64,000 nucleotides of DNA from an uncultured Clostridia bacterium (lineage in GTDB: Bacteria > Bacillota > Clostridia > Lachnospirales > Cellulosilyticaceae): assembly GCA_937981575.1 (NCBI GenBank), contig CALJNR010000012.1, positions 124,001 through 188,000 on the forward strand, in the 5' to 3' direction. Both the position numbers and the translations under genes were made by a program. The notes under the pieces are model-generated. The model had not been told where the DNA came from. It was given only the letters and a program-made list of their open reading frames with translations, and searched no databases. Within the stretch, counting starts at the first letter, position 1. Every line of letters starts with the position of its first letter. This document shows positions 1 to 64,000 of this stretch, in pieces.

Positions 1-437
1 TATTTTCCTATTTCAAGGGCCTTACTTATCATTGCTTTCATCGAATTAAAAGCTGTAACATTGGCTTCATAAGAGCGGCTTGCTGAAATCATATTGACCA
101 TCTCTTCTATCATATTAACATTTGGGAGTTGAACATACCCTTTTTCATCTGCATCTGGGTGTGTAGGGTCATAGACAAGAGGGAATGGTTTATTATCTTC
201 TACTATTTCAGAAACTCTTACCCCATTATTTCTAGAACTTATATGCTTATTTAAAACCTGGTCAAAACTTTCTCTATTGTTCATTGATTCAAATATAACT
301 GCTTTTCTTTTATAGGGCCCGCCTTCTGGCGTTCTTGTTGTATTTGCATTTGCTATATTTTGTGAAATAATATCTAATCTTAACCTTTGAGCTGTTAAAC
401 CCGATGTTGATGTATCCATCGACCCAAAAAAACTCAT
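1..437 (-). CDS. flgC: Flagellar basal-body rod protein FlgC (3' end cut by window edge)
   Basis: FlgC is a proximal-rod subunit of the flagellar basal body, exported by the flagellar type III system. The 145 visible codons start with MSFFGSMDTSTSGLTAQRLR and run through the N-terminal rod motif (DIISQNIANANTT) to the typical C-terminal helix (SYEANVTAFNSMKAM). The last full codons read ALEIGK and the next two bases are TA, so the stop codon most likely falls at the window edge and the protein is essentially complete. It lies 19 nt downstream of flgB in the same direction, as in the standard flgB-flgC-fliE operon. Expression should depend on the riboswitch-controlled promoter ahead of flgB. 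Confidence 0.95.
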   Translation of the reverse strand, partial: MSFFGSMDTSTSGLTAQRLRLDIISQNIANANTTRTPEGGPYKRKAVIFESMNNRESFDQVLNKHISSRNNGVRVSEIVEDNKPFPLVYDPTHPDADEKGYVQLPNVNMIEEMVNMISASRSYEANVTAFNSMKAMISKALEIGK

Positions 438-456
438 ACTGTATCCCCCTTAATAT

Positions 457-825
457 TTATTTAATGGTTTGTAAGATCGTTTTAAAACGACTTAGCTGCG
501 AAGTAGTTCTAGATATCAGCGTATCATATTTCAATTTAACTTTAGCTGCCTCAGCCATTTCGACATCAATATCTATATTATTACCATCCATTCTATAGGA
601 ATAATTTTGTTTATCAATATAAACTTTAGGATCAATCTGATTCATATTAATGTTTTCAATACCTTTTTTATCAATTTCTTGAGCCAGTAAATTTTCAAAA
701 GCAACATCTTTTCTTTTATAACCAGGCGTATCTACATTGCTTATATTATCGCTGATTACACTATACCTTAGCATAGTGGCATCAAGCACTTTATTCATAA
801 TATCTATATTGCGAAACATGTCCAT
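457..825 (-). CDS. flgB: Flagellar basal-body rod protein FlgB
   Basis: FlgB is another proximal-rod subunit and is usually the first gene of the large flagellar/chemotaxis operon. The 122-residue product has normal family length. It carries the N-terminal rod signature (MLRYSVISDNISNVDTPGYK, residues 18-37) and a C-terminal amphipathic helix that packs in the rod. The ATG follows an AAGGGGG ribosome site by seven bases. It heads the minus-strand run into flgC. About 380 nt upstream lies a c-di-GMP-I riboswitch and, further up, a consensus sigma-A promoter, so rod assembly is probably coupled to the c-di-GMP motility/sessility switch. Confidence 0.96.
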   Translation of the reverse strand: MDMFRNIDIMNKVLDATMLRYSVISDNISNVDTPGYKRKDVAFENLLAQEIDKKGIENINMNQIDPKVYIDKQNYSYRMDGNNIDIDVEMAEAAKVKLKYDTLISRTTSQLSRFKTILQTIK

Positions 826-1158
826 TGTATTCCCCCTTCTTCGCTTCTCATCAAATTACTAGTTATGACTTTATCTTTTTTATTAATCTTCTCATTCACC
901 CAATGCCTTCATAACAAGTATCAAAATATCTATTCATATATATACCTCATTATATATTTAAACGTGACATAAATCAATAAATATAAACTGGTATATAAAG
1001 CAATCTACCTACCATACCTTAAGCCACTATGTGCTTTTCCCTGTTCTCTTCTTTTCATCTTATTGTATTATGTTACACATACAGTTTATCGTTGTAAATA
1101 ACTGTCACCCTTCCCTTATATTGTGATTTTTCAAATTATTCTATTATTTATTATTTTC
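826..1158 (-). other. Long untranslated leader between riboswitch and flgB
   Basis: This AT-rich stretch has no open reading frame of note on either strand. It would be the distal part of the flgB mRNA leader, after the riboswitch expression platform. No further hairpin with a T-run was seen. A second, sigma-D-type promoter could hide here but none could be supported. Confidence 0.5.
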
Positions 1159-1212
1159 AAAAAAATAAACCATGACATATACCATGATTTTTATTATAAA
1201 ATACACATGGTA
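1159..1212 (-). terminator. Expression-platform terminator of the c-di-GMP riboswitch
   Basis: On the minus strand, ACCATG at the 3' edge of the aptamer (1206-1211) can pair with either of two downstream CATGGT copies (1181-1186 or 1169-1174). The second copy is followed at once by TTATTTTTTT, which makes an intrinsic terminator. Because ACCATG directly abuts the conserved GGGTTACC of the aptamer, ligand binding could decide which pairing forms. The mechanism and its direction (on or off) are inferred. Confidence 0.55.
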
Positions 1213-1288
1213 ACCCGACTATCTTAGTTTTCCAACCTTAGACTCGTAGCTTTGCGTCTCTATTTTTCAATAGATTTGCCCTTCTAAC
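1203..1288 (-). ncRNA. Cyclic di-GMP-I (GEMM) riboswitch upstream of flgB
   Basis: The minus strand carries the class-I c-di-GMP aptamer core in order: GGGCAAA (1277-1283), a short hairpin with loop TTGAAAA, GACGCAAAGC (1249-1258), GTCTAAGG (1237-1244) and GATAGTCGGGTTACC at the 3' end. These match the known GEMM layout of GCAAA element, P1 hairpin, ACGCAAAGC, CTAAGG and GGGTTACC. It lies between a consensus promoter and flgB. In Clostridioides difficile a class-I c-di-GMP riboswitch sits ahead of the flgB operon and represses it when ligand is bound. The same role is inferred here. Confidence 0.9.
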
Positions 1289-1357
1289 ACTGATAAACAT
1301 ATTTAATTTTACATTTTTTTTGCATATTCTAACATTATATACGTTAATTATTAATAA

Positions 1358-1387
1358 ATTATATAGCATTTTCTATTAATTTGTCAA
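1358..1387 (-). promoter_or_regulatory. Sigma-A type promoter for the flgB leader
   Basis: On the minus strand, TTGACA (1382-1387) and TATAAT (1358-1363) are separated by 18 bp. Both hexamers match the consensus exactly. A transcript starting near 1351 would run through the c-di-GMP riboswitch and then into flgB. Confidence 0.75.
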
Positions 1388-1419
1388 CACTACCTTCAAG
1401 TTTGTGCCAAAATCTTCTA

Positions 1420-1464
1420 AATTTTAACAGGGCCTTAAACTCTTCTTAAGGCCCTGTTAAAATT
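1420..1464. terminator. Bidirectional intrinsic terminator after spoIIM
   Basis: Perfect 19-bp arms (AATTTTAACAGGGCCTTAA and its complement) enclose a 7-nt loop. It ends the proC-nudF-spoIIM transcript and insulates the flgB promoter that starts just beyond it. Confidence 0.9.
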
Positions 1465-1517
1465 TTATCCTATTCACCTGATCCATCTATACAGCACTTC
1501 CTGTCATAATCTTTATA

Positions 1518-2096
1518 TCACAAGAACAAAGCTGCAAGTTTATGCAAATAATTCGTTGCTAAAATATCAGTTAAAGATATAATACAGCTTCCTGCCAAAA
1601 TAGGCATGACAGGAATAACATGATCCTTAAAAAGATTATTGCTTTTTGAATACCTTTTTCTAAAGCTTATAATCTGCAAGTACATACCAATTGCTAGCAT
1701 CATAACAGCTTGAAGTCCATAAATGCAAAAAGCAGCAGCTATTCCTTTTGATCCATAAGTTAGAATAACACACGTTGTTGTAAAGGCATACGAAAAAGCA
1801 AGTATAAAAAAGGCCAGAATACTCAGTGGCAGTGTAAAGGCAAATAGACCAAATATCCAGATCATAAACAGCTGTTTGAAATAATGATAAAAAGTATGTA
1901 AATATTTCTCTATTTCAAATCCAGTCTTCATATCCATTAAAATGTAGTTATTCAGCATAAGAAATATGGTACTATCTTTATCTTTAATATATAGTGCATA
2001 TATACTGCCGCTGATAATTGCTAAGATAAATATTAGGACTGCAAATAAATCTTGATTAAAGCAGCGTAAAAGTCTTGTATCATATTTTTTCTTCAT
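1518..2096 (-). CDS. spoIIM: Stage II sporulation protein M
   Basis: SpoIIM is an integral membrane protein of the SpoIIDMP complex that remodels septal peptidoglycan during engulfment of the forespore. The 192-residue product is close to family length and mostly hydrophobic. It has an N-terminal membrane segment (about residues 15-36), a loop, and four further segments covering about residues 72-190. It is the last gene of proC-nudF-spoIIM, 64 nt after nudF; a nudF-spoIIM link is also seen in Bacilli. The start follows AGGGAGAGGA. The call rests on overall hydrophobic pattern and neighbourhood more than on a catalytic motif. Confidence 0.85.
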   Translation of the reverse strand: MKKKYDTRLLRCFNQDLFAVLIFILAIISGSIYALYIKDKDSTIFLMLNNYILMDMKTGFEIEKYLHTFYHYFKQLFMIWIFGLFAFTLPLSILAFFILAFSYAFTTTCVILTYGSKGIAAAFCIYGLQAVMMLAIGMYLQIISFRKRYSKSNNLFKDHVIPVMPILAGSCIISLTDILATNYLHKLAALFL

Positions 2097-2160
2097 TTTA
2101 TCCTCTCCCTATGTAATCAATGCCTTAAATCAAATTATGATACAAGCTCTTATTTTAGAA

Positions 2161-2685
2161 CTACTTCTTTAAAAAATGACAAGCACTCAGTATCCCTACA
2201 ATTGTTTTGCTGTCTTCAATGGTGCCGTTAAAAACCATCTCTACTGCCTGATCTATTGAATATTCTTCAAGTGTAATCATTTCATCTTCATCTAAACTTT
2301 GCTGCCCTCTCTTAAGATCTGTAGCTATAAATAAATGCAGCTTTTCATTACTAAATCCTATTGCACTAAACATTGAGCATATTTTTTCTATATGTCCGGC
2401 TTCAAATCCAGTTTCTTCTTCCAATTCTCTTCGGGCGCATCCAAGTGGGTCTTCTCCTTTTTCGAGCTTGCCTGCAGGAATTTCTAAAACTTCTTTATTA
2501 CTTGCATTACGGTACTGTCTTACCAAAACAATATTTTCTTCTTTAGTAATAGGAACTATTGCCGTTGCACCATTATGGAGCACCAAATCCCATTTAGTCA
2601 TTCTCCCTTTCTCGATCTCAATGGTATCCTCAGCCACATCAAATATTTTTCCTTTATAAACGATTTCTCGTTTGATAAGCTTCAT
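2161..2685 (-). CDS. nudF: Nudix hydrolase, ADP-ribose pyrophosphatase type
   Basis: This cytosolic Mg2+-dependent hydrolase is predicted to cleave ADP-ribose to AMP and ribose 5-phosphate. The 174 residues contain a complete Nudix box (GKLEKGEDPLGCARRELEEE, about residues 72-91, followed by TGF), with the metal-binding REXXEE core. An upstream VRQYRNA segment is typical of the ADP-ribose branch. The start lies after AGAGAGGA. It is 19 nt downstream of proC and 64 nt upstream of spoIIM, so the three are probably cotranscribed. Exact substrate is assigned by family only. Confidence 0.9.
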   Translation of the reverse strand: MKLIKREIVYKGKIFDVAEDTIEIEKGRMTKWDLVLHNGATAIVPITKEENIVLVRQYRNASNKEVLEIPAGKLEKGEDPLGCARRELEEETGFEAGHIEKICSMFSAIGFSNEKLHLFIATDLKRGQQSLDEDEMITLEEYSIDQAVEMVFNGTIEDSKTIVGILSACHFLKK

Positions 2686-2704
2686 GATAAGTCCTCTCTC
2701 TTCA

Positions 2705-3505
2705 CTAATTATTAGCCATCTGATTAGCTTTATTATAACAAGCCGTCATCCCTTGTATAACACTGTTTCTAAAACCTGATTCTTCAAGTGCCATAACCGC
2801 TTGTATAGTTGTTCCCCCTGGAGAAGTTACCGCATCTTTAAGCTCTCCAGGATGCCTTTTGGTTTTAAGTATCATTTCACAAGCACCTTTTATTGCAAGT
2901 GCTGACATTTCATAAGCCATATCTCTTGGCATTCCAAAACTTACCGCAGCATCTGCCATGGCCTCAATAAACATATAAGCATATGCAGGTGAACTGCCTG
3001 AAGCAGCTACAACAGCAGCCATCAATTTTTCATCCACATAAATTGATTGCCCAAAACGATTAAAATAATCAAGAAAACGATCTATTTCCTCTTGTGTTAA
3101 CTCCTCCGAATAATACGTATAGGCCGTTACTCCAGAAGCAATAAGTGCCGGTGTATTTGGCATAGTACGTATGATCTTAGAGCTGCTGTTTAAAAGCTCT
3201 TTCATTTTCTTAATGCTATATCCTGGGGCAACAGTAATAATAACGTGCTCAGGTGTCAAACATCCTTTAATTGCACTACATACCTCCATATAATATTGGG
3301 GCTTAACTGATAAAACGATATACTTTGCTTGTCTTACAAGTTCTTCTAAATCTGATGCAACTAAAACATAGTCATCTTCACTAAACTGCATGCATGCAGC
3401 CTTATTTTGATCATAAACTACAATCTGATCATCATACCCATTGATAATTGCACTAGCCATTGCCCTTCCCATGTTGCCTACTCCAATAAATCCTATCCTA
3501 TTCAT
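2705..3505 (-). CDS. proC: Pyrroline-5-carboxylate reductase
   Basis: ProC catalyses the last step of proline synthesis, NAD(P)H-dependent reduction of 1-pyrroline-5-carboxylate. The 266 residues show the N-terminal Rossmann motif (GFIGVGNMGRAMASAI, residues 5-20), the mid-domain IRTMPNTPA motif (about residues 113-121), and the family signature in the C-terminal helical dimer domain, from SGSSPAYAYMF to SPGGTTIQA. Length is normal. It is the first gene of the proC-nudF-spoIIM run and is divergent from the NfeD gene. No proB or proA is present in this window. Confidence 0.96.
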   Translation of the reverse strand: MNRIGFIGVGNMGRAMASAIINGYDDQIVVYDQNKAACMQFSEDDYVLVASDLEELVRQAKYIVLSVKPQYYMEVCSAIKGCLTPEHVIITVAPGYSIKKMKELLNSSSKIIRTMPNTPALIASGVTAYTYYSEELTQEEIDRFLDYFNRFGQSIYVDEKLMAAVVAASGSSPAYAYMFIEAMADAAVSFGMPRDMAYEMSALAIKGACEMILKTKRHPGELKDAVTSPGGTTIQAVMALEESGFRNSVIQGMTACYNKANQMANN

Positions 3506-3763
3506 CGTTTCACATCCTTGTTATATATACTTTCTGTATTTTTTGTTTATTATATCATAACTTCTTTCAAATCCAAAGGCTGTCTGTTTTACCTCGCCTT
3601 ACCTTCTTTTTTTCTGCCATTCATTTAAGCCATTGTGTCCCTTCAGATATAACTATCTTTTGAATTGTTGTATAATTTTTACTGTTACTAATGTTCTTAT
3701 ACCAATATAGCTTTACCTATGTTATAATAATGAAGTATGCACAATTAGAAAAGGGGGCTATTT

Positions 3764-4210
3764 ATGTGGATTTTATGGCTTATAGTAGGCATTGTTTTTA
3801 GTATTGCTGAAATACTTTATAGTGGTTTCTTTCTCATTTGGTTTGCCATTGGTGCTTTCTTAACCATTATAGTTTCTTTCTTTACAGACAATGTTATCTA
3901 TCAAAGCATCACATTCCTGACAATTTCTATTCTACTGCTTTTGACACTCACTAAATATGTTGCTAGAAAATTTTCATCCAGTCATACCGTACCAACAAAC
4001 ATAGACAGTCTGATTGGTAAAACAGGTATTGTTACTGAAGATATAGGAAAAGATAACTTTGAAAATGGACTTGTTAAGCTTGACGGTGAAATTTGGACTG
4101 CTGTATCCAAAGACGGTACACCTATTCCAAAAGGTGCTGCTGTACAAATCAGTGAAATAAAAGGTGTACGTTTAATTGTATCCCTATACGAAAATCAAGG
4201 AGGCCTTTAA
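3764..4210 (+). CDS. NfeD-family membrane protein
   Basis: This 148-residue protein has two or three N-terminal membrane segments (about residues 3-65) followed by a small soluble beta-barrel of the NfeD/OB-fold type (about residues 85-146, with SLIGKTGIVTEDI and KLDGEIWTAVSKDG). Short NfeD proteins pair with SPFH-domain partners in membrane microdomains, and the SPFH gene starts one base after this stop codon, so the two are translationally linked. The start follows AAGGGGG. Molecular function is not established beyond this partnership. Confidence 0.88.
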   Translation: MWILWLIVGIVFSIAEILYSGFFLIWFAIGAFLTIIVSFFTDNVIYQSITFLTISILLLLTLTKYVARKFSSSHTVPTNIDSLIGKTGIVTEDIGKDNFENGLVKLDGEIWTAVSKDGTPIPKGAAVQISEIKGVRLIVSLYENQGGL

Positions 4211-4211
4211 A

Positions 4212-5153
4212 ATGGAAGCATTTATTATTGCTGTTGTATTAATTTTCATTCTTATTATTAGTTTTAGTTCTATCAAGATCATCAGACAAGCAAATGTAGG
4301 AATTGTCCTTAGGCTTGGAAAATTCAGCCGCAGAGCTGAAACAGGTGTTAACTTTATTATTCCGTTTATTGAAAAAATTTATAAGGTTGTAGATATGAGA
4401 GAAGTAGTTATTGACTTTCCTCCTCAGCCGGTTATTACCAAAGATAATGTTACGATGCAGATTGATACAGTCGTTTATTATAAAATCACTGATCCTGTTT
4501 ACTACATTTTTGAAATTGCAAATCCTATCAGCGCGATAGAAAACCTAACAGCTACAACTCTGCGTAATATTATAGGTGAACTCGACTTAGATGAAACCCT
4601 TACTTCAAGAGACATTATTAACACAAAGTTGAGAGTTATTCTTGATGAAGCTACGGATAAATGGGGGATTAAAGTTAACCGCGTTGAGCTTAAAAACATT
4701 CTGCCTCCTAAAGATATTCAGGAAGCTATGGAAAAACAAATGCGTGCAGAACGCCAAAGACGTGAAGCAGTCTTAACCGCTGAAGGTCAGAAAAAAGCTG
4801 CTATCCTATCTGCTGAAGGTGAAAAAGAATCTACTATATTAAATGCTGAAGCTAAGAAAGAATCTTTAATGAGAGCGGCCGAAGGACAAAAACAAGCAGA
4901 TATCCTTAGAGCTGAAGGTGAAGCTGCTGCAATCATGAAGCTCCAGCAGGCAAAAGCAGAAGGACTAAAAGCTGTATTTACTGCCATTAAAGAATCCGGA
5001 GTAGATGATAATATCCTTGCTATCCGCTCTATGGAAGCTCTTGAAAAAATTGCCGAAGGCGAATCCAGTAAACTAGTTCTACCTTCAGAAGCCATTAACT
5101 TTTTAGGTACCTTTAAAGGGATAAAAGAAATAATGTCTTCAAACAAAGAATAA
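4212..5153 (+). CDS. SPFH/band-7 protein of the stomatin-like (slipin/QmcA) type
   Basis: A 313-residue membrane-anchored scaffold protein. It has one N-terminal transmembrane segment (about residues 3-20), the SPFH domain (about residues 25-190, with VGIVLRLGKFSRRAETGVNF and PPKDIQEAMEKQMRAE), then an Ala/Glu-rich coiled coil (AEGQKKA and AEGEKES type repeats) that drives oligomerisation. I chose the ATG at 4212 because AAGGAGG lies eight bases upstream; an in-frame upstream ATG at 4176 would overlap nfeD by 35 bases. Paired with the NfeD protein, it likely organises membrane domains or membrane protein quality control. Protease partners are not encoded nearby. Confidence 0.92.
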   Translation: MEAFIIAVVLIFILIISFSSIKIIRQANVGIVLRLGKFSRRAETGVNFIIPFIEKIYKVVDMREVVIDFPPQPVITKDNVTMQIDTVVYYKITDPVYYIFEIANPISAIENLTATTLRNIIGELDLDETLTSRDIINTKLRVILDEATDKWGIKVNRVELKNILPPKDIQEAMEKQMRAERQRREAVLTAEGQKKAAILSAEGEKESTILNAEAKKESLMRAAEGQKQADILRAEGEAAAIMKLQQAKAEGLKAVFTAIKESGVDDNILAIRSMEALEKIAEGESSKLVLPSEAINFLGTFKGIKEIMSSNKE

Positions 5154-5209
5154 CTTTTCACTTTGATAAAAAATGTTAGTCGGCAGCTAAAACCAAAATA
5201 GCTCCAAAA

Positions 5210-5253
5210 GAGGGGATTACAAAGCAACATTTGCTGTAATCCCCTCCTTTTTT
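5210..5253 (+). terminator. Intrinsic terminator of the NfeD/SPFH operon
   Basis: A stem of AGGGGATTACA pairing with TGTAATCCCCT is followed by TTTTTT. The T-run leads directly into the first copy of the terminator-anchored repeat. Confidence 0.88.
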
Positions 5254-5338
5254 ATGAGATAAGATATGTCGCCCTGCTGGCAAGAGACCACACTTTCCTA
5301 GCTCGCAGGTGCGTGCGCTTTTTTGCACGCTTTCTTGT
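5254..5338 (+). repeat. Terminator-anchored structured repeat, copy A1
   Basis: About 85 nt starting with ATGAGATA right after the terminator T-run and ending in GCACGCTTTCTTGT. Shared blocks with the copies at 13124-13206, 17479-17560 and 34202-34284 include GCTGGCAAG, GACCACACTTTCCTA and a second hairpin GCGTGC/GCACGC (5311-5316 with 5325-5330). Orientation follows the upstream SPFH gene. Function is unknown. Confidence 0.75.
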
Positions 5339-5422
5339 GCATTAGAAAAGCGTGTCTTACTATCAAGGAACAAAACTTTTCTATATCACATAAGCCCGCG
5401 TTTTTTGCACGCTTTATTATTC
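5339..5422 (+). repeat. Terminator-anchored structured repeat, diverged tandem copy A2
   Basis: This segment follows A1 directly and in the same orientation. It keeps TAGAAAAGCGTGTCTTACTA, CAAGGAACAAAACTTTTCTAT, TCACAT and GCGTTTTTTGCACGCTTT. The central TTGC/GCAA block seen in other copies is changed. It looks like a tandem duplication that has drifted. Confidence 0.6.
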
Positions 5423-5505
5423 ACAGTGGCATCTTCTCTCTCCCCTGTCTTTAAACCACAAATTCCATCCTACTCCAGTCTGTATGTTCCGATTCACAGA
5501 TTTTA

Positions 5506-6936
5506 TTAGACTCTAACTTCTCCTTCTATCCCTAACAATTCCTTATTTTGATCCATGATCGGATAAATAATATGCGTTATAAATTCTTCAACCTGCATTG
5601 GGGCGCAGCCAATAAAATTTTCAGGTTTCAAAATATCATAGAGCTCTTTTTCCGTCATTTTGAAAGTTCCATCTTTGATAATTCTGTCAATTAAGTCATT
5701 TGCCCTGCCATGCTGTTTAACCTCTGCGGCAGCTTCCATAGACAATACTCTCACACGTTCATGCAGCTCTTGTCTGTCTCCACCACGTTTCACACCTTCC
5801 ATCAGAATAACTTCTGTCGCCATGAAAGGCAGTTCATCCATAATATGCTTATGAATAACCTTTGGATAAACAACTAATCCTGAAGCTACATTTAAATAAA
5901 TTTCGAGTATTGCATCAATGGCTAAAAAGGCCTCCGATACAGCTATTCTTTTATTGGCACTGTCATCGAGCGTCCTTTCAAACCATTGGGTAGATGCTGT
6001 AATGGCTGGATTCAAAGTATCACAGATAACGTATCTTGCAAGAGATGAAATACGTTCTGTCCTCATAGGATTACGTTTATAAGCCATGGCGGATGACCCA
6101 ATTTGGTTTTTTTCAAACGGTTCTTCAATCTCTTTTAAATGCTGAAGAATTCTTATATCATTACTGAATTTATATGACGACTGAGCAATCTGGCTTAATA
6201 CATTTAAAACTTGAGAATCAAACTTTCTCGTATAAGTTTGCCCTGTAACGGGATAAACATCCTCATAGCCTAGTTTTTTAGCTACCATTTGATCCAAAGC
6301 TTTAACCTTTTCATAGTCCCCTTCAAACAATGTCAGGAAGGTGGCTTGTGTTCCTGTTGTACCTTTGGCCCCTCTTAGTCTTTTTTTTGCAAGCAGCGCG
6401 TCTACTTCAGCTAAATCAAGCCATAGATCCTGCAGCCATAACGTAGCTCTCTTCCCTACTGTAGTCAGTTGGGCAGGCTGTAAGTGTGTAAATCCTAGAG
6501 TAGGCAGGTCTTTGTATTGTGTCGCAAACTTCGCAAGCTTATGCATCACATTAATCAGTTTTTTACGAATAAGTTCTAGACCCTCATACATAATAATAAG
6601 GTCTGTATTATCTCCTACATAGCAGCTCGTTGCTCCAAGATGTATAATAGGCATAGCCTTTTTCGCCTGTTCTCCATACGCATGCACATGAGCCATGACA
6701 TCATGACGCACTTTATTCTCCCAAGCTTCTGCTACTTCATAATTAATATCTTCCATATACTCTTTAAGTTCATCTATTTGCTCCTTGGTAACATTCAGAC
6801 CTAGTTCATGTTCAGTTTCAGCAAGCGTTACCCAAAGTCTTCTCCACGTTTTAAATTTCTTTTCTTCCGAAAACAGATATAGCATTTCTTTACTTGCATA
6901 TCTTCCTTCTAAAGGACTTTTATAAGAATTTCTCAT
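5506..6936 (-). CDS. purB: Adenylosuccinate lyase
   Basis: PurB is a cytosolic homotetramer acting twice in purine metabolism, splitting fumarate from SAICAR and from adenylosuccinate. The 476 residues carry the lyase-superfamily signature SSAMAYKRNPMRTERI (about residues 281-296), which contains the catalytic flexible-loop serine, plus the GATSCYVGDNTD and TLGFTHLQPAQ motifs. Length and the C-terminal helical domain are normal. The start follows GAAAGGA. It is not clustered with other pur genes here. No purine riboswitch is visible in its 425-nt upstream gap, which instead holds a small dispersed repeat. Confidence 0.96.
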   Translation of the reverse strand: MRNSYKSPLEGRYASKEMLYLFSEEKKFKTWRRLWVTLAETEHELGLNVTKEQIDELKEYMEDINYEVAEAWENKVRHDVMAHVHAYGEQAKKAMPIIHLGATSCYVGDNTDLIIMYEGLELIRKKLINVMHKLAKFATQYKDLPTLGFTHLQPAQLTTVGKRATLWLQDLWLDLAEVDALLAKKRLRGAKGTTGTQATFLTLFEGDYEKVKALDQMVAKKLGYEDVYPVTGQTYTRKFDSQVLNVLSQIAQSSYKFSNDIRILQHLKEIEEPFEKNQIGSSAMAYKRNPMRTERISSLARYVICDTLNPAITASTQWFERTLDDSANKRIAVSEAFLAIDAILEIYLNVASGLVVYPKVIHKHIMDELPFMATEVILMEGVKRGGDRQELHERVRVLSMEAAAEVKQHGRANDLIDRIIKDGTFKMTEKELYDILKPENFIGCAPMQVEEFITHIIYPIMDQNKELLGIEGEVRV

Positions 6937-7361
6937 ATCATTTTTCCTTTCATCGTATGATCGTATAGATTTCGCATCTTTAAATTTAAGTCATTTACAA
7001 TAGTACATGATGCAAAACTACCCTGACAAACAACTTTTAACTAATAAATAACTTAAGTTTATATGTTGTTTCTCTCTTCTTTATTATATGTAAAAAAAAC
7101 AGATATTACAATATTTTTTCGAACATTTATTTCCTATACTTATTATTCGTTCGACTCTCTATCTACAGATCCTACTGATAGTCTTCCTCTTAGATCTTTT
7201 TAGATCTTATCATTTCTTTATTCCGTCCCTAAGTCCATTAGCTATTAAATTGCTTTTTCACTTCTTAATACGCACCATCTTATAATTAACCTTTTAAATT
7301 CTAATCCTGAAAGTTCTTCCTTCTAAATGCCTTTAGTTTTTGGAAAGGATAAGGGTATTTT
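6937..7361. other. Gene-free gap between aminotransferase gene and purB
   Basis: AT-rich, without a convincing ORF. It contains the dispersed hairpin repeat at 7027-7075. A purB promoter is expected here but no clear consensus pair was found. Confidence 0.5.
7027..7075 (-). repeat. Small dispersed hairpin repeat, copy 1
   Basis: Read on the minus strand this begins AGAGAAACAAC and ends AAAGTTGTTTG, so the ends are complementary. It aligns without gaps to the plus strand at 22206-22254, with about four bases in five identical, including CTTAAGT and TATTA in the loop. Confidence 0.55.
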
Positions 7362-7411
7362 TTATCATCAAAAGAGCAGCAAGGTTAATCTTGCTGCTCT
7401 TTTGATGATAA
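7362..7411. terminator. Intrinsic terminator after the aminotransferase gene
   Basis: Perfect 22-bp arms (TTATCATCAAAAGAGCAGCAAG and complement, written here only to describe 7362-7383 and 7390-7411) enclose a 6-nt loop. A T-rich tract lies on the minus-strand exit side. Confidence 0.9.
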
Positions 7412-7430
7412 TTATAACATCAGCTTAGTG

Positions 7431-8621
7431 TTATTGAAGTTCATTAACAAAAGACTGAATACGGTCTAATCCTTTAGCAATGCTTTCTTTACTAATAGCA
7501 TAAGAAAGTCTTATACAGTCTGGCGTTCCAAAATCAGAACAAGGAACTAGCGCTACACTTTTATCTTCCAGCATCATATCTGCAAAATCAGCTGCTGATT
7601 GTATCACTTTATCTTTATACTTTTTACCATATAGTTTGGCAATATCTATAAAGCAGTAGAAGGCTCCCTCTGGCTTAATAGTATCTAGTCCTTCAATTTG
7701 AGATAAACGTTCATACATATAATCTCTTCTCTCAGCAAACTCTTTTACCATCGTACTAACAAAATCATTTTCAGTAAGAATAGCTGCTTCTGCTGCCTTT
7801 TGCGCAATAGAATTAGGATTAGATGTTGCATGAGACTGAATATTAGCTGCAGCCTTAGCTACTTCGAGCGGAGCTGCAAGATACCCTATTCTCCATCCTG
7901 TCATCGAGTGACTCTTAGATAAGCCATTAATCGTAATAGTATGATTATAAATAGCATCCGACAAAGAAGCTATACAGGTATGTTTGGCCTCTCCATAAAC
8001 TAGATATTCATATATTTCATCTGAGATAATCCAAATATTATGTTTAACAGCTATATTAGCCAGCACTTCAAGCTCCTCTTTTGCATAAACCACCCCTGTA
8101 GGATTTGAAGGTGAGTTAATAACAATTGCTTTGGTATGATCACTTATTGCTGCTTCCATTTCTTCAGGCTGCAGTTTAAAATCATTAATGCGCTGCGTAT
8201 TTACAAATACCGGCTTTCCTCCTGATATTTTAACCATCTCAGGATAGCTCAGCCAATAAGGAGCTGGTATAATAACTTCATCTCCAGGATTAAGTATTGC
8301 CATAAAAGCATTAACAAGAGAATGTTTTGCCCCGTTATTGACAACAATTTGTTCTGGTGTATAGTGAACGTTGTTATCATTTTTTAGTTTTCCTGCAATT
8401 GCTTTTCTAAGGGATATTGTCCCTGATGCAGGTGTATATTTTGTAAAACCTTGCTCGATAGCTTCTATCGCAGCTTGCTTTATGTAATCTGGTGTATCAA
8501 AATCAGGCTCTCCAGCACCAAACCCAATCACATCTACTCCTTGTGATTTTAACTCATTAGCTTTAGCTGTAATAACCAAAGTGGATGACGGCGCTATTTG
8601 AGATGCTAATCTAGAAATCAT
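7431..8621 (-). CDS. aspC: PLP-dependent aminotransferase, aspartate aminotransferase type
   Basis: This 396-residue class-I fold enzyme transfers amino groups between aspartate (or another amino acid) and 2-oxoglutarate. Seen motifs are the N-terminal IGFGAGEPDFDTP (residues 32-44), INSPSNPTGVVY (168-179), ISDEIYEYLVY with the PLP-contact Asp (199-209), and the Schiff-base lysine K236 in LSKSHSMTGWRIGY. This is the Ib subgroup common in Firmicutes. Specificity for aspartate is by family resemblance; related enzymes act on aromatic or branched substrates. It has its own consensus promoter, overlapped by a cre-like site, downstream of the rny terminator. Confidence 0.9.
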   Translation of the reverse strand: MISRLASQIAPSSTLVITAKANELKSQGVDVIGFGAGEPDFDTPDYIKQAAIEAIEQGFTKYTPASGTISLRKAIAGKLKNDNNVHYTPEQIVVNNGAKHSLVNAFMAILNPGDEVIIPAPYWLSYPEMVKISGGKPVFVNTQRINDFKLQPEEMEAAISDHTKAIVINSPSNPTGVVYAKEELEVLANIAVKHNIWIISDEIYEYLVYGEAKHTCIASLSDAIYNHTITINGLSKSHSMTGWRIGYLAAPLEVAKAAANIQSHATSNPNSIAQKAAEAAILTENDFVSTMVKEFAERRDYMYERLSQIEGLDTIKPEGAFYCFIDIAKLYGKKYKDKVIQSAADFADMMLEDKSVALVPCSDFGTPDCIRLSYAISKESIAKGLDRIQSFVNELQ

Positions 8622-8654
8622 TCTTTATCACTCTCCCGTATTCATTATAAAATA

Positions 8655-8683
8655 ATTATAGTAACACAAAAGCATTTTTGCAA
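8655..8683 (-). promoter_or_regulatory. Promoter of the aminotransferase gene
   Basis: On the minus strand, TTGCAA (8678-8683) and TATAAT (8655-8660) are separated by 17 bp, 34 nt ahead of the start codon. Confidence 0.7.
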
Positions 8684-8692
8684 GCGTTTTGA
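8679..8692 (-). promoter_or_regulatory. Possible CcpA (cre) site overlapping the -35
   Basis: TCAAAACGCTTGCA matches 12 of 14 positions of the cre consensus TGWAANCGNTNWCA, including the central CG. It overlaps the -35 hexamer, where bound CcpA would repress. Inference from sequence only. Confidence 0.35.
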
Positions 8693-8776
8693 TTTAAAAA
8701 TTCATTTTAAATAAAATTTCTTTTATTTTTAGTATCAAAATACCCAGATTTTGAATGATTTACGACAATTCACATC

Positions 8777-8815
8777 AAATAAAATAGCGATACATGATGT
8801 ATCGCTATTTTATTT
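8777..8815. terminator. Intrinsic terminator overlapping the rny stop codon
   Basis: A 17-bp perfect palindromic stem (AAATAAAATAGCGATAC and complement) with a 5-nt loop. The rny stop codon at 8810-8812 lies inside the stem, so terminating ribosomes and hairpin formation compete for the same bases. Confidence 0.85.
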
Positions 8816-10378
8816 AGCATATTCAGTTGCTCGTGTTTCTCTTATAATGCTTACTTTTATTTGTCCAGGGTATTCCAAATCATTTTCAATTTGTTTTGTT
8901 ACATCTCTTGCAAGAAGAACAAGTCCATTATCATCGATTTCTTCTGGAACAACCATTATTCTAACTTCTCGTCCAGCCTGAATAGCAAAAGATTTTTCAA
9001 CCCCTTTAAAAGAAGTAGCTATCTCTTCAAGTTTTTGAAGCCTCTTAATATAAGTTTCTAGAGTTTCCCTTCTTGCTCCTGGTCTTGCCGCTGAAATGGT
9101 ATCAGCTGCCTGAACAATAACTGCAATAGCTGTTTCTGGCTCAATATCTCCATGGTGTGCCTCAACAGCGTTTGTAACAATAGGATTTTCTCCATACTTA
9201 CGACAAAGGTTTGCCCCAATGCTCACATGTGATCCTTCAATCTCATAATCTACTGATTTACCAATATCATGAAGAAGTCCCGCACGTTTGGCAACACGAA
9301 TATCAAGTCCTAATTCTCCTGCAATAAGCCCTGAAAGATTTGAAACTTCAATAGAGTGTCTAAGCACATTCTGTCCATAGCTTGTTCTAAACTTCATTTT
9401 TCCTAAAAGCCTGATAAGTTCTGGATGAAGGCCATGTACACCTGTTTCAAAAGTTGCTGCCTCTCCTTCTTCACGGATAAGCACTTCCACTTCTTTTCGT
9501 GCCTTTTCAACCATTTCTTCAATACGCGCCGGATGAATACGTCCATCTACAATTAACTTTTCGAGCGCTACTCTGGCTATCTCTCTTCGTATAGGATCAA
9601 AACCAGATAAAATAACAGCTTCAGGCGTATCATCTATAATAAGATCTATTCCTGTAAGTGTTTCAAGAGTACGAATATTACGGCCTTCTCTACCTATAAT
9701 TCTACCCTTCATTTCATCATTAGGCAAAGGTACTACTGAAACAGTTGTGTCTACTACATGATCCACTGCACATTTCTGAATAGCATTGGTCAGAATATCT
9801 TTTGCTTTTTTATCTGCTTCAACTTTTGTTTTTGCTTCAATATCTTTGATAAGTATTGCGGATTCATGTTTAACTTCATCTTCAATAGTTCTTAAAAGAT
9901 ACTGCTTAGCTTCACTTAAAGTAAGCCCTGATATTCTTTCTAACTCTTCTAAATGTTTTTTATGAAGTGTACTTATTTCAGCTTTAGCTTTTTCTACACT
10001 ATCAATTTTGTACTGGAGCTGCTCGTCCTTCTGCTCGAGGGCGGCTGTCTTTTTATCCAGTGTTTCTTCTTTGTGTAGCAATCTTTTTTCTAATTGTTGA
10101 AGTTCATTTCTTCTCTCTCTAACTTCCTTGTCAAGTTCGTTTTTAATACGAATATTTTCTTCCTTAGCTTCTAAAAGCATTTCTCTTTTTTTAGCTTCCC
10201 CAGTCTTTATAGCATCGTCTATAATCCTTCGTGATTTTTCTTCTGCAGATCCAATTTGTGCTTCAGCTATACGTTTTCTATAAAATACGCCACTAGAAAA
10301 GGCTATTATTCCAACTAATACAACTACAATTAATGCTATAATACTAATGATTAATATGCTGCCATTTATATTTACCAC
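8810..10378 (-). CDS. rny: Ribonuclease Y
   Basis: RNase Y is the membrane-tethered endoribonuclease that starts decay of many mRNAs in Firmicutes. The 522 residues show one N-terminal membrane helix (about 9-31), a long coiled coil (about 35-175), a KH domain (about 210-270, with [15 protein letters not shown]), and the HD nuclease domain with HDIGK and AHHGDIEP. The start is unclear: the only in-frame start near the ribosome site is GTG at 10378, directly against GGGAGG, and the next in-frame codons are not standard starts. It lies downstream of recA and cinA but has separate terminators around it. Confidence 0.95.
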
Positions 10379-10507
10379 CTCCCTGTTTTAGCTATGTGCA
10401 AATAACAACATAATTGTATAACTTTTTAAAAATACTGTCAAGCATAGAGCGCATATACTCTCTAGTATCTTTCGTTTAATTTTGAGGCTTTTTCAGCTTT
10501 ATCCCTA

Positions 10508-10558
10508 TAAAATCAAGAAAGGTTTATCCCTTCGAGGCAAAATACATATTCTTAGTAT
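10508..10558 (-). repeat. Possible worn copy of the terminator-anchored repeat
   Basis: Directly after the recA terminator, the minus strand reads ATACTAAGAATATGTATTTTG, then AAGGGATAAACCTTTCTTGAT. This resembles the ATGAAATAGAAAAG, TTGC, AAGGGACCAAACTTTCCT order of the clear copies, but identity is low and the second hairpin is missing. Confidence 0.25.
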
Positions 10559-10560
10559 GC

Positions 10561-10590
10561 AAAAGAGCAGAGAATTTACTCTGCTCATAT
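10561..10590 (-). terminator. Intrinsic terminator of recA
   Basis: An 8-bp stem GAGCAGAG/CTCTGCTC (10565-10572 with 10579-10586) is followed by TTTT on the minus strand, immediately after the recA stop. Confidence 0.8.
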
Positions 10591-11648
10591 TATTTGTCCG
10601 CATCTTCTAAAAGTGTCATAAGATTATCAGGCTGCTCATCTGTTTCAGCTGTATCTGCAGATTTTATGCCATAGTGTCCTCTAACTTTATTTTCTATTTC
10701 TCCAAGAAGCTCTGAATGTTCCTTCAGATAAAGCTTTGCATTTTCTCTTCCTTGTCCGAGTCTGATATCCCCATAAGAATACCATGCCCCGCTTTTGTTA
10801 ACAATATCGATATCAGCGGCTAAATCTAAAACATCTCCTTCTGTAGAGATACCTTCCCCATACATAATATCAAACTCAGCTTGCTGAAAAGGCGGTGCCA
10901 CTTTGTTTTTAACAACCTTTACACGGGTACGGCTCCCAATAAACTCATTACTTTGTTTCAATGTTTCTATTTTTCTGACATCTAATCTAACTGAAGCATA
11001 AAACTTAAGTGCCCTTCCTCCAGTAGTAGTCTCATTGCTTCCGAAGGTAATACCTACTTTTTCTCTAAGCTGATTAATGAAAATAACTGTACATTTAGAT
11101 TTATTCACAACTCCGGTAAGTTTTCTAAGTGCTTGTGACATAAGTCTTGCTTGAAGTCCCATATGTGAATCACCCATATCTCCTTCAATCTCCGCTCTTG
11201 GTACAAGCGCCGCTACCGAGTCAATAACAACGAGATCTATTGCCCCAGATCTTACCATTGTTTCAGCAATCTCCAGTGCCTGCTCCCCGTTATCCGGCTG
11301 CGAAATATAAAGTTCATCAATATTTACCCCCAGTTTTCTTGCATAAGCAGGATCTAATGCATGCTCTGCGTCTATAAAGGCCGCTATCCCACCTTTTTTT
11401 TGTACTTCTGCTATCATGTGCAGAGTAACTGTCGTTTTACCTGATGATTCTGGACCAAAAACTTCAATAATTCTTCCTCTTGGAACGCCCCCCACACCGA
11501 GGGCAATATCTAAACTTAATGAACCTGTGGGAAATGTTGATACATGAGTCTCTGTGGCTTCCCCAAGTTTCATAATAGAGCCCTTTCCAAATTGTTTCTG
11601 TATCTGAGAAATAGCTGCGTCTAATGCTTTTTTTGAATCATTGTTCAT
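10590..11648 (-). CDS. recA: Recombinase RecA
   Basis: RecA forms ATP-dependent filaments on single-stranded DNA, catalyses strand exchange and triggers LexA self-cleavage. The 352-residue protein carries Walker A GPESSGKT (residues 65-72), Walker [11 protein letters not shown], the L1/L2 DNA loops and the conserved [14 protein letters not shown] segment. I placed the start at the ATG at 11648; a GTG nine bases upstream lies inside the GAGGTG ribosome site. A consensus promoter with a LexA box between the -10 and the start codon predicts SOS induction. It follows cinA, an order common in Gram-positive bacteria. Confidence 0.97.
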
Positions 11649-11669
11649 TTTTTTCACCTCGTTAGTAAT

Positions 11670-11683
11670 CGAACATTTGTTCT
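11670..11683 (-). promoter_or_regulatory. LexA (SOS) box ahead of recA
   Basis: CGAACATTTGTTC fits the Gram-positive LexA consensus CGAACRNRYGTTY at the GAAC/GTTC arms. It lies 6 nt downstream of the -10 hexamer, covering the likely transcription start. Confidence 0.75.
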
Positions 11684-11689
11684 AATCTT

Positions 11690-11718
11690 ATTATAACTAA
11701 TTTCATATAGAATATCAA
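11690..11718 (-). promoter_or_regulatory. recA promoter
   Basis: On the minus strand, TTGATA (11713-11718) and TATAAT (11690-11695) are separated by 17 bp. The -35 begins two bases from the cinA stop codon, so recA can be induced separately from cinA. Confidence 0.75.
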
Positions 11719-11720
11719 GT

Positions 11721-12956
11721 CTAAATTTGTTTTAAGTTTCTATATAATTGAAATAGTATATTTTTAACTGTTTTTTCTCGAATATCCTTACGCGTGCCTG
11801 TTAATCTTAGTTCATAAACAAAAGTATTTTCATGGATTGCAATCGCAATATAAACAAGTCCCACAGGTTTCTCCAGTGTTCCTCCTTCTGGGCCGGCTAT
11901 ACCAGTCGCCGCAACTCCAATGTCTGTTTTTGCCTTTAATTTGATACCTTCTGCCATTTCTTCGGCTGTTTTTTTACTGACTGCCCCATAAGCATCGAGT
12001 GTCTTTTCAGATACCCCAAGGTACTTCATTTTTGCTTCATTACTGTAAGTAACAATGCTTTCACTAAAATAAGAAGAAATTCCTGAACGATTAACTAAAG
12101 TCGCTGATATCAGACCTCCTGTACAAGATTCTGCAGCAGCAATAGTATAATTGTGCCTTTGCAAAAGCTCAAAGACAGAATTTTCAAGTGTATCTTGATT
12201 ATAACCTATAATATATTCTCCTAAACATCTGCTGATATTATTTCTGATTTCAAATGCAATATCCTGTGCCTCTTTTTCACTTTTACCATAAGCTGTTACT
12301 CTTACAATTACCTCATAATCCCCTACATAAGGAGCAACCGATGCCTTTTCAGATTCCCCAAGCAGATGTGCAATTTTTTCTGCCAATTCACTTTCTCCTA
12401 TGCCAAAGCATTTAATATCTATTGTATAATAATTACAATTGATTTTGGATTTAAAATAAGGCAAGACATAGTGATCTAGCATGGGCCTCATTTCCTTAGG
12501 AGGTCCAGGCAAAAGAACAATAGAGCACTCGCCTGTATTAAGAATACATCCCGGAGCTGTCCCGTGATCGTTTTGCAAAATGTAAGCATCCTCAGGAAAA
12601 GCTGCCTGTTTTTTGTTGCGTTCAGGCATATTTTTTCCTATCCTTCTAAAAAAGTTTTCAATAGCGTCGCACAAATCTTTTCTAATAATTAAGTCTTTTC
12701 CTAAATAATCACATACAGCTTCTTTCGTAAGATCATCTTCGGTCGGCCCAAGCCCTCCAGTTATAAAAATAACCTCTGCCCGCTCTATGCTTTTATTTAA
12801 AACATCTTGTATATCCTTTTTATTGTCACAAACAGCACTATGAAACTTTGGCATGATGCCTAAAGTTTGTATCTGCTTAGCAATATATCCTGCGTTTGTA
12901 TTCATTGTATTCCCCGTCACAATCTCATTTCCAACAGCAATAATTTCTGCTTTCAT
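11721..12956 (-). CDS. cinA: CinA family protein (nicotinamide-nucleotide amidase type)
   Basis: The 411 residues have two parts. The N-terminal molybdopterin-binding-like domain (about 1-170, with FITGGLGPTEDDLTKEA) acts in related proteins as an ADP-ribose pyrophosphatase. The C-terminal CinA domain (about 250-411, with AAESCTGGLISATL and GIAGPEGGT) deamidates nicotinamide mononucleotide in pyridine nucleotide salvage. In transformable species the gene is competence-induced and linked to recA, as here. The start follows a GGAGGTAGAGG ribosome site. Whether this organism is naturally competent cannot be judged from the window. Confidence 0.93.
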   Translation of the reverse strand: MKAEIIAVGNEIVTGNTMNTNAGYIAKQIQTLGIMPKFHSAVCDNKKDIQDVLNKSIERAEVIFITGGLGPTEDDLTKEAVCDYLGKDLIIRKDLCDAIENFFRRIGKNMPERNKKQAAFPEDAYILQNDHGTAPGCILNTGECSIVLLPGPPKEMRPMLDHYVLPYFKSKINCNYYTIDIKCFGIGESELAEKIAHLLGESEKASVAPYVGDYEVIVRVTAYGKSEKEAQDIAFEIRNNISRCLGEYIIGYNQDTLENSVFELLQRHNYTIAAAESCTGGLISATLVNRSGISSYFSESIVTYSNEAKMKYLGVSEKTLDAYGAVSKKTAEEMAEGIKLKAKTDIGVAATGIAGPEGGTLEKPVGLVYIAIAIHENTFVYELRLTGTRKDIREKTVKNILFQLYRNLKQI

Positions 12957-13123
12957 CCAGCCTCTACCTCCAACCCAAATTATCCAATAACTGTATTATA
13001 TCATTTCTGTCTAAAACAATGTAACTCTTTTTTATGAACTTAAAAGGCTCTTAAGGATAAAATATATACAAAGCGTAAACAGTAAAATTATATTTTTATC
13101 TATAAAACAGTCTTTAACATTTC

Positions 13124-13206
13124 ACAAGAAAATGTTCAAAAATGCATGTGCATATGAGATAGGAAAGTTTGGTCCCTTGCCAGCAAGACACACTTTTCTA
13201 TTTCAT
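13124..13206 (-). repeat. Terminator-anchored structured repeat, copy B
   Basis: On the minus strand it starts ATGAAATAGAAAAGTG directly after the T-run of the YHS-gene terminator and ends TTTCTTGT. It has CTTGCTGGCAAG at the apex of the first hairpin and AAACTTTCCTAT as its returning arm. The second hairpin is reduced to ATG/CAT. Confidence 0.75.
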
Positions 13207-13235
13207 AAAAAAAGAAGGCTGAATTAACACCCTTC
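13207..13235 (-). terminator. Terminator overlapping the end of the YHS gene
   Basis: GAAGG (13231-13235) pairs with CCTTC (13214-13218), followed by seven T on the minus strand. The stop codon of the YHS-domain gene lies in the loop. Confidence 0.6.
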
Positions 13236-13580
13236 TCCCTCCGCAATATTTTCTTTTAAAAAGGCTTCTCTGCACTCCCATGAACAAAAAAAGTATTCCT
13301 TTCCTGCTTTAACAACTCTGTAGGCCTCTTTCTTTTCCAATTCTTTGCCACAGGCAGGGTCACAAACCATTTCTTTTTTCACTTCATTTTTAACTGCTTC
13401 CCCCTGCACGCTCTTTTCAATAATGTTGACTTCACCATTTATAATACTAATACCCTGTATATTAGGATTGTCTTTATGCATTTTTAATATCTTTCTGATT
13501 TTTAATATATAACGAACTAAGTTAAATAAACTTACCAATACAATAACCAAAAAGATATTAAGTATAAAATCTAGTACCAT
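13224..13580 (-). CDS. Membrane-anchored YHS-like domain protein
   Basis: A 118-residue protein with an N-terminal membrane helix (about residues 4-27), a basic linker, and a C-terminal metal-binding module of the YHS/TRASH type (about 70-110: VCDPACGKELEKKEAYRVV, then YFFCSWECREAFL). The four cysteines (CX3C and CX3C) could bind zinc or another soft metal. YHS modules occur in metal chaperones and P-type ATPases, but no partner is adjacent. The start follows GAGGTG. Its terminator overlaps its own stop codon and runs directly into repeat copy B. Function unknown. Confidence 0.75.
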   Translation of the reverse strand: MVLDFILNIFLVIVLVSLFNLVRYILKIRKILKMHKDNPNIQGISIINGEVNIIEKSVQGEAVKNEVKKEMVCDPACGKELEKKEAYRVVKAGKEYFFCSWECREAFLKENIAEGEGC

Positions 13581-13730
13581 TATTTCACCTCATTTACAGT
13601 AATCTGTCTATAGTATACAGGATGGTTATGAATTTTTTTTAAAGCATTATTATTTCGTTTTTCCATCCTCTATACAATAGATATTTTATACTGCGCCATT
13701 TAACCATTTTCCTGCCTCATTCTGCAGTCT

Positions 13731-14384
13731 CTATTGTTCTTCACATACTTTCTTTGAAGACTCTTCCTGCTTCTCAATATACTTTTCAAAAATAGGCTGA
13801 ATAAAATAAGAAAGAGCTGCTACTATTCCCCCTGGAAGAACTAAAAATAGAAAAGGTGCTTTAATAAGCAACATCACACTTGCAACCAATATTACTGTAT
13901 TAATCAAAGTCGTCAGCAAATGCCTGTGGACAAGAATAAAAGCAGTTGTAAAGATATGATGCGTTTTCATATTAAACCTCGAAAAAACGGCACATACATA
14001 GATTGACATATGTATTGTTTCGAATATAAATACCAGTGCTAATGGAATAATTAATTTCATTAAGCCTGTCATATTTTGACTTAATATGCTCTCAAACCCT
14101 AGTAAAAAGTAAAGTATACCACTTATCCAGGCAATAATTAAAATAATAGAAATCGGAACTGACTGCTTAAAATTATCCTTAAAACTTTTAAAAAAATCTC
14201 TTGTAATATAAACAGATTCTTTTCTTACCTTTTTGCCTAATACATAAAAAAGTGAAGTTGTTGATGCTCCTATCGTAACAACTGGTATGCAGCATACCCA
14301 CCAATAAATAGAAACAAGCATAATATCTGCAAGCTCTGTCAGCCACGCCCATATGGGGGCATCAAGATCAAAAAAGTTCGACAT
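13731..14384 (-). CDS. YesL-family (DUF624) membrane protein
   Basis: A 217-residue integral membrane protein with about five hydrophobic segments and the family-typical opening FFDLDAPIWAWLTELADIML, followed by WWVCCIPVVTIGAST. YesL proteins are often encoded beside carbohydrate uptake genes in Firmicutes, but their role is unknown; no such genes flank it here. I chose the ATG at 14384 because AAGGAGG sits eight bases upstream, ten codons inside the longest possible frame. It is divergent from argG. Confidence 0.82.
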   Translation of the reverse strand: MSNFFDLDAPIWAWLTELADIMLVSIYWWVCCIPVVTIGASTTSLFYVLGKKVRKESVYITRDFFKSFKDNFKQSVPISIILIIAWISGILYFLLGFESILSQNMTGLMKLIIPLALVFIFETIHMSIYVCAVFSRFNMKTHHIFTTAFILVHRHLLTTLINTVILVASVMLLIKAPFLFLVLPGGIVAALSYFIQPIFEKYIEKQEESSKKVCEEQ

Positions 14385-14684
14385 GTATTCATCCTCCTTA
14401 GCATTTTCATACAACTTAAGTATACTACACTCTGCATCCTATTACTATATACTTTAATCAGTTATAGATAATAATATACTCTTGTAAGCCCCTCCCTGCA
14501 AATCTTTTCTTTTTGAATAAAAAACACGACTATCTCCAATCATCAAGCTTTTTACGCATACCCTTTCATTCCTTAGCGGACATGATTACAGGCTGTTATT
14601 TAATTTTAGATAAATAGGTATACAACTACCAAAAATAAATATATACTATATCTGTATGATTAACAATAATTTTTTATATAAGTA

Positions 14685-14712
14685 TTGAATTATACATTTA
14701 TTTGTGTATAAT
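14685..14712 (+). promoter_or_regulatory. argG promoter
   Basis: TTGAAT (14685-14690) and TATAAT (14707-14712) are separated by 16 bp, about 50 nt ahead of the argG start codon. Confidence 0.7.
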
Positions 14713-14718
14713 TATACA
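14705..14718 (+). promoter_or_regulatory. ARG box (ArgR/AhrC operator) overlapping the -10
   Basis: TGTATAATTATACA is a perfect 14-bp palindrome that fits the ArgR/AhrC consensus TGNATWWWWATNCA at every fixed position. It contains the -10 hexamer, so arginine-bound ArgR should block the promoter. A weaker half-site, TGAATTATACA, begins at 14686 over the -35. Confidence 0.7.
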
Positions 14719-14762
14719 TAAATACTTATATATATTTAATATGTCAAGGAGGCTTAGTAGTT

Positions 14763-15965
14763 ATGAAAGAAAAAGTTGTATTAGCATATTCCGGGGGCCT
14801 GGATACTTCTGTTATTATTCCCTGGCTCAAAGAAAACTATGACTTTGAAGTTGTTGCAGTATGTATAAACGTTGGACAGGACGTAGAGCTTGTCGGACTC
14901 GAAGAAAGAGCATCCGCTATGGGTGTTAGTAAGGTATATATAGAAAATGTTAAAGATGAATTTATGCGCGACTATGTATTCCCAATGATCCAGTCGGGCG
15001 CTATTTATGAATCTAAATATTATCTTGGTACTTCCATTGCCCGTGCTATTATTGCTAAAACCCTTGTTGATGTTGCTCTTAAGGAAGGTGCAACAGCTAT
15101 TTGTCATGGCTGTACAGGAAAAGGAAACGATCAAATTCGTTTCGAGCTTGGTATCGCTGCACTTGCCCCACATCTTAAAGTTATTGCGCCATGGCGTATC
15201 TGGGACATCTCATCTCGCGAAGAGGAAATCGCTTATCTCGAAGAACGCGGACTGCCTGTTCCAATGAAAAAAGAAGATAGTTACAGCCGTGACCGCAATA
15301 TGTGGCATATCTCTCATGAAGGATTAGAACTTGAAGATCCATGGAATGCTCCAAACTATGATACCTTACTAAAGCTTGGTGTATCTCCAGAAAAGGCTCC
15401 AGATGAGCCTACTATTATTACACTGACCTTTGAAAAAGGTATTCCTACTCATTTAGACGGTACGGCTATGGATCCATCAAGCCTGCTTGAAAAACTTAAT
15501 GAATTAGGCGGAGCTAATGGAATTGGTATTGAAGATATTGTAGAAAACAGAGTTGTCGGTATGAAATCCCGCGGCGTTTATGAAACCCCTGGCGGTACAA
15601 TTCTCTACAAAGCTCACGAAGAACTCGAACACTTAACTTTAGACCGTGAAACTTACCGTTTCAAACAAGGGGTGGCTATTGAATTTGCTGATCTTATTTA
15701 CAACGGAAAATGGTTCACTCCACTTCGCGAAGCACTTCAGGCATTTGTAGAAAATACTCAAGCTGTAGTAACTGGTGATGTAAAATTAAAGCTTTATAAA
15801 GGTAACGTTATTCCTCAAGGCGCTAAATCTCCATACTCACTTTATAGTGAAGATTTAGCAAGTTTTACAACCGGTGACCTGTATGATCATAAAGATGCAG
15901 GCGGCTTTATTACATTATACGGCCTTCCATTACGCGTAAGAGCACTTATGCAAGGAAAAAAATAA
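14763..15965 (+). CDS. argG: Argininosuccinate synthase
   Basis: ArgG joins citrulline and aspartate using ATP, the penultimate step of arginine synthesis. The 400 residues show the N-type ATP pyrophosphatase P-loop [10 protein letters not shown] (residues 8-17), [15 protein letters not shown] (about 117-131) and a C-terminal multimerisation tail. Length is standard. The start follows AAGGAGG. argH comes 93 nt downstream on the same strand, and the promoter carries an ARG box, so the pair is probably arginine-repressed. The other arg genes are elsewhere. Confidence 0.97.
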
Positions 15966-15989
15966 TTTATCATCTTATATAAATGAGCC

Positions 15990-16015
15990 AAGAGATATCT
16001 TTTTAGATATCTTTT
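15990..16015 (+). terminator. Weak hairpin between argG and argH
   Basis: AAGAGATATCT and AGATATCTTTT form a stem with one mismatch, followed by TTGCTTT. It may act as a partial terminator or an mRNA-processing hairpin that tunes argH relative to argG. Confidence 0.35.
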
Positions 16016-16058
16016 GCTTTATTCAAAAGAATAACAGCTATTATCAAGGAGGACATAT

Positions 16059-17438
16059 ATGAAACTATGGGGTGGACGATTTGCTAAAGAAACTGATACT
16101 TTAACAGATCACTTTAATTCTTCAATATCATTTGATGCAAGACTTTATAAACAAGATATTATCGGGAGCATAGCCCACGTTTCTATGCTTGCCAAACAAA
16201 ATATCATTCCTGAAACCGACAGCAAGCTTATCGAAAAAGGATTATTGGAACTGCTTGCTGATATCGAAAAAGGTTCGGTAGTATTTAATGAAAAAATGGA
16301 AGACATTCACATGAATATTGAAGCACTTCTTATTGAGCGTATAGGTGATGTGGCAAAGAGGATGCATACTGGAAGAAGCCGTAATGATCAAGTTGCCCTT
16401 GATGTCAGAATGTATGTACGCGACGAAATTACGGAAATCAAAGGCATGCTGCTTAATTTAATGGATACTTTAATAACTATTGCTTCTAAGCATACTTCTA
16501 CAATTATGCCTGGCTATACGCACCTTCAAAGGGCACAGCCAATTACCTTTGCCCATCATATTATGGCTTATTTCGAAATGCTTAAGAGAGATTATAGACG
16601 CTTAGATTTTACTTACAAAATGACAAATGCGCTTCCTTTAGGAAGCGGAGCACTTGCAACAACGACCTATCCACTAGATAGAGATTTTGTAGCTGAAACC
16701 CTTCAGTTTGACTCCATTTGCGAAAATAGTATTGATGGAGTATCTGACCGTGATTTTTGTTTGGACTTACTTTATACTATTTCCACTTTAATGATGCATC
16801 TTAGCCGTTTTAGCGAAGAGATTATCCTTTGGAGTTCTCATGAGTTTCGTTTTGTTGAGCTGGATGATGCATATAGTACAGGCAGCTCGATCATGCCTCA
16901 GAAAAAAAATCCGGATATTGCTGAACTGGTTAGAGGAAAATCTGGAAGAGTATATGGCAATTTAATGAGCCTTATGACTACAATGAAGGGCCTTCCTCTG
17001 GCCTATAACAAAGATATGCAAGAAGATAAAGAACGCATTTTTGACAGCATTGATACCATCAAAATGTGTTTGCCTATTTTTAACGAAATGATTAAAACAA
17101 TGAAGGTACGTGAAAAGAATATGTATAAGGCTGCTGCCGGCGGCTTTACGAACGCTACAGACGCTGCTGATTATCTCGTTAAAAAAGGTCTTGCGTTCAG
17201 AGACGCTCATGAAGTAATTGGCAAACTTGTTTTGCATTGTGTGACAGAAAACCTTTCATTAGAAGAGCTGCCTTTAGACGTGTATCAGTCTATTCATCCT
17301 ATATTTGAAGCAGATATTTATGAGGCTATTTCACTCTCAACATGCGTTAACGAACGCCAAGTTAAGGGCGGTCCAAGCATGCAGGCTGTTTCAGCCCATA
17401 TCGCTAAAGCGAAAGACTTCTTAAATCATCCCGAATAA
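16059..17438 (+). CDS. argH: Argininosuccinate lyase
   Basis: ArgH splits argininosuccinate into arginine and fumarate. The 459 residues of this fumarase/aspartase-superfamily tetramer include TGRSRNDQVALD (104-115), the histidine motif GYTHLQRAQP (152-161) and the catalytic signature GSSIMPQKKNPD (275-286) with its mobile-loop serine. The start follows AAGGAGG, eight bases away. It forms an argGH unit and ends at a strong intrinsic terminator two bases after the stop, after which repeat copy C begins. Confidence 0.97.
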   Translation: MKLWGGRFAKETDTLTDHFNSSISFDARLYKQDIIGSIAHVSMLAKQNIIPETDSKLIEKGLLELLADIEKGSVVFNEKMEDIHMNIEALLIERIGDVAKRMHTGRSRNDQVALDVRMYVRDEITEIKGMLLNLMDTLITIASKHTSTIMPGYTHLQRAQPITFAHHIMAYFEMLKRDYRRLDFTYKMTNALPLGSGALATTTYPLDRDFVAETLQFDSICENSIDGVSDRDFCLDLLYTISTLMMHLSRFSEEIILWSSHEFRFVELDDAYSTGSSIMPQKKNPDIAELVRGKSGRVYGNLMSLMTTMKGLPLAYNKDMQEDKERIFDSIDTIKMCLPIFNEMIKTMKVREKNMYKAAAGGFTNATDAADYLVKKGLAFRDAHEVIGKLVLHCVTENLSLEELPLDVYQSIHPIFEADIYEAISLSTCVNERQVKGGPSMQAVSAHIAKAKDFLNHPE

Positions 17439-17439
17439 A

Positions 17440-17478
17440 AAAAAGCTGTCAGTTCACTCTGAACTGACAGCTTTTTTT
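17440..17478 (+). terminator. Intrinsic terminator of argGH
   Basis: AAAAGCTGTCAGTTC and its complement enclose a 5-nt loop, followed by seven T (17472-17478). It also has an A-run on the other side and may work in both directions. Confidence 0.92.
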
Positions 17479-17560
17479 ATGAAAAAATTGTATAGTGCTG
17501 GCAAGCGGCCAAGCTTTCCGCTTTATATGCATGCCCGTATATTTTTTCATACTTTGTTGT
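17479..17560 (+). repeat. Terminator-anchored structured repeat, copy C
   Basis: It begins ATGAAAAAATTG right after the argH T-run and keeps GTGCTGGCAAG, GGCCAAGCTTTCCG, ATATGCATG and a closing TTTGTTGT. The second hairpin is GTAT (17537-17540) with ATAC (17549-17552), where other copies have GCGTGC with GCACGC, so both arms changed together. This is the most diverged of the clear copies. Confidence 0.65.
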
Positions 17561-17657
17561 TATCCTGTCATAAAGATCTGTCACTTGAATAAACCGCACC
17601 AATTTCACAGAAACAAATGCCTTTGTCAGGCTTTCTTATAAGAGCAAACAGATTTAC

Positions 17658-18215
17658 TTATAGCTTTAAATTGTTCTTGTCATCAGTTTGTATTCCTAAA
17701 ATGTCAAAGTAGTTCATTATTTCATCAAAATAGAACTCCATCGTTCTAATAAATCGGCTTATTTTTTTATTATTAAGAGGAACATAGGTCTGCCAAAGTT
17801 CATAAAGTTTAATAGCCTCCTCCTTAGAGGGCATTTTATAAAACTCTTCTATAAAATAATGCCAGTCTCTGTTTAACCTATTGTAGATACTAGCATTCTC
17901 CACAGCTGCTGCTGCCTCATCAAAAACTTCTGTTCTCTCCTCAATTGTTGTATGAAAAAGTGAAACCAGTTCGCTTTTGTTAATTATAATCTTAATATCA
18001 GGATAAAGATAGTAGAAAGTATTTCTGTAAGGCTGACTCATTTCAATCACTGCATAATCAAGTCTACATGCTATATTTCTAAGTTGCACAGATAAATGCT
18101 TTTTGGTTCTTATTTTTATGATTTGTGTAAGCTGCCATTTATTACTATGAAACTCGTAAATCCATAAATCGTCCAGCTTCTCAATCGGATTAAACATCTG
18201 TTTAAGCAGATACAT
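17658..18215 (-). CDS. Small ORF resembling a degenerate ISL3-family transposase catalytic region
   Basis: The 185-residue product is not a standard housekeeping protein. Its middle (about residues 51-90: YAVIEMSQPYRNTFYYLYPD then IKIIINKSELVSLFH) follows the pattern of ISL3 transposases, where a DMS..YR..V block is followed by P.A.IV.DKFH. Its end (LYELWQTYVP, then ISRFIRTMEFYFDEIMNYFD) resembles their C-terminal helices. The two expected catalytic aspartates read as E58 and N79, the zinc-finger N-terminus is absent, and the final acidic motif is missing. A ribosome site (AAGGAAG) and an open frame remain, so it may be a domesticated or decaying gene rather than an active transposase. No terminal inverted repeats were found. 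Confidence 0.45.
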   Translation of the reverse strand: MYLLKQMFNPIEKLDDLWIYEFHSNKWQLTQIIKIRTKKHLSVQLRNIACRLDYAVIEMSQPYRNTFYYLYPDIKIIINKSELVSLFHTTIEERTEVFDEAAAAVENASIYNRLNRDWHYFIEEFYKMPSKEEAIKLYELWQTYVPLNNKKISRFIRTMEFYFDEIMNYFDILGIQTDDKNNLKL

Positions 18216-18270
18216 ATACTCTACTTCCTTTTTTTGTTTAAAGTATATCCACTCTTTTTAAACTATAAAC

Positions 18271-18296
18271 AAGGCAGTATCACAAGATACTGCCTT
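18271..18296 (-). terminator. Hairpin terminator after glgB
   Basis: Perfect 11-bp arms AAGGCAGTATC/GATACTGCCTT enclose a 4-nt loop just beyond the glgB stop. The T-run on the exit side is weak (TTGTTTATAGTTT). Confidence 0.7.
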
Positions 18297-18301
18297 ACTT
18301 A

Positions 18302-20548
18302 CTATATTTTTTTAACTTTTTTTTTATCTTTTAGCTTTTTCAAAAAGCTATCGATTTTAAATACACATATACCTAAAGGCGGTATTTTAATTTCTATGCT
18401 ATAGGGTCTGCCGTGCCAAGGAGATTCCTCTGAACTTACCTCTTGATTAACTACGCCTGTGCCGTCATAACACATGTCATCGCTGTTCAAAACTTCTGTA
18501 TAAACTGCATAGTCAGGAACCCCTATACGATACGCCTCATAAGTCACAGGTGTAAAGTTAATGACAACAATGAATTTATCTTTTGGCTGGAGCCCTTTTC
18601 TGACAAAGGAAATAATACTTTGATTTCGGTTATCACAATCTATCCATTCAAAATTCTCATAACCATTTCCTAATTCCCATAAACATTTATGATTTTTATA
18701 GATGGCATTTAGATCTTTAACATACTTCTGAATAGCGGCATGAGATTTATTGGCAATAAGCCCCCAATCCAGTTCTCTTTCTTCACTCCACTCAGTTGTT
18801 TGTGCAAATTCATTGCCCATAAACAGCATCTTTTTACCTGGATGCATATACATATAACCATAAGCAGCCCTTAAATTCGCAAACTGCTGCCACTCATTGC
18901 CGGGCATTTTGTAAATCATCGAACTCTTTCCGTGTACAACCTCATCGTGAGAGAGTACTTGAATAAAGTTTTCACTAAAAGCATACATCAAACTGAAAGT
19001 GATCTTTTCATGATTATATTTTCTAAAATAAGGATCCACTTTCATGTAGGTCAAAAAGTCATTCATCCACCCCATATTCCATTTGAAACCAAACCCTAAT
19101 CCCCCTTGGTCAACAGGATGTGAAACCTTCGGCCATGCGGTTGACTCTTCTGCTATCATCAAAATACCTTTGAATTCTCTATAAGCAGTCTGATTAAGTT
19201 TCTTAAAGAATTCTATAGCTTCTAAATTCTCTCTGCTGCCATATTTATTTGGAACATAGTCCCCTTCTCTGCCATAGTCTAAATAAAGCATTGATGCAAC
19301 TGCATCAACTCTTAATCCATCAATATGATAATTATCCAACCACGAAACAGCACTGGCAATCAGAAACATATCAACTTGAGGTTTTCCATAATCAAAAATA
19401 AGCGTTCCCCAGTGAGGGTGATGTGCCTGCTTTTCATCAACATGTTCATATAAAGCTTTTCCATCAAACTTCTCAAGAGCAAATGCATCTTTTGGAAAAT
19501 GGGCAGGTACCCAGTCTAATATAACGCCTATCTGATGTTTATGCATTGTATCTATAAAATATCTAAAATCATCCGGTGTACCATATCGGCTTGTCGGTGC
19601 AAAATATCCTGTAACCTGATATCCCCAAGAACCATCAAAAGGATGTTCGATAATCCCCATCAATTCAATATGAGTATACCCCATTTCTTTTATATACTGC
19701 GCTAAATTATCTGCTGCTTCTCTATAGGTATAAAATGCTCCATTCGGATGCTTTTTCCATGAACCTATATGTACCTCATAAATAGATACTGGCTCTTTAT
19801 GATAAGCTTTATGCTCTCTTTTTTCCATCCATCTTTTATCTTTCCATTTATATTTATTTAGATTATAAATGACTGAAGCATTATCTGGCCTGATTTGACT
19901 GTATTTTGCATACGGATCAGCTTTATATAAAAGAACATCATCTTCTGTTTTAATTTCGTATTTATAAACTTCCATTTCCTGAAGACCTGGAATAAAAAGC
20001 TCCCACACCCCATAGTCTTCAATTAAACGCATTGGATGTCTTCTGCCATCCCAGTTGTTGAAAGTTCCGATTACACTGACGCGTTTTGCATGTGGTGCCC
20101 ATACTGCAAAACTGACGCCCTGTACCCCCATTACTTCTTTAAAGTTTGCCCCCATCCTATTGTAAACTTGATAATCTGTTCCCGCTTTAAAGAGCAGAAG
20201 TTCTTCTTCTGAAAGCGTTGAATCAAACTGATAAGGATCTATATAAGACCATTCATTACCTTCTTGATCCCGGCATACAAGCTTGTATAAAAACTTCTTT
20301 TTTCTATTTTTGATTACTGTCTCAAAAATGCCATGTACTTTACTTGGATTAAGCACATATTTTTTACTGCTGTCATCTATATGTACAAGTGTAACATCAC
20401 ATGCAGCGGGGCAAAAAATTCTTACTGTAAGAGCGCTCTTGCCATCTTCATCCACTAAATACATTCCTAACAGTCCGTGTGGATTGTTATAATCTCCTTG
20501 TCCAAGTTTTGATAATCCTTCACTGATTAAAATGTTATTGAATTCCAT
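18302..20548 (-). CDS. glgB: 1,4-alpha-glucan branching enzyme
   Basis: GlgB makes alpha-1,6 branches in glycogen. The 748 residues hold a repeated N-terminal CBM48 region (about 1-110 and 130-225, with GTFNNWDGRRHPM), a GH13 barrel with nucleophile D415 in GLRVDAVASM, the acid/base glutamate in MIAEEST (about 465-471) and the LSHDEVVHGK motif, then a C-terminal beta domain. The final tail is unusually lysine-rich. It stands alone, without glgC, glgA or glgP beside it. The start follows AGAGGTG. It is divergent from the histidine-tail gene. Confidence 0.96.
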   Translation of the reverse strand: MEFNNILISEGLSKLGQGDYNNPHGLLGMYLVDEDGKSALTVRIFCPAACDVTLVHIDDSSKKYVLNPSKVHGIFETVIKNRKKKFLYKLVCRDQEGNEWSYIDPYQFDSTLSEEELLLFKAGTDYQVYNRMGANFKEVMGVQGVSFAVWAPHAKRVSVIGTFNNWDGRRHPMRLIEDYGVWELFIPGLQEMEVYKYEIKTEDDVLLYKADPYAKYSQIRPDNASVIYNLNKYKWKDKRWMEKREHKAYHKEPVSIYEVHIGSWKKHPNGAFYTYREAADNLAQYIKEMGYTHIELMGIIEHPFDGSWGYQVTGYFAPTSRYGTPDDFRYFIDTMHKHQIGVILDWVPAHFPKDAFALEKFDGKALYEHVDEKQAHHPHWGTLIFDYGKPQVDMFLIASAVSWLDNYHIDGLRVDAVASMLYLDYGREGDYVPNKYGSRENLEAIEFFKKLNQTAYREFKGILMIAEESTAWPKVSHPVDQGGLGFGFKWNMGWMNDFLTYMKVDPYFRKYNHEKITFSLMYAFSENFIQVLSHDEVVHGKSSMIYKMPGNEWQQFANLRAAYGYMYMHPGKKMLFMGNEFAQTTEWSEERELDWGLIANKSHAAIQKYVKDLNAIYKNHKCLWELGNGYENFEWIDCDNRNQSIISFVRKGLQPKDKFIVVINFTPVTYEAYRIGVPDYAVYTEVLNSDDMCYDGTGVVNQEVSSEESPWHGRPYSIEIKIPPLGICVFKIDSFLKKLKDKKKVKKI

Positions 20549-20696
20549 AATTTTTCACCTCTTTATATTATACTAAACTATTTTTAATTTTTTTTCAATC
20601 GTTATATCCAAATTTTTACAACAAATACACTTATATGCTTGCTATCTTTAAAAAAATTGTATATCCTTAATATAAAAATAATAAAAGGAGTTTATA

Positions 20697-22082
20697 ATGA
20701 ATAACAACGTTAATCAGTTGGTTTTAGGAATTTCTTATTCCTATATCCGTTATATCGATGAATATTTATCGCTCTTAAATAACAGCCTATATTCTTCCGT
20801 CCTTTATCTTGATGAAGAAACCTGGCAAATGCTTGAGGATCTAAAAAATCATTTTTTAAGTCTTCCAGACATCCTTTCAAAAGACTTAACAGCTAAAGAA
20901 GAATATGCATCTCAAATACTGCATTACAGAATCACACTTGAAAAAAAATATCGTACACTTACTGCCTACCAGCGTGAATTGCATCATCTTACTACACGCT
21001 TTAACTTTCTAGCAGATAAGGTGGATATTTCTCCTGAATCCCTGCAGATGATGGAAGATGAAATGCACGCTATAGACTTTGACCTCATGGCAAAAGACTG
21101 CGCAAGCTTTGTGTTTGATTCAAAAAATCCGGGCAGCAGACAAGAACGAGCCTCTCTGCTTTTACCTTATATTCCAATACGTATTACTAAAGAAAACTAT
21201 ATCGATTACCTGCGAAAGAGCATCGAGCATATAGCCATTCAAGATACTCCTGACGCTCTAAACATGCTCCTTGATGTGCTTTGGCAGCTTTTTGATGGTC
21301 ACTTGTGTCCGGACTATGGCGTACATTTTAAGGATCTTGCTATAACGCTTGATGATTTATCTTTGCTAAAAACAGATGAAGATTTTTATGAAAACGCTGA
21401 GCTTCTCGGCGAAACTATTGATACACTGCTCAGAATGCTTAACAATATTTATAAACTAACAGGTGCTTTGGCTAATCTTCTGATCTTTGATCAGCTAAAC
21501 TTTCAAGAAATAACCAATATGCATATCAGTTTTAATGACCTTTATTATTCGCTAAAAAATATTCTAAGCGCCGGTGAAAACACTGATTTATTTTTAACAG
21601 CACTGCCCGACAGAGTGAAAGAAATAGAAGATCAGATTCAAAACGATTATGAGAAGGTGCTTCGCACACACCAAACAGATTCTCTCTTTTTACTTATGCA
21701 CTCCTATCTCTCCATTGATATAAGCCATATCTTTGGGTTTGATATTCAAAAAAGCAAGCCATTCTCGTCTGAAGCCGCCTTAATGATCAATACTTTTTTA
21801 GATGAATTAAAGAAAAAACTTCTTGCTTTATCAAGCAGCGACAGAAAACTGCGCATGCAGTATTTCATAAGTACTATTCCTTTTGTAATGTCTTCGTCTG
21901 TTTTTGAGACCTATATCAGACAGTCTTTTAGTAATGCAAAGGCTCCTTGGAAAAGCTTAGTCGCAGCTAATTATCTTATACAGCTCATGGAGGAAAACAC
22001 TTCATCCGAAACGCCTGTTTCTTCTGATCATAAGGCATCTCATCATCAATGCGGCTGCAAAGACCATCATCACCACCATTAA
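20697..22082 (+). CDS. Unknown 461-residue protein with a natural histidine tail
   Basis: I do not recognise this family. The protein appears soluble and largely helical, with no signal peptide or membrane segment. Acidic and leucine-rich stretches run throughout. A hydrophilic linker near residue 440 leads into a tail reading HHQCGC then KDHHHHH at the very C-terminus. Such His/Cys tails bind nickel, zinc or copper in metal chaperones, but no metallocentre genes are adjacent. The start follows AAAAGGAG. It is divergent from glgB and convergent with the P-type ATPase gene. The tail could equally be a protein-specific metal sensor or simple low-complexity drift. Confidence 0.7.
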   Translation: MNNNVNQLVLGISYSYIRYIDEYLSLLNNSLYSSVLYLDEETWQMLEDLKNHFLSLPDILSKDLTAKEEYASQILHYRITLEKKYRTLTAYQRELHHLTTRFNFLADKVDISPESLQMMEDEMHAIDFDLMAKDCASFVFDSKNPGSRQERASLLLPYIPIRITKENYIDYLRKSIEHIAIQDTPDALNMLLDVLWQLFDGHLCPDYGVHFKDLAITLDDLSLLKTDEDFYENAELLGETIDTLLRMLNNIYKLTGALANLLIFDQLNFQEITNMHISFNDLYYSLKNILSAGENTDLFLTALPDRVKEIEDQIQNDYEKVLRTHQTDSLFLLMHSYLSIDISHIFGFDIQKSKPFSSEAALMINTFLDELKKKLLALSSSDRKLRMQYFISTIPFVMSSSVFETYIRQSFSNAKAPWKSLVAANYLIQLMEENTSSETPVSSDHKASHHQCGCKDHHHHH

Positions 22083-22410
22083 TGTGCAGCTAAAACTTGC
22101 ATCGTTTTCATACTTATAGAAATAATATACTATTATGTTCTGTTTTCTATAAACCTATACCATAACATTTGCTTTTTAGCAGCTTTAAGAAGCCCTGAAT
22201 ACTATAGAGAAACAACCTGTAAGCTTAAGTAACCTATTAATATAAAGTTGTTTCTCTCAATGGCTTCATATCATAAATCACCCTCTATATCTTAAACTTA
22301 ACAATATGAAATCTATATAAACGAGTTTATAAAAAAGTATATCAATACCCCTTACACAGAGAAGCTGTTAAGCTGACCCTTTTTAAGAAAAACTCAGGCG
22401 CGCTGTACGT
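22083..22410. other. Gene-free gap between convergent genes
   Basis: No convincing ORF or RNA gene is visible. It contains the dispersed repeat at 22206-22254. No clear terminator with a T-run was found for the histidine-tail gene. Confidence 0.5.
22206..22254 (+). repeat. Small dispersed hairpin repeat, copy 2
   Basis: AGAGAAACAAC (22206-22216) is complementary to GTTGTTTCTCT (22247-22257) across a 30-nt loop. It aligns without gaps to the minus strand at 7027-7075, sharing AGAGAAACAAC, CTTAAGT, TATTA and AAAGTTGTTT. Confidence 0.55.
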
Positions 22411-22457
22411 AAAAACAGCTCTTACAAGGCATTAAAACCCGATGAGAGCTGTTTTTT
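22411..22457. terminator. Intrinsic terminator of the P-type ATPase gene
   Basis: AAAACAGCTCT pairs with AGAGCTGTTTT; both exits carry A/T runs, so it may serve the convergent gene as well. Confidence 0.8.
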
Positions 22458-22471
22458 ATCTTTTAACTTTT

Positions 22472-25276
22472 CTATTTATATTGCACATATAGCCTTCTTG
22501 CTTTTCTTACAGCTGTTTTTGCTGATTTTTTACTCATTCTTAAAATCCATTTTATGATTTCATTAGCAGCTACAATAGAAGATGCACTGATGATAATCTT
22601 AATCCACATTTCCTTTGATAGAGCAACTGTATTAAAAAACCCGCCTCCAGTCTGGGTAATAAAAATCTGTAGTGCAGCCGTCAAAAGAATAATTCTTAGA
22701 GCCAATTTATTTTTTAAAAAATTAGGAAAAATACTGCCTGTTCCAAATTCCCGACAGTTAAATGCATTAAATAAGATACTGAAGGCAAATAAACTAAAAA
22801 GGACTGTCTGCTTTTCTGATATGCTCCCTGCGCTGTAGTTCGAAGCGCCCAAAAAGTTCCATCTTATCTGCAGCAGCAGTAGTGCTGTAATAAAAAAGCT
22901 GTTAATCACAATAGTCCTGATCATAAATGGATTAATAATGTTTTTATCTCTTTTAACAGGCTTTCTTTTCATGACGGTGGCTCTTATGGGTTCAAGTCCA
23001 AGTGCCAGTGCTGGAGGCCCATCCATAATAATGTTAACCCATAACAAATGAATTGTTGTAAACGGCATTTCCTGCCCTAACAGCTGGCTGATAATAGCTA
23101 TCATAAAAGCTATAATATTAACTGTAAGCTGAAACTGAATAAATCTTTGAAAGTTGTTATAAATTCCTCTGCCCCATTTTACAGCTTCTATGATTGTGCT
23201 GAAACTGTCATCAATTAAAATAATATCTGCCGCATTCTTACTGACTTCTGTGCCTGCAATCCCCATAGCAATACCTACATCAGCTTTAGAAAGAGCAGGG
23301 GCATCATTAATCCCATCCCCTGTTACCGCTACAACTTCCCCTGCCTTCTGCAAAGCTTGTACAATACGCATTTTAGTATCTGGCTTTGACCTAGCTACAA
23401 TAGAGATATGTTTCAGTTCTTTGATAAGTTCGTCTTCACTTAATGTATCAATATAGGATGCTTCAACAGCCCTAAGTCCTTGGGCTGTCAGCCCAATTTC
23501 TTTTCCGATCGCCCTGGCTGTTTCAATATTATCTCCAGTCAGCATTTTTGTCTCTATACCCCCAGCCCTGGCTACGGAGATAGCCTCTTTAACCCCTTCT
23601 CTTAATGGGTCTGTTATGCCCACGAAACCATCAAAAATAAGTTTATATGCGACATTTTGCTTCTCCAGCAGGTTATCCTCCTCACTAACCAGCTGATGTG
23701 CAAAAGCCAAAACACGCATTGCTTCAGCCTGCAGAATTTGAATAGCATAAGAAATTTCTTTAATACGCATCTCCGTCAGAGGCTTTGTCTGTCCATTAAT
23801 CATCTCGTAACCACATTGTTTTAAAATAACTTCTGGGGCTCCTTTAGACAATATCTCATAACTTCCAGATTTCTTTACAATCGTATACATATATTTATTA
23901 TGTGAAGTAAAAGGAAGCTGTTTTACAACCTGTTCTTTTTGCCTCTGAGCCTTATAATCAAAAGACTCACACAAAGATAACAGCGCACATTCTGTTGCAC
24001 TGCCGATATACTTTTCCTCTCCTCTATATTTCTCAATGTCCGCTGTGCTGTTAAGCATGCAATTATCTAAGAAATAGGGATACTTTCTGATCGTTTCATA
24101 GTCTTTGTACGCCCCATCAAGATACAATTTAGCCGCCTTCATTTTGTTTTGTGTAAGGGTTCCTGTTTTATCACTGCAAATCACACTCACTGCTCCGATG
24201 GTTTCACAAGCTTCTTTTTTTCTGACGAGCACATTAATCTTAGCCATTTGCTTCATCGTAATCGCAAGCGTAATGTTAATCATAGTCGGGAGACCTTCTG
24301 GAACAGCTGCAACAATAAGTGCCACACATACAATAAAAGCTGTTTTAATTTCCGCAAAACTACCTAATAGAGGGTCTATTGAGTGAATAAAGCTACTAAA
24401 ATTTTTGAAATTTAATTGTATGGCGTGCCTGCTTGCAATCTTCGTAAGCATATAGATAAAAAGCATTGTTGCAATACCCGTCGAAATCTTAGAGATCGTC
24501 CGACCAAGCCCGTCCATCTTAATTTCAAGCGGTGTATCTTCTTCTTTATCTCCTAACGCTTTTGCAATATGCCCCATTTCCGTATAGTCTCCAGTGGATG
24601 TTATAATCATTTTGGCGCTGCCATAGGCCACCAGTGTTCCTCCAAAAAGCATATTAAATTGTTTGGCAGGTACAGGGTCCTGCGAAATCTGTTCTCCTGA
24701 AATAGTAACAATCTCTTCCTTAACCAACCCTGGTTTTTTGCTTACATCATCAGACTCTCCAGTAAGCATATCTTCTCTTACTTTAAGATCTGTGGACTCT
24801 ATAATTCTTCCATCAGCAGGAACCCTGTCCCCGCTCTCAAGAAAAACAATATCACCAGGAACGAGTTCACTTTTATGTATTAGAACCTTTTCTCCATTTC
24901 TAAGTACTTTGACAGAAATATCGTCTGTCATTTTATTTAATGCCTCAGCTGCTTTTTTGGATCTGCTCTCGGTAAGAAGCCCTATTGCACTTCCAATAAA
25001 AATAGCAATGCAGATGCCTATTCCATCATGATATTCCTTAATTAAGAAACTTATTCCCGCTGCAATAAGCAAAATTACTATCAACTGTTGTGTAAGTATT
25101 TCTCTTATCTCTTGAATCATGCTTTTCTCTTTAGGCTTACTGAATGTATTAGGACCATAGAACTGCAGCCTGTTGCAGGCTTCTTTATTGGATAGTCCAT
25201 TAAGCTTGTCCGCTTCCAATTCACGAAAAATATCCTTCATATCTTTATTATAATACTTTGGCTTCATTGGTTTCAC
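22472..25276 (-). CDS. Cation-transporting P-type ATPase, Ca2+ (P2) type
   Basis: A 934-residue membrane pump predicted to export Ca2+. Order of parts: cation ATPase N-domain, M1-M2 (about 60-105), actuator domain with TGES (172-175), M4 with PEGLP (326-330), phosphorylation site DKTGTLT (D369), nucleotide-binding domain, hinge TGDGINDAPALSKADVGIAM, and M5-M10. The PEGLP and C-terminal helix set match the SERCA/PMCA branch rather than heavy-metal pumps. It is not in an operon and ends at a strong terminator. Ion specificity is inferred from family only; Mn2+ is an alternative. Confidence 0.92.
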   Translation of the reverse strand: MKPMKPKYYNKDMKDIFRELEADKLNGLSNKEACNRLQFYGPNTFSKPKEKSMIQEIREILTQQLIVILLIAAGISFLIKEYHDGIGICIAIFIGSAIGLLTESRSKKAAEALNKMTDDISVKVLRNGEKVLIHKSELVPGDIVFLESGDRVPADGRIIESTDLKVREDMLTGESDDVSKKPGLVKEEIVTISGEQISQDPVPAKQFNMLFGGTLVAYGSAKMIITSTGDYTEMGHIAKALGDKEEDTPLEIKMDGLGRTISKISTGIATMLFIYMLTKIASRHAIQLNFKNFSSFIHSIDPLLGSFAEIKTAFIVCVALIVAAVPEGLPTMINITLAITMKQMAKINVLVRKKEACETIGAVSVICSDKTGTLTQNKMKAAKLYLDGAYKDYETIRKYPYFLDNCMLNSTADIEKYRGEEKYIGSATECALLSLCESFDYKAQRQKEQVVKQLPFTSHNKYMYTIVKKSGSYEILSKGAPEVILKQCGYEMINGQTKPLTEMRIKEISYAIQILQAEAMRVLAFAHQLVSEEDNLLEKQNVAYKLIFDGFVGITDPLREGVKEAISVARAGGIETKMLTGDNIETARAIGKEIGLTAQGLRAVEASYIDTLSEDELIKELKHISIVARSKPDTKMRIVQALQKAGEVVAVTGDGINDAPALSKADVGIAMGIAGTEVSKNAADIILIDDSFSTIIEAVKWGRGIYNNFQRFIQFQLTVNIIAFMIAIISQLLGQEMPFTTIHLLWVNIIMDGPPALALGLEPIRATVMKRKPVKRDKNIINPFMIRTIVINSFFITALLLLQIRWNFLGASNYSAGSISEKQTVLFSLFAFSILFNAFNCREFGTGSIFPNFLKNKLALRIILLTAALQIFITQTGGGFFNTVALSKEMWIKIIISASSIVAANEIIKWILRMSKKSAKTAVRKARRLYVQYK

Positions 25277-25358
25277 TCCGCTTTCTTATCAAAATGTATG
25301 TCTAGTATCATATATATACAACTTCTGCAAAAAATATTACACCTAAAACATAAGTACT

Positions 25359-25402
25359 AAAATCTCCTAACGCCTTCTTATAAAGACTTTAGGAGATTTT
25401 TA
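25359..25402. terminator. Intrinsic terminator of the activase gene
   Basis: AAAATCTCCTAA pairs with TTAGGAGATTTT, with T-runs on both sides and an 18-nt loop. Confidence 0.75.
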
Positions 25403-25409
25403 ATGTTCC

Positions 25410-28400
25410 CTATCCATTTTTTTGAGCGGTTGCCAGCATCAGTTTAATACGATTAATCTGATTAACCTTTGAAGCGCCTGGATCATAATCGACGGTTACA
25501 ATATTTGCTCTGGGGTAAACTTTTCTAAGTGCTTTAACCATTCCTCTGGCCGTTGTATGATTAGGCAGACATCCAAACGGCTGAAGGCACACAACATTAC
25601 TGATTTCATCTTCGAGCAGGCTCATAATTTCTCCTGTTAAAAACCAGCCTTCTCCCATTTGATGACCAAGTGACATCACCTTACCTGCCAAATCTGCCAG
25701 ATGTGTAATGGCATGAGGTGGTTCAAACCTCTTGCTATTAGCTAAAGAATCTTTTATAACTTTTCTCTTTTTCTCTAAATACCAAATAACTGCCCTTCCG
25801 CTTAAAAATCCTATAAGGGATTTATCTAAACACTCATATTTAAACTTTTGGTTATAAGCACAGTATAAGAGAAAATCCAAAAGATCAGGCATAACCACTT
25901 CTGCCCCTTCATCTTCAACCATTTCTACGGCATTATTATTCGCTTCTGGATGATACTTGACATAGATTTCTCCAACTAGTGCAACTCTTGGCTTCTTTAC
26001 ATCTACTATTTCCAGCTCATCAAATGATTTAACAATCGCTTCGACATTCTTCTTAAAATCTTTCATATTGCCTGTTCTTATATTATCCTTGCATACCTGA
26101 ACCCAACTGTCATAAAGCTGATTTGCTGAGCCTTTCTTTTTCTCATAAGGCCTAGTACGGTATAAAACCCGCATCAGCAGATCGCCATATAATAATCCCA
26201 TAACAGCCTTATTTACGAATGATAGTGTAAATTTAATTCCAGGGTTTTCTTCAAGCCCTGAAGCATTTAATGAAATAACTGGTACTTTCGCTAATCCACT
26301 TTCATAAAGTGCTTTTCTTAGAAAACCTATATAGTTTGATGCTCTGCAGCCTCCGCCGGTTTGCGTAATCATTAAGGATGTATTCTCAAGGTCATAGCTG
26401 CCGCTTTTAAGTGCCCGTATAAACTGCCCAACAACCATAACTGCTGGATAGCAAGCATCATTATTAACATACTTTAGTCCTTCTTCAATATCCTCAGGTT
26501 CCATTTTGCCTAAAATCTTAACCTGATATCCTGAAACATTAAAAGCTTCTTCTAAAAACTGAAAATGCATAGGAGACATCTGAGGTGCTAAAATGGTATG
26601 CTGTTTTTTCATTGACTTTGTAAAAACGATCCGCGTTGTATCCCTGTTGCTGATGGCGGCTTTAGAAGAGATTTTTTCTCTCTCATTTAAGGCCGCCTTT
26701 AAAGAACGGATCCGGATTTTAACGGCTCCTAGATTACTACCTTCATCAATTTTAATTAAGGTATAAATTTTTCCCTTAGATTCTAATATGTTTTGTACTT
26801 CATCTGAAGTAACGGCATCAAGTCCACATCCAAATGACGTAAGCTGAATAAGTTCTAGATTATTTTGGCTGCTGACAAAGTGGGCTGCTCTGTACAGTCT
26901 ATTATAATACGTCCATTGATCAAGAACACGAAGCGGTCTTTCTACTTCCCCTAAATGTGCTATTGCATCTTCAGTAAATACCGCCAGTCCTTCTGCTGTT
27001 ATAACACGGGTTAGCTCATGATTGATTTCAGGATCAATATGATAAGGTCTTCCACTCACAACAATCCCTTGAATATGATGCTGATGGATATAAGCCAGTG
27101 TTTCCTCACCTTTTTTCTGGATATCTTCTTTAAAGGCAGTTAATACTTCATAACCTCTATCAATCGCTTTTTTAATTTCATCTTTAGAAATATCAAAAGC
27201 CTCTAATTCTCCACAAAGCTGTTTTGTCATAGACGCTTTAGATTCAAAATTTAAAAAGGGATGCTTAAAACATATGTTTTTTTCTTTTATAGCCTCTATA
27301 TTATTTTTAATTACTTCTGGATATGAAGTAACAACAGGACAGTTATAATGGTTATCTGAATGTTTATCTTCTTTTCTTTCATAAGGAACACAAGGATAAA
27401 AGATAAATTTTACCCCTTGCTCGATTAAATCCATAATATGTCCATGTGTTACTTTCGCTGGATAACATACTGTTTCCGAAGGAATGGTAGAAATACCTTT
27501 TTCATACAATACTTTTGTTGTTCTTGATGAAAGCTGTACCCTGAATCCCAATTCAGTAAAAAAAGCATGCCAAAATGGATAATGCTCATAAATATTAAGA
27601 ACCCTAGGAATTCCGACGGTTCCTCTTTTAGCGTCTTCATACTTTAAAGCCTCATACTGGAAAGTCCGGTCATATTTATAGTGATAAAGGTTAGGTACTT
27701 CGGGAACATTTGAAAGCTCCTGCTGCATTCGTTCACATTTATTGCCATAAATAAAGCGTCTGCCATCACTTAATTTATTAATTGTCAACAGGCATCTATT
27801 TTCACATCCAGTGCACCTTGATGGCTTTTTAGTTATTTTAAGGTGCTTGATTTGCTCTGCCTTAAGCAGCGTGCTTAGCTTATCCCCTTGTCTCTTTTTA
27901 GCCAAGAGAGCTGCTCCATAAGCTCCCATAAGCCCTGCAATATCTGGCCTTATAACTTCTTTTCCTAATATCATTTCCAGGGCCCTGAGTACCGCATCAT
28001 TGTAAAACGTTCCTCCCTGTACAATAACTTTGTCACCAACTTCTCTTGTATTTCTTAATTTAATGACTTTGTATAAAGCATTTTTAATAACTGAATAAGA
28101 TAGACCAGCAGATATATCTCCGATAGACGCCCCCTCTTTTTGCGCTTCTTTTACCTTTGAATTCATAAAAACAGTACACCTGCTTCCTAAATCAACAGGT
28201 TGCTTTGCGCGAAGGGCCTCAAGTCCAAATTTTTCAATAGGCATTCCAAGAGAGCTGCTGAAAGTTTCTATAAAAGATCCGCAGCCTGACGAACAAGCCT
28301 CATTCAAGGTTACAGAATGAACGATCCCTTTCTTTGTTTTGATACACTTCATATCCTGCCCGCCAATATCTAAAATAAAATCGACACCATTAACAAATCT

Positions 28401-29624
28401 TTCAGCTGCTGTATAATGTGCTATCGTTTCTACTTCCCCAATGTCCACTTGAAATGTATTTTTAATAAGCGCTTCTCCATATCCCGTAGCACATGAATAA
28501 CTGATTGAAACATGCTTTGGCAGCATAGTCATCAGCTTAATGAGCTGGTGCGCAATCAACTTTAGCGGATCTCCTTTATTACTTCCATAAAAAGAATATA
28601 ATAATTCTCCTGCTTCACCAATAAGTGCGATTTTAGTTGTCGTAGACCCTGCATCTATTCCTAAGTAAGTTTTTCCTTTATAATGCTCTAAGTTTTCCCT
28701 TGTAATTTTATACTGGCTATGTCTTAATTGAAAAGCCTCAATTTCTTCGTTGTTTTCAAATAAAGGAGGAAGTGGGTTTTTAATAGATAATGCATCTGTC
28801 TGTGTTTCTAGTTTTTCAATTAAAATTTTAAAAGGTATCTGCTTACTTTTATAAGATAATAAAGCTGCTCCTAAGGCTACAAATAATTCAGGATTCTCCG
28901 GAGTAACAGCCTCTTCTTCTTTTAGGTGTAATGTTTCACAAAATCTTTTCCTAAGTTCGGATAGAAAATGAAGCGGCCCGCCCAAGAAAACTACTTTACC
29001 TTGTATTGTTTTGCCACACGCCAGCACTGTAATGGTTTGGTTGACAACAGCCTGAAAAATAGAAGCTGCAATATCTTCTTTATCAGCTCCTTCATTAATA
29101 AGCGGCTGAATGTCTGTTTTAGCAAATACCCCGCATCGTGCTGCAATAGGGTAAATAACTTTGTGGTTTTTTGCAAGTTCATTAAGCCCCCCAGCATCTG
29201 TCTGCAAAAGGACTGCCATCTGATCAATAAATGCCCCTGTGCCTCCTGCACATGTTCCATTCATTCTCTGCTCTAAAGCCCCATCAAAAAAAGTAATTTT
29301 TGCATCTTCCCCCCCTAGCTCTATTGCAACATCTGCGCTGTCAACATACTCTTCAACCGCTTTTGTACAGCAAATAACTTCCTGAATAAAATCAATCCCT
29401 GCGATCTTCGATAGTCCCATAGCCCCCGAACCGGTCATCACTATTTTTAGGTCACAATTGCCTAACTGAATGTAGCTTTCCTTCAAAAATTCTATTAATG
29501 TATTTTTAATATTAGAAAAGTGTCTTTCATATTTTGAGAAAACTATTTCCAGCTTTGCATTTAAAAAGGTAACTTTTATAGTAGTTGACCCAATATCTAT
29601 CCCTACATATAAAACATTATTCAT
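25410..29624 (-). CDS. Giant 2-hydroxyacyl-CoA dehydratase activase-like protein
   Basis: A 1404-residue protein with two tandem ASKHA-fold activase domains. Domain 1 (about 5-260) has [10 protein letters not shown], then C125 in CAGGTGAF and C164 in ARCGVF. Domain 2 (about 320-580) has [10 protein letters not shown], then C444 and C483 in matching positions. In HgdC-type activases these cysteines hold the [4Fe-4S] cluster shared at the dimer interface. A DUF2229 region follows (with CTGCENRC near 620), then a segment resembling dehydratase subunits with further cysteines. Such proteins use ATP to drive low-potential electron transfer. No dehydratase, CoA-transferase or flavoprotein gene is adjacent, so the target is unknown. 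Confidence 0.88.
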
Positions 29625-29756
29625 ACTACACTCCCCATAGACTTATTATAAAACGTTAAATCAGTTAGACTTCTATATTCTATGAAAATAATAAAACAGT
29701 TATACATTCATAAGCATATCCATATAATATTCTAAATATGCTATATGAACTTATAA

Positions 29757-29797
29757 CAAAAAAAGATAGATAAGAGGTTATCTCATCTATCTTTTTT
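29757..29797. terminator. Intrinsic terminator of valS
   Basis: AAAAGATAGAT pairs with ATCTATCTTTT, with an inner GAG/CTC pairing and a two-base bulge. T-runs lie on both exits. Confidence 0.85.
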
Positions 29798-29800
29798 GAT

Positions 29801-32443
29801 TTATTTTTTTAAACTCTCAATACGTTCTAAAACAACATTGAGCATTGCCTCATATTTTTCCCTTTTTGCACGCTCTTCTTCTATAAGTTTAGCAGGTGCT
29901 TTGGCAACAAATCCTTCATTTGAAAGCTTTTTATCTACCCTCTCCACTTCCATCTGAAGCTTTTCCTTCTCTTTTTGAAGTCTTTCTAGTTCTTTCTTAA
30001 GGTCTACTAAATCTGCAAAAGGCACATACAATGAAGCATTCGGAATAATACTGGATACCGCATCACTTTCAATACCCTCTTTATCTTTTTGAACAACAAC
30101 TTCTGATGCAAAAGCTAATACACCGAAGAAGAGTTTTCCTCTTTCAAAAACATCAATAATCTTAGGTAATTCAGAAACAACAAATACTTTAGCTTTTCTG
30201 GACGGCGGAACATTCATTTCACTTCTTAAATTACGAATATTACGTACTGCCCCTTTAATCAATTCGATTTCCTCTTCATCCTCAACAAAATGCCACGCAT
30301 TACTAAAGGCTGGCCACTCAGAAACCATAATGCTTTCTTCTCCGCTTTGAAGACTCATAAATATCTCTTCCGTAATAAATGGAATATATGGATGAAGCAT
30401 CTTCAGCACGTTAGTCATAACTGTTCTAAGTGTCCATAGAGCTGCTGGTCTCGTACTATCCTCTCTATTATAAAGACGAGGTTTTACCATTTCGATGTAC
30501 CAATCACAGAATTCTTCCCATGCAAAATCATAAAGCTTCTGTACAGCTATCCCTAATTCATATTTATCCATATTATCAGTAACTTCTTTAGCTAAAGTAT
30601 TCGCTTTAGAAAGAATCCACCTATCCGCAGCAGTAAGGTTATCCGGCATACCGCTCATCTTTTCATCTGTATCATCAAAGTTCATTAAAATAAAGCGTGC
30701 TGCGTTCCAAAGCTTGTTGCCAAAGTTACGATTTGCTTCAACCCTTTCATAATAAAAACGCATATCATTTCCAGGTGCATTCCCTGTTACTAGTGTAAGC
30801 CTAAGCGCATCTGCTCCATACTTTTCAATCACTTCAAGCGGGTCTATTCCATTTCCTAATGACTTGCTCATCTTGCGTCCTTCAGAATCTCTAATGAGTC
30901 CATGGATCAGGACATCTTTAAAAGGAACTGCTCCCATTTGCTCAAGTCCTGAAAAAACCATGCGAACAACCCAGAAAAAGATAATATCGTAGCCTGTAAC
31001 CAGCACACTGGTTGGATAAAAGTATTCCAAATCCTTTGTTTTTTCCGGCCATCCAAGGGTTGAAAAAGGCCATAAGGCTGAACTAAACCATGTATCTAAT
31101 GTATCTTCATCTTGAATCAGACTGTGACTGCTGCATTTGCTGCATTTTTGAGGATTTTCCCTTGCAATAATAATTTCGCCGCATGCTTCGCAGTAATAAG
31201 CAGGAATTCTATGTCCCCACCATAGCTGTCTTGAAATACACCAGTCTCTGATGTTTTCAAGCCAATGCAGATAAGTTTTTCCAAATCTTTCAGGTACAAA
31301 ACGAAGATCCCCATCATGAAGCGCTTTTATTGCCGGCTTTGCCAATTCTTCCATTTTAACAAACCATTGTGCTTTAACCATAGGCTCTATAACACATTTA
31401 CATCTATCGTGGGTTCCTACATTATGAGCATGAGGTTCCACTTTGATAAGATATCCTAAGTTCTCAAGATCCTTAACCATTTCTTTTCTTGCTTCATAGC
31501 GGTCAAGTCCAGCATATTTGCCAGCCAGTTCATTCATTCTGCCATCATCACTAAGCACGCAGACTTGCGGAAGATTATGACGTACTCCTACTTCAAAGTC
31601 GTTAGGGTCGTGAGCCGGTGTAATTTTAACAACGCCTGTTCCAAACTCCATGTCTACATAGTCATCTGCAATGATTGGAATCTCTCTGTCCATCAGAGGA
31701 AGCCTTACTTTTTTCCCTATTAAATGAACGTATCTTTCATCTTTGGGATTCACTGCAACAGCTGTGTCCCCAAGAAGTGTTTCCGGTCTTGTTGTTGCAA
31801 GATTGATAAACTCATCTGTACCAACAATCGGATATCTAAGGTGCCAAAAGCTTCCTTCTTTTTCAGTATGCTCAACTTCTGCATCTGATATGGACGTTCC
31901 GCATTCCGGACACCAGTTAATAATTCTGGCACCTCTATAGATATAGCCTTTTTCATAAAGTTTAACGAAAACCTCCTGAACAGCATTCGAAAGACCTTTA
32001 TCCATTGTAAAACGTTCTCTTTCCCAGTCACAGGAACTTCCTAATTTCTTAAGCTGCTCAATAATACGTCCGCCGTATTGCTCTTTCCATTCCCAAGCCC
32101 GTTCCAAAAATCCTTCTCTTCCTAAATCTTCTTTGGCAATACCTTCTTTGTTCAGCTGTTCAACAATCTTTACTTCCGTTGCAATGCTGGCATGATCTGT
32201 TCCTGGCATCCATAAGGCATTGTATCCCTGCATGCGTTTATATCTAATTAAAATATCTTGCAAGGTATTATCCAGTGCATGGCCCATATGAAGCTGTCCT
32301 GTAATATTGGGAGGCGGAATAACAATTGTAAAAGGTTCTTTTTGGGAATCTGCTTCTGCATGAAAATAACCTTTATCTATCCACTTTTTATAAAGCTTTT
32401 CTTCTACAATACTTGGATCGTATATTTTTTCTAATTCTTTCAT
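29801..32443 (-). CDS. valS: Valyl-tRNA synthetase
   Basis: ValS charges tRNA-Val. The 880 residues show the class-I HIGH box as HMGH (52-55) after PPPNITGQ, the CP1 editing domain with GTDH near 81 and the [13 protein letters not shown] segment, a zinc-like knuckle pair (CEACGEII and CSKCSS), the KMSKS loop at 524-528, the anticodon-binding helix domain, and the C-terminal tRNA-binding coiled coil. The start follows AGGAGG. It is preceded by a small membrane-protein gene and a T-box leader, so both are probably induced when valine tRNA is uncharged. Confidence 0.97.
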
Positions 32444-32464
32444 TTTGCTCCTCCTTATTTTTTC

Positions 32465-32665
32465 TTACTTAATCATTAAAAACAAAAATCCTATGGCGCA
32501 AACAACCAAACCTGATAACTTTACAGCTATAACAGCCCCGCTTATTAAAAGCTGTATTTCTTCTTCATCTTTTTTGTCAAGCTTTGTTTTCGCAATAACA
32601 ATACGTTTTGCAAAAAAGGTAATTATTACCCCTATGCAAAATAATATAAAACCTATGATCTGCAT
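32465..32665 (-). CDS. Small two-helix membrane protein between T-box and valS
   Basis: A 66-residue product with two hydrophobic helices (about residues 2-19 and 41-65) around a charged KTKLDKKDEEE segment. I chose the ATG at 32665, preceded by TAGGTG, because the in-frame ATG at 32734 lies inside the T-box terminator hairpin. The gene sits after the T-box terminator and 21 nt before valS, so it should be expressed with valS on valine limitation. The family is not recognised, and I infer a real gene from position, hydrophobic pattern and start signals. Confidence 0.6.
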   Translation of the reverse strand: MQIIGFILFCIGVIITFFAKRIVIAKTKLDKKDEEEIQLLISGAVIAVKLSGLVVCAIGFLFLMIK

Positions 32666-32715
32666 GATTTCACCTAGCCCTATCTTTCTCAAAGCTTCCT
32701 GGAATCTTTTGAAAA

Positions 32716-32924
32716 TAAAAAAGAGCCTTTTCATCCTTAATTTAAGGACGAAAAAACTCGTGGTACCACCTTAATTCTTTACAATCATGTAAAGCACTCT
32801 CACTGCTGTAACGGGCAGACCCGCTATTTTCTACTATTATTTCAAAAACAGTGCTCAAAAGCTACCTTCTAATATGCTTTACGCAAGAAGACTTTCAGCT
32901 TGTTAATCTTCTCTCTCTATCCGC
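32716..32924 (-). ncRNA. T-box leader (predicted tRNA-Val sensor)
   Basis: On the minus strand the T-box motif AAGGTGGTACCACG lies at 32759-32772. Just downstream is the terminator CGTCCTTAAATTAAGGATG (32732-32750) followed by a T-rich run, and upstream a stem I region with AGAGAG (AG bulge). A TATAAT at 32931-32936 suggests a start near 32924. A GTA triplet in GAAGGTAGC could be the valine specifier, but I could not fold stem I to confirm this. Downstream genes are a small membrane protein and valS. Confidence 0.92.
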
Positions 32925-32980
32925 AGTCATATTATACTCCTCTTTATCATCGCCTATATTATTTTTTTATCATTCTTATT

Positions 32981-34114
32981 TTATGCATCTTCTGTTGTTT
33001 TGTCAAGGGATCTGTCTATTCTTGCATTATATTCATTAATTTTAAGATTAATGAGCTCTCTCATATCCTCATTCTCCTGCAAAGCAAATACTTCTTTCCA
33101 CAGTGCCTCTTCATAAGTATTTAAGGCTTGCAGCTGCTCAGCAGTCTTCTGTTTGTCTGCTTTAATTGTTTTAAGTGCATTAACCTTTTTAGGGGCCAAA
33201 GCCCAGTCCGCCAAATTTTCAATATATTCGATATGAATTTTTTTACTTCGTATAACCTCCAGCATCTTTTCCTCTATCTCAGTAAGAATCTGATTAAGCT
33301 GCAAGTATTTTTTTTCATTGTCCTTATTCTTTATATATCTATTATAATACATCTCAAGCTTAGCCACACTGTCAACACCCAGTTTCTCATATTGGAAATC
33401 CAGATATCTGGTTTGATGAAAATATCTTATTTTTGATTTATTAAGGTACTTGACTGCCTTTTGCTGTAAAATGACATTAGCATTAAGTGCGTGATCAATT
33501 CGATCTTTAGAATATAATATGCCTGCTAAAAATACGATTAATAAACATCCAAATATGCTGAGAAATATCCATACTTCATCTCTTAGTATCTGCATAAAAG
33601 CAAAAGAAATGATCATACAGAGTGCCATCGCTATAATAAAGAAAACACTGAACATCTTAAGAAATTGATAACCCTTTAAAAGAGCCTCCCGCTCTTCTAA
33701 GAGCTCTTCCTTTTCTTCTTGTAGATAGATCATATAACTTTCGGTTTCCTTTTGCCTTCTCTCTGCTTCATGCATTTCTTGAATGAGGTTTGGAAGTTCA
33801 TCTTCATACTGTGAAATGAGAAAAAGTGCTTTATTATTTTTGATGAGTCTTCCTCTTAAGTTTTGCTTTTTTTCTGTAATATCTTTAGCTTTATTGGCGA
33901 GGATATTAAGTTTTTCGATGTCTTCTTTATCTAGTGCTTCAAACTTCTTAATTTCCTCTTCTCTATTTTCTAAGTCCATTAGATATTCACTGGTACGTCT
34001 TTTTTTAATAAAAAGCTCATTAAGTTCCTCAAATAATTCTTCTATTGTAGATGAGGCAATCGGTTTATTATGTTTTTTATTGACACTTCGAAACAAATCC
34101 CCAAATATACCCAT
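32981..34114 (-). CDS. Coiled-coil protein with a central membrane hairpin
   Basis: The 377 residues divide into an N-terminal coiled coil (about 22-150, rich in E/K/L), two membrane helices close together (about 152-175 and 181-201), and a second mostly helical coiled-coil half (about 202-377). Both large halves should lie on the same, probably cytoplasmic, side. No enzymatic motif is visible and I do not recognise the family. The start follows AAAAAGGGAG. It is transcribed towards the T-box of valS and downstream of the S1-domain gene, from which it is separated by a terminator and repeat copy D. Confidence 0.75.
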   Translation of the reverse strand: MGIFGDLFRSVNKKHNKPIASSTIEELFEELNELFIKKRRTSEYLMDLENREEEIKKFEALDKEDIEKLNILANKAKDITEKKQNLRGRLIKNNKALFLISQYEDELPNLIQEMHEAERRQKETESYMIYLQEEKEELLEEREALLKGYQFLKMFSVFFIIAMALCMIISFAFMQILRDEVWIFLSIFGCLLIVFLAGILYSKDRIDHALNANVILQQKAVKYLNKSKIRYFHQTRYLDFQYEKLGVDSVAKLEMYYNRYIKNKDNEKKYLQLNQILTEIEEKMLEVIRSKKIHIEYIENLADWALAPKKVNALKTIKADKQKTAEQLQALNTYEEALWKEVFALQENEDMRELINLKINEYNARIDRSLDKTTEDA

Positions 34115-34201
34115 GTTTTCTCCCTTTTTCTTTTGTTTTATTTATTGCACTCTTTAATGTTTTTCATCCATTCAAGAACTATATTTGGAACCTTGTCTAT
34201 A

Positions 34202-34284
34202 ACAAGAAAGCGTGCCAAAAACGCACGCACATGTGAAATAGGAAAGTTTGGTCCCTCGCCAACATGGGGTCTTTCCTATCTCAT
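34202..34284 (-). repeat. Terminator-anchored structured repeat, copy D
   Basis: On the minus strand it starts ATGAGATAGGAAAG right after the T-run of the S1-gene terminator and ends GCACGCTTTCTTGT. First hairpin: GAGATAGGAAAG with CTTTCCTATTTC, nearly perfect. Second hairpin: GCGTGC (34223-34228) with GCACGC (34210-34215). This is the best preserved copy. Confidence 0.78.
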
Positions 34285-34307
34285 AAAAAAGAACCCATAT
34301 GGGCTCT
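34285..34307 (-). terminator. Intrinsic terminator of the S1-domain gene
   Basis: GAGCCC pairs with GGGTTC across ATAT, followed by six T on the minus strand. The T-run borders repeat copy D. Confidence 0.82.
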
Positions 34308-34310
34308 TCA

Positions 34311-35459
34311 TTAAAATACACTGCCAAGTACATCTCCAAGCTTAGCACCTTCATCATCTTGATTCATATATTGAAGTATTTCAGGATCAGCTTTTTCTTC
34401 AACCTCTTTTAAGCTTAATGATATCTTTTTAGCTTCTTTATCAATACCAAGAATTTTAGCTTTTACTTGTTGTCCAATTTCTAAAACTTCTTCTGGTTTT
34501 TGTATTCTTTTATCAGAGATTTGTGAGATATGAATAAGCCCTTCCACATTATCACTGATTTTTGCAAACGCACCAAAGTGAGTAAAACGCGTAATTGTCA
34601 CATCAACCATTTGATCTTTTTCAAGATTAACTGTTTCAAGATACCAAGGATCCATATTAATATCTTTTAATCTTAGAGATATTTTGCCAGTCGCTTTATC
34701 TAGAGCTAATAAAGTCACTTCTACAGTTTGTCCTTCTTTTACAACATCTGATGGATGCTTAATTCTAACCCATGAAAGATCATTGTTATGAATCAGCCCG
34801 TCTACGCCCCCAAGATTTACAAAAACCCCATAAGGCATCAGTTTTGTAACAACTCCTGTATACTTTTCACCTTCTACTAACTCAGCTAATTTTTGTTTTT
34901 TAGCTTCCTCAGCACGTTTTGCAGCAATCTTTTTACCTGAAAGTACAATCTTTTTAGTCTTAGGATCCAACTCGATGATCTCTACTTCAATTTCTTGTCC
35001 TACATATTGAGATAAATCTTCTACATATGTATTTGAAATTTGAGATCCTGGAATAAATGCTCTTAATCCTTTAACTGGTGCTACCACTCCACCTTTAACA
35101 ACGTCTTTAATACGTACTGTAAACTTCTCCTTTTTATTAAAAAGTTCTTGAACGTCTTCAAGTGCCGTTTCAGCCTCAGCTCTTCTCTTAGAAACTAAAA
35201 CATTGCCTTCCCCGTCATCAACTTTAAGAACAGCAACTTCAAATTCATCTCCAACTTTAATACTGTTTTTATCAATATCATCATAAGAAAATTCATTCCA
35301 TGGAATTAAGCCGTCTGCATGATAACCTATATTTACAACTACTCCTTCTTCTTGAACTACAACAACTTTTGCTTTTAAGATGTCACCTCTATATATACGA
35401 GTCATTGACTTATCGATTTCCGCCATCAAGTCCGCCATGGTGAGATTTTGTTCATCCAT
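34311..35459 (-). CDS. rpsA: S1 RNA-binding domain protein (ribosomal protein S1 homologue)
   Basis: The 382 residues contain four S1-type OB folds at about 20-90, 100-170, 185-255 and 270-345, e.g. VVNIGYHADGLIPWNEFS, GVVAPVKGLRAFIPGSQIS, GVFVNLGGVDGLIHNNDLSW and GAFAKISDNVEGLIHISQIS. Four-domain forms are usual in Firmicutes and are thought to bind mRNA on or near the ribosome, although they are not always essential. I chose the ATG at 35459, which follows GGAGGAG; an upstream in-frame ATG lacks a ribosome site. It is monocistronic, ending at its own terminator. Confidence 0.93.
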   Translation of the reverse strand: MDEQNLTMADLMAEIDKSMTRIYRGDILKAKVVVVQEEGVVVNIGYHADGLIPWNEFSYDDIDKNSIKVGDEFEVAVLKVDDGEGNVLVSKRRAEAETALEDVQELFNKKEKFTVRIKDVVKGGVVAPVKGLRAFIPGSQISNTYVEDLSQYVGQEIEVEIIELDPKTKKIVLSGKKIAAKRAEEAKKQKLAELVEGEKYTGVVTKLMPYGVFVNLGGVDGLIHNNDLSWVRIKHPSDVVKEGQTVEVTLLALDKATGKISLRLKDINMDPWYLETVNLEKDQMVDVTITRFTHFGAFAKISDNVEGLIHISQISDKRIQKPEEVLEIGQQVKAKILGIDKEAKKISLSLKEVEEKADPEILQYMNQDDEGAKLGDVLGSVF

Positions 35460-35780
35460 TTTATTGCTCCTCCTTATTATCTGTAAATATACTCCTCTTA
35501 TTATACACATTCTAAAGATAAAAATATAGTATATTTGAAAGTTTTATTTAATAATTTCAAAAAACAACGTAAAAATTTATAAAATCCATTCTCATCTTCA
35601 GATCATTACACTTTATAAACAGATTTAAAAATAAATTATTAAAAAATATTGGTATTAAATTGTATAAATATCTAAATATACATATAATAAGCAAGTCCAT
35701 AGATTAATAATAGTATTTTATAGTTTCAGCATCTTTATGCTTAAGTATGAGAAAATAATTTTTAAGAAAGAAGGGTTAAA
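35460..35780. other. Divergent gap between S1 gene and transporter gene
   Basis: Very AT-rich. It must hold promoters for both flanking genes, but no unambiguous -35/-10 pair, riboswitch or ORF could be supported. Confidence 0.5.
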
Positions 35781-37145
35781 ATGAAAAAACGCGATACATT
35801 TTCTACTAAAATAGGTATTATTGCCGCTTCAGCAGGTTCTGCAATCGGACTCGGAAACATATGGAAATTTCCTTATATGGCAGGCATAAATGGCGGCAGT
35901 GCTTTTATTTTCATTTATATTATCGCAATAGTACTTATGGGCTATCCACTTATCTATACTGAATTTGCCATGGGGCGGAGGGCCAAATCCAATGCAGTAG
36001 ATACATTTGGCATTATCGGCGGCAGAAAAATTTGGAACTTTGCTGGTTTTTTAGCTGTACTTACAGTCTTTCTTATTGCAACATTTTATATGATGATTAC
36101 TGGATGGGTGATCTATTATTTTTATAATTCTTTAACCGGACAGCTTTATAATATCGCACAAGGCGCGGACAGTATCACGTATTATAAAGATATATTCGCA
36201 CATCTCAGCACGTCATTTGCGCTTCCCCTTATTTTTTCTATTATCGGTATTTATATTACCGCGCTTATTAACTCAATGGGAATCAAAGAAGGTATTGAGA
36301 AGTATTCCAAAATTATGATGCCCTTATTAGTGGTTATCTTTATCGTACTCATTGGCTATTCTATGACACTTCCAGGGTTTAATGATTCCATGGCATTCTT
36401 ATTTAAGCCAAATTTCAGCTCTATTTCTCCAGCTGTCATTATCGGTGCCATTGGTCAGGCCTTTTTTTCACTCAGCTTAGGCATGGGCGCACTCATTACG
36501 TATGGAAGCTATATTTCTAAGACAGAAAATATCCGCACCATAGCTTGGCAGGTAACGGTAGCCGATACTATCATCGCCTTATTTTCTGGTTTGTTGATAT
36601 TTCCTGCTGTATTTACGTATGATCTTGCCCCTTCAGCTGGTCCATCATTAATTTTTATTTCTCTTCCTCAGGTTTTTTTGAAAATGCCGGGCGGGAGGCT
36701 GTTTAGTACTTTATTCTTTTTGCTTGTTATTGTAGCAGCTATTACTTCCCTGGTATCAATCCTTGAAATAATTATTACTTATGTCATTGAAAAAACAAAA
36801 TGGTCAAGAAAATTTTCAACTTGGGCAGTCGTTTTTGCAGTAACCGTTGGAGGTGCCATTAACATTGCCGGCGAAGGACCCTGGAGTTATCTGCAGCTAG
36901 CGGGCAGAAGTATTTTTGGATGGCTTGATTATTTAACAAATAATATTACTATCCCTCTTGTAGCTGTTCTCACCGCCATCCTTTCTGGATGGGTTTGGGG
37001 AATAGCATCGCTTAATGAAGAATTAGAAGTCGGCGGAACCCCGTCCACCTCTTCAGATCGCTATTTTAATCTACTTCTTAAATGGGTTATTCCCCCAGTC
37101 ATTATTATTTTAATGATTGCACTGCTGCTAGGTATACAAGCCTAA
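35781..37145 (+). CDS. Sodium-dependent transporter of the neurotransmitter:sodium symporter family
   Basis: A 454-residue LeuT-fold membrane protein with about eleven helices, as usual for bacterial members. The family signature in TM1 is clear (AASAGSAIGLGNIWKFPYMA, residues 16-35, with the unwound sodium/substrate site), followed by NGGSAFIFIYI. Bacterial members import amino acids such as tryptophan, tyrosine or leucine with Na+; the exact substrate cannot be read here. The start follows AGAAGGG. It stands alone, ending at a terminator shared with the convergent AraC-type gene. Confidence 0.93.
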   Translation: MKKRDTFSTKIGIIAASAGSAIGLGNIWKFPYMAGINGGSAFIFIYIIAIVLMGYPLIYTEFAMGRRAKSNAVDTFGIIGGRKIWNFAGFLAVLTVFLIATFYMMITGWVIYYFYNSLTGQLYNIAQGADSITYYKDIFAHLSTSFALPLIFSIIGIYITALINSMGIKEGIEKYSKIMMPLLVVIFIVLIGYSMTLPGFNDSMAFLFKPNFSSISPAVIIGAIGQAFFSLSLGMGALITYGSYISKTENIRTIAWQVTVADTIIALFSGLLIFPAVFTYDLAPSAGPSLIFISLPQVFLKMPGGRLFSTLFFLLVIVAAITSLVSILEIIITYVIEKTKWSRKFSTWAVVFAVTVGGAINIAGEGPWSYLQLAGRSIFGWLDYLTNNITIPLVAVLTAILSGWVWGIASLNEELEVGGTPSTSSDRYFNLLLKWVIPPVIIILMIALLLGIQA

Positions 37146-37167
37146 CCCCTATGCAGCCCTCCTAACA

Positions 37168-37220
37168 CTAAAAAATGTTACTTTAAAGTTCTTAAAGAAT
37201 TTTAAAGTAACATTTTTTAG
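37168..37220. terminator. Bidirectional terminator between convergent genes
   Basis: CTAAAAAATGTTACTTTAAA and its exact complement form 20-bp arms around a 13-nt loop, with T-runs in both directions. Confidence 0.9.
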
Positions 37221-37231
37221 TATGTTTGCTT

Positions 37232-38131
37232 CTAACTTACTGTATAATAGCTTTTTCGGTACTCAGATGGTGAACACCCTGCATATTTCTTAAACATTTT
37301 ATTAAAGTGAGATAAATCTGAAAATCCAACTTCATTGCAAACCTCAGAAATAGGCATAAGTGTATCTTTTAGTATAAAGGAGGCGATTCTAATTCTAAGC
37401 TTAATCAAGTAGTTAATAATAGAATCCTGGACCTCAGTGGAAAACCTTTTGGTTAAAGTTGTCCTATCTATATTGAATTGACGTACTAAGTCAGTTATGG
37501 TAATTTTCTTATTGTAGTGCGTATACAAATAGAGAATAATACGATATATTTCCTCTGAATAAGTCCCATCCTGAAGTTCATACCCTCCAGAGGGGATCAT
37601 CGCTTTTTCCAGTAATAGTAACATTTCAACAAAATAAGACCGGCTTCGGCAAGGCCAATAATAATCCGTCTGTTCTTGTAACTGGCTTTGAAGCACAGAA
37701 AAAAGTTGCGCAAATTTTTTAGCGTCTATTAAATTAAAATTAATTCTTCCCCTACGCTCTTGATCTTTTTCAAAAAATATCTTCAGCCACTGCCTGTCTC
37801 TATAGTCACTCATCGTAAAATCGTCAGAACCTAACGCTAAATTCTCAAAACAAAACCTTTCATTGATAAAAGAAGGATGAAAATAAAGAGTTCTAGCTTT
37901 CACTACAGATTCAAATAGAAGTTTTGCTGGCTCCTTTTCATTTAAACAAAAAACGACTGGTGCTATAAATAATTCCTTATGCCCCAAAATATCTATGCAT
38001 CCAGCCCCTTCCTCTACAAAAAACAAGCAGTATCTCTGGCTGCTTTCAGCAGTATTCAAAAGATCCCCTTGCTCATTGATAAAGATAGGAATGTGTATAC
38101 CCTTATGATATTCTCTTCCTATTGTAAACAT
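37232..38131 (-). CDS. AraC-family transcriptional regulator
   Basis: The 299 residues have an N-terminal cupin-like sensor half (about 1-140) and a C-terminal double helix-turn-helix domain (about 195-297), with ITDLVRQFNIDRTTLTKRFS and the second motif ISEVCNEVGFSDLSHFNKMF ending in KYAGCSPSEYRKS. The effector is unknown. It is divergent from the MBL-fold hydrolase gene across 207 bp, the classic layout for a regulator and target, so that gene is its most likely target. This is inferred from position only. Confidence 0.9.
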   Translation of the reverse strand: MFTIGREYHKGIHIPIFINEQGDLLNTAESSQRYCLFFVEEGAGCIDILGHKELFIAPVVFCLNEKEPAKLLFESVVKARTLYFHPSFINERFCFENLALGSDDFTMSDYRDRQWLKIFFEKDQERRGRINFNLIDAKKFAQLFSVLQSQLQEQTDYYWPCRSRSYFVEMLLLLEKAMIPSGGYELQDGTYSEEIYRIILYLYTHYNKKITITDLVRQFNIDRTTLTKRFSTEVQDSIINYLIKLRIRIASFILKDTLMPISEVCNEVGFSDLSHFNKMFKKYAGCSPSEYRKSYYTVS

Positions 38132-38338
38132 TTTTCCATTCCTTTCAACTCATAAAAAATCTTAAAATTAATATCTAGTATTATATCATATATTCCTATT
38201 TTTTGATTGATAGTTTTTAATTTAAATTGCTGATAATCCCCCATAAATTACTGCTTATTCTATCTATTAAAATGCACGCTGTCACAATATAATAGTGCTA
38301 ATACATTTCAAAACATTTATATAAAAGGAGAGAACAAT

Positions 38339-39055
38339 ATGTTTAGAAAATCTTTAGTTGTTTTATGCGTTCTATTTTTGCTCATTATTTGCATTGGCTA
38401 TCTGTACACTACTACTGCTCCAAAAGACCTGCTTAAAGGAGTCACTCATCTTAACCATTCAACCTTGAAAATAGCCAGGCAGCAAACGATTTATTTTGAT
38501 CCAGTTAATATAGAAGGGGAGCCTAAAGATGCTGACTTAATCTTTTTAACGCATACCCATGGTGATCATTTAAATATAGAAGACATCAAAAAAGTCATGA
38601 AAGATACTACAACCTTTATCGTACCTGCCGATGCGGTTGCTACACTTGATACATATGGTATAAAAAATATATTAGAGGTCGTTCCAGATAAAAACTATTC
38701 AGTATCAAAAATGAAGTTCAAAACTATACCAGCCTATAATGTAGATAAAAACTTTCACCCCAAAAATTCTAATTGGATAGGTTATGTAGTTTATATTGAT
38801 CGCACAGCCTACTACATTGCAGGAGATACTGATTTGATCCCTGAAATGAAACAGCTCAAAGTTGATGTGGCTTTTCTTCCAGTAGGAGGCACTTATACGA
38901 TGGATGCCAAGGAAGCTATAGAAGCTGCAAATACCATCAAGCCTCGTATAGCTGTCCCTATACACTTTGGAGCAATCGTAGGAACTGCTGAAGATGCCAA
39001 AACATTTATCGAAGGTTTGTCTCCAGACATCCAAGGCATCCTTTTAAAAGAATAA
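38339..39055 (+). CDS. Membrane-anchored MBL-fold metallohydrolase
   Basis: The 238 residues open with a membrane anchor or signal segment (about 5-24) without a clear cleavage site. A metallo-beta-lactamase fold follows: THTHGDHLN (the HxHxDH zinc motif, about 71-79), IAGDTD (the metal-bridging Asp, about 160-165), and a final PIHFGA. The fold matches the UPF0173/UlaG-like branch of hydrolases. Substrate is unknown, and its likely extracytoplasmic location is unusual for that branch. The start follows AAAAGGAGAG. The divergent AraC-type gene may regulate it. Confidence 0.85.
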   Translation: MFRKSLVVLCVLFLLIICIGYLYTTTAPKDLLKGVTHLNHSTLKIARQQTIYFDPVNIEGEPKDADLIFLTHTHGDHLNIEDIKKVMKDTTTFIVPADAVATLDTYGIKNILEVVPDKNYSVSKMKFKTIPAYNVDKNFHPKNSNWIGYVVYIDRTAYYIAGDTDLIPEMKQLKVDVAFLPVGGTYTMDAKEAIEAANTIKPRIAVPIHFGAIVGTAEDAKTFIEGLSPDIQGILLKE

Positions 39056-39082
39056 CCGTATTTCCATGTTGCTAAGCATTTT

Positions 39083-39137
39083 TTTTAACATGCATATAAA
39101 AAGCCAGTTTATACGCTGGCTCTTTATCATGTTAAAA
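39083..39137. terminator. Two-part hairpin terminator
   Basis: An outer stem TTTTAACATG/CATGTTAAAA encloses an inner AGCCAG/CTGGCT hairpin. It lies between the convergent MBL and ABC-F genes. Confidence 0.75.
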
Positions 39138-39186
39138 ATGATTCTTTTATATCATGAATTCCTTTTTCTTTAAATGTACTTTCTCC

Positions 39187-41106
39187 TTACGCTTGGTCAT
39201 TAATTTTTTCTGCAAGTTCATTTAGATATTCCCAGCGTTGAAGCTTAAAGTTCAGCTCTTCCTCAACCTGTTCTTTTTTCAGTGTAAGTTCCTGAAGTTT
39301 GCTAAAACTTGTAGCATGTAAAACCATATTATCCTCAATTTCTTTCAAATGTCTCTCTATCTTCTCAATTTCTTCATCAATTTTCTCATATTCTACTTTT
39401 TCTTTATACGTGAACTTTATTTTAACCGGAGTATTTTGTTGCTTATAGGCCTCATAAGATTTCTCTGACTGAACAGCCTGTTTGGCGGCATCCTGCTTTA
39501 TCAAATGAGAAGAAAGCTTTTTAGCATAATAGTCGGAGTAATTACCTGGATAGTAAGCTACTTTTCCATTTCCTTCCCACGCAAAAATTTTATCAGCAAT
39601 GCGATCCAAAAAATAGCGGTCATGAGAAACTACAATAACAGGTCCTCTGAAATCATCTATATATTCTTCTAAAATTTGCAGCGTATAAATGTCTAAGTCA
39701 TTAGTTGGTTCATCCAGCAATAATACATTGATATCCTGCATAAGAATCCCTAACAGATAAAGTCTTCTCCGCTCTCCTCCCGATAACTTTTCAATAGCAG
39801 CATACTGCAATGCCGGTGGAAAAAGAAAACGCTCCAACATTTTACCAGCTGAAACAACGCTTCCATCTGCAAGTTTAATATATTCAGCTTGATTTTTAAT
39901 ATAGTCAATCACTTTTAGTGAGAGATCCATTTCTTTGTTTTCCTGCGTATAGTAGCCAATTTTTACTGTTTCCCCTAGTTCAACCTTGCCTGAGCCACAA
40001 CTAACAGCGCCTGTGATAAGATTAAGCAGCGTTGATTTCCCAATTCCGTTATCCCCAATTATTCCTATTCTGTCTTCCCTTACAACAGAATAGGTAAAAT
40101 CTTTGATAATACATTGCTGCTCAAAATACTTTGTTACTTCATAAAGTCCAATAATCTTTTTACCTAACCTGCTGGCGCCTAGGGCAATATCCATACTTTG
40201 TTTTTCATGTCCCTCCAGCCTCTTCTCAAGCTCATAAAATCGATCCTGTCTTGCCTTTTGTTTTGTTCTTCTTGCCTCCACCCCTTTTTTCATCCATTCC
40301 AATTCTTTTTTATAGGAAGATATATTTTTTTCTCTTATTCTCTCCTCAATTTCTTCCCGCTCGGCTTTAAGTTCGACGAACTTCTGATAGTTCCCTTCAT
40401 ATTTATAAAGCTTTCCGCTATCAAGTTCTGCTATTTTATTGATTACCCGATCCAGGAAGTATCTGTCATGGGTCACCATGAGAACAGCCGAGCGTTTAGC
40501 TTTTAAAATTTCTTCCAAATAATCAATAGTATTATTATCTAAATGGTTGGTCGGTTCATCCAGTATCAATAGGTTGCACGGCCTGATAAGCACCCCTGCA
40601 AGAGCGATTTTCTTTCTTTGCCCTCCGGATAACTGAGAAACTTTCTGATTAAAATTCGAAATACCAAGCTTTTGTAAAATAGCTTTAGCTTCACTTTCTA
40701 TCTGCCAAGCTCCGATAGCATCCATTTCTGCGCTTAGCAGCATCAGCTTATGCTGAAGGTTTGAATCCTCTGGATGACTGTTTATTTCTTCTATTGTATT
40801 TTCATAATCGCGTAAGATTTTCATAAAAGGGGAGTCCCCCTTAAAGATCTGTTCAATAACGGTAGAATCATCATCAAATATAGGATTTTGGGGCAGATAC
40901 TCAATCGCCAGTTCATTAGAAGCAGCTATTTCTCCTTGATCAGTGGTTTCTTTCCCTGCCAGTATTTTAAGCAGGCTGCTTTTGCCTGTTCCATTAATGC
41001 CTATAATCCCAATTTTTTCAGTGCTGTCAATCGTAATAGACAAATCATCAAATAATACTTTTTCTCCATAAGTCTTTTTAATATGATGGGCAGATAATAA
41101 AATCAT
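39187..41106 (-). CDS. ABC-F ATPase of the YdiF/Uup type
   Basis: A soluble 639-residue protein with two ABC ATPase domains and no membrane segment. Domain 1: Walker A GINGTGKSS, signature LSGGQRKKI, Walker B LLILDEPTNHLD. Domain 2: Walker A GDNGIGKST, signature LSGGERRRL, Walker B VLLLDEPTNDLD. All motifs are intact. The interdomain arm and the long C-terminal coiled coil (about 560-639) match ribosome- or DNA-junction-associated members. It probably acts on ribosomes in translation; a resistance role has no support. The next upstream gene (41119-41430) is 12 nt away and likely cotranscribed. Confidence 0.93.
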   Translation of the reverse strand: MILLSAHHIKKTYGEKVLFDDLSITIDSTEKIGIIGINGTGKSSLLKILAGKETTDQGEIAASNELAIEYLPQNPIFDDDSTVIEQIFKGDSPFMKILRDYENTIEEINSHPEDSNLQHKLMLLSAEMDAIGAWQIESEAKAILQKLGISNFNQKVSQLSGGQRKKIALAGVLIRPCNLLILDEPTNHLDNNTIDYLEEILKAKRSAVLMVTHDRYFLDRVINKIAELDSGKLYKYEGNYQKFVELKAEREEIEERIREKNISSYKKELEWMKKGVEARRTKQKARQDRFYELEKRLEGHEKQSMDIALGASRLGKKIIGLYEVTKYFEQQCIIKDFTYSVVREDRIGIIGDNGIGKSTLLNLITGAVSCGSGKVELGETVKIGYYTQENKEMDLSLKVIDYIKNQAEYIKLADGSVVSAGKMLERFLFPPALQYAAIEKLSGGERRRLYLLGILMQDINVLLLDEPTNDLDIYTLQILEEYIDDFRGPVIVVSHDRYFLDRIADKIFAWEGNGKVAYYPGNYSDYYAKKLSSHLIKQDAAKQAVQSEKSYEAYKQQNTPVKIKFTYKEKVEYEKIDEEIEKIERHLKEIEDNMVLHATSFSKLQELTLKKEQVEEELNFKLQRWEYLNELAEKINDQA

Positions 41107-41118
41107 ATTCTTTCCTCT

Positions 41119-41430
41119 CTATCTAAATCTAAGTTGAATATAATGCTCTTTTTTGTGCATTTGTATTGTGTGCGCAGCCACTTCAAAGTTTGCAAAACTT
41201 GAAAACAGATCAATATCTTTTAAAATGTGACAAGTGATACGCTCACTCTTCGGAGACAGCCTAATTAATACAGCCTTCGTATTAGGAAATTGAATGCGCG
41301 AGAAGCCCATTTTCTCTATTTCAAGATTCAATGGAATACCTTCTGTTGGGATGAATAAATCTAAATCTTCACCTCTTGGCATTTCTCTCATTTCAAAATC
41401 GGAACTAATGTCAAACCCATAGTATTTCAT
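41119..41430 (-). CDS. Unknown 103-residue protein upstream of the ABC-F gene
   Basis: I do not recognise this small soluble protein. It lacks membrane segments and cysteine motifs, and has alternating hydrophobic strands that suggest a small alpha/beta domain. A good AAGGAG ribosome site and 12-nt spacing to the ABC-F start support a real gene in a two-gene operon. The shared transcript suggests, but does not show, a translation-related role. Confidence 0.6.
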   Translation of the reverse strand: MKYYGFDISSDFEMREMPRGEDLDLFIPTEGIPLNLEIEKMGFSRIQFPNTKAVLIRLSPKSERITCHILKDIDLFSSFANFEVAAHTIQMHKKEHYIQLRFR

Positions 41431-41522
41431 CCGCCAATCTCCTTATATACTATTTTATCTTTTATTAAACATTACTCTAGTATTACTATACCAACATTTA
41501 TGTCTATTTAAAAGCATAATAT

Positions 41523-41556
41523 AAAAAGGACGAGCAGCTATTACTCATCCTTTTTA
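41523..41556 (-). terminator. Terminator overlapping the end of the DUF2238-like gene
   Basis: AAAAAGGACGAG pairs with CTCATCCTTTTT with one mismatch; the final codons of the gene form the upstream arm. Confidence 0.75.
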
Positions 41557-42161
41557 TCATTTTGATTTAATTCAATAAGCCTTGCAAGAGACGAATGGGA
41601 CTTTTTACGCTCTGTAATGACTAAGTAAACCACAAATACTAAAGCACCTAAAGTACCAAAAATCATATCCTCCATGGTGTCACGAAGGCTTCCAAGCTGT
41701 GTATTGCTGCCTAAATAAACATCGGATAAAAACTCAAAAATTTCCCAGAAAACAGCCCCTGAAACAGACACTAAAAAAGCAAACAATGCTACAATCCTAA
41801 AAGCATGACGACCGGTCTGCATATTCACCCGGTCTGCCCATATCAGTATAAGCAGGCCCACATAGCCTAATAAAATGCCTGATGAAAAATGCAGCATAAT
41901 GTCCCACCATATAATGGAGTCATACAATCTCAAATAAGTTCCTAGCCATTGAGAACACAATATAAACAAAGCATAAATAAGCCTTGCCGTTTCTGTTATT
42001 TTCACATGTGTAAGCCTTGTGAAAACTTCTGGAATAAAGGTAAGTGCCAGACTTCCTATCAGCAGCCCTACCAAAAGGAACTTCATATTAAATGCTAGAT
42101 AAACGGCATTAATAACAAAAATCATTCTAATACCATAAATAATACCCTTCTTCCACCGCAT
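41541..42161 (-). CDS. DUF2238/YjdF-like integral membrane protein
   Basis: A 206-residue protein with about five membrane helices. The motif WWDIMLHFSSGILLGYVGLL (about 83-102), followed downstream by FWEIFEFLSD and DTMEDMIFGTLGAL, resembles the DUF2238/YjdF group; the conserved acidic and histidine residues in the helices hint at metal or proton handling. No function is established. It follows a GGAGAAATGAG ribosome site and ends in a terminator that uses its last codons. Surroundings give no further clue. Confidence 0.65.
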   Translation of the reverse strand: MRWKKGIIYGIRMIFVINAVYLAFNMKFLLVGLLIGSLALTFIPEVFTRLTHVKITETARLIYALFILCSQWLGTYLRLYDSIIWWDIMLHFSSGILLGYVGLLILIWADRVNMQTGRHAFRIVALFAFLVSVSGAVFWEIFEFLSDVYLGSNTQLGSLRDTMEDMIFGTLGALVFVVYLVITERKKSHSSLARLIELNQNDKKDE

Positions 42162-42255
42162 CTCATTTCTCCAGTCTCTGTCTTCATATCTTCATAGGTT
42201 ATAGCCACTATTTATTCATTACAATTTATCAAACTTCTTATCTCCTTGAATAAGC

Positions 42256-42423
42256 TTATACATTCTCATTCAATAAGCACAACTTAATATTTAAACATTG
42301 TTCCCCTGTCTTACCATTAATATGTATGAATTCAAGTACTTCGTCAGGGCTGAAAGAAGTCCAATAAGCTGGCACCAAATGAACGAACCCACATACATTA
42401 CATTTATAAAAATAATTTTCCAT
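42256..42423 (-). CDS. Small 55-residue protein with a cysteine knuckle
   Basis: The minus strand encodes a 55-residue protein beginning MENYFYKCNVCGFVHLVPAY and ending LNENV. The CNVCGF motif resembles one half of a rubredoxin or rubrerythrin-type metal knuckle, and two more cysteines lie at about 43 and 49. A GGGG ribosome site lies eight bases before the ATG. It is a candidate small gene in the otherwise empty gap between the GH94 gene and the DUF2238-like gene. Confidence 0.55.
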   Translation of the reverse strand: MENYFYKCNVCGFVHLVPAYWTSFSPDEVLEFIHINGKTGEQCLNIKLCLLNENV

Positions 42424-42540
42424 TTTTATACCCCATTATCTCTTTGAATTAAGAATATACCTATTTTTATTATACCATCCTATTAAAAAATCATTCCAAA
42501 ATAAAGTATAAAATTAAAAAATCTGGCAAAACTAGCATTA

Positions 42541-42566
42541 ACATCTTAATTAATGCATTAAGATGT
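42541..42566. promoter_or_regulatory. Palindrome upstream of the 55-residue ORF
   Basis: ACATCTTAAT and ATTAAGATGT flank a 6-nt spacer. No T-run follows, so it looks more like an operator than a terminator. Binding protein unknown. Confidence 0.3.
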
Positions 42567-42622
42567 ACGGCACCCAAAATATCATATAATACATCCATCA
42601 TTTTAAGAAACATCTTTACCAC

Positions 42623-42657
42623 ATTCAGCTGATCTGGATTGATCCTATTCAGCTGAA
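42623..42657. repeat. Direct repeat of a CAGCTG palindrome
   Basis: ATTCAGCTGA occurs at 42623-42632 and 42647-42656, 24 bp apart. The second copy is part of the palindrome TTCAGCTGAA, and GATC occurs twice between them. It may be a paired protein-binding site. Confidence 0.3.
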
Positions 42658-42670
42658 AACACCCTTACCC

Positions 42671-42715
42671 AAGCGTAGAAAAGGCCCCTGATAAACAGGG
42701 GTCTTTTCTACGCTT
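42671..42715. terminator. Strong hairpin terminator after the GH94 gene
   Basis: AAGCGTAGAAAAG and CTTTTCTACGCTT form an outer stem, with an inner CCCCTG/CAGGGG stem. On the minus strand the inner hairpin is followed by CCTTTTC. Confidence 0.85.
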
Positions 42716-42733
42716 AAATGAAGCAGTTTAGCC

Positions 42734-45679
42734 TTAGGCATAATGAAAATCTATTTCTACATTATGTCTTTTTCCATCGCGAATAAGCGGGATACGATTA
42801 TCCGACATAACATTACCGTCAAATAATAAAGTATAAAAATCATCCTTCATTCGATAAAAGCCCTTAGGTTTGCGAATATGAATCATATAGTAGGATTCGA
42901 AAAATCTTAGTGTATAGCTTACATCTGTCATCGTTTCCTCTAAAATCGGATCAACAACTAAATTTCCTCTTTCATATTTAATTCCCAGCATTTCAATAAG
43001 GGTAAGCAGCATCCAAGTGGATGTTCCGCTTAAAGTGGGACCAATATTTTCGCCTGTTTCACTGTTATTATACTGCGTACACCATCTTGGGTTACCACAA
43101 ACTTCAAATGGTTTTTCCAGAGTATGATAAGGCAGAACTAAGCCCACCATCCAGTATGTCATATCTGAAAGTTTCTTCGCAAGTTCTTTGCACTCTACCT
43201 CTTTTGCAGCCTGCATCATAGCCCCTGTTGCCATCATAGTTGCATGCTTAAAAATCCCTCCATTTTCCCGGTCTCCAGGGAAATATTCACCTGTAGCTGT
43301 TTTCTTAGCAACTTTAGATAGATCTGTCGGGCTCATTAGTTTGAGTCCATAAGGCGTCTTTAAATATTTCTTAATCACTTCCAGCATGATAGCGATCTGT
43401 TCTTCTTTCGCTTCTCCAGCAAGAATAGACCAGCTGAAGGAATTAAGAAAATATGTGCCGTCAATCTCAGAATCTGCTGAAAACCCATCGCCCTTAGCCC
43501 CTAAAAATGTAATCTCTTCTCCATATCTATTAAAAAGTACCCTTGCAAAAAAGTTCTCTTTCCAAGCAAACTTTTGAATATTATCACTGAGATGCGTTTT
43601 GAGCTTCTTCAATTTTGAAATATAGTCTTCATCTTCTTTAAGTACTGCAAAATCCAGCATATGATCGATGGCAAGCTTCAATAGGAAGGCATTCATGATA
43701 CTTTCTGAATCATTGTTTTCATAGCTCCCAGTTTCCTTGTAAATTTTTTCTTTTTCTGCTCCCAGCAAAAAGTTTTCATCTACTTTCAGGCAGTCATTCC
43801 AATCCGCATGATCTATAAGCGGAAGCCCATGCTTACCGATTGATACCTCTGAGGAATACTTGATAACAGCCTTTAACGTATCATAAACACTTCGTCTCTG
43901 CCCCTTTGTCTCAGGAACAACGAACACCTCATCTAAAAATGTTCTGTCTCCTGTATAACTCACAAATCTATGTACAGCCTGCAGCAGCCACAATCCATCA
44001 TCAGACCACTTGCCTGCTTCTTTGCCTTGCCAGAAGAAATTATGATAACAATAGCCAAACTCTAGTACTTTAGAAATCCATTCCTGAAGTAGCGATTTGG
44101 TATAGGCAATTTCTCCCATTGATATAAGGTAATACATAGAAACAAAAATATCCTGTATTTCTCTAAATCCTATTTCTCTGTATCCCTTTTGAGTTAAATC
44201 AAAAGATCGGGATACAAAGGTTTGATACAGTACCTGAAACGGCAGGTTTTTATTCACATAAGTATCAAACTTTTCATCTCCTGTTTGAAGCTGCAGATAG
44301 GTGCTGTATTTGCTGTAAGCTTCCAGCTGCTCTTTTAGGCTTATATCTGTCTGGTTTTTATGGTTAAATTTAGCGTGCAGATTGTTAATCTCCTTGATAA
44401 CCTCTTCATCTGTTGGCTCCCCCTCACCAAACTTCGTAATGAGCCCGGCAAAATGATCTGCATATACAGTTTGCTCTGATTTTACATGAATACTACAGCC
44501 TAGTGCAAAAAAGCCTGGCCCTTTTGTACTCAACCGATTAGATAATCTTGCAATGCCCTGAGGTCTGACTAGTGTACCGCTGCCAACAAACTCACCATAA
44601 TGGGTACAGACTTCCCTTGCAAGCTTTTTTCTGCCTTCTTCATAAATCATTGCAGTTGTAAAGCGCACATCTCCTCTGGCATGCAGCGGATAGTAACTTG
44701 GACTGTAGGCCATAATGTTTCCCTCTTCATCATGAAAAACTTTCCCCTGCATAATAACAGTAGAATAAACAACGTCTTCCATCAGTGCATGGGTTGCAGA
44801 CGTCCCGAGCATGCCAGTCATGACAAGCTTAAGCTTTCTCTCTGTTTCCCCTAAATTTTTGATGCTGATTCTCTGTACTTCTGTTGCAGCAGGCAGTCCT
44901 TCATACTGCGGCAGCAAAAAGATTGTCCTTTTGATTTCAAGACCACAACGGGTTTTGTACCTAATGATAGTATGATTTTGGGAATGTATGCAACAGGCGC
45001 TCTCTACGTTAGCATCCATTATATCTGCAGAATAAAAAATTTGTCTGCCTGCTTCAACAATATAAAACTGCCGATTTGCAGGAAATCCATTTTCCTCTGG
45101 CAGAAAATCCCACCTTGTAGCTAATACCTGGGTTGCTGCATGCGCTCTAAAACTTCCGCCTCCCAAACGATCTACTACACTTTTTGGCGTAGACTGAAGA
45201 GCTGCCGGAAACTTCATACGGTTTCCAAGAAGCATATTGGTATAAAAATGTGGCCCAGGAATCGGGTTTTTTAGATCAATGACATGTTCTCCTTCTTCAT
45301 TAATATAACCTGCCCACGTTTTATAGTTCTTGCATACATTGAAAATCATATCACAAAGCTCTGGCGGAGTCTCTTTTTCAAGGATCACCTTATGATCGCA
45401 TTCATAAATTGTCACACCGCCTTTGTTCCAGTCAATCATGATAAGATATGATTTATCTGTGTCCAGCCAGTCAAAGTAATCCGCTAAATCACTAACTTTG
45501 TAAAGCTCTTTTATAGCAGGAACGACTGACTCAAAACCTCCTACAGCCAAAATGTGTTTATAACTTGTGTCTGTAAACTGAACATCATACTGCCTGTCTT
45601 TACAGAGCAGGCTGCCAAAACAGTCATTTGCAATATCCTGAGCCCGTGTCAGCATATTTCTTGCAATAGCAATACCCAT
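42734..45679 (-). CDS. GH94 glycoside phosphorylase (cello-oligosaccharide type likely)
   Basis: The 981-residue product is a GH94 inverting phosphorylase, which splits beta-glucosidic bonds with phosphate to give glucose 1-phosphate. It has the N-terminal beta-sandwich (about 1-450), the (alpha/alpha)6 barrel with KWSDDGLWLLQAVH and the catalytic-aspartate motif ADWNDCL (about 625-631), and the conserved ENGGIFKHATMM. Length near 980 is closer to cellodextrin phosphorylases than to the roughly 810-residue cellobiose phosphorylases. Laminari- or sophoro-oligosaccharides remain possible. I chose the ATG at 45679 because AAGGAGGG precedes it. No signal peptide, so it acts in the cytosol on imported oligosaccharides. 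Confidence 0.87.
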   Translation of the reverse strand: MGIAIARNMLTRAQDIANDCFGSLLCKDRQYDVQFTDTSYKHILAVGGFESVVPAIKELYKVSDLADYFDWLDTDKSYLIMIDWNKGGVTIYECDHKVILEKETPPELCDMIFNVCKNYKTWAGYINEEGEHVIDLKNPIPGPHFYTNMLLGNRMKFPAALQSTPKSVVDRLGGGSFRAHAATQVLATRWDFLPEENGFPANRQFYIVEAGRQIFYSADIMDANVESACCIHSQNHTIIRYKTRCGLEIKRTIFLLPQYEGLPAATEVQRISIKNLGETERKLKLVMTGMLGTSATHALMEDVVYSTVIMQGKVFHDEEGNIMAYSPSYYPLHARGDVRFTTAMIYEEGRKKLAREVCTHYGEFVGSGTLVRPQGIARLSNRLSTKGPGFFALGCSIHVKSEQTVYADHFAGLITKFGEGEPTDEEVIKEINNLHAKFNHKNQTDISLKEQLEAYSKYSTYLQLQTGDEKFDTYVNKNLPFQVLYQTFVSRSFDLTQKGYREIGFREIQDIFVSMYYLISMGEIAYTKSLLQEWISKVLEFGYCYHNFFWQGKEAGKWSDDGLWLLQAVHRFVSYTGDRTFLDEVFVVPETKGQRRSVYDTLKAVIKYSSEVSIGKHGLPLIDHADWNDCLKVDENFLLGAEKEKIYKETGSYENNDSESIMNAFLLKLAIDHMLDFAVLKEDEDYISKLKKLKTHLSDNIQKFAWKENFFARVLFNRYGEEITFLGAKGDGFSADSEIDGTYFLNSFSWSILAGEAKEEQIAIMLEVIKKYLKTPYGLKLMSPTDLSKVAKKTATGEYFPGDRENGGIFKHATMMATGAMMQAAKEVECKELAKKLSDMTYWMVGLVLPYHTLEKPFEVCGNPRWCTQYNNSETGENIGPTLSGTSTWMLLTLIEMLGIKYERGNLVVDPILEETMTDVSYTLRFFESYYMIHIRKPKGFYRMKDDFYTLLFDGNVMSDNRIPLIRDGKRHNVEIDFHYA

Positions 45680-45876
45680 TAAACTCCCTCCTTGATCAAA
45701 AAAGACTTTTAAAAACATTTTTTATGCTCCATACGCTTAAAGCAGGGCATTTATGTTTTATATTCTATTACAGCCGTGTACTTTGTCACAAGTTGAAGAT
45801 TTTGCACCTGCTTGTAAAATATTGCATGGATAATGGATAGTCAGTTGCTGCTTGCTGCTTGGCGCATCTTAAACAT

Positions 45877-45938
45877 AAAAAAAAGTTAGAGATGATCTTG
45901 CCCTATATACTCATATAGGCTTGTCTCTAACTTTTTTT
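45877..45938. terminator. Cruciform-like bidirectional hairpin
   Basis: AAAAAAAGTTAGAGA and TCTCTAACTTTTTTT form 15-bp arms around an inner hairpin CCTATAT/ATATAGG. On the minus strand it ends the acyltransferase transcript ahead of the GH94 gene. Confidence 0.85.
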
Positions 45939-45977
45939 CGTTTTATTTTATTTTTAGTACCGCTTAACCTATACCTG

Positions 45978-47048
45978 TTAAAAACCTAAAAGTATCCGTC
46001 TTAAAGAAATCATTTTAGGTTTGACATCACTACATTGTTTTTTGCAGGATTTCCAAAACCTTGGGTAATATATTATTTTGTTTACAGGATAAAAAATCCC
46101 ATTATAAACACGCTCAGTTACTTTACGTGTCAGCAAATAAATAATAGCGACCGGGCTAATAAGCAAAATAGCATGTCCCAAAACATTAAAACTTAGTAGT
46201 TTGAGAACATGGATAATGGCATAAACCCCTATCGTAAGGTACGGATGAAACAGATAAACATTCATCGTCTGTTTGCCCACTTTAGTAAAAAATAACTTTT
46301 TATGAGGAATGAGATTTAGTAAACAAATACTTATAGAAGCGGCTCCTATATAAATCATTCCTTTAAATAAGATGCCCTCATAAATACCAAACCCGCTGTA
46401 ACTGTAGGACTGAGAATGATATAAAAAGTTATAGTCTAAAGCATTGCTGCCCCCTAGATAAAAGGCAATGATTACTGCCACAACAAGCCCTAACAATGCG
46501 TACTTTTTACTTATGCCAGCTATTTTGCTTAGCCCTTTTTCACTTGTATAGTAGCCTGCAAGGAAAAACGGCAAAAAGGAAATCGTTCTAGATAAAGATA
46601 AAATACCTCCTCCGCTTGGTATAATCCCAATAAGGAGACCACATAGGATGCTGATAGGTAAAATGTATTTGATACGTACAAGGTATTTAAGCATAACCCT
46701 CCAAAAAAACAAACTAATTAAATACCACAGCGTCCAGCCTGGATAAATAATAAGAAGCATCAGCTCCCCTGTTGCCAAATAGGCAAGCAGATACCAAATG
46801 ATATTAAAAACAATATAAGGCACTAAAAGCGATTTAACAGCCCCTTGTCTGCATTTATCCACATTTTTCGATAGATACCCCGAAACAAATACAAAAAGCG
46901 GCATATGAAAAAAATAAATAAAAAGATAGAGGCCCATTAGCACTGAATTACCCTGTATATAATATTCTATAACATGTCCGAAAACAACGAAAAAAATAAG
47001 CAGTACTTTTAAGTTATCAATTAAGTAATTCCTCTCTGCTTTCCCCAT
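45978..47048 (-). CDS. Acyltransferase-3 family membrane protein
   Basis: A 356-residue membrane protein with about ten helices. The N-terminal ERNYLIDNLKVLLIFFVVFG with a following His, then FFHMPLFVFVSGYLSKN, matches acyltransferase-3 enzymes, where the first histidine and the H-MPLF region form the acetyl-transfer site. Relatives O-acetylate cell-wall or surface polysaccharides (fucose acetylase/OafA-like). The acceptor is unknown, and no surface-polysaccharide cluster surrounds it. The start follows CAGGGGG. It is separated from both neighbours by strong terminators. Confidence 0.85.
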   Translation of the reverse strand: MGKAERNYLIDNLKVLLIFFVVFGHVIEYYIQGNSVLMGLYLFIYFFHMPLFVFVSGYLSKNVDKCRQGAVKSLLVPYIVFNIIWYLLAYLATGELMLLIIYPGWTLWYLISLFFWRVMLKYLVRIKYILPISILCGLLIGIIPSGGGILSLSRTISFLPFFLAGYYTSEKGLSKIAGISKKYALLGLVVAVIIAFYLGGSNALDYNFLYHSQSYSYSGFGIYEGILFKGMIYIGAASISICLLNLIPHKKLFFTKVGKQTMNVYLFHPYLTIGVYAIIHVLKLLSFNVLGHAILLISPVAIIYLLTRKVTERVYNGIFYPVNKIIYYPRFWKSCKKQCSDVKPKMISLRRILLGF

Positions 47049-47124
47049 CGCAAGCCCCCTGTTAGATGTCAGTCTTTATCCTATCATAACATATTTCATA
47101 AGGCGTTTCATCTTAAAAAATGAG

Positions 47125-47170
47125 AAAACTTCTGCCAATCATGAAAAATCACTTTCAGCAGAAGTTTTAT
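47125..47170. terminator. Intrinsic terminator after the YbiT-like ABC-F gene
   Basis: AAAACTTCTGC pairs with GCAGAAGTTTT across a 22-nt loop; A/T runs lie on both sides. Confidence 0.75.
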
Positions 47171-47188
47171 ACGTTAAATTTTAATATT

Positions 47189-48781
47189 TTATGACCTAAG
47201 TTTGCTTTCTACATACTCATCATAAGACATCATTTTATCAATGATTCCTGTATCTGTCAGTTCAATAATTCTGTTGGCTACCGTCTGTATGAACTGATGG
47301 TCGTGAGATGTAAAAAGAATATTCCCTTTAAAGTCAATAAGTCCGTTATTAAGAGCAGTAATAGCTTCAAGGTCTAAGTGGTTTGTCGGCTGATCCAGGA
47401 TAATCACATTGGCCCCGCTCAGCATCATACGTGAAAGCATACATCTTACTCTTTCGCCACCAGATAGTACTTTAGCCGGTTTTAGTGCATCCTCTCCTGA
47501 GAAGAGCATTCTTCCTAGAAACCCCCTTAAATAACTTTCAGACTGTTCCTCTGAAAACTGTCTCATCCAATTAATAAGATCTAAATCACAGTCATTAAAA
47601 AACTGGGAGTTATCTTTTGGGAAATAGGATTGTGAAGTTGTAACACCCCATTTAACAGTTCCGGTATCCGGTTCCATCTCCCCAATTAAAATTTTAAAAA
47701 GTACTGTTTGTGCCATTTCATTTTCACCAATGAATACAATCTTATCTTCTTTATTCATACGAAAACTTACATTACTCAGAACTTTTACACCATCAATGGT
47801 CTTACTAAGGTCTTCAACAGTCAATATTTCATTACCAACTTCCCGATCTGGCTTAAACTGCACAAAGGGATATCTTCGCGTTGAAGCGGGCATCTCATCA
47901 AGAGAGATCTTATCTAATAACTTTTTACGAGAAGTTGCCTGTTTAGATTTGGATTTATTAGCTGAAAATCTTGCTACAAAGTTTTGAAGTTCTTTGATTT
48001 GATCTTCTTTTTTCTTATTCTGCGCTTTCATCAGCTGCTGAATCATTTGGCTTGATTCATACCAGAAATCATAGTTACCCACATACATTTTAATTTTAGA
48101 ATAATCAATATCTACAATATGGGTACAAACAGTATTTAAAAAGTGTCTGTCATGGGATACAACGATAACTGTCCCAGGAAAATCCAGCAAAAAGTCTTCC
48201 AGCCAGTTTACAGACTGAATATCTAAATGGTTAGTCGGCTCATCCAGCAGCAGAATACCTGGCTGTCCAAATAAAGCCTGCGCCAATAGAACTTTTACCT
48301 TATCGGCCCCTTTTAAATCTTTCATAAGCGCATAGTGAAGATCTGTTGTAATGCCAAGGCCCTGTAAAATTTGAGAGGCTTCTGATTCAGCTTCCCATCC
48401 ATTCATCTCAGCAAACTCACCTTCCAGTTCTGACGCCCTAACGCCATCTTCATCAGTAAAATCTTCTTTTGCATAAAGAGCATCTTTTTCCTTCATAATT
48501 TCATAAAGCCTTGAATTACCCATGATAACTGTCTGAAGCACTTCAAAGTCATCATATTGATAGTGATCCTGCTTAAGTACAGACATTCTTATTTTTTTGG
48601 GAATATTAATTTCTCCTGTAGTACTTTCTATTTCTCCTGAAAGTATTTTTAAAAAAGTAGATTTTCCCGCTCCATTGGCCCCGATAAGCCCATAGCAGTT
48701 CTCTGGCGTGAACTTCAAATTGACATCATCAAAGAGTTTTGTTCCACCATACTGCAAACTTACATTAGTAACTGTAATCAT
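47189..48781 (-). CDS. ABC-F ATPase, YbiT-like, with one degenerate ATP site
   Basis: A soluble 530-residue tandem ATPase that should bind ribosomes. Domain 1 has Walker A GANGAGKS (34-41) and Walker B LLLDEPTNHLD with catalytic E181, but a degenerate signature LKGAD (156-160). Domain 2 has an intact signature LSGGE (439-443), but its P-loop reads GENEMAQT (352-359, lysine lost) and its Walker B reads LDQPTNHLD (glutamate replaced by Q464). In the folded pair, the motifs combine crosswise, so one ATP site is fully canonical and the other is altered at all three motifs. Start follows AAAGGATGA. Related Firmicute proteins share part of this asymmetry. Confidence 0.9.
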   Translation of the reverse strand: MITVTNVSLQYGGTKLFDDVNLKFTPENCYGLIGANGAGKSTFLKILSGEIESTTGEINIPKKIRMSVLKQDHYQYDDFEVLQTVIMGNSRLYEIMKEKDALYAKEDFTDEDGVRASELEGEFAEMNGWEAESEASQILQGLGITTDLHYALMKDLKGADKVKVLLAQALFGQPGILLLDEPTNHLDIQSVNWLEDFLLDFPGTVIVVSHDRHFLNTVCTHIVDIDYSKIKMYVGNYDFWYESSQMIQQLMKAQNKKKEDQIKELQNFVARFSANKSKSKQATSRKKLLDKISLDEMPASTRRYPFVQFKPDREVGNEILTVEDLSKTIDGVKVLSNVSFRMNKEDKIVFIGENEMAQTVLFKILIGEMEPDTGTVKWGVTTSQSYFPKDNSQFFNDCDLDLINWMRQFSEEQSESYLRGFLGRMLFSGEDALKPAKVLSGGERVRCMLSRMMLSGANVIILDQPTNHLDLEAITALNNGLIDFKGNILFTSHDHQFIQTVANRIIELTDTGIIDKMMSYDEYVESKLRS

Positions 48782-48880
48782 TTTATAATCATCCTTTTAT
48801 CTCAGTATCTTAACAGTTTGTATTATAACATATATTTTTAGTTTCACAATAATATGTTGCAATGAAATAGTTGTTAAATA

Positions 48881-48918
48881 AGAAAAAAGCTGTCTATTTC
48901 TCATTTAAACAGCCTTCT
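48881..48918 (-). terminator. Second of two tandem terminators after the flotillin gene
   Basis: On the minus strand, GCTGT pairs with ACAGC across a long loop and is followed by TTTTTT. It backs up the stronger hairpin at 48936-48966. Confidence 0.5.
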
Positions 48919-48935
48919 TAACAAGTAAACTTACA

Positions 48936-48966
48936 AAAAAAGGCACAGCCTGCTGTGCCTTTTTTA
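48936..48966. terminator. Intrinsic terminator of the flotillin gene
   Basis: AAAAAAGGCACAGC pairs with GCTGTGCCTTTTTT, beginning next to the stop codon. Strong in both directions. Confidence 0.92.
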
Positions 48967-50379
48967 TTAAAACTTTATTTCATCCGTTTGGTCTGATAGG
49001 CTTCCCTTATCATTTGAAGTTACCTTTTTTACAAGATCCATTAAATTGATTCCTGTTAAGGCATCAACCACTTCAGGGACTTGTGCGATAATGTTGGTGA
49101 CGCTTTTAGATACTCTGCTGGCACCGCCGTCTCCGCCATTGTCAATCACAATAATCTTTTCTGTTTTGCTAAGAGGCTCTGCAACACTCTTTGCAATTTC
49201 AGGCAGTTTTTGAGCAAGCATTTCAATAATCGCTGCCTCGCCATATTGCTTGTAGGCTTCTGCTTTTTCTTTCATTGCATTAGCTTCGGCTTTCATCGCA
49301 TCAGCAGTTGCCTGCCCTTTAAGCCTAATAGATTCTGCTTCTGCCATACTCTTAATTCGAATTGATTCTGCTTCTGCTTCTGCTTTTTTAATTTGTTCAA
49401 AACGCTCAGCTTCTGCTTTTTGTTCTGTTTTATACTTATCTGCTTCTGCAACTTTCTTAATCGACACTTCAAGTTCTCTTTCTTTTTTAAGAACCTGTTG
49501 CTCTACAATCTGCGTCTGCTTTTGTTCTTCAAACAGCTCTGCTTCTTTTTGTGCCTGTATAACCTGCTTTTGCACGACATTTTTTTCTATTTCGTATGCA
49601 AAATCGGCTTTAGCTTCTGCCTTTTTTTGCTCTTCTTTATAAGCTTGAACTTTAAGTTCTTTTTCTTTTTCTGCCCGAGCAATTTCTGTTTCTGCTGCAA
49701 GCTGTGCTTCTTTTCCTCTTCTTATTGCTTCTGCTGTTTTTTCCATTTTCTCGCGGTCAGCTTCAGCCTGAGCGATGGATGCATTCTTCTTAACTTCCGC
49801 AATCTGTTTAACCCCAAGTGCCTGTAGGTATCCATTTTTATCATCAATATCTCTGATTGTAAAAGTTTTAATATCAAGGCCCATACGTTCTAAGTCTGCT
49901 TTTGCAATCTCTTCAACATGCTCTGCAAAACGCTGGCGGTCACTGTAGATTTCTTCTACGCTCATTTTACTAACTACTTCTCTTAGTTTTCCTTCAAGCA
50001 CATCTTGTACGGTACTTTGAATAACAGAAATGGTTTCTTTCTCTCTGCCTGTATTAAATTGCTCCATCGCATAAAGAATGCTGTCTTTTTGAGATTTTAC
50101 TTTAACGATAACTACGCCATCTGTATTAATTGGAACCCCGTTGCTGTCTAATGATCCATTGGTTCTTACTTCAACTTTAATATTTTCTAATGAAATACGA
50201 TGCGCTTGTTCAAAAAACGGAATAACTACTCCTCCGGCTCCTGTTATCACTCTCTTTTTAAGCCCTGTTACTACAATTGCCTTATCTTGTGGTGCTTTTT
50301 TCCAGATTAAAGCAATGAGTATAATGAGAAGCACAATCACTCCTACACTAGAAATTGCCATGACTGGTATTTGCGGCAT
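48967..50379 (-). CDS. floT: Flotillin-like protein (FloT/YuaG type)
   Basis: The 470-residue protein has an N-terminal membrane-inserting segment (about 7-26), an SPFH domain (about 30-200, with RVITGAGGVVIPFFEQAHRI), and a long EA-rich coiled coil (about 200-400, with repeats such as AEADREKMEKTAEA and MAEAESIRLKGQA) before a C-terminal tail. Bacterial flotillins scaffold fluid membrane domains that gather signalling and transport proteins. Usually an NfeD partner is adjacent, but here it stands alone; a separate NfeD/SPFH pair lies at 3764-5153. The start follows AAGGGGGG. Confidence 0.93.
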   Translation of the reverse strand: MPQIPVMAISSVGVIVLLIILIALIWKKAPQDKAIVVTGLKKRVITGAGGVVIPFFEQAHRISLENIKVEVRTNGSLDSNGVPINTDGVVIVKVKSQKDSILYAMEQFNTGREKETISVIQSTVQDVLEGKLREVVSKMSVEEIYSDRQRFAEHVEEIAKADLERMGLDIKTFTIRDIDDKNGYLQALGVKQIAEVKKNASIAQAEADREKMEKTAEAIRRGKEAQLAAETEIARAEKEKELKVQAYKEEQKKAEAKADFAYEIEKNVVQKQVIQAQKEAELFEEQKQTQIVEQQVLKKERELEVSIKKVAEADKYKTEQKAEAERFEQIKKAEAEAESIRIKSMAEAESIRLKGQATADAMKAEANAMKEKAEAYKQYGEAAIIEMLAQKLPEIAKSVAEPLSKTEKIIVIDNGGDGGASRVSKSVTNIIAQVPEVVDALTGINLMDLVKKVTSNDKGSLSDQTDEIKF

Positions 50380-50551
50380 ACTCCATTCCCCCTTAAATAT
50401 AAAATTTCATTACAATTTCAATCATATCTCAATATTTAGTATATTTCAATTCTTTATTTGTACTATGTTAAAAATATTACTCATATGAATAATATAAGTA
50501 CCTGTCCTATAACGTCTTTTATGTTATACCCCCTAAAAGGAGATGGAGCAA

Positions 50552-51166
50552 ATGTCTTTTACAGTATTAATGAATGATTTAATGTGTTTGGTAAACCACT
50601 CAGGTTATCTAGGCATCTTTGCCGTTATAGGGCTTGAATATGCTTGTTTTCCTATTCCCAGTGAAGTCGTACTGCCCTTTGTAGGCATCAGCATAGCCCA
50701 AACAGAACTTAAAATATTAACAGCTTTTTTAGTAAGCATTGCAGCTGGCCTTTTAGGTTCAGCCCTCTGCTACTTTGCCGGAAAATATAGCGGGGAAAAG
50801 TTATTAAAACTGCTGGCTGGGCGCTCGAAAAGCGCAAAAAAAGCATCGGAAACCTTTCACATTTGGTTTAGCCGCTATGGTCACTGGGCTGTTCTTTTTG
50901 CCAGAATTGTTCCGCTTACCCGTACTTATATTTCTATATTTGCCGGAGCCAGTCATATGTCCTTTGGTGTATTTATGCTTTACTCCTCTGTTGGTATTGC
51001 ACTTTGGAACTTGGTTCTTATCAGCATGGGATTTTATATCGGCAATAACTGGACGCTTATAAATCGCTTACTCAGCCATTACAGCCATGTTGTAGTCACT
51101 ATCATTGCTATTATTTCTTTGCTACTCATCATTAAAAAATTATTCATCTCCAAAAATGATTTTTAG
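50552..51166 (+). CDS. DedA-family membrane protein
   Basis: A 204-residue polytopic protein of the DedA/VTT family, thought to flip phospholipids or undecaprenyl phosphate across the membrane. Visible features are the re-entrant-loop motif EYACFPIPSEVVLPFVGI (about 29-46), GLLGSALCYFAGKY, and the basic loop FARIVPLTRTYISIFAG near 113-129. I chose the ATG at 50552, ten bases after AAAAGGAG; the upstream ATG at 50543 overlaps that site. It is divergent from the flotillin gene and starts a run of plus-strand genes for surface or lipid functions. Confidence 0.92.
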   Translation: MSFTVLMNDLMCLVNHSGYLGIFAVIGLEYACFPIPSEVVLPFVGISIAQTELKILTAFLVSIAAGLLGSALCYFAGKYSGEKLLKLLAGRSKSAKKASETFHIWFSRYGHWAVLFARIVPLTRTYISIFAGASHMSFGVFMLYSSVGIALWNLVLISMGFYIGNNWTLINRLLSHYSHVVVTIIAIISLLLIIKKLFISKNDF

Positions 51167-51295
51167 ATCCTCTCTTTTTATTCTATACTATAAGATTCTT
51201 CTCCTGTAAAATCATTGAGTTTGTCATAAAATCATATTATAATACATATAAACTTACTTTTTGTAAAATACAGTTCATTCAAAGAAGGTGTACCA

Positions 51296-52165
51296 ATGTC
51301 CGGCAAAAAAATAGGCCTTATTGTGGAAGGCGGCGGCATGCGTGGCGCTTATACGAGCGGCGTATTAGAAGCCTTTAGTGCTCATAACATTTATTTTCCT
51401 TATATTGCAGCAGTCTCTGCTGGAGCCAATACTTCCTGCAGCTATATTTCCAGGCAGCATGAGCGTAACAATCGCATTTATACAGAATGGATTACCGACA
51501 AACGTTTTGTCGGTTTAAAAAACCTTTTCAAGGAAGGCAGTTACTTTGGAATGAACTTCTTATTTGATGAACTGCCAAATAAGCTTGATCCTTTTGATTT
51601 TGAAACCTTTAAAAAATCTGATATAACATTCAAAGTAGGAACTGCTCACTGTAAAACAGGCAGAACTACCTACTTTGAACCTAACAAATGCCAGCATATT
51701 TCAAGTGTTAATCAAATTCTCAGAGCTTCCAGCAGCCTTCCTGTTATTTCAAAAACCGTCCAAATAGACGGCGAGGATTACTTAGATGGCGGCATTACCA
51801 ATCCCATACCTCTCAGCCAGTCCATCGTAGATGGCAATACGCATCATGTGGTTATTCTGACCCGCAATGAAGATTATCGCAAGAAGTTTTCTAAAACACT
51901 TTATCGCTTTTCTAAATATTACTTAAAACACTATCCTAAAATCATCGAAAAAATAAAAATCAGACATGAAATCTATAATGAAACACTCGATAAAATTAAT
52001 ACCCTTCATCAAGAAGGACGTCTTTATATCTTTAGGCCTAAAGCACCCCTTAAAGTAGATCGATTTGAAAAAAGCTCAGCCAAACTTAAGGCTCTGTATC
52101 AACAGGGGTATAACGAAACACTGGGCAGCTTAGGTAATTTTAGCCATTGGCTCAATACAATCTAA
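51296..52165 (+). CDS. Patatin-like phospholipase family protein
   Basis: The 289 residues of this lipid acyl hydrolase show the oxyanion-hole motif EGGGMRGAYTSGVL (11-24), nucleophile S41 in AAVSAGAN, and the dyad aspartate D164 in DGGITNPIPL. The nucleophile elbow is AVSAG rather than the more usual GXSXG, a known variation among YjjU-like members. No signal peptide, so it acts inside the cell on membrane lipids. The start follows GAAGGTG. It is followed by a modest terminator and a metalloprotease-like gene. Confidence 0.92.
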   Translation: MSGKKIGLIVEGGGMRGAYTSGVLEAFSAHNIYFPYIAAVSAGANTSCSYISRQHERNNRIYTEWITDKRFVGLKNLFKEGSYFGMNFLFDELPNKLDPFDFETFKKSDITFKVGTAHCKTGRTTYFEPNKCQHISSVNQILRASSSLPVISKTVQIDGEDYLDGGITNPIPLSQSIVDGNTHHVVILTRNEDYRKKFSKTLYRFSKYYLKHYPKIIEKIKIRHEIYNETLDKINTLHQEGRLYIFRPKAPLKVDRFEKSSAKLKALYQQGYNETLGSLGNFSHWLNTI

Positions 52166-52184
52166 TATAAACCTTAACTTTCCT

Positions 52185-52218
52185 AAAAGGTGCTTAAGTC
52201 ACTTTAAATACCTTTTTT
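52185..52218 (+). terminator. Intrinsic terminator of the patatin gene
   Basis: AAAAGGT pairs with ACCTTTT and continues into T-rich sequence; the loop is 18 nt. Confidence 0.6.
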
Positions 52219-52361
52219 CACTTATCTTATCCGCTTTTTAGGTTACATAATTTACATATGCTATATTTATGTCATCTATTACATATTTGTTAAATCCAGT
52301 GTATAATGTTAATACAATACTTTATTTAAAAATAATATGAAATAAGATAAGGAGCGATGAC

Positions 52362-53459
52362 ATGAAAAAATCAAAGATTAAATTTTTATGTATACTACTT
52401 CTTCCTATTGCTTTATTGCTCCACTATATCTTCTCTGTTTTTCCTCACGCTAGTGAATCTTTTTATTCTCTAAGCATTAATAAAGCCTTTATTCAGAGCT
52501 TAAGCAAAATTACCGGTCTCTTTCCTTTTTCATTATCTGAACTGATGATCTATGGTGTCATTCCATTTTGTGTTTTTTATATAATCTATACCCTTTGGCA
52601 TCTTTTTAATGATCTTAAAGCATGGCATAAAGTACTGCTTAACTTTTTATTAAATACGGCCGCGTTCTTTTCTGCAGTTTACTTTCTTTTTATGAGTATG
52701 TGGGGGTTTAACTATCTGCGTCCTCATTTTGCTGAAACTATCGGTGTTCAAGTTACTGAGCATACCTCTATGCAGCTTGTTGAACTTTATGAATATCTGA
52801 TTGAAGCAACCAATACCCTGAGCGAAAAGGCCGTAAGAGATGAAAACGGTCATATGATGATACCTGATGGTTACAGAAGCGTTTTTGAAAGGGCACATTT
52901 AGGTTACAATGAAGCTTCTAAAGTATTTCCGAGTCTTTCAGGCAATTATGGTAAACCAAAACCTGTTTTAGCTTCTGAAGCCATGAATTACACAGGGATA
53001 GCAGGTCTATACTTCCCTTTTACCGGAGAAGCTAATGTTAATGTAGCTGTTCTTGATGTTTCCATTCCTGTAACAACTCTGCATGAAATGGCTCACCAAA
53101 GAGGGTATGCCAATGAAGATGAAGCAAACTTTATTGCATTTATTACGAGCAAACTTCACCCAGATATTGACTTTCAGTATTCAGGACATCTCCTTGCTTT
53201 ATCACATACAGCCTCTGCGCTTATTGAGGAAGATCCTTATCTTCTCCAAGAACTAAATAAACGGTTATCTGTTCACGTTATCAATGATATCAGACGGAAC
53301 CATGAGTTTTGGAAGCAATATGAGGGAAAAGCCGAAAAGATATCCAGCGCAATGAATGATACTTATCTGCGTGCAAACGGCGTATCAGATGGTACAAAAA
53401 GTTATGGAAGAATGGTTGATTTATTATTAGGTTATTATGACGCCTATATTAAAGAATAG
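52362..53459 (+). CDS. DUF3810 membrane-anchored zinc metalloprotease-like protein
   Basis: A 365-residue protein with three N-terminal membrane helices (about 7-27, 60-82, 92-115), then an extracytoplasmic domain. It carries a zincin motif HEMAH (H241, E242, H245) followed by acidic residues E252 and E254 in NEDEAN, which could supply the third zinc ligand. This pattern defines DUF3810, whose substrate is unknown. The start follows AAGGAGCG. It is a single gene between two terminators. Catalysis is inferred from the motif. Confidence 0.87.
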   Translation: MKKSKIKFLCILLLPIALLLHYIFSVFPHASESFYSLSINKAFIQSLSKITGLFPFSLSELMIYGVIPFCVFYIIYTLWHLFNDLKAWHKVLLNFLLNTAAFFSAVYFLFMSMWGFNYLRPHFAETIGVQVTEHTSMQLVELYEYLIEATNTLSEKAVRDENGHMMIPDGYRSVFERAHLGYNEASKVFPSLSGNYGKPKPVLASEAMNYTGIAGLYFPFTGEANVNVAVLDVSIPVTTLHEMAHQRGYANEDEANFIAFITSKLHPDIDFQYSGHLLALSHTASALIEEDPYLLQELNKRLSVHVINDIRRNHEFWKQYEGKAEKISSAMNDTYLRANGVSDGTKSYGRMVDLLLGYYDAYIKE

Positions 53460-53492
53460 GTAAGATAGGCTCACTACTTTATTTAGGAAATG

Positions 53493-53535
53493 GCAAAGCA
53501 CACATCCACTATGATATAAGATGTGTGCTTTTTGC
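53493..53535. terminator. Bidirectional terminator between DUF3810 and ybaK genes
   Basis: CAAAGCACACATC pairs with GATGTGTGCTTTTTG; T-run on the plus side. Confidence 0.85.
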
Positions 53536-53565
53536 ATGTAACTTAATCTTACGCTTGATATAGAT

Positions 53566-54039
53566 TTAAACCAGATCACCGAATTCTGCCCCAATTAATG
53601 TTGTAAGAACCGTGGGAGCCACGGTTACCTGTACGCCAACTTTCCCTCCGCTGAACGTTATATCTTCAAAGCTTAAGGCCGTACTATGAATATAAGTTTT
53701 ATAGTGCTTTTTCATCCCAATAGGTGAACATCCTCCCCTTACATAACCAGTTGTTTTCTGAAGGTCTGTAAGTGGAAGCATCATGATGCTTTTTTCTTTT
53801 GTAAGTAAACTGGCCTTTTTCAAATCTAATTCACAGGTAACCGGGATAACAAAGATATAAACTGCCTTTGAATGGCCATAAGCTGCCAGTGTCTTAAAAA
53901 CCTGCTCAGGGTTTTTATTAACTTTCTTCGCAACCGCAAGTCCATCTGTGTGCCCGTCCGAACTCTCATAAAATGCTGCTCGATAAAGAATCTTTTCTTT
54001 ATCTAATATACGCATTACATTAGTCTTAATCACCGACAT
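53566..54039 (-). CDS. ybaK: Cys-tRNA(Pro)/Cys-tRNA(Cys) deacylase YbaK/EbsC
   Basis: A 157-residue trans-editing enzyme that hydrolyses cysteine from mischarged tRNA-Pro. It has the INS/YbaK fold with the conserved lysine near 50 in VFKTLAAYG and the loop GYVRGGCSPIGMKK (about 98-111), which shapes the thioester-promoting pocket. I chose the ATG at 54039 because GAGGAGG is five bases upstream; an in-frame ATG six codons earlier overlaps that site. It may be cotranscribed with the two cysteine-rich genes upstream. Confidence 0.93.
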   Translation of the reverse strand: MSVIKTNVMRILDKEKILYRAAFYESSDGHTDGLAVAKKVNKNPEQVFKTLAAYGHSKAVYIFVIPVTCELDLKKASLLTKEKSIMMLPLTDLQKTTGYVRGGCSPIGMKKHYKTYIHSTALSFEDITFSGGKVGVQVTVAPTVLTTLIGAEFGDLV

Positions 54040-54090
54040 CTCTTCCTCCTCTATCATTATTACTCAAGTTGATGAACAATCCTATACTTC

Positions 54091-54351
54091 TTAATCCGGT
54101 TTTGTCTGTTCTTCCAGCTCAGTTAAGTATACTAAGGCTTCTTGTTTTGAAGTCCTGCACATGTCTTCGCTTGGCTGAAGTTTTCTGCAGACCACTGGTC
54201 TGTCTCTATGCATAAACAGCCTGCACCGATCCTCATCGTCTAATTGCACACATCTTTCTCCTGCCTTTTTGCCATTAGGCATCCCCGGAATAGGTGAGCT
54301 AATTGAGGGGGCAATGCAGCAAGCTGCACACTTTTCTCTGCATTTCATCAT
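54091..54351 (-). CDS. YkgJ-family cysteine-cluster protein
   Basis: An 86-residue protein with CREKCAACCIAP at the start, then C34 in GERCVQL, C43 in DRCRLF, C55 in VVCRKL and C64 in DMCRTS. The CxxCxxCC opening and spacing match YkgJ-type zinc or iron-chelating proteins, whose role is unclear. The ATG overlaps the stop codon of the upstream zinc-ribbon gene by four bases (ATGA), so translation is coupled. Confidence 0.85.
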   Translation of the reverse strand: MMKCREKCAACCIAPSISSPIPGMPNGKKAGERCVQLDDEDRCRLFMHRDRPVVCRKLQPSEDMCRTSKQEALVYLTELEEQTKPD

Positions 54352-54713
54352 TTTTCCTGCTTTCTTTTTTCACCGCAATATGGACAGAAATCATAGTCTG
54401 TCTCCAATTTTTGGTGGCATCCCATACATTTATTCTGCTGGCTGCAAACTTCTAAAATCCTGCAGTCCGCAAGATCCTTTTTCCCATATTGCGCAAGCAC
54501 TGCATCTTCTTCGCTTGTTTCATACGTATAACCGCATGCATGCTCTACAACAAAATAACGTTCTTTCCACTGCCATATGGGAAAGAAAAAAATCCTTAAA
54601 CAATAATAGGTTTTTAAAAGTTCTAATGTTCTTGTCTGCTGACACTTCGCACATCTGCCGTTAGCTTGTTTAATTATCTTGGTTAACTGCGCAACATCTA
54701 TGAAAATAAACAT
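54348..54713 (-). CDS. Zinc-ribbon protein
   Basis: The 121 residues have two cysteine modules: GRCAKCQQTR at about 19-28 and a C-terminal double knuckle CMGCHQ plus CPYCGEKRK (about 96-118). Between them is a hydrophobic stretch (YCLRIFFFPIWQW) and a VVEHACGYTYE segment. It resembles the zinc-ribbon, NTPase-free small proteins seen in many Clostridia, of unknown function. The start follows AAGGAG. It overlaps the YkgJ gene by four bases; shared cysteine chemistry suggests the two products act together. Confidence 0.78.
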   Translation of the reverse strand: MFIFIDVAQLTKIIKQANGRCAKCQQTRTLELLKTYYCLRIFFFPIWQWKERYFVVEHACGYTYETSEEDAVLAQYGKKDLADCRILEVCSQQNKCMGCHQKLETDYDFCPYCGEKRKQEK

Positions 54714-54891
54714 CAGTCTGCTCCTTTATCTCTGGCTTAAATAGGTATGTAATAACTGATAAAGGTATTATATCAAATTTTTTCTCTAATAAAAGCTTTT
54801 TTGTTTCATACTACCAAAATCTTTACTTCATGAATTTACAAAGATCAAAAATAGTGTTACAGTTTTTATATAAATTTTAGGAGGTCACACT

Positions 54892-56178
54892 ATGAGTCAT
54901 ATGGTTGGCAAAGAAGCTTACAAAAGCTTAGAAGAAAGGCTTAATAAATTCCCCCAGGGTGCCCCTCCCTCTGATACCTTATATCAAATCCTCCGTTTGC
55001 TCTTTACTGAAGAAGAGGCAAAGATGGCATCACTTCTTCCCATCAGACCTTTTGGTCTCAAAAAAGCTGCTAAAACATGGAATATGAGTGAACTTCATAC
55101 CCTGAAATATCTGGAACATCTGTGCTCAAAGGGCGTTTTATTAGATATGAATCACAATGACAAAACAACTTACTTTTTACCTCCTCCTATGGTAGGCTTT
55201 TTTGAATTTTCATTAATGCGGACAAGCCATGTGGTGGATCAGAAACTGCTCAGTGAGCTTTATCATCAATATCTGAATGTAGAAGAAGATTTTATTAAAG
55301 AACTATTTTTCTCTACAGAAACCAAATTTGGCAGAGCCTTTGTGCAAGAAAAAGTACTATCAGCAGATAATGCAATCCATGTATTGGACTTTGAAAGAGC
55401 AAGTCATGTTATTACAACAGCTGAAAGCATCGGTATCAGTACTTGCTACTGCAGACATAAGATGCATCATCTGGATGCTGCCTGCAATGCCCCAATGGAT
55501 ATCTGCATGACCTTTGGAGCCACTGCTGCTTCCCTTGCCAAACACGGATACGCCAGACTTGTTGAGTCCTCTGAATGTCTTGAACTGCTTCATTCGGCCT
55601 ATGAGCACAATCTTGTCCAATGCGGTGAAAATGTCCGTGAAGATGTGAGCTTTTTGTGCAACTGCTGCGGATGTTGCTGTGAAGCAATGGTTACAGCTAA
55701 AAGATTTGGTGTCCTTAATCCTATTGAAACGACTGCCTTTATTCCTGTTATTAATACATCCAGCTGCGTAGGCTGCGGAAAATGTCAAAGAGTCTGTCCT
55801 GTGGATTGTATTGAAAAAGTTATTGAAGATAAAAAATCTCAAAAGTTAGTTCCTAATCCCAACCTTTGCCTTGGCTGCGGGGTCTGTGTGCGTAACTGTC
55901 CAAAAGGCAGTATGACACTCATTCGCAGAGATAAAAAAATATTAACCCCTGCCAATACAGCTCACCGCACAGTACTTATGGCAATTGAAAAAGGAACGCT
56001 TGCAGACTTAATATTTGATAATCAAGCTTTTAGAAGTCATCGCGCTATGGCCGCTGTATTATCCTGTATTTTAAACCTTCCTCCTATTAAACAAGCATTA
56101 GCCAGCCAGCAGATGAAATCCATTTACCTTGACCGTTTGCTCTCATCAAAAGCTTCTGTTAGGAAACTGCATCACTGA
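54892..56178 (+). CDS. 4Fe-4S ferredoxin-domain protein with N-terminal winged-helix-like region
   Basis: The 428 residues combine an N-terminal helical region resembling a winged helix (about 28-95), a middle part with extra cysteines (C185, C187, C198, C205), an unusual CNCCGCCC run (256-263), and a C-terminal double [4Fe-4S] domain with CVGCGKCQRVC (292-302) and CLGCGVCVRNC (326-336). It probably moves electrons or senses redox state. The start follows AGGAGG. It is convergent with an SsuABC-like transporter across a shared terminator, and a functional link is unproven. No hydrogenase or reductase genes flank it. Confidence 0.82.
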   Translation: MSHMVGKEAYKSLEERLNKFPQGAPPSDTLYQILRLLFTEEEAKMASLLPIRPFGLKKAAKTWNMSELHTLKYLEHLCSKGVLLDMNHNDKTTYFLPPPMVGFFEFSLMRTSHVVDQKLLSELYHQYLNVEEDFIKELFFSTETKFGRAFVQEKVLSADNAIHVLDFERASHVITTAESIGISTCYCRHKMHHLDAACNAPMDICMTFGATAASLAKHGYARLVESSECLELLHSAYEHNLVQCGENVREDVSFLCNCCGCCCEAMVTAKRFGVLNPIETTAFIPVINTSSCVGCGKCQRVCPVDCIEKVIEDKKSQKLVPNPNLCLGCGVCVRNCPKGSMTLIRRDKKILTPANTAHRTVLMAIEKGTLADLIFDNQAFRSHRAMAAVLSCILNLPPIKQALASQQMKSIYLDRLLSSKASVRKLHH

Positions 56179-56202
56179 CGCTCGCACAGCTGAAATGATA
56201 AC

Positions 56203-56237
56203 TAAGGCTGCTCTTTCTTGCATAAGAGCAGCCTTAA
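56203..56237. terminator. Bidirectional terminator
   Basis: AAGGCTGCTCTT pairs exactly with AAGAGCAGCCTT around an 8-nt loop, between the iron-sulfur gene and the convergent transporter operon. Confidence 0.88.
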
Positions 56238-56243
56238 TATGTG

Positions 56244-57251
56244 TTATTTAATAATCTCTTTTGCAAACTCTGTATTAACAAGTTTGCTATATTCTGGTCT
56301 CTTATCTAGTTCTCCCGCAAGTTCCATAACATCCAGCAGTCTGTTAAAACTGTCTTCTTTTAAGATAGGCTCGCTGCACCATGCATCAATTGCTTTGTAT
56401 CTTTTTATAACAGTCACCAGATCTTCTTCACTCAGTTCTTTAAATTGAGGCGCAATAATCGGTGCAATTTCTTCAGCAGAATGATTCATAACAAACTGCT
56501 GCCCTTTATAGAGTGCTCTTGTAAATTTCTTAATAATATCAGGGTTCTTCTTCATATAACTTTCAAGAGCACAATATGCGGTATAAGGTATTTCTCCTGA
56601 CTCTTTGCCAATAGAAGCAACAATATAGCCCTGCCCTGATTTTTCAAGTGACGTTGCCACTGGTTCAAAAAGTGTTACATAGTCTCCTTCTCCGCCTGTG
56701 AAAGCGCCTCCCATAGCAGCAAATTGAATATCTGTTCTTACATTAACATCTGTGCTGCCTTCTCCTATAGTCAGTCCGTGATTTTTCAGCACGTACTCCA
56801 GTGTCATATTAGGAACGCCGCCTTTTCTGCCTCCAATGACTTCTTTTCCTACTAAATCTTTAAATTCGAAATTAGGTTCATCACTACGTGATACCAAAAA
56901 GCTGCCATCCCTTTTTGTCACTTGTGCAAAAGTAACTGCATAATCTTTACTGCCTTGATTATAAACATAGATTGAAGCTTCCGGCCCCATAAACCCAATT
57001 TGTACTTCTCCAGATAGGAGCGCCGCCATTGTTTTGTCCGCTCCTTGGGCGCCAATAAGTTCAATATTTAATCCTTCTTCTTCAAAAAAGCCTTTTTCAA
57101 GGGCTACATATTGTGGGGCATAAAAAATAGAATGGGTAACTTCTGCTACTTTTATTTGTGTTAGTTTATTATTACTGTTACAGCCTATTGTAAACAGGAT
57201 AAGGGTCATTGCAGTGATAACCGCCAACGCTGCCTTTAAACCTTTCATCAT
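56244..57251 (-). CDS. ABC transporter substrate-binding lipoprotein, SsuA/THI5 type
   Basis: A 335-residue lipoprotein with a signal peptide ending in the lipobox LFTIGC (C24). The NMT1/THI5-like fold opens with VTHSIFYAPQYVALEKGFFE and continues with the GEVQIGFMGPEASI strand. Relatives bind alkanesulfonates, taurine, nitrate, bicarbonate or thiamine precursors; the ligand cannot be read here. I placed the start at the ATG at 57251 after GAGGTGA; a GTG just upstream lies in the ribosome site. It is the third gene of the ATPase-permease-binding protein operon. Confidence 0.9.
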   Translation of the reverse strand: MMKGLKAALAVITAMTLILFTIGCNSNNKLTQIKVAEVTHSIFYAPQYVALEKGFFEEEGLNIELIGAQGADKTMAALLSGEVQIGFMGPEASIYVYNQGSKDYAVTFAQVTKRDGSFLVSRSDEPNFEFKDLVGKEVIGGRKGGVPNMTLEYVLKNHGLTIGEGSTDVNVRTDIQFAAMGGAFTGGEGDYVTLFEPVATSLEKSGQGYIVASIGKESGEIPYTAYCALESYMKKNPDIIKKFTRALYKGQQFVMNHSAEEIAPIIAPQFKELSEEDLVTVIKRYKAIDAWCSEPILKEDSFNRLLDVMELAGELDKRPEYSKLVNTEFAKEIIK

Positions 57252-57321
57252 CACTCACCTCATTAAAATGGTATTTATTTACATTTCTCTTCTATAGCAT
57301 ACTCATTTTTTAGTCTATTTG

Positions 57322-58122
57322 TTACTCTTTTTGTGAGATATATTTTTCAATCACATTCACAATGCTATACATAATAAATGCACATATCGCAAGTACTGCA
57401 ACCCCCATCATAACTAAATCTAATCTAAATACCTGCCCTCCATAGACAATCAAATAACCTATGCCATACCGTGATACTAAAAATTCTCCGACGATTACGC
57501 CGACCCATGATAAGCCTATATTAATTTTAACAATATTAATGATATTTGCGACGTTAGCAGGCAGAATAAGTTTAGTTAGAATCTGCATCTTAGATGCCCC
57601 AAAGCTTTTCAGCATCTTAATCTTGTCTTCATCTACATGAATAAAATAATTATAAGCTGATAAAATGGTTGTAACAATTGAAATAGTAATGGCTGTCACA
57701 ACTATCCCCTGTATTCCCGCACCAGCCCAAACAATCAAAATAGGCGCAAGAGCTGTTTTAGGCAGTGCATTAAGTACTACTAGTACAGGATCTAGAATTT
57801 TTGCTAAGGTCTCTGACCACCATAAAAATATAGCTATTATAATGCCTAAAAGCGTTCCTAGTGTAAACCCTAATATGGTTTCCCACACAGAAATACCTAC
57901 ATGTTTGAATAAACTTCCATCTGCTACGTAACTTATAAATAATTTATAAATCTGTGAGGGACTGCTTACTAAGAATGTATTGACTATCTCATATCTTGCG
58001 AGCAGCTCCCATATACCAATAAACCCTACCGTTAGGAACATTTGCCAAAACAAAATAGTATATTTCTTCTTCTTCTGCCAAAGATACTGTTTATACCCTT
58101 CGCTTTTTTCTGTATTAGTCAT
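57322..58122 (-). CDS. ABC transporter permease, SsuC/TauC type
   Basis: A 266-residue inner-membrane protein with about six helices and the ATPase-docking EAA loop (LKSFGASKMQILTKLILPAN, about 168-187). Family members form homodimers with SsuB-type ATPases. The frame is open much further upstream, inside the ATPase gene, but the start is surely the ATG at 58122 (or 58128), which follows AAGGAG and overlaps the ATPase stop codon by eight bases, so translation is coupled. Confidence 0.92.
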   Translation of the reverse strand: MTNTEKSEGYKQYLWQKKKKYTILFWQMFLTVGFIGIWELLARYEIVNTFLVSSPSQIYKLFISYVADGSLFKHVGISVWETILGFTLGTLLGIIIAIFLWWSETLAKILDPVLVVLNALPKTALAPILIVWAGAGIQGIVVTAITISIVTTILSAYNYFIHVDEDKIKMLKSFGASKMQILTKLILPANVANIINIVKINIGLSWVGVIVGEFLVSRYGIGYLIVYGGQVFRLDLVMMGVAVLAICAFIMYSIVNVIEKYISQKE

Positions 58123-58861
58123 AGACATCCAGCTCCTTCCATAATGCATCGAAGTAATCTTTAAATTCAGGAGCTTTTCTCGCATTAAGGGGTGTTTTTT
58201 CGCCCTCAATAGTGAGCTCAATATTATACATCTTTTTAACAGCTGCCGGTCTTTTAGATAATACACATACTTCATCTGCAATCGAAATAGCTTCTGAAAT
58301 ATCATGGGTAACAAGAATCGCTTCTTTATGCTCATTTTTAATGATTTTATAAATATCATTGCTAACGAGCAGCCTTGTCTGATAATCGAGTGCGGAAAAA
58401 GGTTCATCCAAAAGAAGCAGATCCGGACTAGTGGCTAGCGTTCTGATGAGTGCCACCCTCTGTCTCATTCCCCCTGATAATTGTTTAGGATAATTTTTTC
58501 TAAACTCCCATAAATCATAGATTTTTAAAAGGCGCTCTATTTTCTGCATTGCTTCATCATTTAACTTTTTTTGGATTTCAAGTCCAATAGTAATATTATC
58601 AATAATATTGCGCCATTCCAGAAGATGATCTTTTTGAAACATATAGCCTATTTTCCCATTAATAATAACCTCTCCACCAGTAGGCTTTATAAGAGACGTT
58701 AATATATTTAGAATGGTTGTTTTGCCGCTTCCTGATGGGCCTATAATGGCTAATATTCTGCCTGAATTAAGCTTTAAATTGAAATTTTCCAGCACCTGAA
58801 TCTCTGAGCTGTCTGTATAAAAACTTTGATTAACATTTTTCATTTCTACAATATACGTCAT
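58115..58861 (-). CDS. ABC transporter ATP-binding protein, SsuB/TauB type
   Basis: The 248-residue ATPase has Walker A GPSGSGKT (about 42-49), Q-loop GYMFQKDHL, signature LSGGMRQRV, Walker B LLLLDEPFSALD and the H-loop ILVTHDISEA. It energises import with the downstream permease and lipoprotein. The start follows GGAGGTGAG. It is the first gene of the operon. The upstream 120 nt hold a TTGACA, but no well-spaced -10 or recognisable riboswitch. Confidence 0.94.
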   Translation of the reverse strand: MTYIVEMKNVNQSFYTDSSEIQVLENFNLKLNSGRILAIIGPSGSGKTTILNILTSLIKPTGGEVIINGKIGYMFQKDHLLEWRNIIDNITIGLEIQKKLNDEAMQKIERLLKIYDLWEFRKNYPKQLSGGMRQRVALIRTLATSPDLLLLDEPFSALDYQTRLLVSNDIYKIIKNEHKEAILVTHDISEAISIADEVCVLSKRPAAVKKMYNIELTIEGEKTPLNARKAPEFKDYFDALWKELDVYD

Positions 58862-58983
58862 TTACTCACCTCCACTATCTGCCATTTTTCTTCTGTCTTT
58901 GGCAATTATCCCTTAATACATAGTATTACGCCTGATTATGGAGGGTGCTTGTCAAACTATATTTAATGCTATCTACTGTACAA

Positions 58984-59021
58984 AAAAAGTATCCTTATGT
59001 TTGATAAAAGGATACTTTTTC
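58984..59021 (-). terminator. Intrinsic terminator of lacZ-lacI
   Basis: AAAAAGTATCCTT pairs with AAGGATACTTTTT, with T-runs on both sides. Confidence 0.88.
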
Positions 59022-59040
59022 ATTGACTCATTACCTTATT

Positions 59041-60069
59041 TTATTTGTTTTTAGCTGTAGATCTTCTTTCAATAAGTCCCATACTTACTGAAATCCGCTT
59101 CTGCCCTATCTCTCCACCTTGCGCCGCTAAAATGGCATCAATAATGGTTTTACCAAAAACTTCATACGGCGTAGCAATAGTCGACAGCCCTGGATAACTG
59201 GTTTCTCCAAGGTCAATCCCGTCACATCCCGTAACCCCTATATCTGCTGGAATGCTTAAATGATTTTTATGGGCAAAGTTTAGTATGCCAAGGGCCACAA
59301 GATCATTAATCCCACAAACGGCATCTGGTTTTGATTCACAATTCCAAAGTTTTGTCATTACTTCTATGCCGCTTCTGATATCAAATCCTCCGTCAATGAT
59401 CCACTCCTCTTTAGTTATTAAATGATTTTTTTCTGCATATTCTAAGAAATACTTACGCCTGTCACTGGAAGGAATAACCTCGTCATTTCCTCCAATAAAC
59501 GCAACCTTTTGATAGCCCCGCTGAGCTAGGTGCTGAGTTAAAAGAGCCATGCCCATCCGGTCATCATTAACCACCTTGATACAGTCTATATGCTCTCTTT
59601 CAGTCGTGATGACCACCGGGATTTTTTCAGCAATCATCTGTAACTCCTCAATATAAGCTTCTTTACAGCCTTTGAAATCTAAAGCGCCTCCTATAACGAC
59701 TAAAGCCTCCACCTGCTTGTTCATAAGGGTACGAAGCATTTTTAATTCAACAGCCTTATCTCCCTGGGTATTACACAAAAAAACCATAAACCCTTCTTTT
59801 AGAGCCTTGAGCTGAACCTCATAAAACAAACTTGCATAATAAGGGTTCTTGATATCCGGAACAATAATCCCAATAAGATTTGATCGCTGCTCCTTAAGTC
59901 CTTTTGCCATAGCATTCGGTACAAACTGATGTTTTTTTATAGCTGCCTCTACCAGTTTCTTTTTATCTTCTGATACCCCGATATTTCCGCTTATTACCCT
60001 GGATACCGTTGACGGGGATACGCCAGCTTCTTTTGCTATATCATAGATCGTTATATTCTTCTTACTCAT
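59041..60069 (-). CDS. LacI-family repressor
   Basis: A 342-residue regulator with an N-terminal helix-turn-helix (YDIAKEAGVSPSTVSRVISG, residues 9-28), hinge helix (NAMAKGLKEQ), and a periplasmic-binding-like effector domain (about 62-340). It lies 22 nt downstream of the beta-galactosidase gene in the same operon, following AGGAGG. Two copies of a TGCAATCGATTGCA palindrome at the operon promoter are the expected operators, so the repressor probably controls its own synthesis. The inducer is likely a galactoside or related sugar, by context only. Confidence 0.93.
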   Translation of the reverse strand: MSKKNITIYDIAKEAGVSPSTVSRVISGNIGVSEDKKKLVEAAIKKHQFVPNAMAKGLKEQRSNLIGIIVPDIKNPYYASLFYEVQLKALKEGFMVFLCNTQGDKAVELKMLRTLMNKQVEALVVIGGALDFKGCKEAYIEELQMIAEKIPVVITTEREHIDCIKVVNDDRMGMALLTQHLAQRGYQKVAFIGGNDEVIPSSDRRKYFLEYAEKNHLITKEEWIIDGGFDIRSGIEVMTKLWNCESKPDAVCGINDLVALGILNFAHKNHLSIPADIGVTGCDGIDLGETSYPGLSTIATPYEVFGKTIIDAILAAQGGEIGQKRISVSMGLIERRSTAKNK

Positions 60070-60091
60070 ATTATCCTCCTAGTCGCTAAGC

Positions 60092-63127
<3,036 letters not shown>

Positions 63128-63170
63128 TTACCCTCCTAAGACACTTTAAAATAGTAGTTGGTCTGTTTTT

Positions 63171-63186
63171 TTGCAATCGATTGCAT
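63171..63186. promoter_or_regulatory. LacI-type operator O1 (proximal)
   Basis: The core TGCAATCGATTGCA (63172-63185) is a perfect palindrome with the central CG typical of LacI-family sites. It overlaps the likely -10 region of the lacZ promoter on the minus strand. Confidence 0.8.
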
Positions 63187-63210
63187 AATGCAGATAAAAA
63201 ATGTTTGCAA
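63182..63210 (-). promoter_or_regulatory. Probable lacZ promoter between the operators
   Basis: On the minus strand, TTGCAA (63205-63210) and TATGCA (63182-63187) are 17 bp apart. Each hexamer lies inside one of the two operators. The -10 is a weak match, so exact placement is tentative. Confidence 0.4.
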
Positions 63211-63221
63211 TCGATTGCAAA
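63204..63221. promoter_or_regulatory. LacI-type operator O2 (distal)
   Basis: TTTGCAATCGATTGCAAA is an 18-bp perfect palindrome. Its centre lies 34 bp from the centre of O1, about three helical turns, which allows cooperative binding on one DNA face. Confidence 0.82.
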
Positions 63222-63370
63222 TGTAATAAAAAATAATAAAAACCTCTTATGCCCTTCTATTTAAACTATAATATTAATCGATTTAGAAGTCAATAGGATA
63301 ATGTAAAAACGAATTTGAGGGGCAAATGAATTCATCCTCTCAAAGGTTAAATCTTTACTGGCATAGCATG

Positions 63371-63424
63371 TTTTCTCAAAAACAGCGCCACATTTTAATT
63401 GGTGCAGCGCTGTTTTTGAGAAAA
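63371..63424. terminator. Strong hairpin terminator
   Basis: TTTTCTCAAAAACAGCGC and its complement form 18-bp arms (63371-63388 and 63407-63424), followed by T-runs. It ends the aminotransferase gene and insulates the lacZ promoter. Confidence 0.92.
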
Positions 63425-63436
63425 GGTTTTTGTCAA

Positions 63437-64000
63437 TCAGCACAACTCTTTGGTCATTTTCCCCAGTATTTCTATTCCCTTAATAATCTGTTCATCTGTC
63501 GGCGTAGAGAAATTAATTCTAAAGTCCTGGGTACTCGCTCCTTCTATGACTGTAAAAGCAGACCCCGGTACAACAGCCACTTTATACTCTGAAACCGCCC
63601 GCTTGCAGAACTCAACCATATCAACGCCGGCTGGAAGTGTACACCAGATAAAAAGCCCTCCTTCTGGTCTTGTATAGGTCACACACTCTGAAAAATGTTT
63701 GTCCATTTCGCTGAGCATCAGTTTACACTTATGCTTATAAATTTCTTTAAGTCTTGCTATATGTGCTGCCATATCATAATTGGCCATAAATCTTTCACAG
63801 ATGATTTGAGCCAATATATTAGAGTGTACATCTGCACATTGCTTAGCAACAACAATTTTGCTAACGAGTTCCTGATGGGCAATCAGATAACCTACCCGCA
63901 TGCCAGGTGAAAGGACTTTGGAAAAGCTGCCTACGTAAATAACTAAACCTTCTGTGTCCATTGATTTAATAGAGGGAAGATCCTCTCCTTCAAATCTAAG
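63437..64000 (-). CDS. PLP-dependent aminotransferase of the 2-aminoadipate (LysN) type, 5' part outside window
   Basis: The 187 visible residues are the C-terminal half. The frame stays open to the window edge (LRFEGEDLPSIKSMDTEGLV), so the gene starts beyond 64000. The Schiff-base lysine lies in YVGSFSKVLSPGMRVGYLIA, and RPEGGLFIWCTLPAG and FRINFSTP are typical of the subgroup that includes LysN/AadAT-type enzymes and the catalytic half of MocR regulators. Whether an N-terminal DNA-binding domain precedes it cannot be seen. It ends at a strong terminator. Confidence 0.88.
   Translation of the reverse strand, partial: LRFEGEDLPSIKSMDTEGLVIYVGSFSKVLSPGMRVGYLIAHQELVSKIVVAKQCADVHSNILAQIICERFMANYDMAAHIARLKEIYKHKCKLMLSEMDKHFSECVTYTRPEGGLFIWCTLPAGVDMVEFCKRAVSEYKVAVVPGSAFTVIEGASTQDFRINFSTPTDEQIIKGIEILGKMTKELC

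Follow-up and report, generated by a model that had tools for sequence, protein, structure and literature searches.

A c-di-GMP-I riboswitch of predicted OFF type ahead of flgB, with a conserved promoter-like element beyond its terminator, in a genus of Lachnospirales

If a riboswitch for c-di-GMP stands ahead of flgB, does the flagellar operon as a whole come under its control? The question is raised by a leader near one end of a stretch of 64,000 nucleotides of DNA (hereafter the window) from an uncultured member of the Cellulosilyticaceae. The genes that follow the leader are those of the usual early flagellar operon, in the order flgB, flgC, fliE-fliF-fliG-fliH-fliI ... motA-motB ... fliP-fliQ-fliR-flhB, with FlgB, FlgC, FliE, FliF, FliG, FliI, MotA, and a CheY-type response regulator checked against Pfam. 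The same genome carries 12 GGDEF matches and 7 EAL matches, so c-di-GMP is very likely both made and degraded in this bacterium. The features of the region are collected in Table 1.

Table 1. Features of the flgB leader and its surroundings, in window coordinates
Feature	Coordinates	Strand	Remarks
Inverted repeat, 20 bp, perfect	1419..1465	.	Probably terminates the gene before it (1518-2096)
Distal promoter (P-distal), TTGACA-18 nt-TATAAT	1358..1387	-	12/12 consensus matches, sigma-A-type
5' side of predicted closing (P1) helix	1298..1313	-	UGUAAAAU (1313-1306) and AUAUG (1302-1298)
c-di-GMP-I riboswitch aptamer (RF01051)	1206..1290	-	80.5 bits, E 3e-14, model positions 1-87 of 87
Putative antiterminator, 5' strand, UACCAUG	1206..1212	-	Overlaps the ligand-contact CC of the aptamer and its closing strand
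Predicted intrinsic terminator, hairpin of 9 bp (AAAUCAUGG/UCAUGGUUU) followed by A and U7	1159..1190	-	Fold -6.7 kcal/mol
Putative antiterminator, 3' strand, CAUGGUA	1180..1186	-	Lies in the 5' arm and loop of the terminator
Promoter-like element (P-proximal), TATTTATTGATTTAT...TAAATATATAAT, TTGATT-17-TATAAT	949..983	-	Conserved; 123 nt before flgB start
flgB, first gene of the operon	457..825	-	ORF; Pfam Flg_bb_rod; GGGGGA ribosome-binding site just upstream
flgC	3..437	-	Operon runs on beyond the window

The original prediction, made from the letters of the DNA, began the leader with a consensus promoter, and the distal promoter indeed departs from the consensus at no position. Its placement predicts that transcripts begin near 1351, in which case the leader would run for about 526 nt to flgB and the terminated RNA would be about 190 nt long. 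The distance of about 380 nt given in the same prediction is confirmed as well, since 381 nt separate the end of the aptamer (1206) from the ATG of flgB (825). Farther upstream, the inverted repeat probably terminates the preceding gene, so the flgB leader should rely on its own promoters. That gene, on the minus strand, encodes a membrane protein with no match in Pfam, SpoIIM-like by eye only.

A complete GEMM aptamer had been claimed, with a search of Rfam suggested as a check, and the search finds one: the match to RF01051 covers the full length of the model and far exceeds the gathering score of 35 bits. On its sequence, the assignment of the aptamer (1290-1206) to the c-di-GMP-I class is secure. 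It sits in a 5' leader, between a promoter upstream and a putative terminator and antiterminator downstream that would form its expression platform, and it outscores the flgB copies of two relatives in the genus (G004 and G003). In the closing helix, UGUAAAAU is predicted to pair with AUUUUAUA (1202-1195) and AUAUG with CAUGU (1209-1205), a duplex put at -7.7 kcal/mol; the helix is inferred, and covariation gives it no support in this species.

The aptamer lies upstream of flgB in all five genomes of the genus that were examined. Their flgB leaders, together with a second leader from G002, make up the six that were compared, and all six share a promoter (TTGACA and an AT-rich -10 at the equivalent place), an aptamer with CCAUG at its end, and a hairpin that contains CAUGG and is followed by a run of T's. 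The second G002 leader (C245; L139 6950-6530, minus strand) is a near-identical run of promoter, aptamer, and terminator before a gene for a methyl-accepting chemotaxis protein, and the module seems to have been duplicated.

The CCAUG at the 3' end of the aptamer, identical in every leader, and the CAUGG within the terminator hairpin could form a duplex of -8.3 to -12.4 kcal/mol. In aptamers of this class, the CC of CCAUG is the conserved end that touches the ligand; as it lies within the antiterminator strand, the bound aptamer and the antiterminator exclude each other. Since the pairing of UACCAUG with CAUGGUA is also incompatible with the terminator, c-di-GMP should favor the terminator, as in an OFF switch. 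The prediction is thus of a terminator and an aptamer-overlapping antiterminator that are mutually exclusive, the anatomy by which an OFF switch like Cd1 of Clostridioides difficile would be recognized. At low levels of c-di-GMP, UACCAUG of the aptamer would pair with the CAUGGUA of the terminator, letting polymerase read through into flgB. With c-di-GMP bound, UACCAUG would be held in the aptamer, the hairpin (1190-1167) would form, and transcripts of about 190 nt would stop at the run of T's (1165-1159).

The spacing of the competing strands varies. In four leaders, 15-22 nt link the aptamer to the terminator, and in two flgB leaders (G002b, G003; L008, L010) the linker is about 175 nt, with the competition of CCAUG and CAUGG kept. 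In G002b, a long hairpin predicted for the linker would bring the two together.

A switch of the opposite sign, in which c-di-GMP blocks termination and raises flgB expression, is highly improbable: the 3' strand of the aptamer pairs with the 5' arm of the terminator, so ligand should free the terminator, and the flgB copy known by experiment, Cd1, is OFF (PMC3649979; PMC6366702). What speaks for such a switch is that ON as well as OFF riboswitches for c-di-GMP are known (PMC6366702) and that the other copies in the present genome precede putative exported proteins.

How strong is the terminator? The T-run hairpin of the original prediction is found, with arms AAATCATGG (1190-1182) and TCATGGTTT (1175-1167), an A, and seven T's (1165-1159), but it needs a qualification: on its own it is weak (-6.7 kcal/mol, with 2 G-C pairs among 9), and the support for it as a putative terminator is its conserved position and its CAUGG core, as drawn from comparison with relatives. 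A stock terminator scan does not list the hairpin (1190-1167), because the scan demands three G-C pairs. It is the weakest of the six, the other five having energies of -13.3 to -21.9 kcal/mol. In four of those five, the energy of the terminator exceeds that of all 40 shuffles of its own stretch; the G003 terminator falls within its shuffles, and in the present leader a non-specific hairpin elsewhere in the stretch came out ahead of the terminator. When the entire leader was folded as a single sequence, the result was uninformative, being no more stable than shuffles.

The predicted closing helix of the aptamer also differs here from that of the other five leaders, and the tetraloop-receptor strand reads CUAAGA instead of CUAUGA. 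Perhaps, then, the riboswitch is decaying, with resemblance to the aptamer kept and little control left in this species. The weakest of six terminators, a divergent closing helix, and the replacement of U by A in the receptor strand all speak for decay. Nonetheless, we think it improbable, because the aptamer still scores 80.5 bits, above two of the other flgB copies, the promoter and the CCAUG/CAUGG pair are intact, and the change in the receptor strand also occurs in the G002 copy that precedes the chemotaxis receptor. A working switch is the reading we keep, though the weak terminator and the divergent closing helix leave room for termination that may be incomplete in this species.

The control of flgB may also be limited by what lies after the terminator, at 983-949, where a second promoter-like element is found (TATTTATTGATTTATGTCACGTTTAAATATATAAT). 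A search for this motif allowing up to three mismatches gave exactly one match per genome, always upstream of flgB, in seven genomes of three genera: the five members of the genus, G023 (Sporanaerobium hydrogeniformans; its L056 has the same sequence upstream of flgB), and G005. A looser form of the motif is recognizable by eye in G007. None of G023, G005, and G007 has an aptamer at flgB. Two genomes at the level of the order also match at three mismatches. A wider regulon for the motif was considered and rejected, as the genus genomes hold no further copies at three mismatches or fewer. Literature searches on the family, or on promoters situated after a riboswitch, turned up nothing of use.

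The simplest reading of this distribution is that the proximal element looks like the ancestral flgB promoter, upstream of which the genus added a gated one. Lying after the terminator, it would bypass the riboswitch, and if it is active, c-di-GMP could only lower transcription of the operon and not abolish it. Were the operon transcribed only from the promoter before the riboswitch, one would look for none beyond it, but a conserved promoter-like element is observed downstream of the terminator. Control of the flagellar operon by c-di-GMP is thus probably partial, falling short of full shut-off. One might argue instead for full control as in C. difficile, with the distal promoter the sole active one, no promoter at 983-949, and the operon shut off by c-di-GMP. 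The distal promoter is, after all, a perfect match to consensus, and in position and length (about 526 nt) the leader is similar to that of Cd1. For C. difficile, the study that placed the leader downstream of Cd1 before a reporter ruled out a promoter in that stretch (PMC5386303). However, nearly every base of the proximal element is conserved in all members of the genus and in relatives that lack a flgB riboswitch and need some promoter, and full control seems to us unlikely.

We consider it likely that a terminating c-di-GMP-I switch of the OFF type acts on the distal promoter, that the proximal promoter is ungated, and that c-di-GMP lowers rather than abolishes transcription, the promoter at 983-949 supplying flgB transcription beyond the reach of the riboswitch. 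What the sequences show is the identity of the aptamer and the conservation of the promoter, of the competing pairings, and of the proximal element; within this reading, we infer the binding of ligand, the direction of the switch, the activity of each promoter, and the partial rather than full control. The statement that c-di-GMP turns the operon off does not survive in that form, since the conserved promoter-like element past the terminator would bypass the switch. The broader suggestion, that c-di-GMP controls motility, keeps the aptamer, the OFF-type anatomy, and the GGDEF/EAL enzymes on its side, and is softened from shut-off to probable partial control.

As for origins, we lean slightly toward a history in which one genus acquired a ready-made module of promoter, riboswitch, and terminator ahead of an flgB promoter that was already there, with a near-copy placed before a chemotaxis receptor, so that c-di-GMP would tune expression above a constant basal level and would not serve as an on/off switch. 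Members of the family outside the genus show no c-di-GMP-I aptamer at flgB in the stretches read, and none was found at 60 other FlgB loci, with flanks, from named genomes. Among the 57 best-scoring aptamer loci from the order and the phylum, two (G312, L150; G160, L151) have a FlgB gene immediately after them. The arrangement recurs in scattered lineages of the phylum and is not universal.

The present genome has three c-di-GMP-I aptamers. One of the others (L002) precedes a putative exported protein whose neighboring genes were named by eye as glycosyltransferase and glycoside-hydrolase-like, the other (L003) precedes another putative exported protein, and Pfam has no match to either protein. 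Both aptamers fit a c-di-GMP program of surface functions. Aptamers in three species (L003, L014, and L017) precede related putative exported proteins. The window also holds a T-box leader (RF00230, 128.8 bits; 32741-32959, minus strand) directly upstream of a gene resembling that for valyl-tRNA synthetase (29801-32443).

As read from sequence, the locus would extend direct control of the flagellar operon by c-di-GMP to an uncharacterized genus of Lachnospirales. Should the proximal promoter prove active, the locus would also warn against equating a riboswitch ahead of flgB with full on/off control, and close relatives would provide a natural comparison of gated and ungated flgB promoters.

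In C. difficile, an invertible flagellar switch lies in the leader, with long inverted repeats flanking about 154 bp. An equivalent was sought in five leaders and rejected, as their best inverted repeats were no better than those of shuffles. A pair of 27 nt with 70% identity (964-990/1082-1108) was suggestive; shuffles gave pairs of equal quality, and it is not common to the relatives.

Compared with Vc2 and other aptamers of RF01051, the present one is alike in its full-length match, GAAA tetraloop, GACGCAAAGC core, and ligand-contact CC. It differs in the A for U of the receptor strand and in a 3' strand, CCAUG, that in this genus appears specialized for antitermination. In the loci of G312 and G160, too, the aptamer stands immediately before a FlgB gene, and a GC-rich hairpin comes after it, but the genomes belong to other classes and distant families, and their leaders are much shorter.

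The closest known system is Cd1 (Cdi1_3), with a terminated RNA of about 160 nt and a promoter 496 bp upstream of flgB; raised c-di-GMP lowers flgB three-fold (PMC3649979). In common with it are a class I aptamer, a sigma-A-type promoter, a short terminated leader, a long leader to flgB (about 500 nt), the type of operon downstream, and the OFF logic, as predicted here. On the other side, the present terminator is weak, relatives outside the genus lack a riboswitch at flgB, and a conserved promoter-like element follows the terminator, a real difference of layout. The likeness to C. difficile that was originally drawn holds for OFF-type termination anatomy on an flgB leader like that of Cd1 (PMC3649979, PMC5386303, PMC6366702); the proximal promoter-like element is extra, and common descent is unsupported. 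The predicted mechanism is the known one, Cd1-like, and it is the layout with a probable second promoter that sets this leader apart.
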